The position numbers and the translations under genes are program-made. The notes beneath the pieces are model-generated. The model was not told where the DNA came from. It did not search any database and saw only the letters and a list, made by a program, of their open reading frames with translations. Below are positions 1 through 64,000 of a stretch of DNA of 64,000 nt, piece after piece. Every line of letters begins with the position of its first letter. The first letter of the stretch is position 1. Source of the stretch: Kribbella soli (lineage in GTDB: Bacteria; Actinomycetota; Actinomycetes; Propionibacteriales; Kribbellaceae); contig NZ_SJJZ01000001.1 in the NCBI RefSeq assembly GCF_004331345.1, forward strand, positions 2,356,001 to 2,420,000, read 5' to 3'.

Positions 1-240
1 TTCGTCCGCCACCTGCGGTCCGACGTTGAGCTTCTCGCCGGTCGCCAGCGTCGTACCCTCGTCCTCCACGACGACCGCGGTCGGGATCTTGTTCAGACGC
101 CCGTACGGGTCGTGGTTCGCGTAGAGGTACAGGCCGCCGTACAGCACCGGCACCAGCAGCAGCGCGACCACGGCCAGCTTGGGCAGCCGCCCGGCCGTCA
201 GACGCCGCAACTCACTCAGGGCCATCCGCAGCGCGGTCAC
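1..240 (-). CDS. YhgE/Pip-type membrane protein, N-terminal part only
   Basis: The first 80 codons of a minus-strand gene that continues beyond the left edge. It starts with GTG at 240, and that codon overlaps the TGA of the upstream ATPase gene as GTGA, so the two are translationally coupled. After a basic N-terminus there is a transmembrane segment (about residues 19-36) followed by a DPYGRLNKIPTAVVVEDEG-like stretch. That order (short cytoplasmic tail, one helix, then 'DPYG..IPVAVVNED') is typical of the N-terminus of YhgE/Pip proteins, the ABC-2-like family that includes the phage infection protein. These proteins are multi-spanning with a large extracytoplasmic loop; only the first helix is visible. 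The role is unknown, but an efflux or envelope function together with the neighbouring ATPase is a fair inference. Confidence 0.75.
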   Translation of the reverse strand, partial: MTALRMALSELRRLTAGRLPKLAVVALLLVPVLYGGLYLYANHDPYGRLNKIPTAVVVEDEGTTLATGEKLNVGPQVADE

Positions 241-953
241 GCCTCTGCCTCCTCTACTTCGTCAATCGGGTCTTCTTCGTCAATCGGGGTGACTGGCTCA
301 ACAGGAGCGACTGGAGCGACCTGCACCGGGTCGGGCTGGTCCGTCTCGCCCATCCGAGCGGCCTTGACGTCCAGCAACCGCGCTGACGCGTCAGCACACG
401 TGATGATCACGCCGTACCCCTGCGCCGCCAGCCCGCGACCCAGCTCGTACCAGCCATGCGGATCGCCACCATGTCGATCCGGCATGGTCAGAATCACCAC
501 CTGTACGTCGGGGCGCGCAACCGTGAGCTCAGTGAGCAGCCTGGTCCGTACGGCGACTGGCAGGTGCTCGAACCGCTTGTCGGCGTGCTCTGCTGCGTCA
601 TGCTCGTTCAGCCACTCCAGCACGGCCTTACGCCCCGCCTTGCGGCCGGCGATCGCCAGTTCCTCGCCCACCACCGTCTGAACAGGCAAAGCGTCGTCCG
701 GCTCAGTGATGCCGGGTGCGTCGACCACGGCGACGCGTCGTCGCAGCAGGGCCGGATCAGACTTGCCGTCGAACCGGACTCTCCCGGTGTCGGGCTTCAG
801 CCGACCCGACAGACCCAGTGCCGCGGCAACGTGCCCTGCGCCCGGGTACCCGGTCAGGAGCACCACCTGATGATCTGCGACCGACACCGACGTGGCGTGC
901 AGCATCGGTGCGTGCGGTCCACGCACACTGATCCCGGCGGCCTCGAGCTCCAT
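237..953 (-). CDS. Degenerate ABC-type ATP-binding protein paired with YhgE/Pip
   Basis: 238 residues. The first 200 resemble an ABC nucleotide-binding domain: an initial beta region, a P-loop-like GYPGAGHVAAAL at about residues 35-46, 'G.LKPDTGRVRFDGK' after it, and a late VVILTMPD at the Walker B position. Key residues are altered. The P-loop lysine is His (GxPGAGH instead of GxxGxGKS/T), no LSGGQ signature is visible, and Walker B ends in Asp with no following Glu. The last 35 residues are an acidic Pro/Glu tail. It lies upstream of and overlaps the YhgE/Pip gene, and a TetR gene is divergent, which is the usual arrangement for actinobacterial TetR/ATPase/YhgE efflux-like cassettes. ATP hydrolysis seems unlikely as written, so it may be a structural partner. 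Confidence 0.65.
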   Translation of the reverse strand: MELEAAGISVRGPHAPMLHATSVSVADHQVVLLTGYPGAGHVAAALGLSGRLKPDTGRVRFDGKSDPALLRRRVAVVDAPGITEPDDALPVQTVVGEELAIAGRKAGRKAVLEWLNEHDAAEHADKRFEHLPVAVRTRLLTELTVARPDVQVVILTMPDRHGGDPHGWYELGRGLAAQGYGVIITCADASARLLDVKAARMGETDQPDPVQVAPVAPVEPVTPIDEEDPIDEVEEAEA

Positions 954-968
954 CCTGCATCCCCGTTC

Positions 969-1000
969 AATACGGTTGTGTATTCAATACAGAACTGTAT
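969..1000. promoter_or_regulatory. Overlapping TetR operators and divergent promoter
   Basis: The 56-bp gap between the divergent ATPase and TetR genes holds three overlapping inverted repeats: AATAC(969-973)/GTATT(980-984), the 11-bp palindrome GTATTCAATAC(980-990), and ATACAG(987-992)/CTGTAT(995-1000). A -10-like TATCCT at 998-1003 ends six bases before the TetR ATG at 1010, so the tetR mRNA is probably leaderless. TetR binding here would block its own promoter and that of the ATPase/YhgE genes. Confidence 0.6.
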
Positions 1001-1009
1001 CCTACTCTT

Positions 1010-1621
1010 ATGGAACCGCCCAAGCGCCGCCGCTCCAACACCCGGGCCCGACTTCTCGAGGGGGCGCTGGAGGTGTTCGCCGAGCGTGGGTTCCACGGCG
1101 CGTCGGTGGAGGACATCTGCGAGCGGGCCGGGTTCACCCGTGGTGCCTTCTACTCGAACTTCGGCTCCAAGGACGAGTTGGTCCTCGCCCTGTTCCAGGC
1201 CACGACCGATCGGCTCCTGGGGCAGATCGAGGCGCTGCTCCCCGATCTGGCGAATCAGCCCGGCACGCTGCTGGACGCCGTACTGGGGCTGCTCGACGAA
1301 ACTGCGCCGGATCAGCGGCAGTGGCATCTGATCTCGGCCGAGTTCACGCTGCACGCGTTGCGCGACCCCGAGGCGGCGGAGGCGCTGAACAAGCAACGGG
1401 CGATGTTCCGCAAGAGCCTGACCCGGCTGGTCGAGCAGATCGCCGAGGCCGGCGGACTGGAGTTGACCGTGCCGGCGGAGCAGTTCGTGCGCATGGTGAT
1501 GGCGCTGCACGAGGGCGCGCGCTCACAGAGCCTGCTCGAGCCACGGGAGGTCCCGGCCGGTTCGCTCGAGCACACGTTCCTGCCGATGGTCCTGGAAGCG
1601 GTCAGCCGACCTTCACGCTGA
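1010..1621 (+). CDS. TetR/AcrR family transcriptional regulator
   Basis: 203 residues, normal for TetR. The N-terminal helix-turn-helix covers about residues 8-55 and contains the typical GASVEDICERAGFTRGAFYS core. The rest is a helical ligand-binding domain with no recognisable specificity. The ATG at 1010 has no Shine-Dalgarno but sits just downstream of a -10-like element, consistent with leaderless translation. It is divergent from the ATPase/YhgE genes and the shared gap is full of inverted repeats, so it most likely represses that cassette and itself. The 3' end overlaps the convergent molybdopterin oxidoreductase gene by 20 bp. Confidence 0.9.
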   Translation: MEPPKRRRSNTRARLLEGALEVFAERGFHGASVEDICERAGFTRGAFYSNFGSKDELVLALFQATTDRLLGQIEALLPDLANQPGTLLDAVLGLLDETAPDQRQWHLISAEFTLHALRDPEAAEALNKQRAMFRKSLTRLVEQIAEAGGLELTVPAEQFVRMVMALHEGARSQSLLEPREVPAGSLEHTFLPMVLEAVSRPSR

Positions 1622-3179
1622 CCGTGTGCAGGCCGGTCGACCCGTTCGGAGCGGGTGGCGCCGAGGACTCGACCTGTGGATTGCCCTTCGCGTCGAACGC
1701 CCGTACCTGCAACACATGCGTGCCGCCAGTCGCGTCCCACGTCCAGTGCCACTGCCGCCAGGTGTCGATCGACGGGTCCGTGGCCAGCGTGGCTTGTTGC
1801 CAAGGGCCCCCATCGACGCGGACCTCGACCTTCGAGACCCCGACATGCTGGTCCCAGGCGACGCCGGCGACGGTCACGCGTCCCGGTCCGACCTTCTTCC
1901 CCAGCGGGGTGTCGATCCGCGACGACAACTTGATCGGGCCGAGTGCCGACCAGCCGCGCGGCGTCCAGTACGCCTCGAACCGGTCGAACCGCGTCACCTC
2001 GATGTCCACCAGCCACTTCGTCGCCGACACGTAGCCGTACAGCCCGGGTACGACGATGCGTACCGGGAACCCGTGCTCCACCGGCAACGGCTCCCCGTTC
2101 ATCGCGAACGCGAGCATCGCCTGCCGGTCGTCGAGCAGCGTCGGAAGCGGCGTACCGGCGGTGAATCCGTCCTTCGACGTCGACTGGATCGCGTCCGCGT
2201 CCTGTGCGGGACCAGCCTCCTCGAGCAGGTCCTTGAGCAGTACGCCGGACCACAACGCGTTCCCGATCAGGTCGCCGCCGACCTCGTTGCTCACACAGGT
2301 GAGCGTCACCCACTTGTGGATGACCTGGCGCTTCAGGAGATCGTCGAAGGACAGTTCGATCTCGTGATCGACCATGCCGTGGATGCGAAGCTTCCAGTCC
2401 GCGGGCACGATCTGCGGCACCGAGAGCGCGGTGTCGATGCGATAGAAGTCGTCATTCGCCGTGGCCCACGGTACGGCGCCGTCGGCCTGGACCCCGGCGG
2501 GCGGGTCGAGGGTCGGCGGCTGCGGAAGGTTGAGCTGTCTGCGGGCGTCCGCCACGGCAGCGCGGTTCCCGCCGACGACCTTGCCCAGCGCACCGATCGC
2601 CGCGGAGCCGATGGCGACACCGGCCGACAACTGCAGGAAGCCGCGGCGGCTGACGCCGTCGTCCGGGAAGTCCAGCAGCGGTTCGAGTCGGCGGCTGAAC
2701 AGCCGAAGAATGATGAGTGCGGTCACGCCCGCGAGTGCCGACGGGAGGAACCCGGTCTGACCGGAGTCGGCGCGTGTCATGGCTGCCGCGACGGCGACGC
2801 CGGTCAAGGCGACCGTGATCAGGGCGCCCGCCCAATAGCGTCGTACGGCGAGGATCCCGCCGACTGCGGCGAGGGCCGCGACGACGATCAGGATGCCGGC
2901 TCGGAGTGCGGTCTTGTCGTGCGTCCCGAACCAGGAGATTGCGAGGTCCTTCAGCCACGGGGGTACGCGGTCGATGAACGCGGACCCGATCGCCACTACG
3001 GGCGTCTGCGGCGTACCGAGGAGCCCGGCTGCCACGCTGCCGACTGCCAGTCCGGCGAGGGCGGCGAGTACACCACCGACCGCCGCGCGCCAGCGGATTG
3101 CCTGACGCGCAGGTCCTCGCGGCGACTCCACGATCCCCGCACTGTTGCCGGGCTGCAGCTGGTCCGAGGCTTGCTTCAC
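1602..3179 (-). CDS. Membrane-anchored molybdopterin-dependent oxidoreductase (sulfite-oxidase fold)
   Basis: 525 residues from a GTG start. The order is: a cytoplasmic tail, four hydrophobic helices (about 32-54, 93-113, 118-134, 145-161), a twin-arginine-like SRRGFL at 177-182 followed by another hydrophobic stretch, then an oxidoreductase molybdopterin-binding domain (about 240-410) and a C-terminal Mo-co dimerisation domain (about 420-520). Cys295 in LTCVSNEVGG is the expected molybdenum ligand of the sulfite oxidase superfamily. The Tat-like motif lies after the helices, so the catalytic part is probably exported behind a membrane anchor. The physiological substrate (sulfite, sulfoxide or other) cannot be told from sequence. 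The gene ends inside the convergent tetR. Confidence 0.88.
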   Translation of the reverse strand: MKQASDQLQPGNSAGIVESPRGPARQAIRWRAAVGGVLAALAGLAVGSVAAGLLGTPQTPVVAIGSAFIDRVPPWLKDLAISWFGTHDKTALRAGILIVVAALAAVGGILAVRRYWAGALITVALTGVAVAAAMTRADSGQTGFLPSALAGVTALIILRLFSRRLEPLLDFPDDGVSRRGFLQLSAGVAIGSAAIGALGKVVGGNRAAVADARRQLNLPQPPTLDPPAGVQADGAVPWATANDDFYRIDTALSVPQIVPADWKLRIHGMVDHEIELSFDDLLKRQVIHKWVTLTCVSNEVGGDLIGNALWSGVLLKDLLEEAGPAQDADAIQSTSKDGFTAGTPLPTLLDDRQAMLAFAMNGEPLPVEHGFPVRIVVPGLYGYVSATKWLVDIEVTRFDRFEAYWTPRGWSALGPIKLSSRIDTPLGKKVGPGRVTVAGVAWDQHVGVSKVEVRVDGGPWQQATLATDPSIDTWRQWHWTWDATGGTHVLQVRAFDAKGNPQVESSAPPAPNGSTGLHTVSVKVG

Positions 3180-3195
3180 TTCTCAACCATTGCGC

Positions 3196-3229
3196 GATGG
3201 GGCGCCCGACACCAGTCGGGCGCCCCATC
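3196..3229 (-). terminator. Strong hairpin after the MarR gene
   Basis: Perfect 15-bp inverted repeat, GATGGGGCGCCCGAC (3196-3210) and its complement (3215-3229), with a 4-base loop. It lies between the stop of the marR gene and the start of the molybdopterin gene, both on the minus strand. No U-run follows, as is common for actinobacterial terminators. Confidence 0.7.
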
Positions 3230-3270
3230 CGTTAGTCGCGGGTAATGCTCTTGTGTAGTTGTGAGGTTGG

Positions 3271-3822
3271 TCAGATTCGGTCGGGCGTGATCGGCCCGAG
3301 CCCCGGGCGGCCGTTCGGCCAGCGGCGGGCGTTGTCCCGCACTCGACGAAGCTTGCCGAGAACGACGTCCTGCTCGTCGGCCAACTGGGACATCCAGAGG
3401 CTGTCGATTTCGAGCAGGTGGTCCGGCAGTGCTTCGCGCAACCGCCGCTTTCCCTCCTCGGTCAGGACCGCGAACGAGCCGCGGGCGTCGTCGGGACAAG
3501 GCTCCCGGCGGACCAGTCCGAGGTTCTCGGCACGGTCGACCAGCCGGGTGATGCCGCCGGTGGTGACGGTCAACTCCCGGGCGAGGGAGGTAAGACGCTG
3601 CTTCTCCCCGTTGCTGCGGGCAAGCCGCAGCAACAGTTCGAACATTGCCATTTGCAGTCCACTGCGCTTCAGGGAATGGCGCATCAGGTGATCCAGCTCG
3701 GCTGCTGCTTCTCGCAGCAGGCCGTACGCCGTCAGCACGTTGCTTTCCCAGGGTTCGGCAGCGCGGGTGGGTTCTGCATCGGCGAGCGCTAGGGGCGAGC
3801 AAAGCGAAGGCGCGATGGTCAT
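3271..3822 (-). CDS. MarR family transcriptional regulator
   Basis: 183 residues with a winged helix at about 65-135. The recognition part LTSLARELTVTTGGITRLVDRAENLGLV is a standard MarR core, and the wing contains DDARGSFAVLTEEGKRRL. The N-terminal 30 residues are extra. It starts with ATG at 3822; a TAGAGT box ends six bases upstream, so the mRNA may be leaderless. The region just upstream contains GGTCAC(3846-3851)/GTGACC(3865-3870), a candidate operator. The downstream neighbour on the same strand is the molybdopterin oxidoreductase, but a strong hairpin separates them. The ligand and targets are unknown. Confidence 0.88.
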   Translation of the reverse strand: MTIAPSLCSPLALADAEPTRAAEPWESNVLTAYGLLREAAAELDHLMRHSLKRSGLQMAMFELLLRLARSNGEKQRLTSLARELTVTTGGITRLVDRAENLGLVRREPCPDDARGSFAVLTEEGKRRLREALPDHLLEIDSLWMSQLADEQDVVLGKLRRVRDNARRWPNGRPGLGPITPDRI

Positions 3823-4179
3823 GCGCGGACTCTATTAGCTGACTAGGTCACTTCGCTACACGGGGTGACCTTTCGGCTACAGATCGACCCAGAACCGCAA
3901 GACCCTGAGCGTAACCGGGCGACTCTCGACAGATCCGGTCTAGAACGGTGAATTTCAGACTGCGGTGCCGCCGGATCGGTGGAAGGATAACCGTTCGCTC
4001 TCGCTGGGGAGGGTACGGGCAACAGTCCTTCTCGGCTACACCTTCTTCACCAAGATGATGCCGAGACACGCGAGCCCCGGGAGCTGAACTTCCGGGCCTG
4101 TGGATAACTTCCGCGGCAGTCCGGCGATTTTTGCGAGCCTTGATCCGTGAGGTTGTGGACCAACGGAGCGGGGAGTCGG
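3823..4179. other. Intergenic region between marR and the TrbL-like locus
   Basis: A 357-bp divergent gap with no convincing coding frame. It contains the inverted repeat GGTCAC/GTGACC (3846-3870) near the marR promoter, a distant repeat GAACGGT(3943-3949)/ACCGTTC(3990-3996), and a perfect DnaA-box word TGTGGATAA at 4099-4107. A ribosome-binding GGGGAG lies at 4170-4175 before the next gene. Confidence 0.4.
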
Positions 4180-4971
4180 ATGAGCAAGGACAAGGACGAG
4201 AAGTCGCCGAACGGCGCTGGTTTCATCGCGGCCTGCATCGTCGTCGGTGCGGTCCTCATCTGCGGGATCGTGATCATCTTCGCGGGCGGCGGCCGCTCGA
4301 CCCACGCGATCGCCGCGGCGCCGCAGCCGGTCGACGCCGCCTCGGCTCAGCCCACGGACGAGCCGGCCTCGGCGCCTGCGACACCGGACGCTGGTCCGGC
4401 ACAGACCAACAGCTCCGGAGGCGAGCGGCGGACGGGTTCGTGCGGCCTTCCGGCCGGTGACCAGGCCGTTCCCGCCGAGACGCCGGCGGTCGACGGGTGG
4501 GAGGTCAGCCGGCGGGTCGTCGTACCGCGGTCCTCGACGTACGGACCGGGCACGACCGACTCCGACGGGTTCCGGCACTGCTTCGCGCATTCGCCGACCG
4601 GCGCCGTGTACGCGGCGTACAGCGCGATCGCGGCGATCGCGGACCAGAACAAGCTCGTCCCCACCGTGAAGAAGCTCATGGTTCCCGGGGCGGCGACCGA
4701 CAGCCTGCTCCGCCAAGCCGGTAGGGACGAGTCTTCGAGCGGCACCTCGACGGTCCAGGTCGTCGGCTACCGGGTCATCGACGCCGGGCCGGATCGAGTG
4801 AGCCTCATGCTCGCCATGCCCGTCGAGTCCGTGTACATGAGCGCCAACCTGACCCTGGTCTGGCACCAGGGCGACTGGCGGCTCCAGCCGCCACCTCCCG
4901 GCGAGGCCGTCGGAGCCCCCTTCTCCCAGCACCGCGACCTGAGCGACTTCGTGAAGTGGAGTGGTATCTGA
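4180..4971 (+). CDS. Single-pass membrane protein of a conjugation-like gene pair
   Basis: 263 residues from the ATG at 4180, preceded by GGGGAG; an in-frame upstream GTG at 4147 has no ribosome-binding site. It has a short charged N-terminus, one transmembrane helix (about residues 14-36), a Pro/Ala-rich linker to about residue 85, then a globular extracytoplasmic domain with two Cys (CGLPAGD and HCFAHS). That domain resembles the uncharacterised proteins found beside TrbL/VirB6-like genes in actinobacterial integrative elements. Its stop overlaps the next start as TGATG, so the pair is coupled. I see no other conjugation genes nearby. The function is inferred from context only. Confidence 0.6.
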   Translation: MSKDKDEKSPNGAGFIAACIVVGAVLICGIVIIFAGGGRSTHAIAAAPQPVDAASAQPTDEPASAPATPDAGPAQTNSSGGERRTGSCGLPAGDQAVPAETPAVDGWEVSRRVVVPRSSTYGPGTTDSDGFRHCFAHSPTGAVYAAYSAIAAIADQNKLVPTVKKLMVPGAATDSLLRQAGRDESSSGTSTVQVVGYRVIDAGPDRVSLMLAMPVESVYMSANLTLVWHQGDWRLQPPPPGEAVGAPFSQHRDLSDFVKWSGI

Positions 4972-6311
4972 TGTGCTCACCAATGGACATGAAGTGCCAC
5001 GTCGTCGAAGGCGTCCAGTCCGCTGCCAGCAACTGGATCGACAACGTCAATCGGATCTCAACGGACTTCTTCTCGACGATCCTCAACTCGCTGGCGACCT
5101 TCTGGGTCAAGCCGGAGACCCCGGTCTCGCTCGCGACCTCCAGCGACGGCGGCCAGACCTGGACCGACAGCAAGACGGTCGCGTTCGTCCAGGGGCAGAC
5201 CCTCAAGCTCACGCTGACGATCCTTGCCCTCGCGATCGTCATCGCCGGCATGCGGATGGCCTGGGAGCAACGAGCGAAGCCGGTCCAGGAGTTGCTCAAG
5301 GCGTTGTTGACCTTCGTCGTCGTCTGCGGGGCCGGGACGGCCACGGTGCAACTGCTGATCGCCTGGTCGGACGATTTCGCCCTGCAGGTCATCCACGCCG
5401 CCATCGGAGGCGACTCCTTCTCGTCGACGATGAAGGGCCTGCTGATGAATCCGTCCGAACACGGCAGCGGTGCGGGGATGACCTCGGTCCTGATGCTGAT
5501 CCTCCTCGGCCAGATCGCGGCGTGGGCGTCGCTGATCCAGATCGTGTTGATGCTGATTCGATCGGCGATGCTGGTGCTGCTCGGGTCGACGCTGCCGCTC
5601 GCAGCGGCGGCGACCAACACCGAGGTCGGCAAGGCGTGGTTCAAGAAGTACTGCGCGTGGACGCTGGGCTTCATCGCCTACAAGCCCGCGGCGGCGCTCA
5701 TCTACGCAGCCGCGATCAAGCTGAAGGAAGACAAGATGCTCGGCCAAGGCACCGGCCTGATGCAGTCCCTCACCGCCTTGATGATGATGCTGCTCGCCGT
5801 TCTCGCCATGCCGGCGCTGCTGCGCTTCGCGGTGCCACTCACCGCGGCCGTCGGGGGCGGGTCGGCCGGAATGGGTAGCACTGGTCCCGACACGGGTTCG
5901 CTGGCGTCGGGCGCGGTCAACGTCGGTTCGTCCGGCGGTGGTCGCGGCGGCAGTATCGGGGCGGCGTCGTCAGGCGGTGGTTCCGGGGCATCTGGGGCCG
6001 GGGCTTCGGGTGCGGGGGCGAGTGGTGCTGCGACGACTGGAGCCAAGGCGGCGGGGCTTGGTCCGGCTGGTGTTGCTGCGGCTGCTGCGCGCAAGGCTGC
6101 TGGTGCCTTCGCCGGGGCGGCATCGCACTCGGCGGGCGAAGCGGGTGGCGGCAGTTCGGGGGCGTCGATGCCTCGGTCGAGCGGCAGCCGGTCAGGCGGC
6201 GGCCGCGCCAACAGTCGAAGCTCCGGCGGACGGACCGGCCCCAGCCCGAGCCCCAAGGTCCCGGCCGGTTCCACTGCCGGTGGAGACACAGGACCCTCCG
6301 GCAACTGGTAA
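4971..6311 (+). CDS. TrbL/VirB6-like polytopic membrane protein
   Basis: 446 residues. The ATG at 4971 overlaps the upstream TGA and has GGAG nine bases before it. After a short Cys-containing N-terminus there is a region of about 70 residues, then at least five hydrophobic helices between about 80 and 300, including long runs such as MLILLGQIAAWASLIQIVLM and LMMMLLAVLAMPALL. The last 140 residues are low-complexity Gly/Ser/Ala. This layout (polytopic core plus disordered Gly/Ser tail) matches TrbL/VirB6-type inner-membrane channel components of type IV secretion in actinobacterial conjugative elements. There is no ATPase, relaxase or integrase in the window, so this is either a remnant or a small stand-alone export device. 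Confidence 0.65.
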   Translation: MCSPMDMKCHVVEGVQSAASNWIDNVNRISTDFFSTILNSLATFWVKPETPVSLATSSDGGQTWTDSKTVAFVQGQTLKLTLTILALAIVIAGMRMAWEQRAKPVQELLKALLTFVVVCGAGTATVQLLIAWSDDFALQVIHAAIGGDSFSSTMKGLLMNPSEHGSGAGMTSVLMLILLGQIAAWASLIQIVLMLIRSAMLVLLGSTLPLAAAATNTEVGKAWFKKYCAWTLGFIAYKPAAALIYAAAIKLKEDKMLGQGTGLMQSLTALMMMLLAVLAMPALLRFAVPLTAAVGGGSAGMGSTGPDTGSLASGAVNVGSSGGGRGGSIGAASSGGGSGASGAGASGAGASGAATTGAKAAGLGPAGVAAAAARKAAGAFAGAASHSAGEAGGGSSGASMPRSSGSRSGGGRANSRSSGGRTGPSPSPKVPAGSTAGGDTGPSGNW

Positions 6312-6326
6312 TCACCGGATGGAAGC

Positions 6327-7118
6327 ATGGCGGGCATGGGGCTGGAGCGGATTGCGTTGATTTCGGATGTGCACGGGAACCTGACGGCGTTGGAGGCGGT
6401 GCTCGCGGATATTGCGGGGCGTGGGATCGAGCGGGTGTTCAACCTCGGGGACTACGTGGGCAAGGGGCCGCGAGGGCAGGCGGTGGTGGACCGTTGCCAG
6501 GACGTCTGTGAGGTGAACATCCTCGGGAACTGGGATGACTTCCTGCCCGATCCCGAGCGTTCCGAGGACAGCGAAGGTCTGCGCTGGTGGAAGAACGAGC
6601 TCCGCGAAGACCAGTGGGCATGGTTGCGGGGGCTGCCGTTCTGCCACGACTTCCTGCTGAGCGGGCGGCAGGTCCGGCTGTTCCACGCGTCGTCGACGAG
6701 TGTTCATCACCGGATCGTTTTCGATCACGACGAAGCGCAGTACGACAGCTTCTTCGAGAACACCCCGGCGACCGGGGACGGACCGATACCGACGATCGTC
6801 GGGTACGCCGACATTCACGACCCGTTCTACGAGGAGGACCGCGGGCGGACGCTCTTCAACACCGGCTCGACCGGCAACAGCCTCGGTGATCCCACACCGG
6901 GGTACGTGATCCTCGAAGGGGTGATGGACTCACCCGATCCGGCGCCGCACTCGATCCAGTTTGTCCACGTCCCGTACGACGCGCACGCCGAACTGGCGAT
7001 CGCCCGCGATCTCGGGATGCCGGAGCTCGACGGCTACGAGGCCGAGATCATCCGTGGCGTCTACCGCACGACCTTCTACGCCGGCCGGGATCCGCGGTAC
7101 CACCGGCGTACGGCCTGA
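6327..7118 (+). CDS. Calcineurin-like metallophosphoesterase
   Basis: 263 residues with the metallophosphatase blocks: ISDVHGN (12-18), LGDYVGKGP (40-48), GNWDDF (67-72) and a late GYADIHDPF. Most YfcE/PrpE-type relatives have GN(H/W)D in the third block and GHTH in the last; here they are GNWD and GYADIH, so at least one metal-binding or catalytic His is shifted or lost. It probably hydrolyses a phosphomonoester or diester in the cytoplasm, but the substrate is not predictable. It begins 15 bases after the TrbL-like gene on the same strand and could be co-transcribed. A perfect DnaA box word TTATCCACA lies just after it (7137-7145). Confidence 0.82.
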   Translation: MAGMGLERIALISDVHGNLTALEAVLADIAGRGIERVFNLGDYVGKGPRGQAVVDRCQDVCEVNILGNWDDFLPDPERSEDSEGLRWWKNELREDQWAWLRGLPFCHDFLLSGRQVRLFHASSTSVHHRIVFDHDEAQYDSFFENTPATGDGPIPTIVGYADIHDPFYEEDRGRTLFNTGSTGNSLGDPTPGYVILEGVMDSPDPAPHSIQFVHVPYDAHAELAIARDLGMPELDGYEAEIIRGVYRTTFYAGRDPRYHRRTA

Positions 7119-7196
7119 TCGCGCTTGTCCCCAGGGTTATCCACAGCTGTGCATTGGGGGCTGTCAGCAACAATCTGCTCGGCGTTCACCTGCCGG

Positions 7197-7829
7197 TCAC
7201 TTGACCAGCAGGGCCTCGGATCCGACCGGCTTGTAGCCGACCGCCAGGAAGGCACGCAGCGAGGCCGCGTTCCCCGGCGTGATCTGCGCCCAGATCGAGG
7301 CGTCCGGCGGGATCAACGCCCGGGCCGCCAACGCCAGCCGGCGGCCGTTCCCCTGACCTCGGGCGTCCGGTGGTACCTCGATCGCGCACTCCAGCCGCCC
7401 GGCCAGGCCGCGGCCGATCACCACGAGCCCGCCGTGCGCGTCGCCGTACACCTGGACGTCGTCGCGGTGCCGCCACGCGCGCTCGACCCGTGGATGGTCG
7501 TGGTCGGTGAGTTCGGTCAGGCCGGCAAGCGGCGCCGGGTCGGTGACTGCCGGGGCGAGCAGCATCGCGTCGATCGCGTTGACCCGGCGGCCGGTGAATT
7601 CCTCGAGCGCGGCGAGGAACGGCGGGTTCGTCGGCGCGAAAGGATCGCCGTCCGGGACCCGCTCCGCGACCCAGGCCGGGTCGACGTCCGCGGCGATCAC
7701 GATGTGGCCGGTGAACGCGACCACGCACGACTCCCGCTCCGACGGCGCGGGTACGACGGTGAGCCCGAGATCCGGGGGCGGGAACACGCCGCGCTCGACG
7801 CCCCGCAGAATGTCAGCAAGAGATGTCAT
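7197..7829 (-). CDS. GNAT family N-acetyltransferase
   Basis: 210 residues from the ATG at 7829; an ATG nine bases upstream is an alternative. The C-terminal half carries the GNAT core: a beta strand LECAIEVPPDARGQGNGRRLALAA (the acetyl-CoA pyrophosphate loop Q/RGxGxGxR/L at about 150-162), followed by the ITPGNAASLRAFLAVGYKPVG end that is typical of the family. The N-terminal 100 residues look like a degenerate second GNAT domain. The substrate is unknown. It is divergent from the HMG-CoA lyase gene with 52 bp between them. Confidence 0.78.
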   Translation of the reverse strand: MTSLADILRGVERGVFPPPDLGLTVVPAPSERESCVVAFTGHIVIAADVDPAWVAERVPDGDPFAPTNPPFLAALEEFTGRRVNAIDAMLLAPAVTDPAPLAGLTELTDHDHPRVERAWRHRDDVQVYGDAHGGLVVIGRGLAGRLECAIEVPPDARGQGNGRRLALAARALIPPDASIWAQITPGNAASLRAFLAVGYKPVGSEALLVK

Positions 7830-7881
7830 CACGAGCATTGTCGCGGAGACCCCGTGCCATGCTCGAGGAGGAGGCAGCACG

Positions 7882-8808
7882 ATGCGCGAACCGCAGCTGG
7901 TGAAGGCCGAGGGACTGCCCGACCGGGTCACGATCTACGAGGTCGGGCCCCGCGACGGGCTGCAGAACGAGTCGGCGATCGTCGACGTCGCGGTCAAGGC
8001 CGAGTTCATCCGGCGACTGCTCGACGCGGGTCTGACGACGGTCGAGACGACGAGTTTCGTGCACCCGAAATGGGTCCCGCAGCTGGCCGATGCGGCCGAG
8101 CTGCTCGAACAGCTGGAGCTGCCGGAGGCGGTCCGCGCCCCGGTCCTGGTCCCGAACGAGCGCGGCCTCGACCGTGCGCTCGCGGCCGGTGTCCGTGAGA
8201 TCGCGATCTTCGCGAGCGCGACCGAGACGTTCGCGGCGAAGAACCTCAACTCCACGCTCGACGACCAGTTCGCGATGTTCACGCCGACGATCCGGCGTGC
8301 GCTCGACGAGGGTCTGTCGGTGCGTGGATACGTGTCGATGTGTTACGGCGACCCGTGGGAGGGCGACGTACCGATCGACCAGGTGGTCAAGGTCGGCGCA
8401 CGGCTGGTCGACCTCGGATGCCACGAACTGTCGCTCGGCGACACGATCGGCGTCGCGACGCCGGGCCAGGTGACTGCTCTGATCGCCGCCTTCGGTGCGG
8501 CCGGCGTGGGTGTGGACAAGCTGGCGGTGCATTTCCACGACACCTACGGGCAGGCGCTCGCCAACACCCTCACCGCGCTGCGCGACGGCGTGACCACGGT
8601 CGACAGCTCCGCCGGCGGGCTCGGAGGCTGCCCGTACGCCGAGAGCGCGACCGGCAACCTCGCCACCGAGGACCTCCTCTGGCAACTCAACGGCCTCGGC
8701 ATCGAAACCGGCGTTGACCTGGAGAAACTCGTCACCACCAGCACCTGGATGGCCGAACAACTGGGCAAGCCCTCCGCAAGCCGAGTAGTCCAGGCCCTGG
8801 CCGGCTGA
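7882..8808 (+). CDS. Hydroxymethylglutaryl-CoA lyase family protein
   Basis: 308 residues from the ATG at 7882, with a very strong GAGGAGGAGG at 7865-7874. The TIM-barrel contains GPRDGLQNE (22-30), the metal-binding VHFHDTYGQ (about 214-222) and the HMG-CoA lyase signature GGLGGCPYA near residue 245, with the catalytic-loop Cys at 250. The 'ATGNLATED' after the signature is also diagnostic. It cleaves 3-hydroxy-3-methylglutaryl-CoA to acetyl-CoA and acetoacetate in leucine or isoprenoid-acid catabolism. No other leucine catabolism genes are adjacent. Confidence 0.9.
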   Translation: MREPQLVKAEGLPDRVTIYEVGPRDGLQNESAIVDVAVKAEFIRRLLDAGLTTVETTSFVHPKWVPQLADAAELLEQLELPEAVRAPVLVPNERGLDRALAAGVREIAIFASATETFAAKNLNSTLDDQFAMFTPTIRRALDEGLSVRGYVSMCYGDPWEGDVPIDQVVKVGARLVDLGCHELSLGDTIGVATPGQVTALIAAFGAAGVGVDKLAVHFHDTYGQALANTLTALRDGVTTVDSSAGGLGGCPYAESATGNLATEDLLWQLNGLGIETGVDLEKLVTTSTWMAEQLGKPSASRVVQALAG

Positions 8809-8840
8809 AAACTGTCGGTGGCGCCTGCCACCCTGGCTGG

Positions 8841-9674
8841 GTGAGTGCGCAGCGAGCTGAGCTCGGCGAGTTCTTGAAGGCTCGGAGGGCCCGGGTGGCG
8901 CCGGAGGATGTTGGCCTGCCGAGTGGCGGAAGGCGGCGTACGCCGGGGTTGCGGCGCGAAGAGTTGGCGCTGCTCGCCGGTGTCGGCGTGACTTGGTACA
9001 CCTGGCTCGAGCAGGGGCGGCCGATCAACGCCAGCGGGCAGGTGCTGGACGCGGTCGCGAAGACGCTGCAGTTGACGCCGGTCGAGCGCGAGCACCTGTA
9101 CCGGCTGGCCGAGGCGACGCCGGTGCGGTTGCCGACTATGTCGGGCTGCGCGAGCGAGTCCGTGTTCGACGAGATCGTGGATGCACTCGACCCGCTACCT
9201 GCGGTGATCACGAACACCCGCTTCGACATCATCCGCGCGAACCAGGCGTACCACGACCTGTTCCACGACTGGCACCAGCTGCCCTGCATCCACAAGAACC
9301 TGCTCTGGTGCATCGTCACCGAGCCCGCCGCCCGCGAGCAGTTGCTGAACTACGACACCGAGGTCCCGTATCTCGTCGGCCGCCTGCGCTCGGCGTACGG
9401 CGAACACGTCGGCGACCCGGACTGGGAGACCGACCTCGAGCGGCTGCGGTCGATCTGCCCCGAGTTCGCCCAGCTGTGGTCACGCCACGAGGTCGCCGCC
9501 TGTACGCCGCGCCTACGCCGGATCCTGAACCCGATCGCCGGCGAACTGCACCTCACCGTCACCGAGCTGGCAGTGTCGGCCCACCCCGACCTGGTCCTCT
9601 ACGTCGAGACGCCGGCCGACGACGAAACCCGAGCCAAACTCCACCTGACCCGCAGGGAAGCTACTGCTCGATAG
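8841..9674 (+). CDS. XRE-type HTH regulator with MmyB-like ligand domain
   Basis: 277 residues from the GTG at 8841. The N-terminal HTH (about 8-80) contains RRTPGLRREELALLAGVGVTWYTWLEQGR, characteristic of the actinobacterial helix-turn-helix/MmyB family. The C-terminal 170 residues form the MmyB-like PAS-fold domain (PLPAVITNTRFDIIRANQAY, then a region that in relatives binds fatty acids). Such proteins usually control a neighbouring oxidoreductase or transporter gene; here no obvious target is adjacent. It overlaps the convergent EcsC-family gene by 14 bp. Confidence 0.85.
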   Translation: MSAQRAELGEFLKARRARVAPEDVGLPSGGRRRTPGLRREELALLAGVGVTWYTWLEQGRPINASGQVLDAVAKTLQLTPVEREHLYRLAEATPVRLPTMSGCASESVFDEIVDALDPLPAVITNTRFDIIRANQAYHDLFHDWHQLPCIHKNLLWCIVTEPAAREQLLNYDTEVPYLVGRLRSAYGEHVGDPDWETDLERLRSICPEFAQLWSRHEVAACTPRLRRILNPIAGELHLTVTELAVSAHPDLVLYVETPADDETRAKLHLTRREATAR

Positions 9675-10356
9675 GCCTGCGGATGCGGCGGACCAGGCTC
9701 TTGTCCGCGAACTGACCGACGCGGTACGTCGTCCAGCCGTCGACGCCGGCGCCCACGGCACCACCGAGCAGCGGGATCCGGCGGGTGAAGGTCACCGCCA
9801 TCCGCTTACCGCTGATCCGCCCGATCAGCTCCGCGACGACTTCGCCGGAGATCTGGCGATCCAGCTCCGGGTCGAACACCGGGGCGGTAGCGATCGCCAA
9901 CGGAGACGAGACCAGGCTCGACTTCCGTAGCCGAGCCGTCACGCCGTCCTCACCGAGCAGGCAGGTGATCACCGCCGTACGGACCCGCGGATCGTCGAGG
10001 TCGTACCCGCGCAGGTGCGCGATCGCCGCGACCATCCGGCACTGGACGACCGCGAGACCGGTCAGGTTGGCCGGCAGCGCAATGGGCAGGGTGACGAGAC
10101 CGCCGATGCTGGTGACGAACCCCTGCACCCCGGCGAGCCGGATGTGCTGGTCGATCACCGCCTCGATCGCGTCCGCCACGTCGCCGTCGCACCGCTCGAG
10201 CTTGGTGTCCGCGATCCGCTCCGCGCCCGGGAACCGCTGGTATCCGTCGATCGCGATCTCGAGGATCTGGCGCAACACACCGCCCGCTGCCGTCGGGGCG
10301 AACCGCTGGGCGGCGGGCGCGAGACTACTGGCGACGAACCTGGCTACTCCGGCCAC
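9661..10356 (-). CDS. EcsC family protein
   Basis: 231 residues from a GTG at 10356 preceded by a strong GGAAGGAG five bases away; longer in-frame starts lack this site. Central features of the EcsC family are visible: a hydrophobic GFVTSIGGLVTLPIALPANLTGLAVVQCRMVAAIAHLRGYD segment (about 95-135), then VRTAVITCLLG. EcsC proteins are membrane-associated. In Bacillus the gene lies in the ecs ABC operon, but in actinobacteria it is normally alone, as here, and its role is undefined. Confidence 0.78.
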   Translation of the reverse strand: MAGVARFVASSLAPAAQRFAPTAAGGVLRQILEIAIDGYQRFPGAERIADTKLERCDGDVADAIEAVIDQHIRLAGVQGFVTSIGGLVTLPIALPANLTGLAVVQCRMVAAIAHLRGYDLDDPRVRTAVITCLLGEDGVTARLRKSSLVSSPLAIATAPVFDPELDRQISGEVVAELIGRISGKRMAVTFTRRIPLLGGAVGAGVDGWTTYRVGQFADKSLVRRIRRPIEQ

Positions 10357-10475
10357 GGTGCTCCTTCCCGCCCGGCCCCACGCGTCAGAACGCGGACGTG
10401 CTTCAACTGTACGTGGCTCCCCGGCCCCCGGCACTCGGGACAAACCCTAGGTGTGCCCTGGTGCAGGATGGTGTC

Positions 10476-11141
10476 GTGCCGATCGAACCTGACCCGTCCC
10501 AGTGGGACTTCCCGCCGGTCGGTGTGGCCGGGGCGAGTGACGTGGTCGCGGGCGGCGCGGACCTGGCGCCGGGGACGGTACTGGCGGCGTACCGGCGGGG
10601 GTTGTTTCCGATGCCGGACCACCGCGGTTCGGTGCTGTGGTGGTCGCCGGTCGACCGCGGTGTGATCGAGGTCGCCGGATACCGGCCGACCCGGTCGCTG
10701 CGGCGGGCCCGCGGGAAGTTCGAGATCCGGGTCGACACCGCGTTCGACCAGGTCATTCGCGCGTGTGCAGACCCGCGCCGCCCGGGTTCGTGGATCGACT
10801 CCGAGATCATCGCGTCGTACACCGAACTGCACCGGCTCGGCTGGGTGCACTCGGTCGAGGCATGGGACGGCGACGAGCTGGCCGGCGGGCTGTACGGCGT
10901 CGCAGTCGGTGGACTGTTCGCGGGCGAGTCGATGTTCCACCACAAGACCGACGGCTCGAAGGCGGCCGTCGCCGGCGCGATCGAGCTGCTGAGCGACGAG
11001 TACGCCGCCGACCGGGTCTTCGACATCCAGTGGGTCACCGATCATCTGGCCACGCTCGGCGCGGTCTCGATCCCGCGCGAGACCTATGTACGCCGTGTTT
11101 CGAAGGCGCTCGAGGTCCCGCTGCCGAAGGCGTTCAGCTGA
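10476..11141 (+). CDS. aat: Leucyl/phenylalanyl-tRNA-protein transferase
   Basis: 221 residues when started at the GTG at 10476, which has AGGA seven bases upstream and gives the usual 'PIEP....FPP' N-terminus; an upstream in-frame GTG at 10461 is an alternative. Family blocks are complete: GTVLAAYRRGLFPMP, VLWWSPVDRGVIE, SWIDSEIIASYTELHRLGWVHSVEAW, GLYGVAVGGLFAGESMFHHKTDGSK and FDIQWVTDHLATLG. The enzyme transfers Leu or Phe from aminoacyl-tRNA to N-terminal basic residues, marking proteins for ClpS/ClpAP-type degradation in the cytoplasm. It overlaps the convergent tetR by 8 bp. Confidence 0.95.
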   Translation: MPIEPDPSQWDFPPVGVAGASDVVAGGADLAPGTVLAAYRRGLFPMPDHRGSVLWWSPVDRGVIEVAGYRPTRSLRRARGKFEIRVDTAFDQVIRACADPRRPGSWIDSEIIASYTELHRLGWVHSVEAWDGDELAGGLYGVAVGGLFAGESMFHHKTDGSKAAVAGAIELLSDEYAADRVFDIQWVTDHLATLGAVSIPRETYVRRVSKALEVPLPKAFS

Positions 11142-11820
11142 GCCCTACGAAGGCCGCCATCTGCCGCGAGGCCGACGCGAAGAACTCGTCCGCCGGATCC
11201 ATCGTCCCGACCAGCTGACCGAACAGTTCGAAGCTGAGCATCCCGAACAACTGCGTCCAAACGATCACGGTCCGCACCAGCACCGCCGGCGGCACGTCCG
11301 GAGCCAACGCGACCAGCACCTCGGTCTGCTGAGCCAACACTCCGGACGGTGCAGGTGCCTCTGGCGGCGTCACCAGTCGCCCCGAGGCCTGGGCGCGCTG
11401 CAACAACCCCAGCAACAACAACGGCACGCGGGACGCGGGCTGCACCGTGGTCTGCGGCGCCTGGTAACCGCTGATCGGGGAGCCGTAGATCAACGCGTAC
11501 TCCTGCGGATTGGCCCGCGCCCAATCGCGCACCGCGGCATAGATCGCGATCCACTCGTCCACCGGATCGCCACCGGACGCCGCCGCCTCGGCCGCCTCGC
11601 CCAGAGCGTCGTACGCGTCGATGATGAGCGCGGTCAGCAGCTCGTCGCGGCTCGCGAAGTACCGGTACAGCGCCGACGACACCATCCCGAGCTCGCGGGA
11701 GATCGCTCGGAGCGACAGTGCCTCGGCGCCGACGGTGGCCAGCTGCTCCCGGGCAGCGGTCTTGATCTCCTCGGTCAGCTCGGCCCGGGCTCGTTCACGG
11801 GCGGTACGTCCGGCGTTCAT
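11134..11820 (-). CDS. TetR family regulator
   Basis: 228 residues from the ATG at 11820. The HTH core LSLRAISRELGMVSSALYRYFASRDELLTALI lies at about 35-70, followed by the TetR_C_13/WHG-type ligand domain with the WIAIYAAVRDWARANPQEYALIYGSPI stretch often seen in this subgroup. It is divergent from the deazaflavin-dependent oxidoreductase gene with 112 bp between them. Two perfect GAGAGC-type inverted repeats lie in that gap, so the oxidoreductase is its likely target. Confidence 0.88.
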   Translation of the reverse strand: MNAGRTARERARAELTEEIKTAAREQLATVGAEALSLRAISRELGMVSSALYRYFASRDELLTALIIDAYDALGEAAEAAASGGDPVDEWIAIYAAVRDWARANPQEYALIYGSPISGYQAPQTTVQPASRVPLLLLGLLQRAQASGRLVTPPEAPAPSGVLAQQTEVLVALAPDVPPAVLVRTVIVWTQLFGMLSFELFGQLVGTMDPADEFFASASRQMAAFVGLS

Positions 11821-11844
11821 GGAAGCCAGTGTGCCACAGAACCG

Positions 11845-11911
11845 AGAGCAGTGCTCTTGACAGTGAGCGGCGATCTGCTGTTCACTGATCACAACAGAGA
11901 GCACCGCTCTC
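11845..11911. promoter_or_regulatory. Twin TetR operators in a divergent promoter
   Basis: Two related perfect inverted repeats: AGAGCA(11845-11850)-G-TGCTCT(11852-11857) and GAGAGC(11897-11902)-ACC-GCTCTC(11906-11911). The spacing is about five helical turns. A consensus -35 TTGACA at 11857-11862 abuts the first operator and points toward the oxidoreductase gene. GAGGA at 11922-11926 is its ribosome-binding site. Confidence 0.7.
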
Positions 11912-11932
11912 GCAGAACAGTGAGGAACCACC

Positions 11933-12400
11933 GTGACCGAGTACAAGCAGACCTACGACAGCAAGCGCGTGATCACCGCCAACGAGGGCAGCATGCGGGT
12001 CTTCAACAAGATCGTCGCGCGGCTGACGAAGCTCGGTCTGAGCCTGATGGGCAGCCGGGTGCTCTCGGTCCAGGGCCGCAAGTCCGGCGAATGGCGCAGT
12101 ACGCCGGTGAACCTGCTGGTGATCGACGGTCAGCGCTACCTGGTCGCGCCGCGCGGCCACACCCAGTGGGTCAAGAACCTCCGCGCCAGCGGCGAGGGCC
12201 GGCTGCAGCTCGGCGGCAAGGTCGAGACGTTCCGCGCCGAGGAGCTCCCCGACACCGACAAGCTCCCCGCGCTCCGGCTGTACCTGAAGAAATGGGCCTG
12301 GGAGGTCGGTGCGTTCTTCGGCGGCGACGTCTCGAAGAACTCCCCCGACGAGGTCCTCCACCACATCGCCCCCGGCGTGCCAGTCTTCAAGATCAGCTAG
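11933..12400 (+). CDS. Deazaflavin (F420)-dependent nitroreductase family protein
   Basis: 155 residues from a GTG with GAGGA six bases upstream. The fold markers of the Ddn-like split-beta-barrel family are present: the Arg/Lys-rich VLSVQGRKSGEWRSTPVNLLVIDGQRYLVAPRGHTQWVKNLRASGEGRL block (about 43-92). Members use reduced coenzyme F420 to reduce quinones, nitro compounds or other xenobiotics, often at the membrane. Placement opposite a TetR gene with paired operators suggests induction by a substrate-like compound. The stop overlaps the convergent ABC exporter gene by 4 bp. Confidence 0.88.
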   Translation: MTEYKQTYDSKRVITANEGSMRVFNKIVARLTKLGLSLMGSRVLSVQGRKSGEWRSTPVNLLVIDGQRYLVAPRGHTQWVKNLRASGEGRLQLGGKVETFRAEELPDTDKLPALRLYLKKWAWEVGAFFGGDVSKNSPDEVLHHIAPGVPVFKIS

Positions 12401-14184
12401 TGATATGCGGCCGCCTGGATCCGGTACAGGTCCGCGTAGTGACCGTCGAGCGCCATCAGTTCCTCGTGCGTCCCGGTCTCGACGACGTGAGCACCGTCCA
12501 GTACGACGATCAGGTCGGCCATCCGCACCGTGGAGAACCGATGTGAGACCAGGATCGTGATCCGTCCGTCAGAACTGTCCTTCGCCGCCGCTGCGTACCG
12601 CTCGAAGAGTGCGTGCTCGGTCTCGGCGTCCAAGGCGGCGGTCGGCTCGTCGAGCACCAGCAGCAGCGGCCGGTCCCGCATGAACCCGCGGGCCAGCGCG
12701 AGCTTCTGCCACTGCCCGAAGCTGATCTCGGCTCCGTCCGGCCAGGTCGAACCGAGCTGGGTGTCCAACCCCGACTCGAGCCGCTCCAGCACATCCTCCG
12801 CACCGGCCCGTCCGACAGCAGTGGTGACAGCCGGTACGTCGTCCAGTCGCGGCAGGTCGCCGAGTCCGACGCTGTGCGCCGCGCGGAACTCGAACCGGAA
12901 GAAGTCCTGGAACGCACCCGCGATCTTCGACCGCCACGCCTCGGCCGGGATCCGGTCCAACGGCCGATCGTCCAGCAGTACCCGCCCGCTGCTCGGCTCG
13001 TACAGCTTGCAGATCAGCTTCACCAACGTGGACTTGCCCGCACCGTTCTCACCGACGACCGCGATCACCTTGCCGGCCGGCAGCGAGAGGTCGACGTCCT
13101 CCAGTGCGGGCCGCGAAGCTCCGGCGTACGAGAACGACACCTTCTCCAGGTGGATGCCGTCGACGAGCCGTTCGGGCGCAGGCTGATCCGCTGTGCTGTC
13201 GAACGACGCCGCGTAGTTCTCCAGCCAGACCAGCCGCCGCGACCCGTCCAGCCAGATCCCCCGCAGGAACCCGATCTCGCCGACCGTCGCTCCGATGTAC
13301 GCCGACAGCCGCGCACCGGCCGCCAGAATCAGCAGCACGTCACCGACCGAGCCATTCAGTCCCGAGGCGACGAACAGCACCGCGCCGACGTACGCCGCGC
13401 CGAAGATCGCCCACGCGATCCCGTGCCAGACCGCACTGGTCCAGCGGGCGGCGGCGATCGGTCCGTACCACTGCTCCCACTCGCGGCGACGTCCCGCGAC
13501 GAGGTCGGGCCCGATGCCGATGACCCGGACCTCCTTGCCGGGAGCAGGTGTGGTCGCGGTCTTGAACAGGTGATCGGCCAGCCGGCTGTGCGGGGCCTGC
13601 TGCTCCTCCACCGCACGCTCGACGCCCGGTCGCCAACTGGAACTGACGACAGTCGGCAGCGCGAAGAGCAGCAGGAAGGCGAGAGCCGGATGGATCGACA
13701 TGAGCAGAGCGACCGTCAACCCAAGCCGCAGGATCCAGCCGCAGGTGGAGAACAACGACATGTACATGTGGTCGAGCACGAAGACCTGTTTGCGCAGTAC
13801 GGACAGCCGGTCCAGGTAGTCACGGCGTTCGTGATGCTCGATTGTGGCGACCGACGCCTGCAGCCTGGCGACGTGCGCCTCCAGCATGATCGTCACGCGG
13901 TCCCGGAACCGGCGTGAGATCCGTGTCGACACCGTCCGCAGGAACCAGGTCGCGGTCACCGACAACGCCAAACCGGTTGTCGCCAGCAGCGCGGCCTGCC
14001 GATCGCCGTCCAGTACGCCGTCGGCGAGGATCTTGAGCCACAGCGCGAGCAACGCGTCCGGCACCGCCGCCAGCAGTGTCATCAGGAACGCGGCGACGAG
14101 CAGCCAGGGCTCATGCTGGTACCCGAGCTTGCACAGGCGCCACATCGCCGGCAGTGCGCGCGGCAGGTCGTCAGAGCGTGTCAT
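12397..14184 (-). CDS. ABC exporter subunit, membrane plus ATPase (second of a pair)
   Basis: 595 residues: six-helix permease (about 20-320) fused to an ATPase domain (about 345-590). Walker A is GENGAGKST, Walker B is LLVLDEPTAALD and the switch His is in ILVSHRFSTV. The signature is ISFGQWQKLALAR, not LSGGQ; this FGQWQ form is common in exporters of lantibiotic or peptide type. It overlaps the upstream exporter gene by 14 bp, so the two probably form a heterodimer. No precursor peptide or modification gene is nearby; a divergent adenosine deaminase follows the pair. The cargo is unknown. Confidence 0.88.
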   Translation of the reverse strand: MTRSDDLPRALPAMWRLCKLGYQHEPWLLVAAFLMTLLAAVPDALLALWLKILADGVLDGDRQAALLATTGLALSVTATWFLRTVSTRISRRFRDRVTIMLEAHVARLQASVATIEHHERRDYLDRLSVLRKQVFVLDHMYMSLFSTCGWILRLGLTVALLMSIHPALAFLLLFALPTVVSSSWRPGVERAVEEQQAPHSRLADHLFKTATTPAPGKEVRVIGIGPDLVAGRRREWEQWYGPIAAARWTSAVWHGIAWAIFGAAYVGAVLFVASGLNGSVGDVLLILAAGARLSAYIGATVGEIGFLRGIWLDGSRRLVWLENYAASFDSTADQPAPERLVDGIHLEKVSFSYAGASRPALEDVDLSLPAGKVIAVVGENGAGKSTLVKLICKLYEPSSGRVLLDDRPLDRIPAEAWRSKIAGAFQDFFRFEFRAAHSVGLGDLPRLDDVPAVTTAVGRAGAEDVLERLESGLDTQLGSTWPDGAEISFGQWQKLALARGFMRDRPLLLVLDEPTAALDAETEHALFERYAAAAKDSSDGRITILVSHRFSTVRMADLIVVLDGAHVVETGTHEELMALDGHYADLYRIQAAAYH

Positions 14185-15967
14185 AGCTGAGCCCTTCCTC
14201 GTCGACCTCGGCCGTGAAGCGCTGGGCCTGCAGTTCGAACATCGTCCGGTACCGCCCGCCCAGCGCCATCAGTTCGTCGTGGCCTCCGAGCTCGACGACG
14301 CGGCCGTGCTCGAGGACGCAGATCCGGTCGGCGTGCCGGACTGTGGAGAACCGGTGCGAGATAAGGATCGTGGTGACGTCGCGGGTCGCGGTCAGGATCC
14401 GGTCGAAGATCGCCGCCTCACCGCGAACATCCAGCTGGGCGGTCGGTTCGTCGAGCAGTACGAGACCCGCGCCCTGCCGGACCGCGCACAGCGCTCGAGC
14501 CAGCGCGACGCGTTGCCATTGCCCACCCGAGAGATCGGTGCCGTCGCCGTACCCCGTCGCCAAGCGGGTGTCGAGATCCGCCAGGTCGTCGGCGCCCGCG
14601 TCCACCAGTGCGGCGCGGATGTCCGCCTCGGGCGCACCGGCCGGTGCGACGTTGTCCCGCAACGGCAACTCCAGCTTGAGGAAGTCCTGGAAGACAGCGG
14701 CGACGCGCGTCCGCCAGGCGTCGACGTCGAGGTCCCGCAGGTCGTTGCCGTCGACGCGGATGGTCCCGGAATCGGGGTCGTACAGCCGGCACAGCAACTT
14801 GGCCAGCGTGGTCTTGCCCGCGCCGTTCTGACCGACGACCGCGAGCGACGACCCGGCCGGGATCGTCAGGTTCAGCCCGTCGAAGATCGGACGCTCGGAC
14901 TGTGGATAACTGAACCTCAGCCCTCGAAGCTCGATCTTGACCGCACCCCGGCCGGCCGAACCGTGCCCGGTGCTCAACGCGCCGGCCGGCGCCATCGCGG
15001 GCTCCAGCCGTTGTACGGCGGCGACCGGGGCCGCGGCGCCGTCCAACGCCCAGTTCAGCCCGCCGAACGCGATCATGCTGACCCCGATCGCGACCTGGGC
15101 GAACACCACCAGCCGGTCGAGCGGAAGCCGTCCGTCGATGGCCGCCGCCCCGAGCGCCCAGAACACGAGACCGTTGGCCACCACCACGATCAGCAGACTC
15201 CAGATCATCGGGCGTTCCCGCAGGCGCGTGGCGGCGTACTGCAGCTCGAACAGGCGCCGGCGTCGCTCGGTGAAGCGCCGTACGGTCCAGTCGGCGAGGC
15301 CGAACAGGCGCAGCTCCTTCGCCGCGTCCGGCGCGACCGCCAACTCGTACGCGTAGTTCGCGTGCCGCTGCGCTGACCGGACCTCAGCAGTGTTCCGGTC
15401 CTTCCAGACGCCACTCTCCCGGAGCAGCCAATGCGTCGCGAACCAGGCGGCGACGAGCACCAGCGGCGCCCACCAGGTGAATCCGAACAGCACCGCCGCG
15501 GACGCGATCCCCCCGACCAGCTCGACCAGACTCCCGGCGACGAAGTCGACGTTCAGGTACATCGGCGGCCCGGTCTGGCCGTGGTCGAACTCCCGGGCCA
15601 CCGTCAGATCCTCATTCAGCGCGGGATCCTCGAGATGCCCGATCCCCGGCGGCCCGACGCAGGCCTTCGCAAGCGCGTCGTTCAGGTACGCCGACACTCG
15701 ACTGCCCAGGTTGGCGCTGACGGCTTGATGCACCGGCGTCAGCACCTGCAGCAAGACGAACGTCGTACCCATCAAACCCAACGGCGCAGCCAGCGCCTCT
15801 CCATGCTGCACCGCCCCGACCAGCCACCCCATCGCAATCGCAAACACCGCCGGCAACGCGCCCCGAGCCACCAGAAGCACCCACCAAGCCGCAGCCAGCC
15901 CCCGATCCGCCCGCGGCAGCACACCAAAGAACCGCCACTCGGGCCGCTCACACAGTCGCCTCACCAT
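14171..15967 (-). CDS. ABC exporter subunit, membrane plus ATPase (first of a pair)
   Basis: 598 residues from the ATG at 15967. Membrane domain at about 20-330, ATPase at about 345-590. Walker A is GQNGAGKTT, signature LSGGQWQRVALARAL, Walker B LVLLDEPTAQLD and switch TILISHRFSTV, so this half is canonical. A GAGGGG stretch sits directly before the start; GTG at 15964 is an alternative. It is translated just before, and overlaps, the second half-transporter. Together they resemble peptide/lantibiotic-type exporters (SGGQWQ signatures), but no substrate gene is recognised. Confidence 0.88.
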   Translation of the reverse strand: MVRRLCERPEWRFFGVLPRADRGLAAAWWVLLVARGALPAVFAIAMGWLVGAVQHGEALAAPLGLMGTTFVLLQVLTPVHQAVSANLGSRVSAYLNDALAKACVGPPGIGHLEDPALNEDLTVAREFDHGQTGPPMYLNVDFVAGSLVELVGGIASAAVLFGFTWWAPLVLVAAWFATHWLLRESGVWKDRNTAEVRSAQRHANYAYELAVAPDAAKELRLFGLADWTVRRFTERRRRLFELQYAATRLRERPMIWSLLIVVVANGLVFWALGAAAIDGRLPLDRLVVFAQVAIGVSMIAFGGLNWALDGAAAPVAAVQRLEPAMAPAGALSTGHGSAGRGAVKIELRGLRFSYPQSERPIFDGLNLTIPAGSSLAVVGQNGAGKTTLAKLLCRLYDPDSGTIRVDGNDLRDLDVDAWRTRVAAVFQDFLKLELPLRDNVAPAGAPEADIRAALVDAGADDLADLDTRLATGYGDGTDLSGGQWQRVALARALCAVRQGAGLVLLDEPTAQLDVRGEAAIFDRILTATRDVTTILISHRFSTVRHADRICVLEHGRVVELGGHDELMALGGRYRTMFELQAQRFTAEVDEEGLSYDTL

Positions 15968-16033
15968 CCCCTCACGATGGCACCCCCACCACCACAAGTC
16001 TTGAACGTTTGCCGGGTACTGGGGACAACCCCC

Positions 16034-16071
16034 GGGGACTGGGAACACGCAATTGCCTGTTCCCAGTCCCC
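16034..16071. repeat. 38-bp near-perfect palindrome between divergent genes
   Basis: Arms GGGGACTGGGAACA (16034-16047) and its exact complement (16058-16071), flanking CGCAATTGCC whose middle GCAATTGC is itself a palindrome. The only unpaired position pair is C/C next to the centre. It lies in the gap between the exporter pair (start 15967) and the adenosine deaminase (start 16116). A partial copy of the arm, CTGGGGACA, precedes it at about 16019-16026. It could be a regulator-binding site, a bidirectional hairpin or a dispersed repeat. Confidence 0.75.
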
Positions 16072-16115
16072 ACCGAGGGTGCCCAGTTCGGCGAGACGGC
16101 TGCGAAGATGGCGGG

Positions 16116-17180
16116 ATGATCACTCCCGAGCAGCTGAATGCGGCGCCCAAGGTCTTGTTGCATGACCATTTGGATGGCGGGTTGCGGCCGGGGACGGTGG
16201 TTGAGTTGGCGGGGGAGATCGGGCATTCGTTGCCGCGGACGGATGCCGGTGAGCTCGGGGCCTGGTTTGTGGAGTCGGCGGACTCGGGGTCGCTGGAGCG
16301 GTATCTGGAGACGTTCGATCACACGGTTGCGGTGATGCAGACCGCTGAGGCGATCAAGCGGGTGGCCAGTGAGTGCGTGCAGGATCTCGCGGCGGACGGT
16401 GTGGTGTACGCCGAGGTCCGCTACGCCCCGGAGCAGCACCTGACCAAGGGGCTCAACCTCGAGCAGGTCGTGGATGCCGTCCGGGAAGGGTTCGAGCACG
16501 GGATGGCGGTTGCCGACCGGCCGATCGTGGCGCGGCAGTTGCTGACCGCGATGCGGCACAAAGCGCGCTCGATGGAGATCGCCGAGTTGGCGGTCGCGTA
16601 CCGCGACGCGGGGGTGGTCGGGTTCGACATCGCCGGTGCCGAGGCGGGCTACCCGCCCACCCGGCACCTGGACGCGTTCGAGTACCTGCAGCGCGAGAAC
16701 GCGCACTTCACCATTCACGCCGGCGAGGCGTTCGGGCTGCCGTCGATCTGGCAGGCGATCCAGTGGTGCGGCGCGGACCGGCTCGGTCACGGCGTACGGA
16801 TCATCGACGACATCACGTACGACGACGCAGGTGAGAAGGCGGAGCTCGGGCGGCTCGCGGCGTACGTCCGGGACCGGCGGATCCCGCTGGAGATGTGCCC
16901 GAGCTCCAACCTGCAGACCGGTGCGGCCGACTCGATCGCGAACCACCCGATCGGTCTGCTCGCCAAGCTCCGCTTCCGGGTGACCGTCAACACCGACAAC
17001 CGGTTGATGAGCGGTACGTCGATGAGCCGCGAGCTCGCCCTGCTCTCGGAAGCCTTCGGCTACGGCCTCCCCGACCTGCGCTGGTTCGCGATCAACGCGA
17101 TGAAGTCCGCCTTCATCCCCTTCGACGAACGCCTCGCGTTGATCGACAACGTGATCAAGCCCTGGTACGCGTCAAACTGA
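16116..17180 (+). CDS. add: Adenosine deaminase
   Basis: 354 residues from the ATG at 16116. Zinc and catalytic residues of the ADA family can be followed: LHDHLDGG (His16, His18), a central [22 protein letters not shown] with the catalytic Glu, RLGHGVRI, and [12 protein letters not shown] with the metal-binding Asp. It converts adenosine to inosine, or deoxyadenosine to deoxyinosine, for purine salvage in the cytoplasm. The N-terminus is shorter than in eukaryotic ADA, as usual for actinobacterial enzymes. It overlaps the convergent ABC permease by 9 bp. Confidence 0.93.
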
Positions 17181-17935
17181 GCGTTGATACGTGCGGAAGG
17201 CTCGGGTGGAGAGCCAGCCGACTATCAGGGTGAAGGCCAGTAGGTACAGGCAGTGCCGCGAGACAGATGACCAGTCGGGGTCGGCGGCGAGGGCCTGGCG
17301 GGCGGCGATGGTGGCCCAGTCGACCGGGTTGTAGCGGGCCGCGACGTTCACCCAGTGCGGTGCGACCGCCGGGTCGATCATGATCGACGACATGAACGTC
17401 AGCGGCAGCGACACGAACTGCGAGATACCGATCAGGGCCTCCTGCTGACGCGTGAGCAGCGCGACCGCGTTCGAGAGCGACCCGAACGCCGTACCGACGA
17501 GCATCGACGCGACGACCGTGACCAGGTAGCCGATGCTCCCGCCGTCGTACCGCGCGCCCGCGGCGATCCCGATCGCGAACACCAGGATCGTCTGGATCAA
17601 CGTGGTCGTCGCGTTGCTGAGCAACTGTCCTGCCATCAGCCCGCCGCGGCTGACCGGTGACGCGAGCATCCGGTCCATCACGCCGCGCTCCATGTCCTGC
17701 ACGAACGACGTACCGCTCCAGCCGCTCGTCATCAAAGCCGTCATCATCACGATCCCCGGCGTCAGGAACGCGATGTACGACGAGTCGCCGAACCCCGGGA
17801 TGTCTACGACGCCCTGGAACAGCTGCCCGAACAACAGCAACCAGATCGCCGGCTGCACCAACGTGAACGCGATCAACGCCGGCTGCCGGTACGACGCCCG
17901 CGTCCACCGCCCGAAGATGAGGCCGGTGTGCGCAA

Positions 17936-17939
<4 letters not shown>
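17172..17939 (-). CDS. ABC-2 type exporter permease (DrrB-like)
   Basis: 255 residues with six hydrophobic helices and the ABC-2 layout: an early helix [21 protein letters not shown], a [35 protein letters not shown] loop typical of DrrB-type daunorubicin/nodulation permeases, and a C-terminal RAFRTYQ tail. The start ATG overlaps the stop of the ATPase gene as ATGA. With that ATPase and the upstream PadR gene it forms a PadR-DrrA-DrrB module, an arrangement usually involved in lipid or drug export. The cargo is not predictable. Confidence 0.88.
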
Positions 17940-18916
<977 letters not shown>

Positions 18917-19061
18917 CACATGACTCCCTAGTGTGCTGGGAGCCGGCCGTCAGCTGGCTATCCTGATGGTGTGCCCTTGGGTGCCAGGTCTTCGGACCGA
19001 CTCGAGGAAACTGCGGCCCTGGACCCTGGTGTTGCCGCACCGTGGGTCGAGGGCCGTCTCT

Positions 19062-19757
19062 TTACTGGGCTTCTGGCGGTATCGCCTGCATCCAGGCGAA
19101 CTCCTGCCCGAAGTACTTGACGGGATCCTTCAGTTGCTCGGCCGGACTGATGCCCTCCTCCAGGTAGAGCTTCCAGGCCTGACGCCAGAACCCGGCGCCG
19201 CTGAGCGCGTCCGTGCGGATCTCCTCCGCGAGCCGGTGGACGTACGCCGACTCAGCCCGCAGCAGCGCCAGCCGGAACTCCGACTCGACCCAGAAGATCC
19301 GCGGGAACTCCATCGAGGCCATCTGCTCGTGCGCCGCGGTGATCTCCGCGATCTCCGTGTCGACCGCCTTGAGCCGCTGCTCGAGCAGCTCGGCGGCGCG
19401 GTCGGGTGGCAGACCGGGGAGGTAGGCGAGACCGGCTTCGAGCGGGTGGTACTCGCGCGCCGGCGTACCGACGAGCTCGGTCAGCCAGTCGCCGAACTCG
19501 GCAGCGCCGGCCTCGGTGATCTGGTAGACGGTGCGCTCCGGCCGGTTGCCCTCGCGGACCGTCTCCAGCGCCTCGACGAAGCCGTGCTTCTCCAGCGCCG
19601 CGACGACCGAGTAGAGCGAGCCGTAGTTCACCTTGATGCTCTGGTCCTTGCCGCGGGCCCGGAGCATCGTCGAGATCTCGTACGGGTGCATCGGCCGCTC
19701 GCTCAGACTCCCGAGCACCGCGAACGCCAGCGGATTGGCCACCTTGCGCCGCGCCAT
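19062..19757 (-). CDS. PadR family transcriptional regulator
   Basis: 231 residues with an N-terminal winged helix: NPLAFAVLGSLSERPMHPYEI, then a wing at about 50-80 with GSLYSVVAALEKHGFV and ERTVYQITEAGAAEF. The rest is the helical Vir_act_alpha_C-type domain. A strong GAGGAGGGG precedes the ATG. A perfect TACTCGA/TCGAGTA inverted repeat lies 22-37 bases upstream, so autorepression is likely. It is followed, after about 145 bp, by the DrrAB-type exporter on the same strand, the classic target of PadR regulators. Confidence 0.9.
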   Translation of the reverse strand: MARRKVANPLAFAVLGSLSERPMHPYEISTMLRARGKDQSIKVNYGSLYSVVAALEKHGFVEALETVREGNRPERTVYQITEAGAAEFGDWLTELVGTPAREYHPLEAGLAYLPGLPPDRAAELLEQRLKAVDTEIAEITAAHEQMASMEFPRIFWVESEFRLALLRAESAYVHRLAEEIRTDALSGAGFWRQAWKLYLEEGISPAEQLKDPVKYFGQEFAWMQAIPPEAQ

Positions 19758-19778
19758 GCGCCCCTCCTCGATCTCGAT

Positions 19779-19794
19779 TACTCGAAATCGAGTA
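19779..19794. promoter_or_regulatory. PadR operator candidate
   Basis: Perfect inverted repeat TACTCGA(19779-19785)-AA-TCGAGTA(19788-19794) just upstream of the padR start. PadR operators are usually short dyads of this kind close to the promoter (family knowledge). Confidence 0.65.
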
Positions 19795-19815
19795 TTAGTT
19801 CGTGAGTATCCGATG

Positions 19816-20886
19816 TCAAGTAGTCAGCCAGGCGAACGCGCGGGCCCCCAGCCCGCGGACCCGGAGGCCGGCGAGCGCGCGGTACGTCGGCTCCTCGACG
19901 TACTTCGTGAGCAGCCAGGCGAGCGCGATCACGCCGATCATCGCGCCCGCGATCTGCGTGAGCCGGCCCGCGCCGAGCTCCATCAGGCGGTACGCGATCA
20001 GGTAGCCGACCACCTGGTTGAGCAGGTACAGCCCGAACGAGATCCGCGCCAGGAACTGGATCGGCCGCCGGAACCGGGCGAGCACCGTCCAGTCCGGACC
20101 GCGCGCAGCCAGCGCGACGAGCACCAGCAACACCCCGATGCCCAGGGACGACGGCAGGTCCGAGGTGTGCGCGTGCTGCGCGAAGACGGTCGCTGCGAGC
20201 AGGGCGGCGAGATGCGCGACGCCGATTCGGCGCTGTGCCCACAGCCAGATCGCGATGCCGATCGCGAACAGTTGCAGGCGATGCAGGCCGAGGCCGTTCC
20301 ACGCCTGCTGCACCCAGAACGGGCTGTGGCCGATGCGGTCGTTCCACTGCAGCACGACCGGGGCGATGATCATGATCCAGAGCAGCGTGGTGATCCGCTG
20401 CCCGAGGCCGCGCGGCCAGAGCAGTGCCGCGGCGCCGAACGCCATCAGCTGGAGCGGCAGCGTCCAGTACGAGCCGTCGATGAGCTGGACGCCCGGGTCG
20501 AACGACGCGGCCAGCGTCAGGTTGCTCCACAGGTCGCGGGGCGTCGGCAGCACCCAGTTGCTGGGTCCGAACCACACCACGACCAGGTAGGTGAACACGA
20601 CGGCGATCAGGTACGGCGGGAGCACGCGACACACCCGCCGCCACAACCAGCGGTACGTCGAGCCCTTCCGGACCGTCACGCAGACGAAGTACGCGCTGAT
20701 CACCAGCAGGATGCTGGCGCCGACCTGGAACGGGTACGGCCCGAACGGTGCGCCGAGCTCAGGGTGCAGGAACGGACCCATGTACGTCGTGTGCGTGAAA
20801 ATCACTGCCAGTACCGCCAGGACGCGCACCACGTCCCAGCTCAGTCGGCGTTCGGTCCTGCCCAGGGGGCGGTCCGGCGTCGTCAC
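19816..20886 (-). CDS. Acyltransferase-3 family membrane protein
   Basis: 356 residues from the third-codon GTG at 20886, which has GGAG five bases upstream. It is polytopic, about ten helices. The family's catalytic region is visible as WDVVRVLAVLAVIFTHTTYMGP in the first helix with the conserved His, then a basic loop RKGSTYRWLWRRVCRVLPPYLIAV. Acyltransferase-3 proteins O-acylate sugars, lipids or antibiotics at the membrane. It is a single gene with no glycosyltransferase or biosynthetic context, so the acceptor is unknown. Confidence 0.85.
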   Translation of the reverse strand: MTTPDRPLGRTERRLSWDVVRVLAVLAVIFTHTTYMGPFLHPELGAPFGPYPFQVGASILLVISAYFVCVTVRKGSTYRWLWRRVCRVLPPYLIAVVFTYLVVVWFGPSNWVLPTPRDLWSNLTLAASFDPGVQLIDGSYWTLPLQLMAFGAAALLWPRGLGQRITTLLWIMIIAPVVLQWNDRIGHSPFWVQQAWNGLGLHRLQLFAIGIAIWLWAQRRIGVAHLAALLAATVFAQHAHTSDLPSSLGIGVLLVLVALAARGPDWTVLARFRRPIQFLARISFGLYLLNQVVGYLIAYRLMELGAGRLTQIAGAMIGVIALAWLLTKYVEEPTYRALAGLRVRGLGARAFAWLTT

Positions 20887-20989
20887 AACCACTCCATCTA
20901 CACATCGCTGTTACCCCCCTGTGACCTTAGGCAGAGCGTGGGGTGGCGATGCAAATCCGCACGGTGATGGATAGCTCACATCGGGCGGC

Positions 20990-21406
20990 TCAGAGCGGCT
21001 TGACCCAGCGTGACCACTCCGGCTGCGGTGCGTAGCCGGCGGTGGACCAGACGCGGTGCGCGGGGGCGTTGTCGTCGAGCACCATCGCGTCCGCGCGGGT
21101 TCCGCCGTACGTCAGGAAGCGGGCCTCGGCGCGGGTGACGAGTTCGCGGCCGATGCCCTGGCGGCGATGGGTCGGCGCGACCGCCAGGCGGTACAGGTGG
21201 CAGCGCCAGCCGTCCCAGCCGACGATGACCGAGCCGACGACAACCTCGTCGTCGACGGCAAGGATCAGCGCCTCCGGGTCGCGCTCGACCAGCCGCCGGA
21301 CGGCGTCGGCCGAGTCCGGCGGGCGGTGCGAATCCTCGGCGGCGGTCGCCCAGAACGTCAGTACCGCGTCGATATCGGTCGCCGTGGCGTTGCGGTAGGC
21401 AACCAT
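20990..21406 (-). CDS. GNAT family N-acetyltransferase
   Basis: 138 residues, a compact single GNAT domain. The strand-loop LYRLAVAPTHRRQGIGRELVTRAEARF (about 70-96) holds the acetyl-CoA-binding RRxGIG; the end GGTRADAMVLDDNAPAHRVWSTAGY is typical. The start codon overlaps the stop of the GlxA-like regulator by one base (TGATG), so the two are translationally coupled. Coupling to a regulator that senses a small metabolite suggests the acetyltransferase modifies the same kind of molecule; this is inference. Confidence 0.88.
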   Translation of the reverse strand: MVAYRNATATDIDAVLTFWATAAEDSHRPPDSADAVRRLVERDPEALILAVDDEVVVGSVIVGWDGWRCHLYRLAVAPTHRRQGIGRELVTRAEARFLTYGGTRADAMVLDDNAPAHRVWSTAGYAPQPEWSRWVKPL

Positions 21407-22359
21407 CAGCCGGTGGTCTGGAAGGTTCGGCGGTAGTCCTGTGGTGGCACGCCCACCACCCTACGGAAGTGGTGCCGCAGCAGTGCGGCCGTCCCGAATC
21501 CTGATTCGGTGGCGATCTGCTCGATACCCATCCGGGTCTGTTCGAGCAGGGTGCGAGCGCGCAGCACGCGTTGGGTGGTGACCCATTTGAGTGGCGTCGT
21601 ACCGGTCTCGGCGACGAAGCGGCGGGCGAAGGTGCGCTCAGACATCTGCGCGCGCCGGGCCAGTGCGGGCACGGTGTGCTCGATGGTCAGGTTGTCGACC
21701 ATCCAGTCGAGGACCTGCTGCAGGCTCTCCCCGGACGACTCCGGCACCGGTACCTCGACGTACTGCCGCTGGCCTCCGTCACGCTGCGGCGGGACCACCA
21801 TCCGGCGGGCGATCCGGGTCGCGACCGCGCTGCCGAGCTCACGGCGTACCAAGTGCAGAGCGGCGTCGATCCCGGCTGCGGTGCCGGCGCTGGTGATGAT
21901 GTTGCCGTCGTCGACGAACAGCACGTCCGGGTCGAGTTTCGCGGCCGGGAACTGGTCGTGGAACTTGTCGATGTAGCGCCAGTGCGTGGTGCAGGCCCGG
22001 CCCTCGAGCAGGCCGGCGGCACCGAGCACGAACGCGCCCGAGCAGACCGTCAGCAGGATCGCGCCGCGCGCCTCGGCCCGCCGGAGCGCGTCCAGGATCC
22101 GCTCGTCGTACGCGTGCCGCCAGGTGGTGGCCGGGATGCCGATCAGGTCGGCGTCCTCGAGCTCCTCGAGCCCGTACGGCGCGACCACCTGGGAGTGGCT
22201 GCTGGTCTCCATCGGGACGCCCGGCGTGGCCGCGCACACCTTGAAGTCGAAGGGCGGAACGCCGTCGTCGGTGCGGTCGATTCCGAAGACCTCGGCCAGG
22301 ACGCCGAACTCGAACAGGGCGACGTCCTCCATCAGGACGACGGCGATTTTCTGCAGCAT
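21406..22359 (-). CDS. GlxA/FtrA-like regulator: DJ-1/PfpI domain fused to AraC HTH
   Basis: 317 residues. The N-terminal DJ-1/PfpI-like domain (about 1-180) has TVCSGAFVLGAAGLLEGRACTTHW, with the Cys at the usual nucleophile position. The C-terminal AraC domain (about 220-312) has two HTH units, ending GFGTAALLRHHFRRVVGVPPQDYRR. Members are activators that respond to small metabolites (for example GbdR-type or FtrA). The divergent gap holds nested palindromes and the small membrane protein gene beyond it is a candidate target, as is the coupled GNAT gene. Confidence 0.9.
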   Translation of the reverse strand: MLQKIAVVLMEDVALFEFGVLAEVFGIDRTDDGVPPFDFKVCAATPGVPMETSSHSQVVAPYGLEELEDADLIGIPATTWRHAYDERILDALRRAEARGAILLTVCSGAFVLGAAGLLEGRACTTHWRYIDKFHDQFPAAKLDPDVLFVDDGNIITSAGTAAGIDAALHLVRRELGSAVATRIARRMVVPPQRDGGQRQYVEVPVPESSGESLQQVLDWMVDNLTIEHTVPALARRAQMSERTFARRFVAETGTTPLKWVTTQRVLRARTLLEQTRMGIEQIATESGFGTAALLRHHFRRVVGVPPQDYRRTFQTTG

Positions 22360-22368
22360 CTCGCCAGT

Positions 22369-22443
22369 ATGGCAGTAATTTGTCGGACTATGTCAATAGT
22401 GCCACTAGTGGCAGGATCTAATAGATAGCATTATTACTGCCAT
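22369..22443. promoter_or_regulatory. Nested operators between the GlxA-like regulator and a small membrane gene
   Basis: An 11-bp inverted repeat, ATGGCAGTAAT (22369-22379) and ATTACTGCCAT (22433-22443), brackets the 14-bp perfect palindrome TGCCACTAGTGGCA (22400-22413). The outer right arm includes the ATG of the small gene, which has no Shine-Dalgarno. All three sites share a TGCC/GGCA core. The 82-bp gap is unusually A+T rich for this window. Confidence 0.75.
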
Positions 22444-22705
22444 GACCGGATACATCGTTCTCGTACTCATCGTGCTGGCCGTGATCGCGGCTCTGGAGAT
22501 CAGCAACAGGCGCAACTCGACCGGGCCGGCCGCCGGTCCGCGGGGCGCCTGGATCGCCGACGATCGTGACGTGGCCCGGACCAAGCTCGACCTGCTCGCC
22601 CTCGGCGCAGCGGCTGAGCCCTTCAACCACAAGCCTGCTTCGACCACCGGGACCGTGCACAGCATCCGCACAGCCCGCCTGCACCACGGCCGTCACGCGG
22701 CCTGA
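22442..22705 (+). CDS. Small single-pass membrane protein
   Basis: 87 residues. One N-terminal helix (about residues 4-20, YIVLVLIVLAVIAALEI) is followed by a basic Asn/Arg turn and a soluble tail with no recognised domain. No ribosome-binding site precedes the ATG, which lies inside an operator arm, so leaderless expression is likely. Divergence from a GlxA-like regulator with shared operators argues that it is a regulated, real gene. It overlaps the convergent DUF418 gene by 13 bp. Function unknown. Confidence 0.65.
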   Translation: MTGYIVLVLIVLAVIAALEISNRRNSTGPAAGPRGAWIADDRDVARTKLDLLALGAAAEPFNHKPASTTGTVHSIRTARLHHGRHAA

Positions 22706-23868
22706 GTGAGTTTTCGCCAGCTGGGGGCGGTCCCATTGGTGACCGCCCGCAGCGCCCCTTCGACCGGGCCGTAGCGGTAGCTGCTCAGCCACAGGTGGCT
22801 CAGGAGTAGCTGCAGGGTGAAGATGCCGACCGCGAAGCCCAGCGTCTCCAGCGGAGACACCTGACCCGCCAGTCCGAAGCCGACACCGGTGAAGATGAGC
22901 ATGGTCGCCACTGACTGCCCCAGGTAGTTCGACAGCGCCATCCGCCCGGCCGGCGCGAGGAGTTCACGGATGTCCTCCCCGCGGTCGGAGTGCATGATCC
23001 GCAGCAGTGAAGCGACGTACGCCGCAGTCAGGAAGGGTGCTGTCATGACACTCATCAGCACCGCCCTGGTGTCGCCGTTGCCGCCGGACGCGTAGACGAG
23101 CCCGCCGGTGATGCCGATCGCGAAGCCGACCAGTTGGATGAGCCGCAGCAGCGCATCGGCCCCGTGGGTGTTCTGCAGCAGCCGCCGTCGACCGGCCACC
23201 ATGCCGACCAGGAACGCGGCCAGCGTGGTCGGGCCCTGCACGGTCAGCAGCGACAGGCCGTACGTCGGGAGCGCGCGGACGTGCTCGCCGATGACGTCGC
23301 TGAACGACCCCGCCAGGTTCGCAGTCGTCTCCTGTGCGGCTGCTACTGCCGTGGTGGGGTCCATGAACTGAGTGCTGTCGACGAAGAGCGCAGCGACCGC
23401 CAGGGTGATGAAGAGGTACACGTAGATCCCGGCTGCGACCAGGAGCGCCGTACGGTCCTTCACTCGGCGCATGGCGAGCAAGACCAGGCCGATGATCGCG
23501 TAGACGCTCAGGATGTCGCCGGTGATCAGGAAGACCCCGTGCAGGGCACCGAGCGCGAACAGGCCGCCGAGCCGCCGCAACATCCGTGGTCGGAACGCTG
23601 CACCGGCTCGCTGAGCTGCCGCCATCTGCAACTGGAAGCTGTACCCGAACAGGAACGAGAACAGCAGGTAGAACTTCATGTCCACGAACGCCGACGACAG
23701 CCAGTGGACGGAGTGGTCGAGCCAGGAGTCGTACGCCGGGTTCTGCGCCAGGTGGATCGGGAAGCCGGAGGCGGCGAAGGTGATGTTCACGACCAAGATG
23801 CCCAGGAGGGCGAATCCCCGCAGCGCGTCGATGTCCTGAATACGCGTTCGATCGAGTACCTGGCTCAT
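22693..23868 (-). CDS. DUF418 family membrane protein
   Basis: 391 residues from the ATG at 23868 with GGAG just upstream. Polytopic, roughly nine helices. The N-terminal RIQDIDALRGFALLGILVVNI is the classic DUF418/acyltransferase-like opening, and the C-terminal half has GRMALSNYLGQSV and the YRYGPVEGALRAVT end typical of DUF418 proteins (YeiB-like). Function is undetermined; the N-terminal 'D.LRG.A..G' motif suggests a distant acyltransferase-3-type membrane fold. It is convergent with the small membrane protein gene. Confidence 0.88.
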   Translation of the reverse strand: MSQVLDRTRIQDIDALRGFALLGILVVNITFAASGFPIHLAQNPAYDSWLDHSVHWLSSAFVDMKFYLLFSFLFGYSFQLQMAAAQRAGAAFRPRMLRRLGGLFALGALHGVFLITGDILSVYAIIGLVLLAMRRVKDRTALLVAAGIYVYLFITLAVAALFVDSTQFMDPTTAVAAAQETTANLAGSFSDVIGEHVRALPTYGLSLLTVQGPTTLAAFLVGMVAGRRRLLQNTHGADALLRLIQLVGFAIGITGGLVYASGGNGDTRAVLMSVMTAPFLTAAYVASLLRIMHSDRGEDIRELLAPAGRMALSNYLGQSVATMLIFTGVGFGLAGQVSPLETLGFAVGIFTLQLLLSHLWLSSYRYGPVEGALRAVTNGTAPSWRKLTQAA

Positions 23869-23952
23869 GCACTCCAGCACATCAGGGCAACCCCGAGTGC
23901 ACAGTCACGCTGAATCCTCCTCGGGGGTGGACCTACCTCTACCCTCGACCGA

Positions 23953-24777
23953 GTGAGCGACTACCGCGAAGTGAACCGGGCCAACTGGGACGAGCGGGTG
24001 CCGGCGCACGTGGCGTCGCCCAGCTACCACGTGGACGACTTCCTGTCCGACCCGTCGTACCTCAGTGAGGTCGTCCGGTTCGACCGGCCGCGGCTCGGTG
24101 ACGTCAGCGGGCTGCGCGGAGTACACCTGCAGTGCCACATCGGCACCGACACCGTGTCGCTGGCTCGGCTCGGGGCGCGGATGAGTGGGCTGGACTTCTC
24201 CGAGCCGGCCGTCGAGCAGGCTCGGTCACTGGCCACGCGGCTCGGGTTGTCGGTCGACTTCCACGTGGCTGATGCGTACGACGCGGTGCGGGTGCTGGGC
24301 GCGTCGGCGTATGACTTCGTCTACACCGGGATCGGGGCGCTGTGCTGGCTGCCGGACATCGACAGGTGGGCGCAGGTCGTCGCCGGGTTACTGAAGCCGG
24401 GCGGGCGGCTGTTCATCCGCGAGGGCCATCCGATGCTGTGGGCGCTGGACGCCGGACCGGAGGTCCCCGAGGTGCGATTCCCGTACTTCGAGACGGCCGA
24501 GCCGATCGTGTGGGAAGAGGGCGGGACCTACGTGCAGACCGAGGTCGAGTTCGCCACCACTGTCACGCACGAGTGGAACCACGGCCTCGGCGAGACCATC
24601 ACCGCTGTCCAGAAGGCCGGTCTGGTGTTCGACTCGCTAACCGACCACGACAGTGCACCGTGGAACGCCCTCCCCGGTCTGATGACCGAGGACGCAGACG
24701 GTGAGTGGCGACTGACGGAGAATCCGCACCACCTGGCCGCCACCTACACCCTGCAGGCGCACAAACCCACTCAGTGA
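23953..24777 (+). CDS. Class I SAM-dependent methyltransferase
   Basis: 274 residues from a GTG. SAM-binding motif I is GVHLQCHIGTDTVSLARLGARMSGLDFSEPAV (about 56-87), with the CHIG variant of DxGxG; motif post-I is the acidic GLDFS and motif IV is DFVYTGIGALCWLPD. The N-terminal NRANWDERVPAH is common to a Streptomyces/Kribbella small-molecule methyltransferase group. The acceptor substrate is not predictable. It is divergent from DUF418 (84 bp gap). The stop overlaps a convergent 46-residue gene by 7 bp. Confidence 0.85.
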   Translation: MSDYREVNRANWDERVPAHVASPSYHVDDFLSDPSYLSEVVRFDRPRLGDVSGLRGVHLQCHIGTDTVSLARLGARMSGLDFSEPAVEQARSLATRLGLSVDFHVADAYDAVRVLGASAYDFVYTGIGALCWLPDIDRWAQVVAGLLKPGGRLFIREGHPMLWALDAGPEVPEVRFPYFETAEPIVWEEGGTYVQTEVEFATTVTHEWNHGLGETITAVQKAGLVFDSLTDHDSAPWNALPGLMTEDADGEWRLTENPHHLAATYTLQAHKPTQ

Positions 24778-24911
24778 GCCCGGCGCTGCTGCACCTTCTG
24801 GACTGCCTGCTTGATTTTCTGCTGGTTTTCCGGCTTGCTCAGTTCGCGCTGCGCGACCTGAACCAACTTGGCCACCACAGCACCCTTGAGCATCGTCTTC
24901 ACAAACCCCAT
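24771..24911 (-). CDS. Small conserved-looking basic protein, 46 residues
   Basis: A short gene from the ATG at 24911 to TGA at 24771, preceded by an excellent GGGAGG five bases upstream. It has an amphipathic N-terminal helix (MGFVKTMLKGAVVAKLVQVA), a central ELSKPENQQKIKQAV and a basic tail ending RRAH. The Lys/Gln-rich helical pattern and the strong ribosome-binding site argue for a real protein. No domain is recognised. It might be a membrane-surface or nucleoid-associated peptide; this is a guess. It is convergent with the methyltransferase gene. Confidence 0.6.
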   Translation of the reverse strand: MGFVKTMLKGAVVAKLVQVAQRELSKPENQQKIKQAVQKVQQRRAH

Positions 24912-25013
24912 CAGGGCCTCCCAATTCCGTTGCCCCCGAAACTACCGCCCCCCACAACCCTCCTCCATAGGTGATTCACCGGAACTGTCCCTGGCGTCAG
25001 GCACACTAGGAGG

Positions 25014-25871
25014 GTGCCTGAGTTGCCGGAGGTTGAGTCGCTGGCCGTGTTCTTGCGGGAGCGGGCCGTTGGGCATGCCTTCGTGCGGGCCGACATCACG
25101 GCGATCAGTGCGCTGAAAACCTACGACCCGCCGATCTCGGCGATGGTCGGGCTGCTGATCGACGACGTGCAGCGGCACGGGAAGTTTCTGGACTTCTCCG
25201 CTCAGGGCGTGCACCTGGTGATCCACCTGGCGCGGGCGGGCTGGCTGCGCTGGAAGGACGAGCAGTCGACCGGCCTGGTGCGCCCGGGCAAGGGCCCGAT
25301 CGCGCTCCGGACCGTCCTGGACGACGGCTCCGGGTTCGACCTGACCGAGGCCGGGACCCAGAAGAAACTCGCGGTGTACGTCGTGCGCGACATCGCCGAC
25401 GTCCCGGGGATCGCGCGGCTCGGGCCGGACCCGTTCACGCTGTCGCTCGAGGACTTCGGCGAGATCCTGAAACGTCAGGGCCGGGTCCAGCTCAAGGGCG
25501 TCCTGCGGAGCCAGTCCGTGATCGCCGGCATCGGCAACGCGTACTCCGACGAGATCCTGCACGTCGCGAAGATGAGCCCCTTCAAACCGGCGTCGAACCT
25601 GTCCGACGACGAGCTCGAGACGCTGTACGACGCGATGCGCGAAACCCTCAAGGACGCGGTCGACCGCTCCGCCGGCCTCGCCGTACAGGACCTGAAGTCG
25701 GAGAAGAAGTCGGGTCTGCGCGTGCACGGCCGCAAGGGCCAGAAGTGCCCGGTGTGCGGTGACATCGTCCGCGAGGTGAGCTTCGCCGACTCCTCCCTGC
25801 AGTACTGCGCGACCTGCCAGACCGGCGGCAAACCGCTGGCCGACCGAAGGTTGTCGAAGCTGCTCAAGTAG
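25014..25871 (+). CDS. Fpg/Nei family DNA glycosylase
   Basis: 285 residues. Mature N-terminus PELPEVE after Met removal supplies the catalytic Pro and Glu, so the GTG at 25014 must be the start even though AGGAGG directly abuts it. RHGKFLDF carries the conserved Lys, the H2TH region has LRSQSVIAGIGNAYSDEIL, and a C-terminal zinc finger uses Cys245, 248, 265 and 268. The enzyme excises oxidised bases and nicks the strand (base excision repair). The sequence between H2TH and zinc finger is closer to actinobacterial Nei2/Fpg-like proteins than to canonical MutM, so I leave the name open. Confidence 0.92.
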   Translation: MPELPEVESLAVFLRERAVGHAFVRADITAISALKTYDPPISAMVGLLIDDVQRHGKFLDFSAQGVHLVIHLARAGWLRWKDEQSTGLVRPGKGPIALRTVLDDGSGFDLTEAGTQKKLAVYVVRDIADVPGIARLGPDPFTLSLEDFGEILKRQGRVQLKGVLRSQSVIAGIGNAYSDEILHVAKMSPFKPASNLSDDELETLYDAMRETLKDAVDRSAGLAVQDLKSEKKSGLRVHGRKGQKCPVCGDIVREVSFADSSLQYCATCQTGGKPLADRRLSKLLK

Positions 25872-25881
25872 GTTCCCGCCC

Positions 25882-26325
25882 ATGCGCAAGATCTACGTGG
25901 CAGCACACGTCTACATGATTCTCGGGCTGATCAGCGGCCTGTTCTACCGCGAGTTCACCAAGCTGAACGACTTCACCGGCGACTCGCAACTCAGCGTCGT
26001 CCACACGCACATCCTTGCGTTGGGCATGCTGTTCTTCCTGATCGTGCTCGCCCTCGAGAAGCTCTTCACCCTGACCGCGGGCACGCTGTTCACCGCGTTC
26101 TTCTGGGTCTACAACGCGGGCCTGGCGCTCACCATCGGGATGATGATTCTGCGCGGCGCGATGACGGTGCTCGGCCACCAGCCCGGCGCCGCCCTCGACG
26201 GCATCTCCGGCCTCGGCCACATCACCATCACCCTCGGCCTGATCTTCTTCTTCATCAACCTCGGCAGATGCCTGCCCGCCAACGAGAAGGCGGCCGGCTC
26301 AGAGATGCACGACGTACGGCGCTGA
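25882..26325 (+). CDS. DUF2871 family membrane protein
   Basis: 147 residues with four helices. It shows the DUF2871 pattern: MRKIYVAAHVYMILGLISGLFYREFTK at the start, SVVHTHILALGMLFFLIVLALEKLF, and a late GLGHITITLGLIFFFINL. Conserved His9, His41, His43 and one near residue 112 lie within or beside helices, as in heme- or metal-binding membrane folds; metal binding here is inference. It begins 11 bases after the glycosylase gene and may be co-transcribed. It overlaps the convergent gene by 27 bp. Confidence 0.85.
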   Translation: MRKIYVAAHVYMILGLISGLFYREFTKLNDFTGDSQLSVVHTHILALGMLFFLIVLALEKLFTLTAGTLFTAFFWVYNAGLALTIGMMILRGAMTVLGHQPGAALDGISGLGHITITLGLIFFFINLGRCLPANEKAAGSEMHDVRR

Positions 26326-27135
26326 CGCCGACCGGCGGCCCGCCTCGAGCTGCACCCGCAGCTCGTGCGCACCCGTCGGCCCCGCGATCCGGGTCGCCCA
26401 TCCGACCGATCGGCCCGGATCGAGGCCGTCGAAGGCCCAGGCCTGCTTGCTCGCAGACCATCCCGGCGGCAGTGGCAGCTCGACCTCGCCGCGCGCAGGG
26501 GTCCGGCCGAAGTTCGTCACGACCACGGTGATCTCGTCGCGGCCGGGGTGGAGCGAGGCCAGCACCGTGCCGACCGGTGCGACGAGCACTCGCCGTACGC
26601 CGGTCGGCACGGTCAGCGGAACGACGCGGAGTTCCGGTATCGGGAACGGGCCGATCGTGGTCCGGGTCAGCTCGTGACCGGTCACGCCGTACCTGCGACC
26701 GGCCAACCGGATCTGGTACTGGCTGTCGGGATCGACCAGGCCGATGAAACGCACGGCGACATCGGCGGCGCGGCGGGCGACGAGGTGGGCCGGCGTACCG
26801 GTCGGAGTCAGGTCCCAGACACCGTCCGCGTTCGCGGTCACGGTGTCCGGCGGGACGATCCGCAGCTTGCCCTGTAGCGCGACGCGGACCACCGGTGGCT
26901 CACCGGCCTCCGGCAGCCGGACGACCAGATCGTCACCGTCACGGCGCCAGGTGAGGGCCTTGCCCGTGTGGTCCTCGACGACGTGCCGTGGCGTGGTGGC
27001 GAGGCCTGGCAGACGGACCTCGTGGTCCGGTGGCCGACGGGCGATGCGGAGCAGGAGGAGCTCACGACTCCGCAGGATCGCCTCGCCCCAGGGTTGCGGC
27101 TCGAACTCCCCCGGGATCCCCTGAATCAGTGCCAC
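26299..27135 (-). CDS. Beta-sandwich protein resembling a glycosidase C-terminus with NEW3 domain
   Basis: 278 residues from a GTG with AAGGAGG six bases upstream, so translation starts properly here. The first 90 residues read like the C-terminal part of a GH29-type fucosidase (a 'LLLLRI..PP..EVRLPGLA..V..V.....G..LTWRRDGDDLVVRLP' pattern). The last 80 residues match the NPCBM-associated NEW3 domain (VVTNFGRTPARGEVELPLPPGWSAS). No signal peptide and no catalytic domain are visible. It may be a stand-alone sugar-binding protein or the surviving tail of a glycoside hydrolase. It overlaps DUF2871 by 27 bp. Confidence 0.5.
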   Translation of the reverse strand: MALIQGIPGEFEPQPWGEAILRSRELLLLRIARRPPDHEVRLPGLATTPRHVVEDHTGKALTWRRDGDDLVVRLPEAGEPPVVRVALQGKLRIVPPDTVTANADGVWDLTPTGTPAHLVARRAADVAVRFIGLVDPDSQYQIRLAGRRYGVTGHELTRTTIGPFPIPELRVVPLTVPTGVRRVLVAPVGTVLASLHPGRDEITVVVTNFGRTPARGEVELPLPPGWSASKQAWAFDGLDPGRSVGWATRIAGPTGAHELRVQLEAGRRSASAPYVVHL

Positions 27136-27238
27136 CGCAGCCTCCTTCGAGCCACGGTCCGAAATCCGCCGTCCGCTGTCAACGTGTTATCCGGACTCCG
27201 GGCAACCGCCTGCCCCCGGGTCTGACATGCTTGGGGGC

Positions 27239-27562
27239 ATGTTCCGGAACCAGGAGATTCCTTCGGTCGTGGTGGCTGAGCTCGACGACGACCTGCTGAC
27301 GGAGGCGTTCGTGCTCGACGTGCGGGAGCCGGACGAGTGGGACCGTGGGCACATCGAGGGCGCCACGCACATCCCCCTCGGCGAGCTGCAGGAGCGGGTC
27401 GGCGAGGTGCCGATGGACCAGAAGGTGCTCTGCGTGTGCGCGGTCGGCGGCCGGTCCGGCATGGCCACCCAGTTCCTGAACCAGCTCGGCCGCGAGGCGA
27501 TCAACCTCGACGGCGGCATGCACGCCTGGCAGACCTCAGGCCGCCCGGTCAGCACGAACTGA
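27239..27562 (+). CDS. Rhodanese-domain protein
   Basis: 107 residues if started at 27239; an in-frame ATG at 27227 is equally possible. A single rhodanese domain: LDVREPDEWDRGHIEGATHIPLGEL (about 26-50) and active-site loop CAVGGRS with Cys67, then GGMHAW near the C-terminus. This is the CxxGxRS form found in small sulfur-carrier rhodaneses such as GlpE/PspE. It transfers sulfane sulfur in the cytoplasm. It is divergent from the NEW3-type gene (about 100 bp) and convergent with the histidine kinase gene. Confidence 0.9.
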   Translation: MFRNQEIPSVVVAELDDDLLTEAFVLDVREPDEWDRGHIEGATHIPLGELQERVGEVPMDQKVLCVCAVGGRSGMATQFLNQLGREAINLDGGMHAWQTSGRPVSTN

Positions 27563-27582
27563 CACAGGTGCCGGCCTGGAGG

Positions 27583-28722
27583 TCAGCTCCGCCGTCCGGC
27601 CCAGTGGGGTACGCCACCGTCGGGCAGCGTCGCCTCGACGAGCCAGCCCGCGGCGGCCGGTCCCGCGACCAGCTGACCACCCAGGTCCTGCACGCGCTCG
27701 CGTAACCCAGCGAGACCGCGTCCGGTACCGGTCAGCAGCGGTCGTGCTTGCACCGCTGCACCGTTCTCCACACGCACGCTCAGGTCCCGGCCGGACCCGG
27801 TCACCACGACCCGGACCGCAGCACCGGGTGCGTACCGGAGCGCGTTCGTGAGGCTCTCCTGCACCACGCGGAACGCCGCGTGCGCCACCGGCGCCGACAC
27901 CCCGTCGCGCGACCCTTCGAACCGGCACGACACGTCCAGCCCGTTCCGCGCCGCCCGGGTCACCACCTCCTCGATCAGCGACAGATCCGGGCCACCGACC
28001 TCGATCCCACCCAGCAGCTCGACGAGACGCCGCAGGTCGTCGTGCCCCTGCCGTGCCGACTCGGCCAGCCCCGCGAACACCTGCGACGTCCCGACCGGAT
28101 CCCGATCGACCAGCCGCTGTCCGGCCGCCGCCTGGATCACCATCACGCTGATCGCATGCCCGACGATGTCGTGCAGTTCCGACGCGATCCGGGCCCGTTC
28201 GTGCCGTACGGCGAGCTCCGCGAACAGCTCGCGCTCCTCCTCGAGCTCGCGACCGCGCCGCGTCAGCTCCTCGGCCGACTCCCGGTGCAACCGCAGTACC
28301 GTGCCCGCGAGGAAGCTCGGCACGCTGAACATGATCAATGGCACCTCGCTGGTGTCGCCGAGGATCACCCACAGCACAACGAGGTACGCCGCCAACGTCC
28401 CCGCGGCGACCCAGGCCGACCACCCGGACCATCCCAACGCGGCGACCAGCGTCACCAGTGCGAGGATCGCGAACGCCGTGTCCGGAAACCACCCGTAGTC
28501 GGCCAGCACGGCCGGCACCAACCACAGCGCGGCACCGACGACGGCGACCACCCGCGGATGACTCCGCCACCACAACAGCGTCAGCCCGCCCGCCAGCAGC
28601 GCAGCCGTGAAGACGTTCCCGACCACCGTCGTCGGCCAGCCGTGGATCGCCGTCGGCAGGGCAATCACCGCGGCGACCATCACCACGATCCCCACTTGTT
28701 CGAGTCTGCGTACGGCGTTCAT
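27583..28722 (-). CDS. NarL-type sensor histidine kinase
   Basis: 379 residues from the ATG at 28722; a TTG at 28731 overlapping the upstream TGA is an alternative. Five or six N-terminal helices (about 10-145), a coiled-coil linker rich in Glu/Arg (about 147-175), then the HisKA_3 dimerisation helix with phosphoacceptor His184 in RARIASELHDIVGHAISV, and an HATPase domain with VVQESLTNALRYAPG and the G-box GTGRGLAGLRERV. The kinase is complete. It presumably phosphorylates the divergent response regulator at 30623. It is the third gene of a minus-strand run starting with two paralogous membrane proteins. Confidence 0.9.
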   Translation of the reverse strand: MNAVRRLEQVGIVVMVAAVIALPTAIHGWPTTVVGNVFTAALLAGGLTLLWWRSHPRVVAVVGAALWLVPAVLADYGWFPDTAFAILALVTLVAALGWSGWSAWVAAGTLAAYLVVLWVILGDTSEVPLIMFSVPSFLAGTVLRLHRESAEELTRRGRELEEERELFAELAVRHERARIASELHDIVGHAISVMVIQAAAGQRLVDRDPVGTSQVFAGLAESARQGHDDLRRLVELLGGIEVGGPDLSLIEEVVTRAARNGLDVSCRFEGSRDGVSAPVAHAAFRVVQESLTNALRYAPGAAVRVVVTGSGRDLSVRVENGAAVQARPLLTGTGRGLAGLRERVQDLGGQLVAGPAAAGWLVEATLPDGGVPHWAGRRS

Positions 28723-28727
28723 TGCGC

Positions 28728-29885
28728 TCAACCGACCACCGGAAGCTGAGCGACGGCACCCGCCCGGCCTTTGGTGACCTTCACGTCGACCGAACCACCC
28801 AGCAACTTCGCCCGTTCCCTGGCCCGGGCCACGGCTGCCTTCAGATCGGCAGCCTCGCCGACCTGCCCGTTCACGCGGATCTCGAGCGCGTCGGCCTCGA
28901 ACCGGACCGTCACCACGATCGGCGCATCGGCCTGATCGGCCAGCGCCGTCACCAGATGCTCGACGATCCGGTACGCCGAAAGCTCCACCGTCGCAGGCAA
29001 TGCCCGTGGGTCACCCGTCACGACCAGCTGCGAATGCGCCGTACGGAGCCGCGCGAGCAACGCGTCGAGATGGGCGACCGTCGGCGTCGGCGCGAACGCG
29101 ACGTCGTCACCGCGCAGCAGCCCGACGATCTCCCGCATGTCGTCCAACGTCTGCCGGCTGCCCGACTCGATCGACTCCAGCACCGCCCGCGCCTCGGCGG
29201 GCGGCAGGCCGTCCGCGGACTCGGCGGCCGTGGTCAGGTCGGCGAGCCGCTCCTGCAGCAATCCGTCGAGCTGCCGCGAGAGTCGGGCCCGGTCGCCGGC
29301 AACGTCGAACGCTGCCCGCTCGTCCCGCAACTGCCGCAACTCCGCTTCCCGATTCGCCAGCTCCAGGTTCAGCGCCGTACGCCGACGAGCGGCCAGGCCG
29401 ACCCCGAACACGATGCAGACGATCGGCAGCGCCAGGGCGATCGCGCCCGGGCCGGTGGTCGCGTCGATCACCAGCACGAGCACGGTCAGTACGACGCTGA
29501 GCCCGCAGACGATCCAGGCCGTTGCGCGCTTGCTCGCCATCCCCCCGAGGAACGCGAGCACGAACGCGAGCGGGAGACCCGCGCCGCAGCGCGTCACCCA
29601 GCCGAACAGGAAGACGTGCAGCGCCATCGCCAGCACGGACACCGTGGCGACGGCGACGATGCCTCGCCGCCACCACAGCACCGGAATCGTCGCTGCCGCG
29701 AAGACCGGGATCATCCAGAGCGAGTGCGAGCTCTGTGTGTGCGCCATCGATCCCTCCGCGATGGCGGCGCGCACCTGGGCGTCGGACATCTGGACGTTCT
29801 CCAGCATCAGCAGGACGCCGAGCACGGTGAGGCCGCCCGCGATCCCCCAGTCGCGAAGCTTGATACCCCTGAAGACCTCACTCAT
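28728..29885 (-). CDS. Pseudo-histidine kinase: membrane domain plus degenerate kinase core
   Basis: 385 residues from the ATG at 29885. The first 165 residues form five or six helices. A dimerisation-like region follows, but where active kinases have RELHD it reads RLSRQLDGLLQERL: the phosphoacceptor His is replaced by Asp207. The ATPase region keeps the overall fold (LSAYRIVEHLVTALADQADAP, ARERAKLLGGSVDVKV) but the N-box Asn is replaced and the G-box is altered (no GxGxG). It is therefore unlikely to autophosphorylate or bind ATP normally. It lies five bases upstream of the complete kinase, and may act as a sensing or dimer partner. Confidence 0.78.
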   Translation of the reverse strand: MSEVFRGIKLRDWGIAGGLTVLGVLLMLENVQMSDAQVRAAIAEGSMAHTQSSHSLWMIPVFAAATIPVLWWRRGIVAVATVSVLAMALHVFLFGWVTRCGAGLPLAFVLAFLGGMASKRATAWIVCGLSVVLTVLVLVIDATTGPGAIALALPIVCIVFGVGLAARRRTALNLELANREAELRQLRDERAAFDVAGDRARLSRQLDGLLQERLADLTTAAESADGLPPAEARAVLESIESGSRQTLDDMREIVGLLRGDDVAFAPTPTVAHLDALLARLRTAHSQLVVTGDPRALPATVELSAYRIVEHLVTALADQADAPIVVTVRFEADALEIRVNGQVGEAADLKAAVARARERAKLLGGSVDVKVTKGRAGAVAQLPVVG

Positions 29886-29914
29886 GACTCGGCTCCCCAC
29901 CCCAGCAGCCCCGC

Positions 29915-30454
29915 TCAGGCGACCGTACGCGCCGGCGCCGATCCGGCGGTCTGCTGCTTCGTGACTCGATTCTGCACGAGCAGACCGGCCCCGTAGAAGA
30001 GCGCGATACCGGGCAGTGCGATGGGCAGCGCGCCCGCGACCGAGTCGATCGACGAGTCCCGGAACAGCGCCAGGAGCTGGACGATCACGATGCCCGCGAG
30101 GCCGATCGCGTGGTTGCGCCAGGCGCCGGCGAACCGGGCGACGGCGTACGCCAGTGCGAAGCTCAGCGGGAGGACGATGCCGCAGCGCGTCAGCCAGCCG
30201 AACGCGATCACGTGAGCCAGCGTGGTGATGGCCGTGATGGCGACGACTGCGAGCACGTTGCGCCGGCGCCACAGGATCGGCAAGGTGACCAGCAGGAACG
30301 CCGGCACCATCGCCCAGGTCGTCGTCGACACCGGGTGCGGCAGGCTGGTGTCCGCGGACCCGACGTTCTCGTACATCAACACCACACCCCCGGCCGTCAT
30401 CAGGCCGGCCAGTACGTAGTCGAGGGGCCGGATGCCCTTGAAGATCTCGCTCAT
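29915..30454 (-). CDS. Membrane protein paralogous to the pseudo-kinase sensor domain
   Basis: 179 residues. It is clearly a duplicate of the N-terminal half of the next gene: both begin MSE(I/V)F(K/R)GI, both have a first helix ending in (Y/L)ENV, and both share FGW(L/V)TRCG..LPL(S/A)F in the third helix. It ends after the last helix with a short basic tail and has no kinase part. The gap to the pseudo-kinase start is 29 bp, so they are co-transcribed. Probable role: sensor or modulator of the adjacent two-component system (inference). The upstream gap (168 bp) is shared with the divergent response regulator gene. Confidence 0.75.
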   Translation of the reverse strand: MSEIFKGIRPLDYVLAGLMTAGGVVLMYENVGSADTSLPHPVSTTTWAMVPAFLLVTLPILWRRRNVLAVVAITAITTLAHVIAFGWLTRCGIVLPLSFALAYAVARFAGAWRNHAIGLAGIVIVQLLALFRDSSIDSVAGALPIALPGIALFYGAGLLVQNRVTKQQTAGSAPARTVA

Positions 30455-30559
30455 CGATCTGTCCTTTCGCTTCGGGTCCGTCTGAACCCCCATGTCGCGA
30501 AGGTAGATTCCGGCCGCTGTCGCCCACGTCTGGCGCAAGGACGATCCCCAGGACGGGTC

Positions 30560-30600
30560 GTCATCCGCGCGGATGACCCGGATCGTCCGCACGGATGACC
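30560..30600. promoter_or_regulatory. Palindrome and direct repeat upstream of the response regulator
   Basis: An 18-bp perfect palindrome GTCATCCGCGCGGATGAC occupies 30560-30577. Its right half-site word GGATGACC (30571-30578) recurs in direct orientation at 30593-30600, 22 bp further (two helical turns). The array ends 22 bases before the GTG of the response regulator, so it probably overlaps that gene's promoter. NarL-type regulators often bind paired heptamers near their own promoter (family knowledge). Confidence 0.7.
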
Positions 30601-30622
30601 GACGGACAGGCACAATCACCCT

Positions 30623-31282
30623 GTGGCCGAGAAGATCCGCGTCCTGGTGGCCGACGACCAGAGGCTCGTGCGTACCGGGTTCCGGGTGATCCTGGAGGCC
30701 GAGGGCGACATCGAGGTGGTCGCCGAGGCCGATACCGGCACGGAGGCGATCCGGCAGGCCCAGCTGACCGCGCCGGACGTGATCCTGATGGACATCCGGA
30801 TGCCCGAGCTCGACGGGCTGTCCGCGACCGAGCAGATCCGCCGGCAGCCGGACCCGCCGACGATCATCGTGCTCACCACCTTCGACCAGAACGAGTACGT
30901 CTACCGCGCACTGCGGGCCGGTGCCGCCGGTTTTCTGCTCAAGGACAGCCCGTCGACCCGGCTGATCGCGGCCGTCCGCGCCGCGGCGACCGGTGACTCG
31001 CTGATCGAGCCGGCCATCACCCGGCGGCTGGTCGAGCGCTTTGCCGAGCCCGTCGTACCCCAGGGGTTGCCGGCCGAGCTCCAGGCGCTGACCGAGCGTG
31101 AGCTCGAGGTACTGCGGTTGATCGCGCGCGGACTGTCCAACGCGGAGATCGCGGCCGAACTCATGGTCGCCGACACGACCGTGAAGACGCACGTCGCCCG
31201 ACTGCTGACCAAGCTCGGGGTCCGGGACCGGGTGCAAGCGGTCGTGGTCGCCTACGAGACTGGATTCGCCAACCGGCGCTGA
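30623..31282 (+). CDS. NarL/FixJ family response regulator
   Basis: 219 residues from a GTG. Receiver domain with acidic pocket DD (11-12), phospho-site Asp57 in ILMDIRMPELDG, switch Thr around 85 and Lys107 in FLLKDSP. The C-terminal LuxR HTH (about 150-210) has LTERELEVLRLIARGLSNAEIAAELMVADTTVKTHV. All catalytic residues are intact. It is divergent from the sensor operon and is the obvious partner of the complete kinase at 27583-28722. The 168-bp shared gap carries a palindrome and direct repeat that may be its own binding site. Confidence 0.93.
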   Translation: MAEKIRVLVADDQRLVRTGFRVILEAEGDIEVVAEADTGTEAIRQAQLTAPDVILMDIRMPELDGLSATEQIRRQPDPPTIIVLTTFDQNEYVYRALRAGAAGFLLKDSPSTRLIAAVRAAATGDSLIEPAITRRLVERFAEPVVPQGLPAELQALTERELEVLRLIARGLSNAEIAAELMVADTTVKTHVARLLTKLGVRDRVQAVVVAYETGFANRR

Positions 31283-31361
31283 ACAACAGGTGAAAGACCT
31301 TCCGATTAGGGTCGGCGAGACGTTAGTTTGTCACAGCTGTCCGTCCGTTGGGGAGGCTCCT

Positions 31362-34300
31362 GTGTCGCTCGTTCGTGCTTTGACTACAGCTGTAGGCGTT
31401 GGCGGCCTGCTGGCCGGCGTACTCGTCGATCCGGCCCTCGCCCAGACCGACGGGATCACCGACGCCGCGATCGCCGAGACCGGCGTACTGACGTCACGCG
31501 ACGACAGCCCGGTGGCGCCCGGCGTGAACTACACGTCGTTCGAGCGCCTGGACGCGAAGGGCTGGCAGCGCGGCGACATCCTCGACACCGACCTGGACAA
31601 GCACGGCGTGACCGTCGACCTGGTCAACAACGGCGGGAAGGTGTCAGGCGGTCAGCCGCTGAGCCAGCAACTCGCCCGCAAGGGTGCGATCGCCGGCGTG
31701 AACGGTGACTTCTTCGACATCAACGACACCACCGCGCCGCTCGGCGTCGGAGTCGAGCAGAGCGGCAAGCTGCTCAACGCGCCCGCCGCCGGCCACAACG
31801 ACACCGCGGTGATCGGCAAGGACGGACTCGGCAAGATCGCCCAGCTGTTCCTGCAAGGTACGGCGACCGACGACGACGCCACCAAGCTCGAGCTGACCAA
31901 CCTCAACTCGCCGACCGTCAACGCCGGCGGAATCGGCCTCTACACCCCGGAGTGGGGCGATGCGGCCCGGACCCGGACCGTGGACGGCCTGCCGACCGTG
32001 CGCGAAGTGATCCTTCGCGACGGTGTGGTCGTCTCCTCGGCCACCACTCCGGCCACCACCCCGTTGGCAGCAGGAGAGCAGGCGTTGATCGGCCGCGAGG
32101 CCGGCGCCGACGCGCTCGCCGCGTTCGAGGTCGGCGACAAGGTCGGCGTCGAGTACGGCCTGCGCCCGGACGCGGGTGAAGTGGCCGCCGCCGTCAGCGG
32201 CAACTACCAGCTCGCGAAGGACGGGAAGGTCCCGGACACCGTGCCGGACGCCGACCTCGCGCCGCGCACCGCGATCGGGTTCGACGCCGACGGCAGCCGG
32301 ATGATCCTGCTCACCGTCGACGGCCGGGCCACCGGTTCGCGGGGTCTGTCGCTGAAGGAAATGGGCCAGCTGATGATCAGCCTCGGGGCTGACGACGCGC
32401 TCAACCTGGACGGCGGCGGCTCCTCGACGATGCTCGCCCGGACCCCGGGCAAGGTCGCGCCGGAGGTCGTGAACGACCCGTCCGACGGCGGCGAGCGGCT
32501 GATCCCGAACGGACTCGGCCTGGTCCCGGTCAAGGGCTCCGGCCAGCTCAAGGGCTTCCGCGTCGAGGCCGTCGGCACGTCCGAGGAGAGCCCCGACACC
32601 GACCTCTCCCGCAGCTCCCGCGTCCTCACCGGACTCAGCCGGGTCCTCAGCGCCACCGGCCACGACGAGACCTACGCGCCCGCGACCGGTACGCCGTTCT
32701 GGTACGCCGGCAGCAACGTCCGCGTCGACCAGCAAGGTGTGGTCACCGGCCGCCGCGCGGGCGACGCGATCGTCACCGCGACCCGTGGTGCGGCGAACGG
32801 AAGGTTCCCGATGACAGTCCTCGGTACGCCGACCCGCCTGGCGCCCTCGACCCGGCAGGTATCGCTCGCCGACTCCGCCGCCAAGGGCTTCTTCGAGGTC
32901 GACGGGTACGACGCCGACGGGTTCTCCACCTGGATCGAGCCGCGCGACGTCAAGCTCAGCTACGACCCGGCGCTGGTGAAGATCGTTGCGAAGGGCAATG
33001 GTTTCGAGGTCAACGCGGTGAGCAGCGAAGCCGTCTCGGCCGTGGTGACCGCGACCGTCGGCACGCTCAGCACGCAGCTCAGCATCACGGCCGGCCTGAC
33101 CAGCACCGTGGTCGACGAGCTCGACGACGTCACCAAGTGGGCAGCGAACGCCGTACCGGCCGGTGCCGCGACGGCGACGCGGTCTGCTGCGGAAGGGCAT
33201 GACGGCGGGCAGGCGATCGCGCTCGACTACTCGCTGACCGGCAGCACTGCCACGCGAGCGGCGTACCTCTCGCAGACGCCGCAACAGACGTTGCCGGGGC
33301 AGCCGCAGAAGCTCGGCGCCTGGGTGTACGGCGACGGCAAGGGAGCGTGGCTGCGCGCCAACGCGTACGACGCGGCAGGTGGTACGGCGCAGACGCTCAA
33401 CCTGGCCCCGACGGTCGACTGGACCGGGTGGAAGTACGTCGAGGCGGACATCCCGCCCGGTCTGACGATGCCGCTGCGCTTCTGGCGGATCTACGTCGTT
33501 GAGACCTCGCCGACCCGGCAGTACGCGGGCCGGATCGTCGTCGACGACCTGACCGTCCGCAGCGCGCCGCCGGTGACGATGGACCCGCCGGCGAAGGTCA
33601 TCGATCCGATGGTCGTGACCGACGGGACCGTGACCACGAGCGGCCGCTGGCGGTTCGCGGTGATGTCGGACGCGCAGTTCACCTCCGACGACCCGAACTC
33701 GGACTACGTGAAGCAGGCCCGCCGGACGATCCGCGAGGCGCTCGCGCAGAAGCCCGAGTTCCTGGTGATCAACGGCGACTTCGTGGACCGCGCGTTCGGT
33801 CCGGACATCGCGCTGGCCAAGCAGATCATCGACGAGGAGGTGGCCGGCAAGGTGCCGGTGCACTACGTGCCGGGCAACCACGAGACCTACGGGCCGGGCG
33901 ACCTGTCCGAGTGGAAGAAGGTCTTCGGTAACGCGACCAGCACGTTCGACCACTTGGGTACTCGGTTCGTACTGCGGGACTCGTCGCTCGGATCGCTGCG
34001 CGCCGGAGGGTTCGACCAGATCCTCGATCTGCGCAAGCAGCTCGCCGACGCCGCGACGAACAAGTCGATCAAGAACGTCGTGGTGATGGCGCACCACCCG
34101 ATCGACGACCCGTCGCCGACGCAGAACTCGCAGCTCGGGGACCGCAAGGAAGCCGCGATGATCGTGAAGTGGCTGGCCGACTTCCGCGCCTCGACCGGCA
34201 AGGGCGCGGCCTACATGGCGGCGCACGCGGGCACCTTCGCCGCGACCCGTACCGACGGCGTACTGCTCCCGCTGACCGGCAACTCCGGCAAGAGCCCCGC

Positions 34301-34694
34301 GGCCGCACCGGACGCCGGCGGCTTCACCGGGTGGGCGCTGGTCGGGATCGCGGCCCGCCCGTCGACGCAGCCGTGGTTCCAGGTGGAGCTCCGCCCGCAC
34401 GTCGACTCCCTCGAGCTGACCGCGCCGGCTTCCCTGCGCCGCGGCCAGACCGGCACGGCGGCCGCAACCGTCGTACAGGAGAACCGGCGGATCCCCGTGG
34501 CGTTCCCGGTGTCGGCTGACTGGTGGGGTTCGTCCACGCTGCACATCGGCCCAGCAAAGACCGCCCCGTTCTGGGCAGTCGCCTCCTACGACCCGTCCAC
34601 CGGCGTAGTGACTGCACTACGCCCTGGCACGGCCCAGCTGGGAGTAACGGTGAACGGGGTCTCCAAGAGCGCGACGCTGCAGGTCGGTTGGTAG
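31362..34694 (+). CDS. Secreted phosphodiester glycosidase fused to a metallophosphatase
   Basis: 1110 residues from the GTG at 31362, with GGGGAGG five bases upstream and an immediate Sec signal peptide (VRALTTAVGVGGLLAGVLVDPALAQ, cleaved near residue 29). An NAGPA/DUF2233 domain (about 60-385) has NGDFFD (about 114) and NLDGGGSSTM (about 348). A region with Ig-like and beta-sandwich features (about 395-740) follows, then a calcineurin-type domain (about 760-1000) with VMSDAQF, NGDFVDR, GNHET (about 836) and MAHHPID, and a C-terminal Big-type domain. It probably hydrolyses sugar-phosphodiester envelope polymers such as teichoic acids; substrate is inferred. No cell-wall anchor is visible. 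Confidence 0.88.
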   Translation: MSLVRALTTAVGVGGLLAGVLVDPALAQTDGITDAAIAETGVLTSRDDSPVAPGVNYTSFERLDAKGWQRGDILDTDLDKHGVTVDLVNNGGKVSGGQPLSQQLARKGAIAGVNGDFFDINDTTAPLGVGVEQSGKLLNAPAAGHNDTAVIGKDGLGKIAQLFLQGTATDDDATKLELTNLNSPTVNAGGIGLYTPEWGDAARTRTVDGLPTVREVILRDGVVVSSATTPATTPLAAGEQALIGREAGADALAAFEVGDKVGVEYGLRPDAGEVAAAVSGNYQLAKDGKVPDTVPDADLAPRTAIGFDADGSRMILLTVDGRATGSRGLSLKEMGQLMISLGADDALNLDGGGSSTMLARTPGKVAPEVVNDPSDGGERLIPNGLGLVPVKGSGQLKGFRVEAVGTSEESPDTDLSRSSRVLTGLSRVLSATGHDETYAPATGTPFWYAGSNVRVDQQGVVTGRRAGDAIVTATRGAANGRFPMTVLGTPTRLAPSTRQVSLADSAAKGFFEVDGYDADGFSTWIEPRDVKLSYDPALVKIVAKGNGFEVNAVSSEAVSAVVTATVGTLSTQLSITAGLTSTVVDELDDVTKWAANAVPAGAATATRSAAEGHDGGQAIALDYSLTGSTATRAAYLSQTPQQTLPGQPQKLGAWVYGDGKGAWLRANAYDAAGGTAQTLNLAPTVDWTGWKYVEADIPPGLTMPLRFWRIYVVETSPTRQYAGRIVVDDLTVRSAPPVTMDPPAKVIDPMVVTDGTVTTSGRWRFAVMSDAQFTSDDPNSDYVKQARRTIREALAQKPEFLVINGDFVDRAFGPDIALAKQIIDEEVAGKVPVHYVPGNHETYGPGDLSEWKKVFGNATSTFDHLGTRFVLRDSSLGSLRAGGFDQILDLRKQLADAATNKSIKNVVVMAHHPIDDPSPTQNSQLGDRKEAAMIVKWLADFRASTGKGAAYMAAHAGTFAATRTDGVLLPLTGNSGKSPAAAPDAGGFTGWALVGIAARPSTQPWFQVELRPHVDSLELTAPASLRRGQTGTAAATVVQENRRIPVAFPVSADWWGSSTLHIGPAKTAPFWAVASYDPSTGVVTALRPGTAQLGVTVNGVSKSATLQVGW

Positions 34695-34704
34695 CGTCGG
34701 CGGG

Positions 34705-35616
34705 GTGACTGACGTGGTGGTGCCGCAGCGGCTGCGGAGCGGGGACCGGGTTGCTGTGGTGGCGCCGTCGGGGCGCGTGGATGCTTCGCGGCTCGACGCC
34801 GGCGTGGTCCACCTCAGGTCCTGGGGACTTGAGGTGGACGTGATGCCGTCGGTGCTGGCCGGGCACGAGCGGTTCCAGTACCTGGCCGCCGACGACAAGG
34901 CACGGGCCGAGGACCTGCGGAACGCCTGGCTGGACCCGCGGTACGCCGCGGTGTTCTGCGCACGTGGCGGGTACGGCGTGCAGCGGATGCTCGAGTACGT
35001 CGACGTCGACGAGTTGGTCGCCGTACCGAAGTGGTTCGTCGGGTTCAGTGACATCACTGCGCTGCACGAGCCGCTGAATGCACGTGGTCTCGTCACTCTC
35101 CACGGGCCGATGGCTGCTGCTGTGGAGCAGCTGGACACAGATGCGGGGCGTGAGCGGCTGCGGGCACTCCTGTTCGAGCCGGAGACCGTCACGGACCTGC
35201 TGGCACCGGCCGGGGCACGCACCGTGGTGGACGGCGTCGCCGAGGGTCCGCTGCGTGGCGGCAACCTGGCGTTGCTGGCGGCAAGCATCGGTACGTCGAC
35301 GTACGCGCCACCGGTGGGTGTCGTCGTACTCGAAGAGGTCAACGAGGAGGCGTACCAGGCGGACCGGCTGCTCACTCAGCTGCTGCGCGCCGGGTGGTTC
35401 GAGCAGGTGACCGGTCTCGTCATCGGTGACTTCAGCAAGGGCGGCGAGGGGCTCGACGACACCATCCGCGAGCGGCTCGAGCCACTCGGCGTACCGACGG
35501 TGGAGGGTGCGGCGATCGGACATGAGGCGCTGAACCTCGCCGTACCGCTGGGACTGCCGGTACGGCTTGACGCGACCGCCGCAACGCTCACGCCAGGTGG
35601 TCTCGCAGGAAGCTGA
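34705..35616 (+). CDS. ldcA: LD-carboxypeptidase (peptidase S66)
   Basis: 303 residues from a GTG ten bases after the preceding stop. The S66 layout is clear: RVAVVAPSG at the start, FCARGGYGVQRML (about 92-104), WFVGFSDITALH with the nucleophile Ser, a central LEEVNEEAYQADRLL with the catalytic Glu, and GHEALNLAVPLG with the catalytic His near the C-terminus. The enzyme removes the terminal D-Ala from murein tetrapeptides during peptidoglycan recycling, or cleaves related LD bonds. No signal peptide, so it acts in the cytoplasm. It overlaps the convergent S9 peptidase by 29 bp. Confidence 0.93.
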   Translation: MTDVVVPQRLRSGDRVAVVAPSGRVDASRLDAGVVHLRSWGLEVDVMPSVLAGHERFQYLAADDKARAEDLRNAWLDPRYAAVFCARGGYGVQRMLEYVDVDELVAVPKWFVGFSDITALHEPLNARGLVTLHGPMAAAVEQLDTDAGRERLRALLFEPETVTDLLAPAGARTVVDGVAEGPLRGGNLALLAASIGTSTYAPPVGVVVLEEVNEEAYQADRLLTQLLRAGWFEQVTGLVIGDFSKGGEGLDDTIRERLEPLGVPTVEGAAIGHEALNLAVPLGLPVRLDATAATLTPGGLAGS

Positions 35617-37366
35617 ACGCCTGCGGGTAGGCGTCCAGGCGGTTCGTGAGCTTGGCCAGACCGTGGCCCTCGTCCGGGTACACCAGCAGCTGGCACGGTA
35701 CGCCGCGCTTCGTCAGAGCGTCCGTGATCTGCTCTGCCTCCGACAACGGGACCCGTGGGTCGTTGGCGCCGTGGATGACGAACAGCGGCGCCCGGATGTC
35801 GTCGACGCGGCTGAGCGGACTCGCCGACTCCAGGAACTCCCGGTCCGTCGCCAGGTACCCGTACTCGCGCTCCCGCATCGACCGCCGGTAGTCCGAGGTG
35901 TTCTCCAGGAACGTCACCAGCGAAGCGATTCCGACGATGTCCACGCCGGCCGCCCACAGGTCCGGCTGGAACGCGACACCGGCCAGCACCATGTACCCGC
36001 CGTACGAACCGCCCCAGAGAACGGCGCGCTGCGGGTCGCCGTCGATCGTCGGCAGCCACGCGTTGATCGCGGCCAGGTCCTTCACCGAGTCCAGCCGCAA
36101 CTGGCGGTCGTCCAGCGAGTACCAGCGCTTGCCGTAGCCGGCCGAACCGCGGACGTTCGGTACGACGACTGTGTGGCCCTCACCGGCCAGCGCCGAGATG
36201 ATCGGGCTCCAGATCCGCATCGCGGCGCCTTCTGGACCGCCGTGCACGTGGACCACTGTGGACCCCAGGCTCGGACCGGTCGGCCGGAACACGAACACCG
36301 GCACCTGTTCCCCGTCGAACGACGGAACGCGCAGGCTCTCCGGGTGCTGCAGCTCGGCCGGAACCTCCACCGAGCGGATCGCCGTCAGTTCACCGCCCGG
36401 CACGAACCGGTACACGGTCGGCGGGACGACCGGGGAGTTGTAGGTGATCGCCGCGAACGAGCCGTCCGGCGACCAGATCGGATCCGGGGTGGCGTACAAC
36501 AGGCCCGCGCAACCACCGGCGGGCAGGTCGAGCGCAGTGATCGCCGACCCGTCCTCCAACCGGTGCAACGCGAGAGTGACCTCCCCGTCCTCCAGTACGC
36601 CGACCAACAGGTGCTCGCCGTCCGGTGAGGGCCACCCGGCGAGGTCGCGGGCGTCGTCCACCAGTAGATCGCTCCACGCGGCTTCGCTCACGTCGTACCG
36701 GCGGATCGCCATCCGGTCGCGGTCGGCGTTGCTGGACACCAGGAACGCGGACGAGTCGGGCAGCCAGGCGACCGGACCCTGATCGTTGTGCGCGTCCTCC
36801 GCGGTGAGCTCGGTGACGGACCGGCTCGACGTGTCGAGCAGGAGCAGCTGCATCGAGTTCGCCGGGCTGCTCGCCTTCGAGAGCACGACCCACTTGTCGT
36901 CCGGCGACGGGTCGACGCCCATGACCCAGCCGCCGCCGTCGTACAGGACGGTCTCGCGGCCGGTCGCCAGGTCGTGGGTGACCAGGTCGAAGTCGACGCC
37001 GTTGCGGCGGTTCGTCGTGTAGAGAACACTGCCGGCGCGAGCCGCGACCAGGTGGTGGATGTACGCGGCGTCGTGGACCAGTGGGGTCAGTGTGGGCAGA
37101 CCGGGTTCGTCGAGGTCGAGCAGCGAGAGCTGACCGCGCTCGTCGCCGCCGGTGTCGTGCTCGACGACCACGCGGCTGCTCCCCGGAACGAACCGGGCGC
37201 CGCGGCAGGTGTCGTCGAGGTCGGTGAGTGCACGCCAGGTCCCGTCCGGGTCGACCTCGTTGACCTGACGGGTGCCGGTGCCGTCGTACAGGACCAGCAT
37301 GCGGCCCTCGTCGTCGACGTCCAGGGCCATGGTGGTGGGCAGAGAGAAGAGCGTCGTCAGCAGCAC
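35588..37366 (-). CDS. S9 family (prolyl oligopeptidase/acylaminoacyl-type) peptidase
   Basis: 592 residues from the GTG at 37366, which has GAGGA seven bases upstream; longer frames lack a signal. A beta-propeller of WD/PD40-like repeats covers about 1-330. The alpha/beta-hydrolase domain follows, with the nucleophile in WGGSYGGYMVLAG (about residue 452), Asp in IHGANDPRVPLSE and His in DEGHGLAK. It cleaves oligopeptides or removes N-terminal acyl-amino acids in the cytoplasm. A strong terminator hairpin separates it from the exporter genes upstream. Confidence 0.9.
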   Translation of the reverse strand: MLLTTLFSLPTTMALDVDDEGRMLVLYDGTGTRQVNEVDPDGTWRALTDLDDTCRGARFVPGSSRVVVEHDTGGDERGQLSLLDLDEPGLPTLTPLVHDAAYIHHLVAARAGSVLYTTNRRNGVDFDLVTHDLATGRETVLYDGGGWVMGVDPSPDDKWVVLSKASSPANSMQLLLLDTSSRSVTELTAEDAHNDQGPVAWLPDSSAFLVSSNADRDRMAIRRYDVSEAAWSDLLVDDARDLAGWPSPDGEHLLVGVLEDGEVTLALHRLEDGSAITALDLPAGGCAGLLYATPDPIWSPDGSFAAITYNSPVVPPTVYRFVPGGELTAIRSVEVPAELQHPESLRVPSFDGEQVPVFVFRPTGPSLGSTVVHVHGGPEGAAMRIWSPIISALAGEGHTVVVPNVRGSAGYGKRWYSLDDRQLRLDSVKDLAAINAWLPTIDGDPQRAVLWGGSYGGYMVLAGVAFQPDLWAAGVDIVGIASLVTFLENTSDYRRSMREREYGYLATDREFLESASPLSRVDDIRAPLFVIHGANDPRVPLSEAEQITDALTKRGVPCQLLVYPDEGHGLAKLTNRLDAYPQAFSFLRDHLA

Positions 37367-37387
37367 GCCTTCATCCTCACATGACGA

Positions 37388-37421
37388 GGGGGTGTCCGAC
37401 GGTGCTCCGCCGGACACCCCC
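37388..37421 (-). terminator. Terminator hairpin after the heterodimeric exporter genes
   Basis: Perfect 11-bp arms GGGGGTGTCCG (37388-37398) and CGGACACCCCC (37411-37421) with a 12-base loop, six bases beyond the stop of the last exporter gene on the minus strand and upstream of the S9 peptidase start. Confidence 0.7.
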
Positions 37422-37426
37422 GCCCG

Positions 37427-39205
37427 TCAGCGGTCGCCGTGCCAGGAGTGCCAGAGCGCGGCGTACGCGCCTTGGGCGTCGACCAGTTCGTCGTGGCCGC
37501 CCAGCTCGACGATCTTGCCGTCCTCGACGACGGCGATCACGTCGGCGTCGTGCGCGGTGTGCAGCCGGTGCGCGATCGCCACCACGGTCCGGCCCTCCAG
37601 CACGGTCGCCAGCGACCGCTCCAGGTGCCGCGCCGCGCGCGGGTCCATCAACGAGGTCGCCTCGTCCAGGACCAGGGTGTGCGGGTCAGCAAGGACCAGA
37701 CGCGCCAGCGCGACCTGCTGCGCTTGCGCCGGCGCCAGCGAGACCCCACCGGAGCCCACCTCGGTGTCCAGCCCGTCGTCGAACCCGGCCACCCAGCCGT
37801 CGGCGTCCACCGACCGCAGTGCCGCCCACAGGTCCGCGTCGGACGCATCCTGCTTGGCCAGCCGCAGGTTGTCCCGCACGCTGCCCACGAACACGTGGTG
37901 CTCTTGGTTGACCAGGGCAACGTGACTGCGCACCTGCTCAGCAGACATCCGGTCCAGCGCCGCACCACCCAAGGTGATGTCACCGACGCGTGGCGAGTAG
38001 ATGCCGGCCAGCAACCGGCCCAGAGTCGACTTACCCGCACCAGACGGCCCGACGAGCGCCACGCGGGCACCTGGCTCGACCGTCAACGTGACCCCGTGCA
38101 GTACGTCGCGGCCCTCCAGGTACCCGAACCGCACGTCGTCGGCCAGCACCGTCCGCCCGTCCGGCTCGTCCTCGCTCGTCGTCGCGGCGGTCTCCACCTC
38201 ACGGACGCCGACCAGCCGCGCCAACGACACCTGTGCCACCTGCAACTCGTCGTACCAGCGGATCATCATGTTGACCGGCTCGACGAGCATCTGGATGTAC
38301 AGCGCACCTGTGGTCAGCGCACCGACGGTCAGCCAGCCCTGGATCGCGAAACCGCCACCGATGACCAGTACGGCGGCCAACGCGACCGTGTGGGTCATGT
38401 TGATCACCGGGAACAGGATCATCCGCAGGTACAGCGTGTACCGCTCCCAGGCGACCCACTGACCGATCCGGGTGTCGCCCAAGGCGATCCGGCGGCCACC
38501 GAGCCGGTGCGACTCGACAGTCCGGCCGGCGTCGACCGTCTCGGCCAGTGCCGACGCGACCGCGGCGTACCCCGCCGCCTCCGACCGGTACCCGGCTGGT
38601 GCGCGCCGGAAGTACCACCGGCCGCCGATGATCAGGATCGGCGCCGAGATCACCACTGCCACGGCCAGCGCCGGTGCGGTCACGATCAGCGCGCCGATCA
38701 GCAGCGACGCCCAGATGATCGCGATCGTCAGCTGCGGTACGGCATCGCGCATCGCGTGCGACAGCCGGTCGATGTCCGTGGTGATCCGGGACAGCAGGTC
38801 ACCCGTCCCGGCACGCTCCAGCACGCCCGGCGGCAGCCCGACCGCACGGACCAGGAAGTCCTCACGCAGATCCGCGAGCATCTCCTCGCCGAGCACTGCA
38901 CCGCGCAGGCGGGTCAGCCGCACGAACACCGTCTGCACCGCGAGGGCGATGACGAAGCCGATCACGACGTACGGCAGGTCCACGTCGGTGCGGCCCTCGG
39001 ACAGCTTCTGCACGACGTTGCCGAGCAGCCACGGACCGATCATGCCGCTCAGCGCTGCCACCGTGTTGACCAGCGTCAGCCAGAGGAACTGGCGCCGGTG
39101 CCGGCGGAACAGCTCCTTGATGTAGGCACGGACGGTCGCGCCACTTGCCACCGGGAGCCGCACTACCTCCTGCGGCGCTGCCGGGTCGTACTCCGGGCGC
39201 TTCAC
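37427..39205 (-). CDS. ABC exporter half with intact Walker A but degenerate signature
   Basis: 592 residues: six-helix membrane domain (about 45-330) and ATPase (about 345-585). Walker A GPSGAGKST and Walker B TLVLDEATSLMDP are normal, and the switch is VVAIAHRLHTA. The signature reads GVSLAPAQAQQVALARL instead of LSGGQ. Its partner has the reverse fault (no Walker A, good LSGGQ). In a heterodimer this leaves one complete ATP site and one dead site, as in asymmetric exporters such as TM287/288. The start overlaps the partner's stop as ATGA. Substrate unknown; multidrug or lipid export is typical. Confidence 0.88.
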   Translation of the reverse strand: MKRPEYDPAAPQEVVRLPVASGATVRAYIKELFRRHRRQFLWLTLVNTVAALSGMIGPWLLGNVVQKLSEGRTDVDLPYVVIGFVIALAVQTVFVRLTRLRGAVLGEEMLADLREDFLVRAVGLPPGVLERAGTGDLLSRITTDIDRLSHAMRDAVPQLTIAIIWASLLIGALIVTAPALAVAVVISAPILIIGGRWYFRRAPAGYRSEAAGYAAVASALAETVDAGRTVESHRLGGRRIALGDTRIGQWVAWERYTLYLRMILFPVINMTHTVALAAVLVIGGGFAIQGWLTVGALTTGALYIQMLVEPVNMMIRWYDELQVAQVSLARLVGVREVETAATTSEDEPDGRTVLADDVRFGYLEGRDVLHGVTLTVEPGARVALVGPSGAGKSTLGRLLAGIYSPRVGDITLGGAALDRMSAEQVRSHVALVNQEHHVFVGSVRDNLRLAKQDASDADLWAALRSVDADGWVAGFDDGLDTEVGSGGVSLAPAQAQQVALARLVLADPHTLVLDEATSLMDPRAARHLERSLATVLEGRTVVAIAHRLHTAHDADVIAVVEDGKIVELGGHDELVDAQGAYAALWHSWHGDR

Positions 39206-40962
39206 GCGAACTCCTCGAACTTAGGTTCTTCTTCACGGGTCACCACGGCGCGGTACCGCGCGTTGGTGTGCAGCAGTTCGTGGTGCGTGCCGACCGCTTC
39301 GACGCGGCCCTCCGGCACGAACACGACCCGCTCCGCCCGGTCCAGCATCAGCGGACTGGACGTGAACACCACCGTGGTCCGGCCGGCGCGCAGCAACTGC
39401 AGACCGTCCGCGATGCGCGCCTCGGTGTGCGCGTCGACCGCACTGGTCGGCTCGTCGAGCACCAGCACCTGCGGGTCGACGTACAGCGAACGCGCCAACG
39501 CCACCCGCTGCCGCTGGCCACCGGACAGGGACCTGCCGCGCTCGGTCAGCACCGCGTTCATCGCGTCGGACTCACCAGCAGGCAGCGTCTGCCGCAGTAC
39601 GTCGAGAATGTCCTCGCACTGCGCCGCATCCAGCGCCGTCTCGGGTGAGACCGCGCCACTGCCCGGTACGTCGAACAGCTCGCGCACCGTCCCCGACAAC
39701 AGCACCGGGTCCTTGTCCTGCACGAGCACGACGGTGCGCGCGGACTCCAGCGGGATGTCGTCCAGCGGTACACCGTCGAGCAGGACGGACGCCTCGTCGC
39801 TAGCTGACGGGCTGTGGCCACCCAGCCGGTCGGCGAGCAGACCGCCTTCGTCCGGGTTGCCGCAGACGACCGCGGTGAAGCTTCCGGCCGGGACGTGCAG
39901 CCCGGTCACCGGGTCGAGCACGTCGCCCTCCGGCAACTGGGCCGCAGCGGTCCCCTTGGTCTCGTCGGTCCGCTGCAACGACAGCACACGCGCGGCCCGG
40001 CGCGCCGACACCTTCGAGAAGATGAACGCGCTCGCCGTCTCCTCGAACGTGTGCAGCGGCACCAGCATGAACGTGATGAAGCCGTACGTCGTGACCAGCT
40101 CGCCGACCGAGATGTGGCCGGACGTCACCAGCCGGACACCCATCCAGACGACGAGCACCAGGAACAGCCCGAACAGCAGCACCTGCAGGGCCGCGATCAG
40201 CGACCACATGCGCGCACTGCGGACCGCACTGCTCCGGTACTCCTGTGAGGCGTCGCGGTACCGCTCGAGGAACAGTTGCTCACCGCCGATACCGCGCAGC
40301 ACGCGCAGACCGGCGACGGTGTCGGCGGCCAGCTCGGTCGCCCGGCCGCCCTTGGCCCGCTGCTCGTCCGCGCGGCGCTCCGCGGGACCCATCAGCGGGA
40401 CGATCGAGAACGCGAGCACCGGTACGGCGACCGCGACCACCAGACCGAGCTGCGGTTCGTAGAACAGCAGGCCGATCACGACCGCGAAGCAGGTCAGCAG
40501 CGCGGCCACGAACCGGCCGAGGACCTCGACGAACCAGCCGATCTTCTCGACGTCGCCGCTGCTCACGGCGACCACCTCGCCGGCGGCGATCCGGCGGGTC
40601 AGCAGCGAGCCCAGCTCCGCGGCCTTGCGGAACAGCAGCTGCTGCAGGCGTGCCGCCGTACTGATCCAGTTGGTCACCACGGCTTTGTGGAAGTAGGAGT
40701 CGGCGCCGGCCTTGGCCGCGCCGAACGCCAGCAGGAGGGCACCGGCCAGCATCAGCTTGGGCCAGGACAGGTCGATCGCCGCCTGAACGGCGAGACCGAC
40801 GGCGACCGGAGCGGCGGCGATGCCGCCGAAGTACACGAGTCCCCAGAACACTGCGAGGGCCTGCCCACGCAGTTGCTGGTGCTCCAGCCAGAGGATGAGT
40901 CGGAGGCCGGATCGGGTGTCCGGCACACCCGGATCGGCGAACGGGACAAGGCGCAAAGACAT
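39202..40962 (-). CDS. ABC exporter half lacking Walker A
   Basis: 586 residues: membrane domain (about 40-330) and ATPase-fold domain (about 350-580). Where Walker A should be it reads AVVCGNPDEGGLLADRLGG, with no GxxGxGK(S/T). The signature LSGGQRQRVALARSL and Walker B VLVLDEPTSAVD are intact, and the switch His is replaced by Ser (TVVFTSSPLML). Paired with the next gene this supplies the complementary LSGGQ for one functional site. The ATG at 40962 is followed 164 bp upstream by a divergent MFS gene. Upstream DNA carries an ACCGTTT(T)CC direct repeat. Confidence 0.88.
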   Translation of the reverse strand: MSLRLVPFADPGVPDTRSGLRLILWLEHQQLRGQALAVFWGLVYFGGIAAAPVAVGLAVQAAIDLSWPKLMLAGALLLAFGAAKAGADSYFHKAVVTNWISTAARLQQLLFRKAAELGSLLTRRIAAGEVVAVSSGDVEKIGWFVEVLGRFVAALLTCFAVVIGLLFYEPQLGLVVAVAVPVLAFSIVPLMGPAERRADEQRAKGGRATELAADTVAGLRVLRGIGGEQLFLERYRDASQEYRSSAVRSARMWSLIAALQVLLFGLFLVLVVWMGVRLVTSGHISVGELVTTYGFITFMLVPLHTFEETASAFIFSKVSARRAARVLSLQRTDETKGTAAAQLPEGDVLDPVTGLHVPAGSFTAVVCGNPDEGGLLADRLGGHSPSASDEASVLLDGVPLDDIPLESARTVVLVQDKDPVLLSGTVRELFDVPGSGAVSPETALDAAQCEDILDVLRQTLPAGESDAMNAVLTERGRSLSGGQRQRVALARSLYVDPQVLVLDEPTSAVDAHTEARIADGLQLLRAGRTTVVFTSSPLMLDRAERVVFVPEGRVEAVGTHHELLHTNARYRAVVTREEEPKFEEFA

Positions 40963-41054
40963 GACGTCTCACAAGGAGGCATAGAAGGGTTGAAAGAAGG
41001 CACCTGACCAGGCGAATGGATCAAGCCTAGGCGGCCCCGCCGACAGTCCGTCAA

Positions 41055-41086
41055 ACCGTTTTCCCGGACACCCGGGAACCGTTTCC
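41055..41086. repeat. Direct repeat in the exporter/MFS divergent promoter
   Basis: ACCGTTTTCC (41055-41064) and ACCGTTTCC (41078-41086), 23 bp apart, around the dyad CCCGG-ACAC-CCGGG. A TAGTAA box at 41095-41100 may be the -10 of the MFS gene. They are candidate sites for a regulator that controls both transporters. Confidence 0.4.
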
Positions 41087-41126
41087 AGACCGGGTAGTAA
41101 AGTCTTCAACGGACGGAGGGAGCCGG

Positions 41127-42536
41127 GTGGAGGAGCTGACGCGGGGGCGGCGGCTGCTGGTGCTGGCGATCTGTTGCTCCAGCCTGTTCATCGTCGGTCT
41201 GGACTCGACGATCGTGAACCTGGCGCTGCCGGCGATCCGGTCCGAGTTCGGGGCCTCGGTCGCGAAGCTGCAGTGGACGATCGACGCCTACACGCTGGTG
41301 CTGGCCAGTCTGCTGATGGTCTCCGGGTCGACCGCGGACCGCGTCGGGAGGCGGCGGACGTTCCAGGTCGGGCTGGTGCTCTTCGGCATCGGGTCGTTGC
41401 TGTGCGGAGTCGCGTCGACCGTCGACCTGCTGATCGCGTTCCGGGTGCTGCAGGCCGTCGGCGGGTCGATGCTGAACCCGGTGGCGATGTCGATCATCGC
41501 CAACACGTTCACGAACCCGCGCGAGCGGGCGCAGGCGATCGGTGTCTGGGGCGGCGTGGTCGGGCTGAGCATGGCGGTCGGTCCGGTCGTCGGCGGGTCG
41601 CTCGTCGACGCTGCCGGGTGGCGGTTCATCTTCTGGATCAACGTGCCGGTTGCGGCCGCCGCCGTACTGATGACTGCCTTGTTCGTGCCCGAGTCGCGCG
41701 CCGCCGTGCCGCGGCGGATGGATCCGGTCGGGCAGGTGCTCGTCGTACTGCTGCTGGGCGGTCTGACGTACGGGATCATCGAGGGCCGGTCCGCCGGGTG
41801 GGGGTCTCCGCTGATCATCGGGTGCTTCGTCGTGTGCGTGGTGGCACTGGTGACCCTCGTGTACTACGAACGTCGTCGAGAGCAGCCGCTGCTGGAGCCA
41901 CGGTTCTTCCGGAGTGCACCGTTCTCCGGTGCCACGCTGATCGCGGTGTGCGGGTTCTCGGCGCTGTCGGCGTTCCTGTTCCTCAACTCGCTCTACCTGC
42001 AGTCGGTGCGTGGTTTCACTGCGCTGCACGCCGGTCTGCTCACGCTGCCGATGGCTGCGATGACTGTGGTGTTCGCACCAGTCTCCGGTTGGCTGGTCGG
42101 CCACAGAGGTCCACGGGTGCCACTAGTGGTGGCGGGCACCATGCTGACCGTGTCCGGGCTGCTGCTGTCCCAGCTGACCACTACTACTGGCACTGTGCAT
42201 CTGCTGATCAGCTACCTGGTCTTCGGACTCGGCTTCGGCATGCTGAACGCACCTATTACCAACGCGGCCGTCTCCGGCATGCCGCGAGCACAGGCGGGTG
42301 TCGCCGCAGCCATCGCCTCCACCAGCCGCCAGGTCGGCGCCTCACTGGGCGTTGCAGTCGCCGGCACCGTCCTCACTGCGCGCCTGGTCGGTTCTCTCGA
42401 GACCGGCTTCGTCAGCGCCGCCCTGCTCTGCTGGTACATCATCGCGGGCTGCGGAGTACTGGTGCTGGCGCTGGGGCTGATCACCACGTCCCGGTGGGCC
42501 CGTCGTACAGCGGAGGACCTCGTCAGGGCTGGATGA
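41127..42536 (+). CDS. MFS drug transporter, DHA2 (14-helix) family
   Basis: 469 residues from a GTG with GGGAG upstream. Fourteen predicted helices. Motif A-like DRVGRRRTFQVG follows helix 2, motif C-like GPVVGGSLVDAAGWRFIFWINVP is in helix 5, and the N-terminus 'D.TIVNLALPAI...F' is the DHA2 hallmark (EmrB/QacA-type). It exports drugs or metabolites using the proton gradient. It is divergent from the ABC exporter pair, an arrangement that suggests a shared export response, and convergent with the RelA/SpoT-domain gene (14 bp overlap). Confidence 0.9.
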   Translation: MEELTRGRRLLVLAICCSSLFIVGLDSTIVNLALPAIRSEFGASVAKLQWTIDAYTLVLASLLMVSGSTADRVGRRRTFQVGLVLFGIGSLLCGVASTVDLLIAFRVLQAVGGSMLNPVAMSIIANTFTNPRERAQAIGVWGGVVGLSMAVGPVVGGSLVDAAGWRFIFWINVPVAAAAVLMTALFVPESRAAVPRRMDPVGQVLVVLLLGGLTYGIIEGRSAGWGSPLIIGCFVVCVVALVTLVYYERRREQPLLEPRFFRSAPFSGATLIAVCGFSALSAFLFLNSLYLQSVRGFTALHAGLLTLPMAAMTVVFAPVSGWLVGHRGPRVPLVVAGTMLTVSGLLLSQLTTTTGTVHLLISYLVFGLGFGMLNAPITNAAVSGMPRAQAGVAAAIASTSRQVGASLGVAVAGTVLTARLVGSLETGFVSAALLCWYIIAGCGVLVLALGLITTSRWARRTAEDLVRAG

Positions 42537-43536
42537 TCTCGGCCCGGACCAGGGCCTTGAGCCGGCCGCGGAGGATCTTCTGGCGGCGCTCCTCGTCCGG
42601 GAACAGGTCCAGGTAGGCAGGGCCCTTGGCGGCGAGCAGGTCGTCGTCGAGGCGTCGTACCGTGCCGGCTGGGGCTCGGTGCGTCATAGCTGCCTGCACT
42701 GCTTCGCTGTCGATACCTGTGAGCAGTTCGGTGAGCTGCTCCTCCGTGGTGACGCCGAGGCGGAGCAGGATGCCCAGGATCCAGGCGTAGTGCGTGGTCT
42801 TCGCGTGCGGCGCGTCCGGGTAGCGGCGGGTCAGGTACGTCGTCAGCGTGGCCGTGGTCAGGTCCAGCGGCGCCTTGTCCGACGCGGTCGCCGCCAGCTC
42901 GCGGTACAGCCGGTCGATCTCGGTGAACTCGTTGTCGGCGAGCTCCATCAAAGCCGCGGCCAGCAGGAACCGGCGGTCGAACTCAGGCTTGCGCTCCGGC
43001 GGGATGTCCAGCTTGTACCGGATGTCGTGCTCGAACTCGGCCCACGCGTGCTGGACCGCCGTCCGGACCTGGATCTCCATCACCAGGTTCTTCAGTACGG
43101 CGTACTCCGGCAGCTCCCGGCGGTGATCGTTCAGCCGGACCAGGTAGTGCTTGCTGGCGTACCCGAAGACGCCCTGCGCCCGGGTGTGCGCGCCCATGTC
43201 GGTGTGCTCGACGATCTCGAACTCTTCCTCGATCACCTCGCAGACCCGGTCCACCGCCTCGACCAGGAACGTGATGACACGGGCCGCGACCAGGTCGGTG
43301 ATCTGGTTCAGCGGGTCGTCGTACTTCGGCCGGGTGGGGTCGTCGGGATGCGGCTTCGACGCTTTCGCGAGGAACGACTCGGGGTCCTTCGCGCGCGCGG
43401 TCGCGGTCAGGTAGTTGATGCCTTCCTCTTCGCCGATCAGCTCGTTGATCAGCGACTCGAGCTTGCGCGCGCCGCCGACGTACTGCTGGTGCACCCGCTC
43501 GTACAACGCACCAGCCTGCGGAACCCACTCCACCAT
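42523..43536 (-). CDS. RelA/SpoT-domain (alarmone synthetase-like) protein
   Basis: 337 residues when started at the ATG at 43536. An upstream in-frame ATG (43617) is possible, but the 27 extra codons have only about half G/C at third positions, unlike the rest, and contain a 22-bp palindrome, so I reject it. TATGGT six bases before 43536 fits a leaderless start. The synthetase-like core (about 20-200) has KLESLINELI, DPESFLAKA, NQITDLVAARVI, HTRAQGVFGYASKHYLV and EIQVRTAVQHAWAEFEHDIRYK. A C-terminal domain of about 130 residues is extra. No HD hydrolase. Likely (p)ppGpp or related pyrophosphate transfer. Confidence 0.82.
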   Translation of the reverse strand: MVEWVPQAGALYERVHQQYVGGARKLESLINELIGEEEGINYLTATARAKDPESFLAKASKPHPDDPTRPKYDDPLNQITDLVAARVITFLVEAVDRVCEVIEEEFEIVEHTDMGAHTRAQGVFGYASKHYLVRLNDHRRELPEYAVLKNLVMEIQVRTAVQHAWAEFEHDIRYKLDIPPERKPEFDRRFLLAAALMELADNEFTEIDRLYRELAATASDKAPLDLTTATLTTYLTRRYPDAPHAKTTHYAWILGILLRLGVTTEEQLTELLTGIDSEAVQAAMTHRAPAGTVRRLDDDLLAAKGPAYLDLFPDEERRQKILRGRLKALVRAEIIQP

Positions 43537-43580
43537 GCCGGAACCATAGTGGTCTTGAGGTCGCTCGTGGTGTCTATCGG

Positions 43581-43602
43581 TTTCTAGTGATTTCACTAGA
43601 AA
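43581..43602. promoter_or_regulatory. 22-bp perfect palindrome between RelA/SpoT-like and AAA ATPase genes
   Basis: TTTCTAGTGA (43581-43590) and TCACTAGAAA (43593-43602) are perfect 10-bp arms around TT. It lies in the 149-bp gap of two divergent genes whose starts are at 43536 and 43686. A regulator bound here could control both. The A+T content is far above the window average. Confidence 0.75.
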
Positions 43603-43685
43603 GTCGTAGAGACCCATCGCGACACGCTCTGCTCCTTGATCGGTCAATCTACGGAAAACGCTAGACGGCCTCATACAGTGAAAGC

Positions 43686-44879
43686 ATGGATCCGATCCGG
43701 AATCCCTATGCGCCCGGCGCCGGTCAGCGGCCGCCTGAGCTGGCCGGACGCGACACCGAGGTGCGGCAGTTCGAGGTGGTGCTCGAACGGGTCGCGGCAG
43801 GCAGACCGGAGCGGAGCCTGGTGCTCAGCGGTCTCCGGGGCGTCGGCAAGACGGTGCTGCTCAACACACTGCGCTCGCAGGCGATCAAGCGGGCATGGGG
43901 CACCGGGAAGATCGAGGCGCGACCGGACCAGAGCATCCGGCTGCCGATCGCGCAGGCGCTGCACACCGCGATGCGGGAGCTGGGGCACCGGCACCGCGAC
44001 GACGAGAAGGTCGACCAGTTCAGCGCCGTACTGAAGGCCTTCGCGTTGCGGACGGCGGCGAACGACCGCAAGGGGATCCGCTGGCACCCGCCGGTGGACG
44101 TGGCCGCGGCGAAGGGCCGGGCCGACTCCGGTGACCTGGAGATGGACCTGATCGAGCTGTTCGCCGATGCCGCGGACCTGGCCGGTGACCTGACCGTCGG
44201 GGTCGGGCTGTTCATCGACGAGATGCAGGACATCAGTGCGGACGACCTGTCCGCACTGTGCGCCGCTTGTCACGAGATCTCGCAGCAAAGCGCGCCGCTG
44301 GTCGTCGTCGGCGCGGGACTGCCGCATCTGCCCGCCGTACTGTCCGCCAGCAAGTCGTACTCCGAGCGATTGTTCCGCTACATCCGTGTGGACCGCCTGG
44401 CGCGGGAGGCGTGCGACCGGGCGCTGATGGTGCCGGCAGAGAGCGAAGGCGTGCAGTACGACGAGGAGGCGCTGGACGAGCTGTACGCGCAGACGGACGG
44501 GTACCCGTACTTCGTGCAGGCCTTCGCGCACTCGACCTGGGACCACGCGCCGACCTCACCCATCACCATCAAGGACGTCGCCGTCGCGGGCCCCGAGGCG
44601 TCGGCCGAGCTGACCGTCGGCTTCTTCGGCTCCCGCTACGAACGCGCCACCCCCGCGGAACGCGAGTACATGCGCGCCATGGCCGAACTCGGCATCGGCG
44701 TCGACGACGGCTCCGTCCCCACCGCCGAAGTCGCCAGCACCCTCAACCGCAAACCCCAGTCCCTCTCCCCAGCCCGCGACGGCCTGATCAAGAAGGGCCT
44801 CGTCTTCTCCGCCGAACGCGGCACGGTCGCGTTCACCGTGCCGCATTTCGGAAAATTTCTGCGTACCAGGACGGCTTAA
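43686..44879 (+). CDS. AAA (ORC1-like) ATPase
   Basis: 397 residues. The ATG at 43686 is preceded by TACAGT six bases away, consistent with a leaderless mRNA. N-terminal NPYAPGAGQRPPELAGRDTEV is common to a large actinobacterial AAA_16 group. Walker A GLRGVGKT is at 49-56, Walker B GLFIDEMQDI near 177, sensor-like SAPLVVVGAG at about 200, and a C-terminal winged-helix region at about 330-395 (TAEVASTLNRKPQSLSPARDGLIKKGLV). It may bind DNA through that wing. Divergence from the RelA/SpoT-domain gene suggests a joint function. No known system name applies. Confidence 0.8.
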   Translation: MDPIRNPYAPGAGQRPPELAGRDTEVRQFEVVLERVAAGRPERSLVLSGLRGVGKTVLLNTLRSQAIKRAWGTGKIEARPDQSIRLPIAQALHTAMRELGHRHRDDEKVDQFSAVLKAFALRTAANDRKGIRWHPPVDVAAAKGRADSGDLEMDLIELFADAADLAGDLTVGVGLFIDEMQDISADDLSALCAACHEISQQSAPLVVVGAGLPHLPAVLSASKSYSERLFRYIRVDRLAREACDRALMVPAESEGVQYDEEALDELYAQTDGYPYFVQAFAHSTWDHAPTSPITIKDVAVAGPEASAELTVGFFGSRYERATPAEREYMRAMAELGIGVDDGSVPTAEVASTLNRKPQSLSPARDGLIKKGLVFSAERGTVAFTVPHFGKFLRTRTA

Positions 44880-44927
44880 CGAAACCGGGCTTTCGTGCCT
44901 CGGCAGGTATCGGTAGGGTCACGTGTC

Positions 44928-45794
44928 ATGACCACCCGGCGGAGCGGCCAGCGCGGACCCACGTCTGGGCGGCGGCGGGGTGGGCGGCACAGTCGGCGGA
45001 AGTCGTACAAGGGGCAGTGGCTTGTGGTGACGGCGTTGGCGGTGCTGGGGACCGTCGTGGTGGCGCATCCGGATGTCGCGCACCGGAACAGCTTGGCGGC
45101 GCAGGCGGTTGCGGGAGTCAACGAGGTTGCTCAGGAAGCGCCCGTGACCTCGGTCACGCCCAAGGTGACACCGGTTCCCATTGCCACGCCGACGCAGAAG
45201 TTCACCACTCCGTTGCGACCGGCACCGACCCTGACGCGCAAGCCCAAGGGTGCGAAGCCGAACGTGCTCGTGTCGACCGGGAAGCTCGCCGTGGTGCCTG
45301 GGTTCAACAAGGCGACCGGTGTGCGCGACAAGATGACGTACCGCGTGGAGATCGAGCAAGGTGTGTCGGTGAACGGTGCCGCGGTCGCGGCCGCCATCCA
45401 CAAGACGCTGACGGACCCGCGCGGCTGGCAGGCGGTGCACGAGGTGAGTTTCGAGCGGACGGACCGCGTCGACGCCGACCTCCGGATCATCCTCGCCACG
45501 CCGACCCTGACCGACAAGCTCTGTCTGCCGCTCGACACGGGCGGTGAGGTCTCCTGCCGCGTCGAGGACCGCGTCGTGCTCAACGCGAAGCGGTGGATCT
45601 ACGCGATCCCGGCGTACAACGGGAAAGTCGACCTGTACCGCAGCTACCTGGTCAACCACGAGGTCGGCCATGCGCTCGGCCACGGCCACTCGACCTGCAC
45701 GACCCCGAAGACCCCCGCGCCGGTGATGATGCAGCAGACCAAGGGTCTGGCCGGTTGCCTGCCGAACGCCTGGCCGACGATCAAGGCGACCTGA
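44928..45794 (+). CDS. DUF3152 putative secreted zinc metallopeptidase
   Basis: 288 residues from the ATG at 44928. An Arg/Gly-rich cytoplasmic N-terminus, one signal-anchor helix (about 31-48), a Pro/Thr/Lys-rich linker to about 115, then the DUF3152 domain. HEVGHALGHGH near residues 244-254 is a zincin motif (HExxHxxGxxH), with CxxP-type cysteines following. The enclosing 'VNHEVGHALGHGH....PVMMQQT' is diagnostic for DUF3152. Predicted location is the cell surface. Peptidase activity in this family is inferred from the motif. Confidence 0.88.
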   Translation: MTTRRSGQRGPTSGRRRGGRHSRRKSYKGQWLVVTALAVLGTVVVAHPDVAHRNSLAAQAVAGVNEVAQEAPVTSVTPKVTPVPIATPTQKFTTPLRPAPTLTRKPKGAKPNVLVSTGKLAVVPGFNKATGVRDKMTYRVEIEQGVSVNGAAVAAAIHKTLTDPRGWQAVHEVSFERTDRVDADLRIILATPTLTDKLCLPLDTGGEVSCRVEDRVVLNAKRWIYAIPAYNGKVDLYRSYLVNHEVGHALGHGHSTCTTPKTPAPVMMQQTKGLAGCLPNAWPTIKAT

Positions 45795-45824
45795 GAAACT
45801 GGGTACGACGGGAGGGAGTAACCG

Positions 45825-46631
45825 ATGTCGTCACAGGACTTCCCGACGTACGGCAGGGACGAGCAGCCCGAGCAGCAGGGGCCCGGCGAGGAGCAGCACT
45901 TCGCTCCGCCCACGCCGTACGGCGGCGGCACGTACGGCGCCGGTCAGTCTGCCCCGCCGGAGCAGTTCCCGTACGCGCAGCCGCAGGCCTACGGAACGCA
46001 GCCACCGGCTCAGGGCAACCCGGCGTACCACCAGCCCCCGACCTACCGCCCCGGTGCACCGTACGGCGCCCCGGTGAGCCCGGAGCCGCATGAGCTCCCG
46101 AAGTACGGCCGCGAGGAGCACTCGCGTGACCCGCGTGCCGCTCGGGTCGTCGGCCTGGCCGCGTTCATCGCCGCGATCTACGGGCTGCTGGTCGTCTCTG
46201 TTCAGCGCGTCGCGCTCCGGGAGATCTCGCAGGCGCCAGGCTCGCCGCTCAACCACCCACTCCGTACTGACGTACTCGACGCGATCGGTCAGCTGCTGCT
46301 CGTGGTCGTCGGCACCGCCGCGCTGGTGATGTGGGTCCGCGACGTGATGGCCCGCCGCAAGGCCAGTCGCCGGCCTGACCCGGCCGAGCTGGCCGGTCTG
46401 CTCCTGGTCGCGGTCTCCGTCGTCCCGATCCTGGTCTGGCTGCTCATGGTGCTGTCCACAGGTCTGGGTGCCAGCGACGACGCGGTCCACCGGCTGCCCA
46501 CGGCGTACGGCTGGGGTGGTTTCGGCCTGCTGATCCTCGCCGTCGGCCTCTTCCTCGGGTACCGCGAGCTGAAGCCCGACGTACCGAACCCGGTCGTCAA
46601 AGGCGCCCCGGCCAAGGCTCCCTGGGAGTGA
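45825..46631 (+). CDS. Pro/Tyr/Gln-rich membrane protein
   Basis: 268 residues from the ATG at 45825. The first 100 residues are low-complexity (repeats of PYG, PPT, QPQAYG), giving a disordered cytoplasmic region. Four helices follow: about 105-125, 150-170, 190-212 and 225-245. No known domain. The disordered-tail-plus-four-helix layout is frequent in actinobacterial envelope proteins. The last codons overlap the start of the hydrolase as GTGA, so the two are coupled. Confidence 0.7.
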   Translation: MSSQDFPTYGRDEQPEQQGPGEEQHFAPPTPYGGGTYGAGQSAPPEQFPYAQPQAYGTQPPAQGNPAYHQPPTYRPGAPYGAPVSPEPHELPKYGREEHSRDPRAARVVGLAAFIAAIYGLLVVSVQRVALREISQAPGSPLNHPLRTDVLDAIGQLLLVVVGTAALVMWVRDVMARRKASRRPDPAELAGLLLVAVSVVPILVWLLMVLSTGLGASDDAVHRLPTAYGWGGFGLLILAVGLFLGYRELKPDVPNPVVKGAPAKAPWE

Positions 46632-47287
46632 ACGCACCTGTCGTCCTCGTGCCCGGCCTGGGCCTCGGCCCGGAGTCGTACGCGCGGACGGTCGAGCACC
46701 TCGTCACGCCGTACCACGTGGTCACCTTGCCCGGGTACGGCGAACCGGCGGGCACCCGTGAGGACCTGCACCCCCGCGCCCTCGCGGTAACGCTGGCAGG
46801 GAAGATCCGCGAGCGGTCCGTGCTCGTCGGCCACTCGGCGAGCTGTCAGATCGTCGTCGAGATGGCGATCCGCTACCCCGAGCTCGCCCACGCGCTAGTT
46901 CTCGCCGCCCCGACCGGCGACGTCCGGCTGTCGAGCTGGGTCGACCGCGCGGTCAGGCTCGTCGGCTCCGCCATCCCGGACGCGCCGAAGCTGGTCCGGA
47001 TCAGTCCCCAGTACGCCCGTACGACGCTGCCGTCGATCGCCCGCGCCGGCGAAGCGTCGAGGCACCACGACCTGGCTGCGGTCATGGCCCACGTCCAGGC
47101 GCCGGTGGTCCTCGTCCGCGGCCGGCACGACCTGCTGTGTACGGCGGAGTGGGTCGAACGGCTCGCCGAACTCAGCCACGGCGAGGCCCGCACGCTGGAC
47201 TCCGGGGCCCACATGCCGGTCGTCACGAACGGCCCTGAGCTGGCCGCTCTCATAGAACGAGCGGCCGCTCTTCCGGAAAGTCGCTGA
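46628..47287 (+). CDS. Alpha/beta hydrolase
   Basis: 219 residues from a GTG overlapping the upstream stop. The nucleophile elbow LVGHSAS has Ser70; the oxyanion region is PGLGLGPESY near residue 9; the acid is Asp in VRGRHDLLC and the His is in SGAHMPV. It lacks a lid insertion. It acts in the cytoplasm on an unknown ester or related substrate. Coupling with the membrane protein gene suggests shared expression. It ends about 24 bases before the TPP riboswitch. Confidence 0.88.
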   Translation: MNAPVVLVPGLGLGPESYARTVEHLVTPYHVVTLPGYGEPAGTREDLHPRALAVTLAGKIRERSVLVGHSASCQIVVEMAIRYPELAHALVLAAPTGDVRLSSWVDRAVRLVGSAIPDAPKLVRISPQYARTTLPSIARAGEASRHHDLAAVMAHVQAPVVLVRGRHDLLCTAEWVERLAELSHGEARTLDSGAHMPVVTNGPELAALIERAAALPESR

Positions 47288-47310
47288 CGAGTTAAACTCA
47301 GCAGCACAAA

Positions 47311-47406
47311 CCTATGCGGGAGCTCGCACCGAGGATGCGCGGGCTGAGAGGGCGACAGCTGGGTCGCCGACCGCCTGAACCTGACCGGGTAATGCCGGCG
47401 TAGGGA
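47311..47406 (+). promoter_or_regulatory. TPP riboswitch (THI element)
   Basis: P1 pairs CCTATGC (47311-47317) with GCGTAGG (47398-47404). The conserved CTGAGA lies at 47344-47349, and the second core CCTGAACCTGACCGGGTAATGCCGGCGTAGGG at 47373-47405 matches the TPP aptamer consensus. It ends 12 bases before the cytX ATG and the GGGG ribosome-binding stretch is next to P1, so control is probably by masking initiation when TPP is bound. Confidence 0.95.
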
Positions 47407-47418
47407 TTGGGGTCACTC

Positions 47419-48744
47419 ATGACCGATACAGCTGTTCGTCCTGCCGGTACCACCGAGGCGCCGCTCGTCCTCACCACCGATGCGCCGCGCACGCTCGGCT
47501 TCTTCGACCAGTTCACGCTCTGGGGCAACTTCGGCATCTCGCTGTTCGGCCCGGTGACCGGTGCGCTGGTGGCGGCGTACACCGGCTCGCTCTGGCAGGG
47601 GCTGCTCGCGGTGGTCGTCGGCTGTGGCATCGGTGCGTTGGTGCTCGGTGGCGCGGCCGTGTTCGGGTCCCAAACGGGTGCGCCCGCGATGGCGAGCCTG
47701 CGGGGTCTGTTCGGCCGCCGTGGCTCGATCGTGCCGACCGTGCTGAACATCGCGCAGAACGTCGGCTGGGCGACGATGGAGATCATCGTCATCTCACAGG
47801 CCGCGGTCGCGGTCACGAGCGAGCGGTGGCGCTGGCTGTTCGTCGTACTCGCCGGAATCATCGCGACCGCGATGGCGGTCCGCCCGCTCGGCAGCGTGAA
47901 GATCCTGCGGAAGTTCATGGTCTGGCTGGTGCTGCTCGCGTCGGTGTACCTGTTCGTGCAGGTGCTCAGCAAGCCGGTGCACGCCCTGTCGCAGGACAGC
48001 GTGTTCGGCTTCTGGCCGGCGGTCGACCTCGCCGCTGCCGGTGTCGTGTCGTTCGCACCACTGGCCGCGGACTACACGCGGCACTCGCGGACCAACAAGG
48101 CCGCGTTCGCCGGCTCCTCGCTCGGCTACGGCCTGGCGGCGATCGCGTACTACGCGCTCGGTGTGGTCGCTGTGGCGACGCTGCAGACCAACAGCGAGGA
48201 CGTGATCACCGCACTGGTCACGCTGCCCGCCGGTGCGATCGCGCTGTTGGTCCTGCTGGTGGACGAGGTCGACGAGGCGTACGCGAACGTCTACTCGACC
48301 ACGATGGCCGCGCACAACCTGATCGGTCACATCGACCGGCGGTGGATCTCGGTCGCGATCGGCGTCCTCGCCACCGGCATCGCGCTGTTCATCAACCTGG
48401 GCAACTACACCCAGTTCCTGTACCTGATCGGCTCGGTCTTCATCCCGTTGTTCGCGGTCGCGATCGCGGACTTCTTCGTGGTCAGCAAGATGAAGTGGGA
48501 CGTCTCCGGTACGGCGAAGTTCCGCTGGCAGCCGACCGCTGCCTGGCTGATCGGCTTCGTCGCGTACCAGTTGGTGAACCCTGGCACCGTCTCCGGCTGG
48601 TCCCCGTTCTGGACGAAGATCCAGCAGGCCGTCTTCAACGACCAACCGGTGCCGGGCTGGCTCGGCGCGACGTACACCTCGATCATCGTCTCGATGGTGG
48701 CCGCTGTGCTGCTCGGCCGGATCGGTCGCCGGCCTACCGCCTAG
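47419..48744 (+). CDS. cytX: NCS1 permease, putative hydroxymethylpyrimidine transporter
   Basis: 441 residues, twelve helices of the cytosine/purine/thiamine permease (NCS1) family. Signature helix-1 WGNFGISLFGPVTGALVAAYTGSLWQGLLAVVVGC and the central APLAADYTRHSRTNKAAFAGSSLGY are typical. The TPP riboswitch immediately upstream identifies it as the thiamine-precursor transporter CytX (established association). It takes up HMP or a related pyrimidine for thiamine synthesis and should be switched off at high TPP. A downstream convergent gene overlaps its stop by 4 bp. Confidence 0.9.
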   Translation: MTDTAVRPAGTTEAPLVLTTDAPRTLGFFDQFTLWGNFGISLFGPVTGALVAAYTGSLWQGLLAVVVGCGIGALVLGGAAVFGSQTGAPAMASLRGLFGRRGSIVPTVLNIAQNVGWATMEIIVISQAAVAVTSERWRWLFVVLAGIIATAMAVRPLGSVKILRKFMVWLVLLASVYLFVQVLSKPVHALSQDSVFGFWPAVDLAAAGVVSFAPLAADYTRHSRTNKAAFAGSSLGYGLAAIAYYALGVVAVATLQTNSEDVITALVTLPAGAIALLVLLVDEVDEAYANVYSTTMAAHNLIGHIDRRWISVAIGVLATGIALFINLGNYTQFLYLIGSVFIPLFAVAIADFFVVSKMKWDVSGTAKFRWQPTAAWLIGFVAYQLVNPGTVSGWSPFWTKIQQAVFNDQPVPGWLGATYTSIIVSMVAAVLLGRIGRRPTA

Positions 48745-49445
48745 CGGTACTCGGGGTTCTCGAAGTCGAAGCGGCAGCCGGCGTCCCATTCGGAGCGCTG
48801 GTTGCCGTGGGCAGGGATCCCGCCGGCGTCCTTCAGGATCCTTGCCAGGTGCAACAGGTTCCAGGTCATGAACGTGGTGTTCCGGTTCGTGAAGTCGTTG
48901 TCCGGACCACCGGACCCTTCGTCGAGGTACGACGGCCCGGGGCCGGCCTCGCCGATCCAGCCGGCGTCCGCCTGCGGCGGGACCGTGTACCCGAGGTGCT
49001 GCAGCGAGTAGAGGACGTTCATCGCGCAGTGCTTCACGCCGTCCTCGTTCCCGGTGATCAGGCAGCCGCCGACGCGCCCGTAGTACGCGTACTGCCCGTG
49101 CTCGTTGAGGATCGACGAGTTGCCGTACAGGCGCTCGATCACCTGCTTGGTGACGGAGCTGTTGTCGCCCAGCCAGATCGGGCCGGCGATCACCAGGATG
49201 TCGGCGGCCATCACCTGCTCCTGGATCGCGGGCCACTCGTCCGTTGCCCAGCCGTGCTCGGTCATGTCCGGCCAGACGCCGGTCGCGATGTCGTGGTCCA
49301 CGGCGCGGATCACGTCGACCCGTACGCCCTGTTTCTCCATGATCTGCCGGCTCACGTCCAGCAGGCCCTCGGTATTGCTGCGCTCAGGTGACCGTTTCAG
49401 CGTGCAGTTGATGAAAAGCGCGCGTAGGTCGTCGTACGTCGTCAT
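48741..49445 (-). CDS. Flavodoxin-fold NAD(P)H-dependent oxidoreductase
   Basis: 234 residues from the ATG at 49445. The FMN-binding region is LFINCTLKRSPERSNTEGLLD near the start, followed by ILVIAGPIWLGDNSSVTKQVIERLYG (about 85-110), which is the flavin-contacting loop in NADPH-dependent FMN reductases/WrbA-like proteins. The YYGRVGGCLITGNEDGVKHCAMN segment is also typical of this subgroup. It reduces quinones, FMN or chromate-like acceptors. The GC-poor gap upstream (109 bp) is shared with the methyltransferase gene. Confidence 0.85.
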   Translation of the reverse strand: MTTYDDLRALFINCTLKRSPERSNTEGLLDVSRQIMEKQGVRVDVIRAVDHDIATGVWPDMTEHGWATDEWPAIQEQVMAADILVIAGPIWLGDNSSVTKQVIERLYGNSSILNEHGQYAYYGRVGGCLITGNEDGVKHCAMNVLYSLQHLGYTVPPQADAGWIGEAGPGPSYLDEGSGGPDNDFTNRNTTFMTWNLLHLARILKDAGGIPAHGNQRSEWDAGCRFDFENPEYR

Positions 49446-49554
49446 GCTTTCAGTGTGTGTATGCACGCGGCGGCGGCGCGAGAGTACGGCGATTACCGCT
49501 CGCTTTCCGAACCGTGACTGGAACTGACCCGTGATCACCGTGATACTTGCGGTC

Positions 49555-50238
49555 ATGCTGAACTCCGCACTGCGTAGTCGGGCCGAGTATGCGGAACTCG
49601 GTGCCGACGGACTGGCCGCGCGCACGTCGCCCGAGCGGGACGCGCTGATCGTCAAGGCGGTGCAGGAGCTGCTGGAGGGCCGCGAGACGGTGCTCGACCT
49701 GTGCTGCGGGTACGGCCGGATCGCGCTGCCGCTGCGCCGCGCCGGCAAGGTCGTGCGCGGCCTGGACATCTCGCCCAACCTGCTCGAGGCCGGCCGCGCC
49801 CGCGCCGCCGAGGAGGAGCTCGCGATCGACTGGGCGATCGGCTCGATGACCGATCTGCCGTACAAATGGGACTCGTTCGACGCGGTGATCTGCCTGTGGA
49901 CGGCGTTCCACGAGCTGTTCGCCGAGGACGAGCAGATCTCCACGATCTGCGAGATCTCCCGGGTGCTGAAGCCCGGCGGCATCGCGATCATCGAGGGCCC
50001 GGTCTGGGGACCGGCGACCGCGGCCGAGATCGCCAACGGAATGCGTCAGGGCCCGGAGCACCGGATCGTCACCACTGAGCACGACGACGAGCACAGCAGC
50101 GTGCACTTCATCCACGACGAGATCAGCTACGGCAGGCTCTGCGCGGCCGCCGGAATCGACGACTTCAAGGTCTACAAACGTGACTGGGGCGGCCGTCGGC
50201 GGCTGATCCTGGAGATCCACCAACCGTCAACTTCCTGA
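49555..50238 (+). CDS. SAM-dependent methyltransferase
   Basis: 227 residues from the ATG at 49555; GATACT seven bases upstream suggests a leaderless start. Motif I VLDLCCGYGRIALPLRRAGKVVRGLDIS (about 49-76), motif post-I GLDISPNLLEAGRARA and motif IV FDAVICLWTAFHEL, then VLKPGGIAIIEGPVWG. This is the Methyltransf_11/25 class I fold. The acceptor is unknown. A strong bidirectional terminator follows immediately. Confidence 0.85.
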   Translation: MLNSALRSRAEYAELGADGLAARTSPERDALIVKAVQELLEGRETVLDLCCGYGRIALPLRRAGKVVRGLDISPNLLEAGRARAAEEELAIDWAIGSMTDLPYKWDSFDAVICLWTAFHELFAEDEQISTICEISRVLKPGGIAIIEGPVWGPATAAEIANGMRQGPEHRIVTTEHDDEHSSVHFIHDEISYGRLCAAAGIDDFKVYKRDWGGRRRLILEIHQPSTS

Positions 50239-50247
50239 CATGTCAAC

Positions 50248-50285
50248 AGGAGCAGATCCCCACTCCACATTGGGGATCTGCTCCT
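50248..50285. terminator. Bidirectional terminator between convergent genes
   Basis: Perfect 15-bp arms AGGAGCAGATCCCCA (50248-50262) and its complement (50271-50285) with an 8-base loop, between the methyltransferase stop (50238) and the ogt stop (50329). The gap otherwise holds an A+T-rich stretch. Confidence 0.75.
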
Positions 50286-50328
50286 TATGCAACCGAGTGT
50301 AAATCCATTCTCGGCAATTCCGGAAAAC

Positions 50329-50895
50329 TCAGCTTTTTGCTTCGAGATTCAGCAAGAATCGTTTTGCGTCCAACCCTCCGGCGTACCCGGTGAGCGCCCC
50401 GTTCGCGCCGACGACCCGGTGGCAGGGCAGTACGACGCAGACCGGGTTCGCGCCCAGCGCCGTACCGACAGCGCGGGCAGCCTTGGGCTTGTCGATGTCG
50501 GCGGCAACGGTTCCGTACGTCGTCGTCGCGCCGTACCTGGTGTGCGTCGGCAGGTCCGTGAGTACGAGGCGCTGGAACGGCGTCGCCAGTGCGAGGTCCA
50601 CCTCCAGGTCGAAGGCGTGACGGCTGCCGGACAGGTATTCGTCGAGTTGTCGTCGTACGTCGTCCAGCGGGCGAGGCTGCCGTAGTACCCGCGGGGACAC
50701 GGCCCGGGCGAGCCGCGTGGTCATCGTCTCCTCGTCGTCGAACGAGCTGGCGACGACCCGACCGTACGCAATCGCGAGCAGCATCGTCCCGATCGGGGTG
50801 TCGTGCAGCGTGTAGGCGACGTCGGCGTCGGGCAGGACGGGTGGTTTCAGGTCAGTGGTGCTGAGCCGGGTCAGCCGGCTCTCGAGATCAGTCAT
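50329..50895 (-). CDS. ogt: Methylated-DNA-[protein]-cysteine S-methyltransferase
   Basis: 188 residues. The active-site LPCHRVVG has Cys158, followed by GALTGYAGGLDAKRFLLNLE, the conserved C-terminal helix-turn region. The N-terminal RNase-H-like domain is short. It repairs O6-methylguanine and O4-methylthymine by self-alkylation. The start overlaps the sigma-factor gene by 8 bp, so the two are coupled. A sigma factor driving a DNA alkylation repair gene suggests a dedicated methylation-damage regulon; this is inference. Confidence 0.93.
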   Translation of the reverse strand: MTDLESRLTRLSTTDLKPPVLPDADVAYTLHDTPIGTMLLAIAYGRVVASSFDDEETMTTRLARAVSPRVLRQPRPLDDVRRQLDEYLSGSRHAFDLEVDLALATPFQRLVLTDLPTHTRYGATTTYGTVAADIDKPKAARAVGTALGANPVCVVLPCHRVVGANGALTGYAGGLDAKRFLLNLEAKS

Positions 50896-51379
50896 CGTGT
50901 ACTCCGAGTTTCGTGCGCAGTGTCGCCAGCGCGTCGCTGACGAGCCGGCGCGACGCGGCGGGCGTGGTGTCCAGAGCGGCGGCCACGCCGTGGTGGTCCA
51001 GGTCGCCGACGTACTTGAGCGTGATCGCGAAGCGTTGCCGCTCCGGGAGTTCGTTGACCGCCCGCCACAGGTCGGGGTCCGGCCACACCGCGGCCTCCGG
51101 TCCGTCGACCGCGACCGGCGGCGCCTCGTCCAGCGGGCGCTGCGGTTTCCGTGCCCGGTGGACGTCGGTCGCGCACCGGGCGGTGATGGTGAGGAGCCAG
51201 CTGCGCAGGTTCTTCGCCGAGGTCAGCCCCGGGTACGCCGCATACGCCTTCTCCCAGGCGCGCTGCGCAACGTCGTCGCCGTCCTGGCCGGCCATCGCCC
51301 GCGCAAGCCTGGCGACGTCCAGCCAGTGCGCGTCGATCAGCGCCTGGAACGGCGGCAGCCCGACTTTCTCCCGAGTCAT
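50888..51379 (-). CDS. RNA polymerase sigma factor, sigma-70 family (ECF-type)
   Basis: 163 residues from the ATG at 51379; longer frames have no ribosome-binding site. Region 2 contains LIDAHWLDVARLARAMAGQDGDDVAQRAWEKAYAAY and LRSWLLTITARCATDVHR; region 4 (about 105-160) has LPERQRFAITLKYVGDLDHHGVAAALDTTPAASRRLVSDAL, an HTH of the sigma-70 region 4 type. No anti-sigma gene is visible; ogt follows with an 8-bp overlap. Sigma factor-ogt pairs of this kind occur in other actinobacteria (family knowledge). Confidence 0.82.
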   Translation of the reverse strand: MTREKVGLPPFQALIDAHWLDVARLARAMAGQDGDDVAQRAWEKAYAAYPGLTSAKNLRSWLLTITARCATDVHRARKPQRPLDEAPPVAVDGPEAAVWPDPDLWRAVNELPERQRFAITLKYVGDLDHHGVAAALDTTPAASRRLVSDALATLRTKLGVHDD

Positions 51380-51523
51380 CACGTCAGTAGAACGCACCGA
51401 CCGCCGATGGTGTGAGGGCAACTCGATGGCGTGTCGTCCCACCGGATGGTCGGTTTCGGACACCCGTCCCGGATGGCGAGATTGTCTAGTTTCTAGGTAG
51501 ACATTGATGAGAAGGTAGCTGAC
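51380..51523 (+). promoter_or_regulatory. Divergent promoter region with TGTCTA/TAGACA dyad
   Basis: The 144-bp gap between the sigma-factor start and the leader peptide. TGTCTA (51483-51488) and TAGACA (51498-51503) are 6-bp arms with a 9-base spacer that contains a CTAG, about 20 bases before the leader ATG. This is the best candidate for a sulfur-linked operator and for the promoter of the organosulfur operon. Confidence 0.45.
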
Positions 51524-51595
51524 ATGACGACGACACTCCTCACCCGCCGTCGCGTCATCGATCTGCTGCGGACGGCGAGCGCCACCTGTCGGTGA
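51524..51595 (+). CDS. Cysteine-containing leader peptide of the organosulfur operon
   Basis: 23 codons from the ATG at 51524 (AAGG eight bases upstream) to TGA at 51593-51595. The translated pattern is MTTTLLTRRRVIDLLR followed by TASATCR: a basic Arg-rich centre, LL(R) and a single Cys (TGT at 51587-51589) next to last. Peptides with this LLTRRR..DLLR..SA.CR layout are found upstream of sulfur-assimilation genes in actinobacteria (annotated only as 'putative leader peptide'). Slow decoding of the Cys codon when cysteine is scarce could expose the downstream ribosome-binding site. Confidence that it is translated is fair; the regulatory mechanism is inference. Confidence 0.65.
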   Translation: MTTTLLTRRRVIDLLRTASATCR

Positions 51596-51706
51596 CGCGC
51601 GTTCTGCTGTCGCGCACTGCATGAGGCCCCGTCGCAGCCGGCCTCTGCCTCCTCGCCCGGTGTTCTAGCCGCCGGTCGTCCCTGCCCCGTGTTCCGAGGG
51701 AGAGAC
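51596..51706 (+). promoter_or_regulatory. Putative attenuator between leader peptide and flavin reductase
   Basis: A 111-bp non-coding stretch. GAGGCC (51623-51628) pairs with GGCCTC (51640-51645). CCTCCTCG (51648-51655) is complementary, with one mismatch, to CGAGGGAG (51695-51702), the ribosome-binding site of the next gene. Alternative pairing of these elements could couple leader translation to initiation at 51707. Confidence 0.4.
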
Positions 51707-52261
51707 ATGTCTGTACCTGCCCTGAATCGTCCTGCCCTGGCCGTTGTACCCGATCATGCAAGAATTTGCGCCGCGGAGCGGGTGGTAACCGCCGACATCT
51801 ACCGCTCCGTGTTCCGTCGCCACGCCGCCGGCGTCGTGGTGATCACCGCGGACGCCGGCCACGGCCCGGTCGGCTTCACCGCGACCTCGCTGGTCTCGAT
51901 CAGCCTGCTGCCGCCGCTGGTCTCGTTCGCGATCGCGACCAGCGCCTCCAGTTGGCCGACCGTGAGTACGGCGAGCAGCGTGGTGATCAACTTCCTGTCC
52001 GCCGACCAGCACGCGATCGCCGGCCGGTTCGCCACCAGCGGGATCGACCGGTTCGCCGGACCGACCCGCTGGTCGCGGCTGGCCACCGGCGAGCCCGCAC
52101 TCGACGACGCCCCGAGCTTCCTGCGCGCGCAGATCGCGCACCGCTTCGCCGTCGGCGACCACTACCTGGTCGTCGCCCGCCTCGCCACCCACACCGAACG
52201 TCGTGAGCACGAGCCGCTGCTCTACCACGACGGCCGCTACGCGAAAGCACACCATGTCTAG
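51707..52261 (+). CDS. Flavin reductase of a two-component monooxygenase
   Basis: 184 residues from the ATG at 51707 with GGGAG six bases upstream. It is a flavin reductase-like domain: YRSVFRRHAAGVVVITADAGHGPVGFTATSLVSISLLPPLVSFAI (about 30-75), then the SSWPTVSTASSVVINFLSADQHAIAGRFA region that lines FMN. It supplies reduced FMN to the monooxygenase encoded at the end of the operon, as in NtaB/SnaC/DszD-type systems. It is the first gene after the leader peptide and overlaps the next gene by 8 bp. Confidence 0.9.
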   Translation: MSVPALNRPALAVVPDHARICAAERVVTADIYRSVFRRHAAGVVVITADAGHGPVGFTATSLVSISLLPPLVSFAIATSASSWPTVSTASSVVINFLSADQHAIAGRFATSGIDRFAGPTRWSRLATGEPALDDAPSFLRAQIAHRFAVGDHYLVVARLATHTERREHEPLLYHDGRYAKAHHV

Positions 52262-53297
52262 AAAACGCCTTCTTTCCGCCCTGGCCCTGCTCGCGCTCGT
52301 CACCGGATGCAGCGGTAACGCGGCCGCCGACGACGCCGCCAAGCTCTCGCGGGACGCCCCGCTGCCCACCTCGGTCCCCGACGGCACGAAGATCGTGGTC
52401 GGCGACCCCGCCACCGAGGTCGCGCTGAAGCTGTCCGGCCAGCTCGACAAGGTCTCGAAGTTCGTCCAGTTCGCGAACCTGAGCGGCGGTCCGCAGACCA
52501 CCGAGGCGTTCCGGGCGCACGCGCTCGACCTCGGTTCGGTCGCCGAGATCCCGCCGATCCACGCGACCTGGACCGGCCTGCAGGTGAAGATCGTCGCCTC
52601 CAAGTTCCGCAAGGACCCGCTGAACCACCCGATCTACCAGCTGGGCATCGCGCCGGGGGTCTCGGTCAAGACGCTGGGCGACCTGCGCGGGAAGAAGATC
52701 GCGTACAGCCCCGGCCAGGCGCAGGGCGCACTGGTCCTCAAGGTGCTGCAGAAGGCCGGCCTGACGAAGGACGACGTGAAGCTGGTCGAGCTGCCGAGCA
52801 CGGGTGACGTGTACTCGAACGCGCTGTCCGGCAAGCAGGTCGACGTCGCCCCGATTGGCGGCGTACAGATCAAGCGCTACCTGACGAAGTACGGCAAGGA
52901 CGGCGCGACGACGATCCCGCACGGTATCCGCGACGACGCCGGCCACCTGTACGTCGTGACCGAGTCGCTCGAGGACCCGGGCAAGGCGGCCGCGATCCGC
53001 GCGTACGTCGCCGCGTGGGGCGTCGCGCAGGACTGGATCGACAAGCACCCCAAGGAATGGATCCAGGGGTACTACGTGAAGGACCAGGGCCTGACCGAGG
53101 CCGACGGGCAGTGGCTCGTCGACAACGCCGGGCACCCGGACATCAGCGCCGACTGGAGCGACGCGATCGAGCGTCAGCAGCAGACCATCGAGCTGCTCGC
53201 CAAGGAGACCGGCAACAAGGTGATCCAGGCCAAGGACCTGTACGACCTGCGGTTCCAGACCGTCGCCGCGGACGCGATCAAGGGAGGCGCCAAATGA
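52254..53297 (+). CDS. ssuA: Sulfonate-type ABC transporter, solute-binding lipoprotein
   Basis: 347 residues. A lipoprotein signal peptide ends in the lipobox LVTGCS (Cys at about residue 20). The mature part has the SsuA/NMT1/THI5 fold: VVGDPATEVALKLSGQLDKVSKFVQFANLSGGPQTTEAFRAHALDLGSVAEIPPI, ending DLYDLRFQT. It binds an alkylsulfonate or related organosulfur compound outside the membrane and delivers it to the permease. The substrate class is inferred from the operon (flavin reductase plus monooxygenase) and the Cys leader. The stop overlaps the permease start as ATGA. Confidence 0.85.
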   Translation: MSRKRLLSALALLALVTGCSGNAAADDAAKLSRDAPLPTSVPDGTKIVVGDPATEVALKLSGQLDKVSKFVQFANLSGGPQTTEAFRAHALDLGSVAEIPPIHATWTGLQVKIVASKFRKDPLNHPIYQLGIAPGVSVKTLGDLRGKKIAYSPGQAQGALVLKVLQKAGLTKDDVKLVELPSTGDVYSNALSGKQVDVAPIGGVQIKRYLTKYGKDGATTIPHGIRDDAGHLYVVTESLEDPGKAAAIRAYVAAWGVAQDWIDKHPKEWIQGYYVKDQGLTEADGQWLVDNAGHPDISADWSDAIERQQQTIELLAKETGNKVIQAKDLYDLRFQTVAADAIKGGAK

Positions 53298-54130
53298 GTG
53301 CGACCACACTTCCCGGACTGCGGCCGCGCACGGCCTCGGCCCCCGTCGTACGGCGCCGGCGCCTCGGACCCGGGAAGCCGATCAGGTTCGGGGCCGCGAT
53401 CGGGCCGGTGCTGCTGCTCGTGATCTGGAGCGTCGGATCGGCCACCGGTTGGATCGACCAACGAGTACTGTCCGCGCCGTGGACCGTGGTGACCACGGCC
53501 GGCGACCTGATCGCCGACGGCCGCCTGCAGTCGAACCTGTGGACGTCCGCGCAGCGGGCGCTGATCGGTCTCGCGCTCGGCATCGTGCTGGGCGTGCTCC
53601 TCGCGCTGATCTCCGGCCTGTCCCGGATCGGTGAGGCTGTCCTCGACGGGCCGATCCAGATCAAGCGCGCGATCCCGTCGCTGGCCCTGCTGCCGCTGCT
53701 GATCCTCTGGCTCGGCATCGGTGAGTCGATGAAGATCGTCACCATCCTGCTCGGGGTGTTCGTGCCGATCTACATCCACACCCACAACGGTCTGCGCACC
53801 ATCGACAGCCGGTACGTCGAGCTCGCGCAGACGGTCGGGTTGTCGCAGTGGGAGTTCATCCGACGCGTGGTGCTGCCGGGCGCACTGCCGGGGTTCCTGC
53901 TCGGGCTGCGGTTCGCGGTCACAGGCGCATGGTTGTCCCTGGTCGTCGTCGAGCAGATCAACTCCACCAGCGGCATCGGCTACATGATGGAACTGGCCCG
54001 CACGTACGGGCAGACCGACATCATCATCGTCGGCCTGGTCGTGTACGGCATCCTCGGCCTGCTGTCCGACGCGGTCGTCCGCCTGATCCAGAGGAGGGCC
54101 CTGTCATGGCGCCGAACGCTGGCCTCCTGA
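53294..54130 (+). CDS. ssuC: Sulfonate-type ABC transporter permease
   Basis: 278 residues, six helices. The BPD_transp_1 pattern of SsuC/TauC is clear: long N-terminal basic stretch, helices at about 30-48, 90-118, 130-150 and onward, and the EAA loop ELAQTVGLSQWEFIRRVVLPGALPGFLLGLR. It forms the membrane channel for the organosulfur substrate. The start overlaps the lipoprotein stop by 4 bp and the C-terminus overlaps the ATPase gene by 25 bp. Confidence 0.9.
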   Translation: MSATTLPGLRPRTASAPVVRRRRLGPGKPIRFGAAIGPVLLLVIWSVGSATGWIDQRVLSAPWTVVTTAGDLIADGRLQSNLWTSAQRALIGLALGIVLGVLLALISGLSRIGEAVLDGPIQIKRAIPSLALLPLLILWLGIGESMKIVTILLGVFVPIYIHTHNGLRTIDSRYVELAQTVGLSQWEFIRRVVLPGALPGFLLGLRFAVTGAWLSLVVVEQINSTSGIGYMMELARTYGQTDIIIVGLVVYGILGLLSDAVVRLIQRRALSWRRTLAS

Positions 54131-54822
54131 GCGCGACCGTCCAGGTTCGCAACCTGGTACGCCGGTACGACGAGCGCGCCGTACTGGACGGGCTGGACCT
54201 GGACATCGCACCTGGTGAATTCGTTGCCCTGCTGGGAAAGAGCGGCTCCGGGAAGAGCACGCTGCTCCGGGCGCTGGCGGGTCTTGACCACGACGTGGAA
54301 GGGTCCGGGGAGCTCGCCGTACCCGCACAGGTCTCGGTTGTCTTCCAGGACTCCCGGTTGTTGCCGTGGGCAAGAGTATTGGACAACGTCGTGCTCGGGA
54401 TCCCCCAGGCTGTGGAGCGGGGCCGCGAGAGTCTCGAAGAAGTCGGATTGGCCGGCCGGGAGAAGGCGTGGCCGAACGAGTTGTCCGGTGGTGAGCAGCA
54501 GCGGGTCGCGCTCGCGCGGTCGCTGGTGCGGGAGCCGGAGCTGTTGCTCGCCGACGAGCCGTTCGGTGCGTTGGACGCGCTGACCCGGTTGAAGATGCAC
54601 GTGTTGCTGCGGAAGTTGTGCGCGGCGCACCAACCCGCCGTACTGCTGGTGACGCACGACGTCGACGAGGCGATCGTGCTGGCCGATCGGGTGATCGTGC
54701 TCGACGCCGGCCGGATCGTCGCCGAGGAGACCATTACGTTGCCGGCGCCGCGCAGTGCGGCCGATCCAGGATTCGCCGCGGTCCGCTCGCGGCTTCTCGA
54801 CGCCTTGGGAGTTTCGGTATGA
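54106..54822 (+). CDS. ssuB: Sulfonate-type ABC transporter ATPase
   Basis: 238 residues from the ATG at 54106, with GAGGAGGG seven bases upstream. Walker A GKSGSGKST, Q-loop VVFQDSRLLPW, signature LSGGEQQRVALARSLV, Walker B LLLADEPFGALD and switch LLVTHDVDEAI are all intact. This is the SsuB/TauB-type importer ATPase. It overlaps the permease gene by 25 bp and the monooxygenase gene by 4 bp (ATGA). It energises uptake of the organosulfur compound. Confidence 0.92.
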   Translation: MAPNAGLLSATVQVRNLVRRYDERAVLDGLDLDIAPGEFVALLGKSGSGKSTLLRALAGLDHDVEGSGELAVPAQVSVVFQDSRLLPWARVLDNVVLGIPQAVERGRESLEEVGLAGREKAWPNELSGGEQQRVALARSLVREPELLLADEPFGALDALTRLKMHVLLRKLCAAHQPAVLLVTHDVDEAIVLADRVIVLDAGRIVAEETITLPAPRSAADPGFAAVRSRLLDALGVSV

Positions 54823-56156
54823 GTAGGCAGCTGCACCTGAACGCGTTCCTGATGAGCACCGGGCACCACGAGGCGTCCTGGCGGCTGCCGGAGAGCGATC
54901 CGTTCGCGAACACCTCGGTGGCGCACTACCAGGCCCTGGCACAGCTGGCCGAGCGTGGCAAGTTCGACTCGATCTTCTTCGCGGACTCGCCGGTGCTGTT
55001 CGGCAACGTCGGGCGGCGGCCGGCCGGTTCGCTGGAGCCGACGGTGCTGCTCACCGCGATCGCGGCCGCCACGTCCCGGATCGGGCTGATCGCCACCGCA
55101 TCCACGACGTACAACGAGCCGTTCAACGTGGCGCGGCGGTTCGCCAGCGTGGACCACGTAAGCGGTGGGCGTGCGGGCTGGAACGTGGTGACCACCGCTG
55201 GTCCGGAGGCGGCGCGCAACTTCAACCTCGCCGATCAGCCGGCGCATGCGGAGCGGTACGACCGCGCGGCGGAGTTCCTCGAGGTCGCGTACAAGCTCTG
55301 GGACTCCTGGCAGGACGATGCCGCGATCGCGGACAAGGCCGAGGGCGTCTGGGCGGTCCAGGAGCGGGTGCAGCCGATCGACCACGTCGGCAGGCACTTC
55401 CAGGTTCGTGGGCCGCTGAACCTGCCGCGGTCGCCGCAGGGGCATCCGCTGATCGTCCAGGCCGGGTCGTCCGAGGATGGCAAGGGGCTGGCGGCGCGGT
55501 ACGCCGAGGCGGTCTTCACCGCGCAACAGACGCTGGAGGACGCGCAGGACTTCTACCGGGACCTGAAGGCGCGTACGGCGGCCCTCGGGAGGGACCCGGA
55601 GACGATCAAGATCCTGCCGGGGATCGTGCCCGTGATCGGGTCCACGGTCGAGGAGGCCCAGCGCTTGGAGCGGCAGCTGGACGAGCTGATCCGGCCCGAG
55701 TACGCGCGGTTGCAGCTGGCGAAGACGCTGCGGGTGTCGCCGGAGGACCTGCCGTTCGATCAGCAGCTCCCTGCGGATCTCCCCGACGAGGATGAGATCG
55801 AGGGCGCGAAGAGCCGGTACACGCTGATCGTGACGCTCGCCCGGCGCGAGAACCTGACCGTTCGCGAGCTGATCGGCCGACTCGGCGGTGGGCGCGGGCA
55901 CCGCACGTTCACGGGGACGCCGGAGCAGGTCGCGGACGCGATCCAGCACTGGTTCGAGGCCGGGGCGGCCGACGGCTTCAACGTGATGCCGCCGGTGCTC
56001 CCGTCCGGCCTCGCGACGTTCGTGGACGAGGTGATCCCGATCCTGCAGGCGCGCGGCCTGTTCCGGACCGAATACACCGGTACGACGCTGCGCGAGCACT
56101 ACGGTCTGGCGCGGCCGGCAGGCCGGGCTCCTCAGTTACAGGAGGCGACTGCCTGA
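54819..56156 (+). CDS. NtaA/SnaA/DszA family FMNH2-dependent monooxygenase
   Basis: 445 residues, luciferase-like TIM barrel. Opening LHLNAFLMSTGHHEASWRLPES, then FDSIFFADSP, the PTVLLTAIAAATSRIGLIATASTTYNEPFNVARRFASVDHVSGGRAGWNVVT block, and NPLAERYDRA-like AERYDRAAEFLEV. These are diagnostic of the NtaA/SnaA/DszA/SoxA group, which uses FMNH2 from a separate reductase (here the first operon gene) to oxidise chelates, sulfones or sulfonates. With the SsuABC transporter and leader peptide, desulfonation or sulfone oxidation to release sulfite is the likely role; the exact substrate is unknown. A terminator follows. Confidence 0.88.
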   Translation: MSRQLHLNAFLMSTGHHEASWRLPESDPFANTSVAHYQALAQLAERGKFDSIFFADSPVLFGNVGRRPAGSLEPTVLLTAIAAATSRIGLIATASTTYNEPFNVARRFASVDHVSGGRAGWNVVTTAGPEAARNFNLADQPAHAERYDRAAEFLEVAYKLWDSWQDDAAIADKAEGVWAVQERVQPIDHVGRHFQVRGPLNLPRSPQGHPLIVQAGSSEDGKGLAARYAEAVFTAQQTLEDAQDFYRDLKARTAALGRDPETIKILPGIVPVIGSTVEEAQRLERQLDELIRPEYARLQLAKTLRVSPEDLPFDQQLPADLPDEDEIEGAKSRYTLIVTLARRENLTVRELIGRLGGGRGHRTFTGTPEQVADAIQHWFEAGAADGFNVMPPVLPSGLATFVDEVIPILQARGLFRTEYTGTTLREHYGLARPAGRAPQLQEATA

Positions 56157-56160
56157 GGTC

Positions 56161-56194
56161 GTTGAGGGTCCCGTCAGGTGGCGGGACCCTCAAC
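56161..56194. terminator. Bidirectional terminator overlapping a stop codon
   Basis: 13-bp perfect arms GTTGAGGGTCCCG (56161-56173) and CGGGACCCTCAAC (56182-56194), loop of 8. It follows the monooxygenase stop by four bases and includes the stop codon of the convergent quinone-oxidoreductase gene (56190-56192). Confidence 0.7.
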
Positions 56195-57167
56195 TCACCC
56201 GTACGACGAGCTTTCCGACCGCCTTGCCGTCCTGCATGATCCGGTGCGCCTCGCCGATCTCGTCCATCGTGAAGACGCGGTCGATCCGGATCGGGAGCTT
56301 GCCGGCCGCGACCAGGTCGACGTACCGCTGGAACGCGTCCGCGGGCAGGTCCGAGCTCTCGCCGCCGTACGCCGTCAGCCGGACACCGTTCGGGAGGTAT
56401 CCGATCGGATAGAAGTCCGGAATCGTCCAGGAGTCGCTGAGCATTCCGGTAAAACACACCGTGCCGTGCACCGCGGTCGCCCGGAGCGTGTCCGGCAGGA
56501 CATTCGTCCCGACGAGTTCGAGCGCCGCATGCACGCCGCTCGGAAGAATCTCCCGGACCTTCTGCGCAACGTTGGCGTCGTCAACGATCGGATGGTCGAC
56601 GCCGAGTTCCCGCAGTACGTCGACGCGCTGCAGATTGCGCGTCGTCGAGAAGACGGTCAGCCCGTGTTCCTTCGCCAGTACGGCGGCTGCCACGCCGACG
56701 GACGACGTACCGCCGCGGACCAGCAGCGCCTGCCCCGGTTCGATCCCGAGGCCGGTGTGGAGCGAGCCGTGCGCAGTCTGCAGCATCTCCGGCAGCGCGC
56801 CGAGCGTGGCCCAGTCGAGGTCGGTCGTCACCGGGATCACCGACGAGGCCGGTACGACGGTGTACTCGGCGTACCCGCCGTCGTACTCGCGGCCCATCCC
56901 GCCCATCATCGCGACCACCTGCTGCCCCGGCGCGAACTCGCCGCCCGGCGCCAGGTCGACCGTCCCGGCCGCCTCGATCCCGGGGATCACCGGGAACCGC
57001 GCGTTCGTCGCGAGGCCCGCGCGGAGGTGGTACTCCGACCGGTTCAGGCCGAACGCCTCCACCTTGATCCGGACCCACCCGGGCGCGGGCTGAGGCACCG
57101 CGACCCGCCGTACCCGAAGCTCCTCCGGCTCCACCGGCCCGTCCAGCACGATCGCCCGCATGTCCAT
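56190..57167 (-). CDS. Zinc-binding-dehydrogenase/quinone oxidoreductase family enzyme
   Basis: 325 residues from the ATG at 57167; a second ATG at 57161 and one at 57179 are alternatives and none has a good ribosome-binding site. MDR fold: GroES-like part (about 15-130) with GLNRSEYHLRAG and PGIEAAGTV, then a Rossmann domain with LLVRGGTSSVGVAAAVLAKEHGLTVFST (about 143-170). No structural or catalytic zinc cysteines are visible, so it belongs to the zinc-independent quinone oxidoreductase branch. It reduces quinones or alpha,beta-unsaturated compounds with NADPH. It is divergent from the glycerophosphodiesterase gene (39 bp). Confidence 0.85.
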   Translation of the reverse strand: MDMRAIVLDGPVEPEELRVRRVAVPQPAPGWVRIKVEAFGLNRSEYHLRAGLATNARFPVIPGIEAAGTVDLAPGGEFAPGQQVVAMMGGMGREYDGGYAEYTVVPASSVIPVTTDLDWATLGALPEMLQTAHGSLHTGLGIEPGQALLVRGGTSSVGVAAAVLAKEHGLTVFSTTRNLQRVDVLRELGVDHPIVDDANVAQKVREILPSGVHAALELVGTNVLPDTLRATAVHGTVCFTGMLSDSWTIPDFYPIGYLPNGVRLTAYGGESSDLPADAFQRYVDLVAAGKLPIRIDRVFTMDEIGEAHRIMQDGKAVGKLVVRVS

Positions 57168-57206
57168 GGCGCCAATCATCACCCACCATGTGAAAGAGTT
57201 TCTTCC

Positions 57207-58031
57207 ATGGGGAAGCTCCCACGGGTGGTCGCGCACCGCGGTGCCAGCGACGTAAACCCCGAACACACGCTGGCGGCGTACCAACGAGCGATCGATGTCG
57301 GCGCGGACGGACTGGAGTGCGACGTCCGGCTGACCGCCGACGGTCATCTGGTCTGCGTCCACGACCGCAGGATCGAGCGCACTTCGAACGGCCGTGGCGT
57401 GCTGTCCACGATGAGCCTCGAAGAGCTGGAGAAGTACGACTGGGGCTCGTGGAAGCGCCCGTGGGCCGAGCTCGACGACGAGGCCGAACTGCCCGGTCTC
57501 GACGTCCGGAAGGTGCTCACGCTCGACACGCTGCTCGCGACCGTGCGGGACGCGGGCCGGCCGGTCGAGCTGGCGATCGAGACCAAGCACCCGACCCGGT
57601 ACGCCGGACTGGTCGAGCGGCGCCTGATCGAGGCGCTCGACCGCTACGGCTGGGCGCACCCGAAGGTCGGAACGGAGTCGCCGGCCAGGGTGATGAGCTT
57701 CTCCTGGCTCTCCCTGCGCCGGATGCGCACCGCGGCCCCCGGCCTGCGCACCGTCCTGCTGATGGACCGCGTCCCGCTGCGCTTCCGCGACGGCTCGCTA
57801 CCCACCGGTGTTTCGTACGCCGGACCGAGCCTGGAGATCGTCAGCGCGCATCCGGAGTACGTCGATCGCGCGCACAAGCACGGGCATCAGGTCCACGTTT
57901 GGACCGTGAACGCCGAGAACGACATCCGGCACTGCCGTGAGATCGGCGTCGACGCGGTGATCAGCGACCGCCCGGACGTCGCGTTGCGGGTCCTTGCCGA
58001 GGGGGCAGAAGAGGTAGGACGTCGTACCTGA
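57207..58031 (+). CDS. Glycerophosphodiester phosphodiesterase
   Basis: 274 residues from the ATG at 57207, with GAAAGAG about nine bases upstream. Catalytic block VAHRGASDVNPEHT (His10, Arg11), then GLECDVRLTADGHLVCVHD with the metal-binding Glu/Asp and second His, and the C-terminal VHVWTVN. No signal peptide. It hydrolyses glycerophosphodiesters such as glycerophosphocholine to glycerol-3-phosphate and an alcohol. It is divergent from the oxidoreductase gene and is followed by a non-coding stretch with a hairpin-like repeat. Confidence 0.93.
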   Translation: MGKLPRVVAHRGASDVNPEHTLAAYQRAIDVGADGLECDVRLTADGHLVCVHDRRIERTSNGRGVLSTMSLEELEKYDWGSWKRPWAELDDEAELPGLDVRKVLTLDTLLATVRDAGRPVELAIETKHPTRYAGLVERRLIEALDRYGWAHPKVGTESPARVMSFSWLSLRRMRTAAPGLRTVLLMDRVPLRFRDGSLPTGVSYAGPSLEIVSAHPEYVDRAHKHGHQVHVWTVNAENDIRHCREIGVDAVISDRPDVALRVLAEGAEEVGRRT

Positions 58032-58272
58032 CCTGCGGGTTTGTGACACACCGCGACGAATTTGTGTGGCTTGTGTCACGCAGGTATGGATACGTAGCGA
58101 GGCGAATGCGGGCGGTTATTGCAACGTTCAATACCGTCGATTTCGTCACGGTTTCCCAATGTTTAGGCGTGATCTTCGCTCGTCTATGTAACGGAATATC
58201 GGCGGGTGTTTTCCGGGCCGGGATCGGGGGGAGAAGTCCTTGTGGCTGAACCGATCATCGAGGAGACCCTGC
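58032..58272 (+). promoter_or_regulatory. Long upstream region of the RsbW-like gene
   Basis: About 240 bp with no convincing coding frame. GTGACACA (58043-58050) and TGTGTCAC (58072-58079) are 8-bp arms with a 21-base spacer, which may serve as a terminator for the glycerophosphodiesterase gene or as a binding site. The following 110 bases are A+T rich. A GGGGGGAGAAG stretch at about 58226-58236 precedes a TTG at 58240 and a GTG at 58242 in a different frame, so starts here are ambiguous. Confidence 0.4.
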
Positions 58273-58689
58273 TTGTCCTCTGCGACCCTGCCCGCCGACG
58301 TGAGCGTTGTGGACGTCGTACTGCCGCACGAAGTGTCCGCAGTAGCGGACGCCCGACGCCGTCTGGCGGCCTACCTGAAGCGCTATCGGGTGACCGAAGC
58401 TGCCTGTGACGATGCGCAGTTGGTGCTCTCGGAGCTGCTCTCCAACGCTATCCGGTACGCGCCTGCGCTGCCGGCCGGTGAGGTGCGGGCCGCGTGGTGG
58501 ATCGACAGGGCCGGGATCCATGTCGAGGTGACCGACGGGCGCGGCGACACCGAGCCGCAGCGCATCGCCGACCCGCATCCGGAGTCGATCGGCGGCCGCG
58601 GCCTGGCCATCGTCGACGTCCTCACCTCCAGCTGGGGCGTCCGCACCGCCGCCCGCCACCGCACGGTCCACGCAATCGTCCCGAGCTAG
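58273..58689 (+). CDS. RsbW-like ATP-binding protein (anti-sigma/HATPase_c_2)
   Basis: 138 residues from the TTG at 58273, which has AGGAG seven bases upstream; a TTG at 58240 would add 11 residues. The N-box is LVLSELLSNAIRYAP and the G-box SIGGRGLAIVDVLTSSWGVR, both normal for GHKL serine kinases of the RsbW/SpoIIAB type in actinobacteria. These proteins bind ATP and often sequester a sigma factor or respond to an anti-anti-sigma. No STAS partner or sigma gene is adjacent. It may be a stand-alone regulator, as many are in Streptomyces relatives. Confidence 0.85.
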   Translation: MSSATLPADVSVVDVVLPHEVSAVADARRRLAAYLKRYRVTEAACDDAQLVLSELLSNAIRYAPALPAGEVRAAWWIDRAGIHVEVTDGRGDTEPQRIADPHPESIGGRGLAIVDVLTSSWGVRTAARHRTVHAIVPS

Positions 58690-58758
58690 TCCTCTCACCC
58701 ACCAGCCGAGCTGAGCGGGTTGGCTCTGGGGTGGTGTGGGCTGCAAGACTGCGGGGTT

Positions 58759-59745
58759 ATGGGAAAGAAGTCGCGGCAGCGCGCGAAGAACACGACGACG
58801 ACCGTCACGCTCGACCCGGCCGATCTGGTGGATGTCGGACCGCGGGAACCCTGCCCGTGCGGTTCCGGCAAGCGGTTCAAGCAGTGCCACGGCAAGGACC
58901 GGGCACAGGCCGCCGACACCTTCGTGGTGCGGCCGTTCGAGGGGCTGCCGTCGGAGTGCGACCTGATCGCGTTCCGCGAGATCGTGCCGTCGGGCACGGT
59001 CCAGGTCGAGCTGGCCGGCCAAGAAATTGAGGCAGAGCACGCCGGCAAGGTGATCAACCTCGTCACCCTGCTGCCGATGGCGATGCCGGGTGTGGTGCGC
59101 GACGACGAGACGATCTGGATCGGCATGCAGACGCACGCCTCGTCCGGCGACCCGAGCCGCGACCTCGGCCACGCGATCACCACCGCGCTGCAGACCGAGC
59201 CGGGCCACCCGGTCCAGGTCGGCGACCTGATGAAGGACGGTCCGCGGCTGCAGGACCTGATCGACACCAGCAAGCCGATCGAGATCAAGGTCCACGAAGG
59301 CTTCGAGTACTGGGTCGGCGAGAACGTCGAGGACCCGACCGGTGAGGTCGCGGCCGGCCTGGAGCGCGCGAACGCCGCGGCGGCTCCGACGGTCCGGCTG
59401 GAGTCGGTCGAGGCGGCGTACTGGACGCAGATCGGCGACCGCATCTACCTGCGGTGGGTCATGCCGCACACCGAGGACACGCTGCTCGACGCGCTCGCCC
59501 GGCTGCACGCCGCCGGTGGATCCGCGCTCATCGACGGCAGCCGCCTGATCGGCTCCTTCCGCGCCCTCGGCGTCCTGGCGCCGGTCTGGGAGCTGCCCGC
59601 CGGCACCGAGGCCACCGACGTCGAGAAGCCCGCCGCCGACTTCGCCACCGCCCTCGAGAAGGCCCTCGCCACCGACGCGCCGCTGAGCACCGAGGAGCGC
59701 GCCGCCCGCGCCGGCCTCGCCAGCCGCCAGCTCACCATCCGCTGA
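58759..59745 (+). CDS. DUF5926 family protein with SEC-C motif
   Basis: 328 residues from the ATG at 58759. A SEC-C zinc-binding motif CPCGSGKRFKQCHGK lies near residues 32-46, after a basic GKKSRQRAKNTTTT N-terminus. The rest is the DUF5926 domain (PPFEGLPSECDLIAFREIVPSGTV-like start and the late LHAAGGSALIDGSRLIGSFRALGVLAPVW). Function is unknown; SEC-C motifs bind zinc and occur in SecA and other proteins. A strong terminator follows. Confidence 0.88.
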   Translation: MGKKSRQRAKNTTTTVTLDPADLVDVGPREPCPCGSGKRFKQCHGKDRAQAADTFVVRPFEGLPSECDLIAFREIVPSGTVQVELAGQEIEAEHAGKVINLVTLLPMAMPGVVRDDETIWIGMQTHASSGDPSRDLGHAITTALQTEPGHPVQVGDLMKDGPRLQDLIDTSKPIEIKVHEGFEYWVGENVEDPTGEVAAGLERANAAAAPTVRLESVEAAYWTQIGDRIYLRWVMPHTEDTLLDALARLHAAGGSALIDGSRLIGSFRALGVLAPVWELPAGTEATDVEKPAADFATALEKALATDAPLSTEERAARAGLASRQLTIR

Positions 59746-59757
59746 ACAGCTGAACAG

Positions 59758-59793
59758 CAGAACGCCCGGCTGAATCATCAGCCGGGCGTTCTG
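59758..59793. terminator. Strong terminator after the DUF5926 gene
   Basis: Perfect 16-bp arms CAGAACGCCCGGCTGA (59758-59773) and its complement (59778-59793) with a tetraloop ATCA, 12 bases after the stop. It is followed by TTC on the + strand. Confidence 0.8.
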
Positions 59794-59911
59794 TTCACTC
59801 AGAGTGGTCTAGGCCATGATCGTTAAAATCCGCCCAGTACGTGGACGGCCCAAGTCCTGCTGACGGGGGAGCAACAGGGCCTGGGCCTAGCCATGAAGAG
59901 TACTCAGACCG

Positions 59912-59930
59912 GGGGCTCGGCACAAGCCCC
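59912..59930 (-). terminator. Weak hairpin after arcA
   Basis: GGGGCT (59912-59917) pairs with AGCCCC (59925-59930), loop of 7, about 25 bases beyond the arginine deiminase stop on the minus strand. The rest of the 162-base gap (59794-59955) shows nothing else I can name. Confidence 0.4.
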
Positions 59931-59955
59931 GATTTCACTCCGCGTGTCGTTGGGC

Positions 59956-61170
59956 TCACGGGGTTGCGGGCGCCCGCAGTACCGGGCATGACATACACCG
60001 CGGTCCGCCACGCCCGGAGCCGAGCTCGGAGCCGGAGATCCGGATGACCTCGATCCCGGACTCCTCCAGTCGCGCATTGGTCTCGACGGTCCGCTCGTAC
60101 GCGATGCAGACCCGCGGGGCGAGGGCCAGGGTGTTGTTCCCGTCGTCCCACTGCTCCCGCTCGGCCGTCACCGGGTCCAGGCCGGTGTCGATGCGGCGCA
60201 GCGTGTCGATGCCGAGCGCCTTCGCCGCCGCGACCAGGAACGGCTCGGGCTCTGCGACGTGCAGCTGGTCGCCGTCGGTCGTGACCGCGAGCGCCCGCAT
60301 CTCCTCCGCCATGTTCGGGTACATCAGGACGGCGTCGGTGTCGACCATCGTGCAGACGGTGTCCAGGTGCATCGTCGCCCGCTGCTGAGCGATCGGTACG
60401 GCGAGAACGGTGTGCGCGAGGCCCTTCGTGAAGACCCGCCGCGCCAGCCGCTCCACACCGGCCGGTGTGGTCCGCTCCCCGACCCCGACCGCGAGTACGC
60501 CGGGACCGAGCGCGAGCACGTCCCCGCCCTCGACATGCTCCAGCTGGTGGTCGTACACCTTGTCGGCGCCCGCGAACCGCGGGTGGAACGTGTAGATCAG
60601 CTCGGTCAGCTGCGTCTCGCGCATCCGGGCCGGCATCGCCAGTGAGGTGACCGCGACCGAGTCCCGGATCCAGACGCTCGAGTCGCGGGTGAACAGCAGG
60701 TTCGGCAGGGGGTCGATCAGGAAGTCCTCGTGCGCCAGCAGCGACGTGACCAGCCCGCCCGCGTGCACCTCGTCGTTGCGTACGCCGGCCATCAGCGCCT
60801 CCGCCAGCCCGGCCGCATCCAGATCACCGAGCGACGCCCGCAGGTAGTCGCGCAGGGTGTCACCCAGGCGCAGGTCCTCCGTCGCGCCGGCGACCGCCTT
60901 GGCCCGGGCCTCGGGGTGGTTGAGCGACTCGGTCAGCAGCTCACCGAGGTACAGGACCTCGACGTCGCGGTCGCGGAGCGCCTGGGCGAACGCGTCGTGC
61001 TCGTCCTGCGCCCGGCCGACCCAGGGGATGCCGTCGAACAGCAGCTTGTCGTTGTTGCGCGGGGTGAGCCGCCGGAGCTCGTTGCCCGGCCGGTGCAGCA
61101 TCACCGTCCGCAGCGGACCGACCTCACTGTCGACGCCGTACGCCGTACTGTCCTGTCGCGTCTCGGTCAT
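59956..61170 (-). CDS. arcA: Arginine deiminase
   Basis: 404 residues, normal length. Family blocks are complete: [18 protein letters not shown] at the start, [23 protein letters not shown] with the catalytic His/Glu region, [13 protein letters not shown], and the C-terminal GGPRCMSCP with nucleophile Cys392. It converts L-arginine to citrulline and ammonia in the cytoplasm. No arcB/arcC genes are adjacent, so it may serve arginine catabolism or acid/low-energy stress on its own. The upstream 95-bp gap has a perfect ATTGTC/GACAAT dyad. Confidence 0.95.
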
Positions 61171-61229
61171 CCGTCCGCCCTTCGCTTGGCCGTGCCCACC
61201 ACGCTACGACAACCCGATCAATCTGTCTG

Positions 61230-61242
61230 ATTGTCCGACAAT
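61230..61242. promoter_or_regulatory. Dyad upstream of arcA
   Basis: ATTGTC (61230-61235), C, GACAAT (61237-61242), a perfect inverted repeat 60-72 bases upstream of the arcA start. A second, overlapping short repeat CAATC/GATTG lies just to its left. Candidate operator for an arginine or stress regulator. Confidence 0.45.
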
Positions 61243-61265
61243 ATGCGTCGGATGGCCAATCGGGG

Positions 61266-61856
61266 TCAGGAGCGGACGCGGTCGTAGAGCAGGCAGAGGG
61301 CGCCGGACTCGGTCGGGGTCGAGTCGGTCAGCTTCCACGACGTGGCCGGCAGGCCGTCCTCGAACAGCCGGGCCCCGCCGCCGACCAGCTCGGGGTCGAG
61401 CGTGATGCTCAGCCGGTCGATCTCGTCGGCCGCCAGCAGTGCGCGGATCACGCTGGAGCTGGCCAGCACGATGATGTCGCCGCCGTTCTGGTCACGCAGG
61501 TGCTTGACGACATCAGCGGGCTCGCCGTCCGCGATCCGGGAGTTCTGCCACGGCGCCTCGGTCAGCGTCGTCGAGAAGACCACCTTCTCGGTCTCGTTCA
61601 GCCAGCGGGAGAAGGCCCGGTCCTGCGGCGCCGCGTTCTCGTCGTCGGCCACCGCCGGCCAGAAGCCGCCGAAGCCCTCGTAGTTCTTCCGGCCGAGCAG
61701 CGCCGTGGTGGCCGGCCCGGTCACCCGGATCATGTGGTCGCGGGCACCCTCGGTGATCGCATGCGGGACGATCCAGCTCATGTCGTAGTCGCCACCGGCG
61801 CCGTTCACCCGGCCGTCGAGCGAGAGCGAGATGTTGGCGGTCACTGTGCGGGTCAT
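61266..61856 (-). CDS. Dihydrofolate-reductase-like protein (RibD C-terminal type)
   Basis: 196 residues from the ATG at 61856, with AGAGG seven bases upstream. DHFR/RibD_C fold: TVTANISLSLDGRVNG at the start (16 residues in), ALLGRKNYEGFGGFWP (about 53-68), GGDIIVLASSSVIRALLAADEIDRLSITLDPELVGGGARLFE. These are the 'dihydrofolate reductase family' proteins common in actinobacteria, probably NADPH-dependent reductases of unknown substrate and not the housekeeping DHFR. It is on the same strand as arcA, which starts 95 bp downstream of its stop. Confidence 0.88.
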   Translation of the reverse strand: MTRTVTANISLSLDGRVNGAGGDYDMSWIVPHAITEGARDHMIRVTGPATTALLGRKNYEGFGGFWPAVADDENAAPQDRAFSRWLNETEKVVFSTTLTEAPWQNSRIADGEPADVVKHLRDQNGGDIIVLASSSVIRALLAADEIDRLSITLDPELVGGGARLFEDGLPATSWKLTDSTPTESGALCLLYDRVRS

Positions 61857-62043
61857 TTTCTTACCTCTTCCAGTCGTTTTTCCTGACACCGGAAATCCTG
61901 CCGCCGCTGCGACCCGGGAACATCTGCCACCTGGCCGATATCGATCGTCCCCTGGCCGACCCGTCGTACGAAAGGACGAGAATTCCGCGGGCAGCGGCTG
62001 CTGACGCGGTCGATCGGCTGGAGAGGAACTAGGCTGCGGTGCT

Positions 62044-62841
62044 GTGCCCGATGAAGACCAGTCCCCCGAACCGTTCGAGCGTGCCGTCGCCTGCGTGATC
62101 CCGGCGAAGGACGAGGCCGACCGGATCGCGGCGACCGTCGACGCGGTGCACAAGATCATCGGCGTCGACCTGGTCGTGGTCGTCGACGACGGCTCCACGG
62201 ACGGTACGACGGAAGCGGCCGAGCGGGCCGGTGCGGTCGTCGTACGGCACGAGCGCAACCGCGGGAAGGCTGCCGCGATGGAGACCGGCGCGGCCGCCGT
62301 CGCGGAGCGGGACGGCGCCAGGCCGCGGCACCTGCTGTTCCTCGACGCCGACCTGACCGACACTGCGTCCGGAGCGGGTCCGCTGATCGAGCCGGTGCAG
62401 ACCGGCCGCGCGGACATGACCATCGGGACGTTGCCGGCGCAGATCCGGGCCGACGGGTCGAAGGCCGGCGGGCACGGGTTCGTGGTCCGGCTGGCGCGGG
62501 CCGGGATCCAGGAGGCGACCGGCTGGGCGCCGGAGCAGCCGTTGTCCGGGCAGCGCTGCATCACTCGGGCCGCGTTCGACTCCGCCGTACCGCTGGCTGC
62601 CGGGTTCGGTGTCGAGACCGCGTTGACGATCGACCTGGGCCGGAAGGGTTTCCGGATCCTGGAGGTGCCGATCGAGGTCCGGCACCGCGCGACCGGGACG
62701 GATCTTCGCGGTCAGCTGCACCGCGCGAAGCAGTACCTGCACGTCCGGCGTGCGCTCGCCGCTCGCAGTGCGCTGCCCGCGGACGGTGGTGGGCCGTCGC
62801 TGCGCAGTCTTTTTCCGCGGAGACTGCGCAATGAGCACTGA
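62044..62841 (+). CDS. Glycosyltransferase family 2
   Basis: 265 residues from a GTG; TAGGCT eight bases upstream fits a leaderless start. Catalytic region CVIPAKDEADRI (17-28), VVVVDDGSTDGT (43-54) with the DXD-like acidic site, ERNRGKAAAMETG, and FLDADLTD (about 98-105). A GT2-type enzyme, similar to those that prime sugar-phosphate or lipid-linked glycans in actinobacteria. The stop overlaps the next gene by 11 bp, so it probably works with that membrane mannosyltransferase-like protein. Confidence 0.88.
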   Translation: MPDEDQSPEPFERAVACVIPAKDEADRIAATVDAVHKIIGVDLVVVVDDGSTDGTTEAAERAGAVVVRHERNRGKAAAMETGAAAVAERDGARPRHLLFLDADLTDTASGAGPLIEPVQTGRADMTIGTLPAQIRADGSKAGGHGFVVRLARAGIQEATGWAPEQPLSGQRCITRAAFDSAVPLAAGFGVETALTIDLGRKGFRILEVPIEVRHRATGTDLRGQLHRAKQYLHVRRALAARSALPADGGGPSLRSLFPRRLRNEH

Positions 62842-64000
62842 GCTGGGCCTGAAGTACGGCCGTTGGGCTGTCGCTCTCTATCTGGCCTGTACGGCGCTGA
62901 TCGTCGCGGTCGGTCTACTCGGTCCGTCCGTGGTCGTGCTGACCCTGACGAACAGGCATGCGTGGCTCCCGTCGTACTGGTTCGACACCAAGCCGAACGA
63001 CTGGCTGGTGTCGGTGATGATCTACGTCGCGATCGCGCTCGGCGGGTACGGCGTTTTCCTTGCCACCAAGGCGTTGAAGCACGGCTGGGCGCCGCGCGTC
63101 GACCGATTGATTGCCTTGGGCATCGGTACGACGGCGGCGGTCACGCTGGTCCCGCCGATGGCGTCCGGGGACGTGCTGATCTACGCGGCGTACGGGCGGA
63201 TCATGGCGCTCGGCGGCGACCCGTACACGGCGTCGCCGGCGGACACCATCCGGCTCGGGTACGACCCGGTGATCACCGCGACCGAGCGTCCGTGGCAGGG
63301 CGCGCGCAGCGTCTACGGGCCGATCGCGACCTGGATCCAGTGGCTGTCCTCGGTGATCGGTGGGAACTCCGCGCAGCTCACCGTGTGGATGCTGCAGTTG
63401 TCGGTCGCGATCGGCCTGGTCGTCACCGGGTTGCTGCTGGTCAAGCTGGTCGGCAAGGACCTGCCGGCCAAGCGGCGCGTGATCATGCTCAGCCTCGCCA
63501 ACCCGCTGCTGCTGTGGTCGGTGCTGGCCGGTGCGCACAACGACGCGATCGCGGTGATGTTCGCGGTGATCGCGCTGGTGCTGTTCCGGCGGCACGTGTT
63601 CCTGGCCGGCATCCTGATCGGCGTCGCGGGCTGTACGAAGCTGTCGATCGGCCTGGTCGGCGTGGCGATGCTGTGGGCGCTGCGCGCCGACCGTCGTAGG
63701 TGCCTGTACTTCTGCGGTGGCGGCGCGATCGCGATGGGCGGTCTGTACGCGATCGTCGGGCTGCAGGCGTTCCAGCAGGCGCGGTCGCAGACGTCGTTCA
63801 TCTCCACCGGCACGCCGCACAAGGTGCTGCTGAGCTTCTTCACCCTGTTCCTGCCGAACGGTCTGGTGCGGACCGTCCTGGCGATCCTCGCCTGGGTCGG
63901 CCTGATCGTGGTCGCGATCCTGCTGACGCAGGTGCTGCCGAAGTCGTTGGTGCCGCAAACGCATCCGGACGACCCGACGCCGGCCGCGATCCGGTACACC
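62831..64000 (+). CDS. Polyprenol-phosphate-mannose-dependent mannosyltransferase-like membrane protein, partial
   Basis: 390 codons from the ATG at 62831, open to the right edge. At least nine helices are visible. After the first helix comes WLPSYWFDTKPNDW, then GDVLIYAAYGRIMALGGDPYTASPADTI (about 118-145) and ARSVYGPIATWIQW, which are hallmarks of the GT-C MptA/MptB (alpha-1,6-mannosyltransferase) family and its DUF2029 relatives. LANPLLLWSVLAGAHNDAIAV follows. It would extend lipid-linked mannan outside the membrane. It begins inside the GT2 gene, so the two are translated together. Confidence 0.85.
   Translation, partial: MSTELGLKYGRWAVALYLACTALIVAVGLLGPSVVVLTLTNRHAWLPSYWFDTKPNDWLVSVMIYVAIALGGYGVFLATKALKHGWAPRVDRLIALGIGTTAAVTLVPPMASGDVLIYAAYGRIMALGGDPYTASPADTIRLGYDPVITATERPWQGARSVYGPIATWIQWLSSVIGGNSAQLTVWMLQLSVAIGLVVTGLLLVKLVGKDLPAKRRVIMLSLANPLLLWSVLAGAHNDAIAVMFAVIALVLFRRHVFLAGILIGVAGCTKLSIGLVGVAMLWALRADRRRCLYFCGGGAIAMGGLYAIVGLQAFQQARSQTSFISTGTPHKVLLSFFTLFLPNGLVRTVLAILAWVGLIVVAILLTQVLPKSLVPQTHPDDPTPAAIRYT

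Follow-up and report, generated by a model that had tools for sequence, protein, structure and literature searches.

Few pseudo-histidine kinases appear in the literature consulted here: DivL, RocA, FasC, and a laboratory variant of ChrS. In group A Streptococcus, RocA has six putative transmembrane segments, a DHp domain, and a CA domain, and it interacts with the real membrane kinase of the CovS/CovR system; its histidine is not needed, and a form without the CA domain complements when it is overexpressed (PMC7028121). In the same organism, the two kinase-like membrane proteins FasB and FasC and the regulator FasA are co-transcribed, FasB and FasC form a heterodimer in two-hybrid assays, and FasC has been proposed to be a pseudo-kinase (PMC12675982). 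DivL of Caulobacter is a pseudo-histidine kinase whose phosphoacceptor His is replaced throughout the family and which acts on CckA (PMC4211667). In Corynebacterium glutamicum, ChrS_CA-fs, a laboratory-evolved pseudokinase form of the heme-sensing ChrS, raises output via HrrS (PMC9491836). Other background is available for DesK (PMC6879721) and in reviews (PMC12471899, PMC12189002).

Here we describe a locus from Kribbella soli, within a 64,000-nucleotide stretch of the genome that we call the window. It encodes a response regulator (D), a small membrane protein (A), a membrane-bound pseudo-histidine kinase (B), and an intact membrane histidine kinase (C). Like RocA, B is a pseudo-kinase with DHp and CA domains and, in its predicted model, six N-terminal helices. 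The gene for B lies beside that of a membrane kinase. Unlike B, RocA keeps the histidine of its DHp domain (H246), and the available text on RocA describes no membrane-only paralogue such as A (PMC7028121; the kinase families are set side by side here by description). As in the Fas system, B, C, and D are encoded together as two kinase-like membrane proteins and one regulator. But FasC keeps a histidine that is probably phosphorylated while FasB gives the kinase domain, whereas C has both and B has neither, and the text available for Fas describes no A-like protein (PMC12675982). DivL has Tyr at the His site (Ala in one species) where B has Asp; it otherwise keeps the H, N, G1, F, and G2 motifs, while the N and G boxes of B are lost; and it has PAS sensor domains and works in the CckA-ChpT-CtrA relay (PMC4211667). 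Given the Asp and the lost boxes, we rejected the idea that B is an orthologue of DivL. Like ChrS_CA-fs, B is an actinobacterial pseudo-kinase that is paired with a second kinase, but ChrS_CA-fs arose from a laboratory frameshift and still has its His (PMC9491836). Finally, a third protein acts on the kinase in the LiaF-LiaS-LiaR three-component system, but LiaF is presented as an inhibitor protein and not as a kinase homologue (PMC7191749).

B resembles pseudo-kinases of the RocA, FasC, and DivL kind in that it is a conserved kinase fold without the catalytic residues and is encoded, as in the Fas system, with a competent kinase and a regulator. A first, sequence-only reading of this locus had stated that no equivalent was described, which was too strong given the RocA-CovS, FasBC, and DivL-CckA pairs and the ChrS laboratory pseudokinase, at least as these appear in the available texts. 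In the open-access literature (subscription journals were mostly outside our search), we found no description of a comparable pseudo-kinase that occurs naturally in Actinobacteria.

Organization of the locus

The features of the locus are given in Table 1. On the minus strand the order is A, B, C, with gaps of 29 nt between A and B and 5 nt between B and C. We call these proteins membrane proteins on the basis of hydrophobic stretches and, for B and C, of helices in the predicted models. The extent of the cassette comes from blastn of positions 4608-8288 of one Kribbella locus (L079) against another (L073), converted to window coordinates (+22999). Unless stated otherwise, we counted over 39 distinct loci, of which 13 come from the genus and 26 from elsewhere; duplicate loci (L110-L116 and L141-L144), identified by the length of the contig and their place on it, were left out.

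Table 1. Features of the D-A-B-C locus, in coordinates of the window
Feature	Position	Strand	Remark
D: NarL/FixJ-type response regulator, receiver + LuxR HTH, 219 aa	30623..31282	+	divergent from A-B-C
A: membrane-only protein, 179 aa, weakly DUF7134-like	29915..30454	-	homologue of B's membrane half
B: pseudo-histidine kinase, 385 aa	28728..29885	-	membrane half ~1-172, DHp ~186-259, degenerate CA ~268-385
Asp207 codon (GAC) of B, in place of the phosphoacceptor His	29265..29267	-	counted from the start of B at 29885
C: intact membrane histidine kinase, 379 aa from ATG	27583..28722	-	HisKA_3 + HATPase_c, motif SELHDIVGH
Presumed D operator, perfect palindrome GTCATCCGCGCGGATGAC	30560..30577		between D and A
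Presumed D operator, second copy	30582..30599		22 bp beyond the first copy
Extent of the D-A-B-C cassette	27607..31287		blastn block common to unlinked copies in the genus

B has lost the catalytic residues of a histidine kinase

By its sequence features, B appears to be a pseudo-histidine kinase of the HisKA_3/DesK type. Its match to HisKA_3 scores 20.2 bits, which is below the curated Pfam cut-off of 24, and 28 of the 34 B proteins that we scanned match this family at E <= 0.01. HATPase_c does not match the B protein of the window up to E 1 and does not match any of the 34 scanned proteins at E <= 0.01. There was no match to B in NCBIfam.

The sequence-only reading had noted two defects in B, an Asp in place of the phosphoacceptor His and a degraded ATP lid, and both are borne out across the family. 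Residue 207, which lines up with the His in the DesK motif RDLHD, is Asp in all 39 loci. The next position is Gly in 34 of the 39, while its counterpart next to the His is acidic in both C and DesK. The DHp domain around this site is very well kept, with R199, D207, R213, L214, R244, and R251 in 39/39 loci. As for the lid, V338 and E357 bound a stretch of 20 residues in all 38 B proteins that have a CA domain, as compared to 24-28 residues for its counterpart in C (39/39), and in an alignment of B with C, the glycines G332, G334, and G336 of C face non-glycines of B. In the same 38 proteins, the position of the N-box Asn is occupied by T (17), G (6), N (5), A (4), D (2), E (2), K (1), or S (1), and the five proteins that have the Asn are from Nocardioidaceae and Intrasporangiaceae. 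Seven other residues of the CA domain (Y305, R306, V308, E309, E357, R358, and G364) are kept in 38/38. When we aligned 34 of the 39 B proteins, which are 43-93% identical to B from the window, 37 columns were invariant, and Asp207 is among them.

In an AlphaFold2 (AF2) model of B (pLDDT 82, pTM 0.51), the N-terminal half contains six helices, and the rest consists of a long DHp hairpin and an alpha/beta sandwich resembling a CA domain. Among the best 50 of 690 structural matches to this model, the top PDB match is DesK (E 3.2e-07, TM-score normalised by target 0.46), and DivL (4q20) is present as well. The query-normalised TM-scores of these 50 are low (0.21-0.28), as is to be expected when only the cytoplasmic part of B is matched. 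The structures of the H188V and H188E mutants of DesK are also among these 50. When an acidic residue takes the place of the His, it can mimic phospho-His. Overall, we infer from its sequence that B is catalytically inactive.

C and D appear complete, and A is an old relative of B

The locus had also been read as containing a complete kinase and an intact response regulator, and the domain matches agree: C matches HisKA_3 at 52.3 bits and HATPase_c at 28.3 bits, and D matches Response_reg at 101.9 bits and GerE at 73.8 bits. C has the His, the N box, and the G box, along with the HATPase_c domain, that are expected of a HisKA_3 histidine kinase, and H184, D185, H189, N293, G332, G334, and G336 are present in C from all 39 loci. 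A profile alignment of B and C has a probability of 99.4% over residues 63-385 of B. We found no support for the idea that B is a duplicate of C. In a tree of 17/39 B proteins, 18/39 C proteins, and 12 other kinases, the kinase half of B forms one clade with a support of 100 and a long stem, C forms one clade with a support of 92, and the deep branches do not clearly place B and C as sisters.

The sequence-only reading took A for a truncated duplicate of the membrane half of B. The homology holds, but the recent truncation does not. A and the membrane half of B share the motifs MSE(I/V)F and FGW(L/V)TRCG, are 41% identical in the window, and are linked by profile-profile comparison with a probability of 100% (E 4.8e-47). 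In a tree of the membrane halves (38 A and 39 B rows), A and B separate, except that one long-branched A protein (L145_A) falls on the B side, which raises the number of changes required by the tree from one to two. On the strength of this tree we reject a recent truncation; A and B are paralogous lineages, both of them old. The match of A to DUF7134 in Pfam scores 20.8 bits, below the cut-off of 27, and 14 of the 32 scanned A proteins match this family at E <= 0.01; its other Pfam matches are at chance level, and its sole NCBIfam match up to E 1 has an E of 0.058. By profile-profile comparison, we detected neither kinship between the membrane domains of A and C (probability 2.4%) nor a membrane fold shared by the two. 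A contact between them in the membrane would then not be a simple heterodimer of paralogues.

The four genes form a cassette

Full-length orthologues of B are present in 13 of 38 genomes from the genus, including the window's, at 75-100% identity and without internal stops, so B is not a chance reading frame. A (E <= 1e-3), C (1e-40), and D (1e-80) are found in exactly the same 13 of the 38 genomes; in one of these (G005), the match to A comes in two pieces. Across the order, the A profile finds 19 of 391 genomes, which are these 13 and six more. Two exact 8-residue patterns, run against the GTDB collection to give a lower bound, found at least 31 loci; these are in Kribbella, Actinoplanes/Paractinoplanes, Micromonospora, Marmoricola, Aeromicrobium, Humibacillus, Phycicoccus, Tessaracoccus, and some metagenome-assembled genomes. 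The named families besides that of Kribbella are the Micromonosporaceae, Nocardioidaceae, Intrasporangiaceae, and Propionibacteriaceae. Among 394 genomes sampled from the class, the B profile picks out 3 at E 1e-45 (at most four candidates were scored per genome shown). One of these three, from another family of the class (G442, locus L157, 4070-7709), encodes a distant B with the Asp (DLDGY), followed by C and a regulator, all on one strand, and we found no separate match to A beside this copy of B. We did not find B on plasmid records (E limit 1e-30).

The arrangement of three membrane proteins is conserved: D diverging from A, B, and C, in that order, is found in 38 of the 39 distinct loci, from Kribbella and four other named actinobacterial families. 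B adjoins C in all 39, and B, C, and D are together in all 39, although the frame of C is broken in one (L077). The frame of B is open in 13/13 orthologues from the genus and in 39/39 distinct loci, with one (L140) ending after the DHp domain. In short, evolution has kept a pseudo-kinase and its membrane-only relative alongside one kinase that appears active and one response regulator. The exception to the order is locus L146 (G229), in which we did not find A. In the place of A (6437-7219) there is an unrelated-looking frame of 261 amino acids with hydrophobic stretches and no Pfam match; possibly it is a different membrane partner. As A was found neither in L146 nor beside the copy in G442, some B-C pairs can do without A.

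The flanking genes, for a rhodanese and for a NAGPA/metallophosphoesterase protein, are present in 38/38 genomes. Where the cassette lies between them (nine genomes), they are 3.7-3.8 kb apart, measured between matched stretches. In the 25 genomes that lack the cassette they are just 93-495 bp apart, and in four genomes with the cassette elsewhere (G014, G016, G030, and G037) they are 154-356 bp apart. In blastn comparisons of ~14 kb stretches around the unlinked copies (E 1e-20), the alignable block is ~3.65-3.7 kb and contains the four genes only. There are at least four contexts for the cassette in the genus, including one common to G014 and G037 and different ones in G016 and in G030. So the earlier suggestion that A and B were inserted into a two-component locus does not hold: D-A-B-C as a whole is one four-gene signalling cassette of ~3.7 kb. 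Beyond the cassette, no neighbour recurs convincingly across families in the 30 of 39 loci surveyed, with two large clusters of overlapping frames set aside and small clusters judged from the printed start of their sequences.

The NAGPA/metallophosphoesterase neighbour in the window (31290-34694) is a large protein with NAGPA phosphodiester-glycosidase and calcineurin-like phosphoesterase parts. The copy in G031 matches in two pieces on overlapping stretches.

Selection and natural variants

We computed pairwise Nei-Gojobori dN/dS for 12 of the 13 genomes from the genus (G005 was omitted because of its broken C); the pairs are not independent, so the medians are descriptive. The median is 0.31 for A and 0.11 for D. 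For B it is 0.18 overall, with 0.28 for the membrane part, 0.11 for DHp, and 0.11 for CA, and for C it is 0.22 overall, with 0.30 for the membrane part, 0.10 for DHp, and 0.18 for CA. The DHp domain of B is about as constrained as that of C, and the CA domain of B is more constrained than that of C. Selection on the dead domains of B is thus strongly purifying and of much the same strength as on the live domains of C.

Two natural variants are worth describing. In Tessaracoccus caeni (L140, 7633-9415), B ends after the DHp domain: the membrane half and the DHp domain with its Asp are kept, and we found no remnant of the CA domain of B by tblastn. This suggests that the membrane half and DHp are the working core of B. 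C in this locus matches its profile only from position 84, and the part upstream looks shortened or diverged. In Kribbella antiqua (G005, L077, the same as L116; 5920-8717), the frame of C is broken near codon 93-105, B is intact, and A has an internal deletion of 24 residues. Either B is not absolutely dependent on C, or this module is decaying, or there is an error in the assembly. An intact B beside a broken C is a poor fit to the idea that B is needed only to serve C.

The divergent promoter

The region between D and A contains the pattern GTCMTCC-N4-GGANGAY. Of 38 intergenic regions (all but that of L146), 28 match this pattern at 13/13 specified positions, and in 34 at least 12 positions match; the region in L122, which was truncated to 67 bp, scores 8. 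Among 7,600 mononucleotide shuffles, none match at 13 positions and 0.03% match at 12, but there is some circularity in this comparison, because the pattern was derived from these same sequences and the members of the genus are related to each other. A stricter version of the pattern is present at the cassette promoter in 12 of the 13 genomes with the cassette (G011 is the miss). Across these 13 genomes it has 47 listings, with palindromes listed twice, of which 14 are at the cassette promoter; a backward control gave 5. Of the 47, 19 carry one of the first two off-cassette site sequences, assuming that these are in the same genes, and 14 are others. A looser pattern has 136 listings in the window's genome, as compared to 50 for its control.

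We looked for a wider regulon of D and did not find one. Three further sites that we examined in the window's genome are all inside reading frames, of 224 aa (V-I-H-M-D-D), 341 aa (V-I-L-L-E-D), and 317 aa, so we have no target of D outside of its own operon among them. The last of these, at 22324-22341, is an exact match to the looser pattern within the first codons of the 317-aa frame (21406-22359, minus strand); this match is probably due to chance, although it lies near a start codon. Because the palindrome is kept at the D-A promoter and the other sites examined are within genes, it is likely that D autoregulates through a conserved and nearly private palindrome. We found no match to a sigma-70-like promoter or to a terminator at the divergent promoter. 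Between the palindromes and the start of A (30527-30545, minus strand) lies ATCGTCCTTGCGCCAGACG, and many of the intergenic regions have something similar; perhaps it is a third half-site or a promoter element.

How might B act?

We lean, by a little, towards the idea that A and B are co-receptor subunits in the membrane that act on the kinase C by direct contact. C would be the only competent kinase and would phosphorylate D, while A and B would be non-catalytic. B would keep a dimerising DHp bundle and would contact C through its membrane helices, through a mixed B-C DHp bundle, or both, and a signal perceived by A and B would set the balance between the kinase and phosphatase activities of C. 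The invariant Asp would keep the site in B permanently non-phosphorylatable and might mimic phospho-His. D would autoregulate the divergent promoter through the palindromic operator. The contact of A and B with C, the control of C, and the co-transcription of A, B, and C are what we infer.

By analogy, a RocA/Fas-like co-receptor of C seems to be the most economical reading of B, with A. It is favored by the presence of the four genes in the same 13/38 genomes, by their order in 38/39 loci, and by their occurrence as a unit at unlinked sites. It is also favored by the contrast between Asp in B and the catalytic residues in C, each in 39/39 loci, and by the low dN/dS of B. The single clades formed by B and by C, the fold of the B model with DesK as its nearest match, and the operator pattern speak for it too. 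The B of Tessaracoccus, which has no CA domain, fits as well, as RocA without its CA domain also works when overexpressed, according to the available text (PMC7028121). On the other side, a truncated ChrS pseudokinase gave no contact with HrrS in the two-hybrid results that were available (PMC9491836), and we count this against direct contact between B and C. The broken C of Kribbella antiqua, the copies without A, and the failure to find a target of D outside of its own operon among the sites examined also weigh against the co-receptor reading. That A and B tune C, as the sequence-only reading had it, seems plausible. Since several bacterial families have kept B next to a working kinase, B probably serves C as a built-in regulator.

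More ambitiously, the cassette might be mobile and encode an actinobacterial four-component receptor of a class not yet described, with the membrane-only A, the B with its invariant Asp as a built-in mimic of phospho-His, and the active C in a hetero-oligomer. Sensing and catalysis would then be split among three membrane proteins, and B would permanently hold one half of the catalytic bundle as if it were phosphorylated. This picture is tentative, and we would sooner bet against it than for it.

Information could instead flow in the reverse direction, as with DivL: the DHp domain of B might dock phosphorylated D, or another regulator, and feed back to C. The strong conservation of the DHp domain around Asp207, with its six residues in 39/39 loci, would be consistent with this, and the available text on DivL reports that, without kinase or phosphatase activity, it binds DivK~P like a normal kinase-regulator pair (PMC4211667). 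But DivL retains the N and G boxes (PMC4211667), which B does not have. Also, the first DHp helix of B (LDGLLQERL) is unlike the strongly conserved helix of C (LHDIVGHAISVMVIQAAAG). In a kinase it is the first DHp helix that faces the regulator, so the sequence of B does not suggest that it docks the same regulator. We consider this reversal to be unlikely.

Still less probable, in our view, is that A and B form a membrane signalling unit of their own, with some other cytoplasmic partner, and are merely encoded together with C and D. It would make sense of the membrane domain of A, which has no detectable kinship to that of C, and of the intact B in Kribbella antiqua, where C is broken. It does not sit well with the strict co-occurrence of the four genes in the same 13/38 genomes, or with B adjoining C in every locus (just 5 nt apart in the window), or with a cassette that is present as a unit at unlinked sites, or with the finding that no other neighbour recurs convincingly.

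We doubt even more strongly that B is an enzyme of another kind, such as a non-canonical kinase or a nucleotide-binding switch. B does have a predicted CA-like fold, with seven residues kept in 38/38 proteins and strong purifying selection on this domain, but the position of the N-box Asn is variable, the lid is shortened, HATPase_c is matched by 0/34 proteins at E <= 0.01, and one lineage has no CA domain at all. As for B being a functionless paralogue in decay, the loss of its catalytic residues might suggest this, but we reject it as extremely improbable, given Asp207 in 39/39 loci and a dN/dS of 0.11 in the dead domains.

Implications

The cassette adds to a short list of systems. B is a naturally conserved actinobacterial family from the DesK/NarX-like kinases; its orthologues are 43-93% identical, and its phosphoacceptor site is invariably acidic. 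What differs from the known pairs is the Asp at the dead site and the stand-alone membrane paralogue. Nature has already provided some experiments, namely a species in which B lacks the CA domain, as well as the loci without A. How a dead kinase controls a live one should be directly testable in this compact four-gene system, with its own promoter as a probable reporter.
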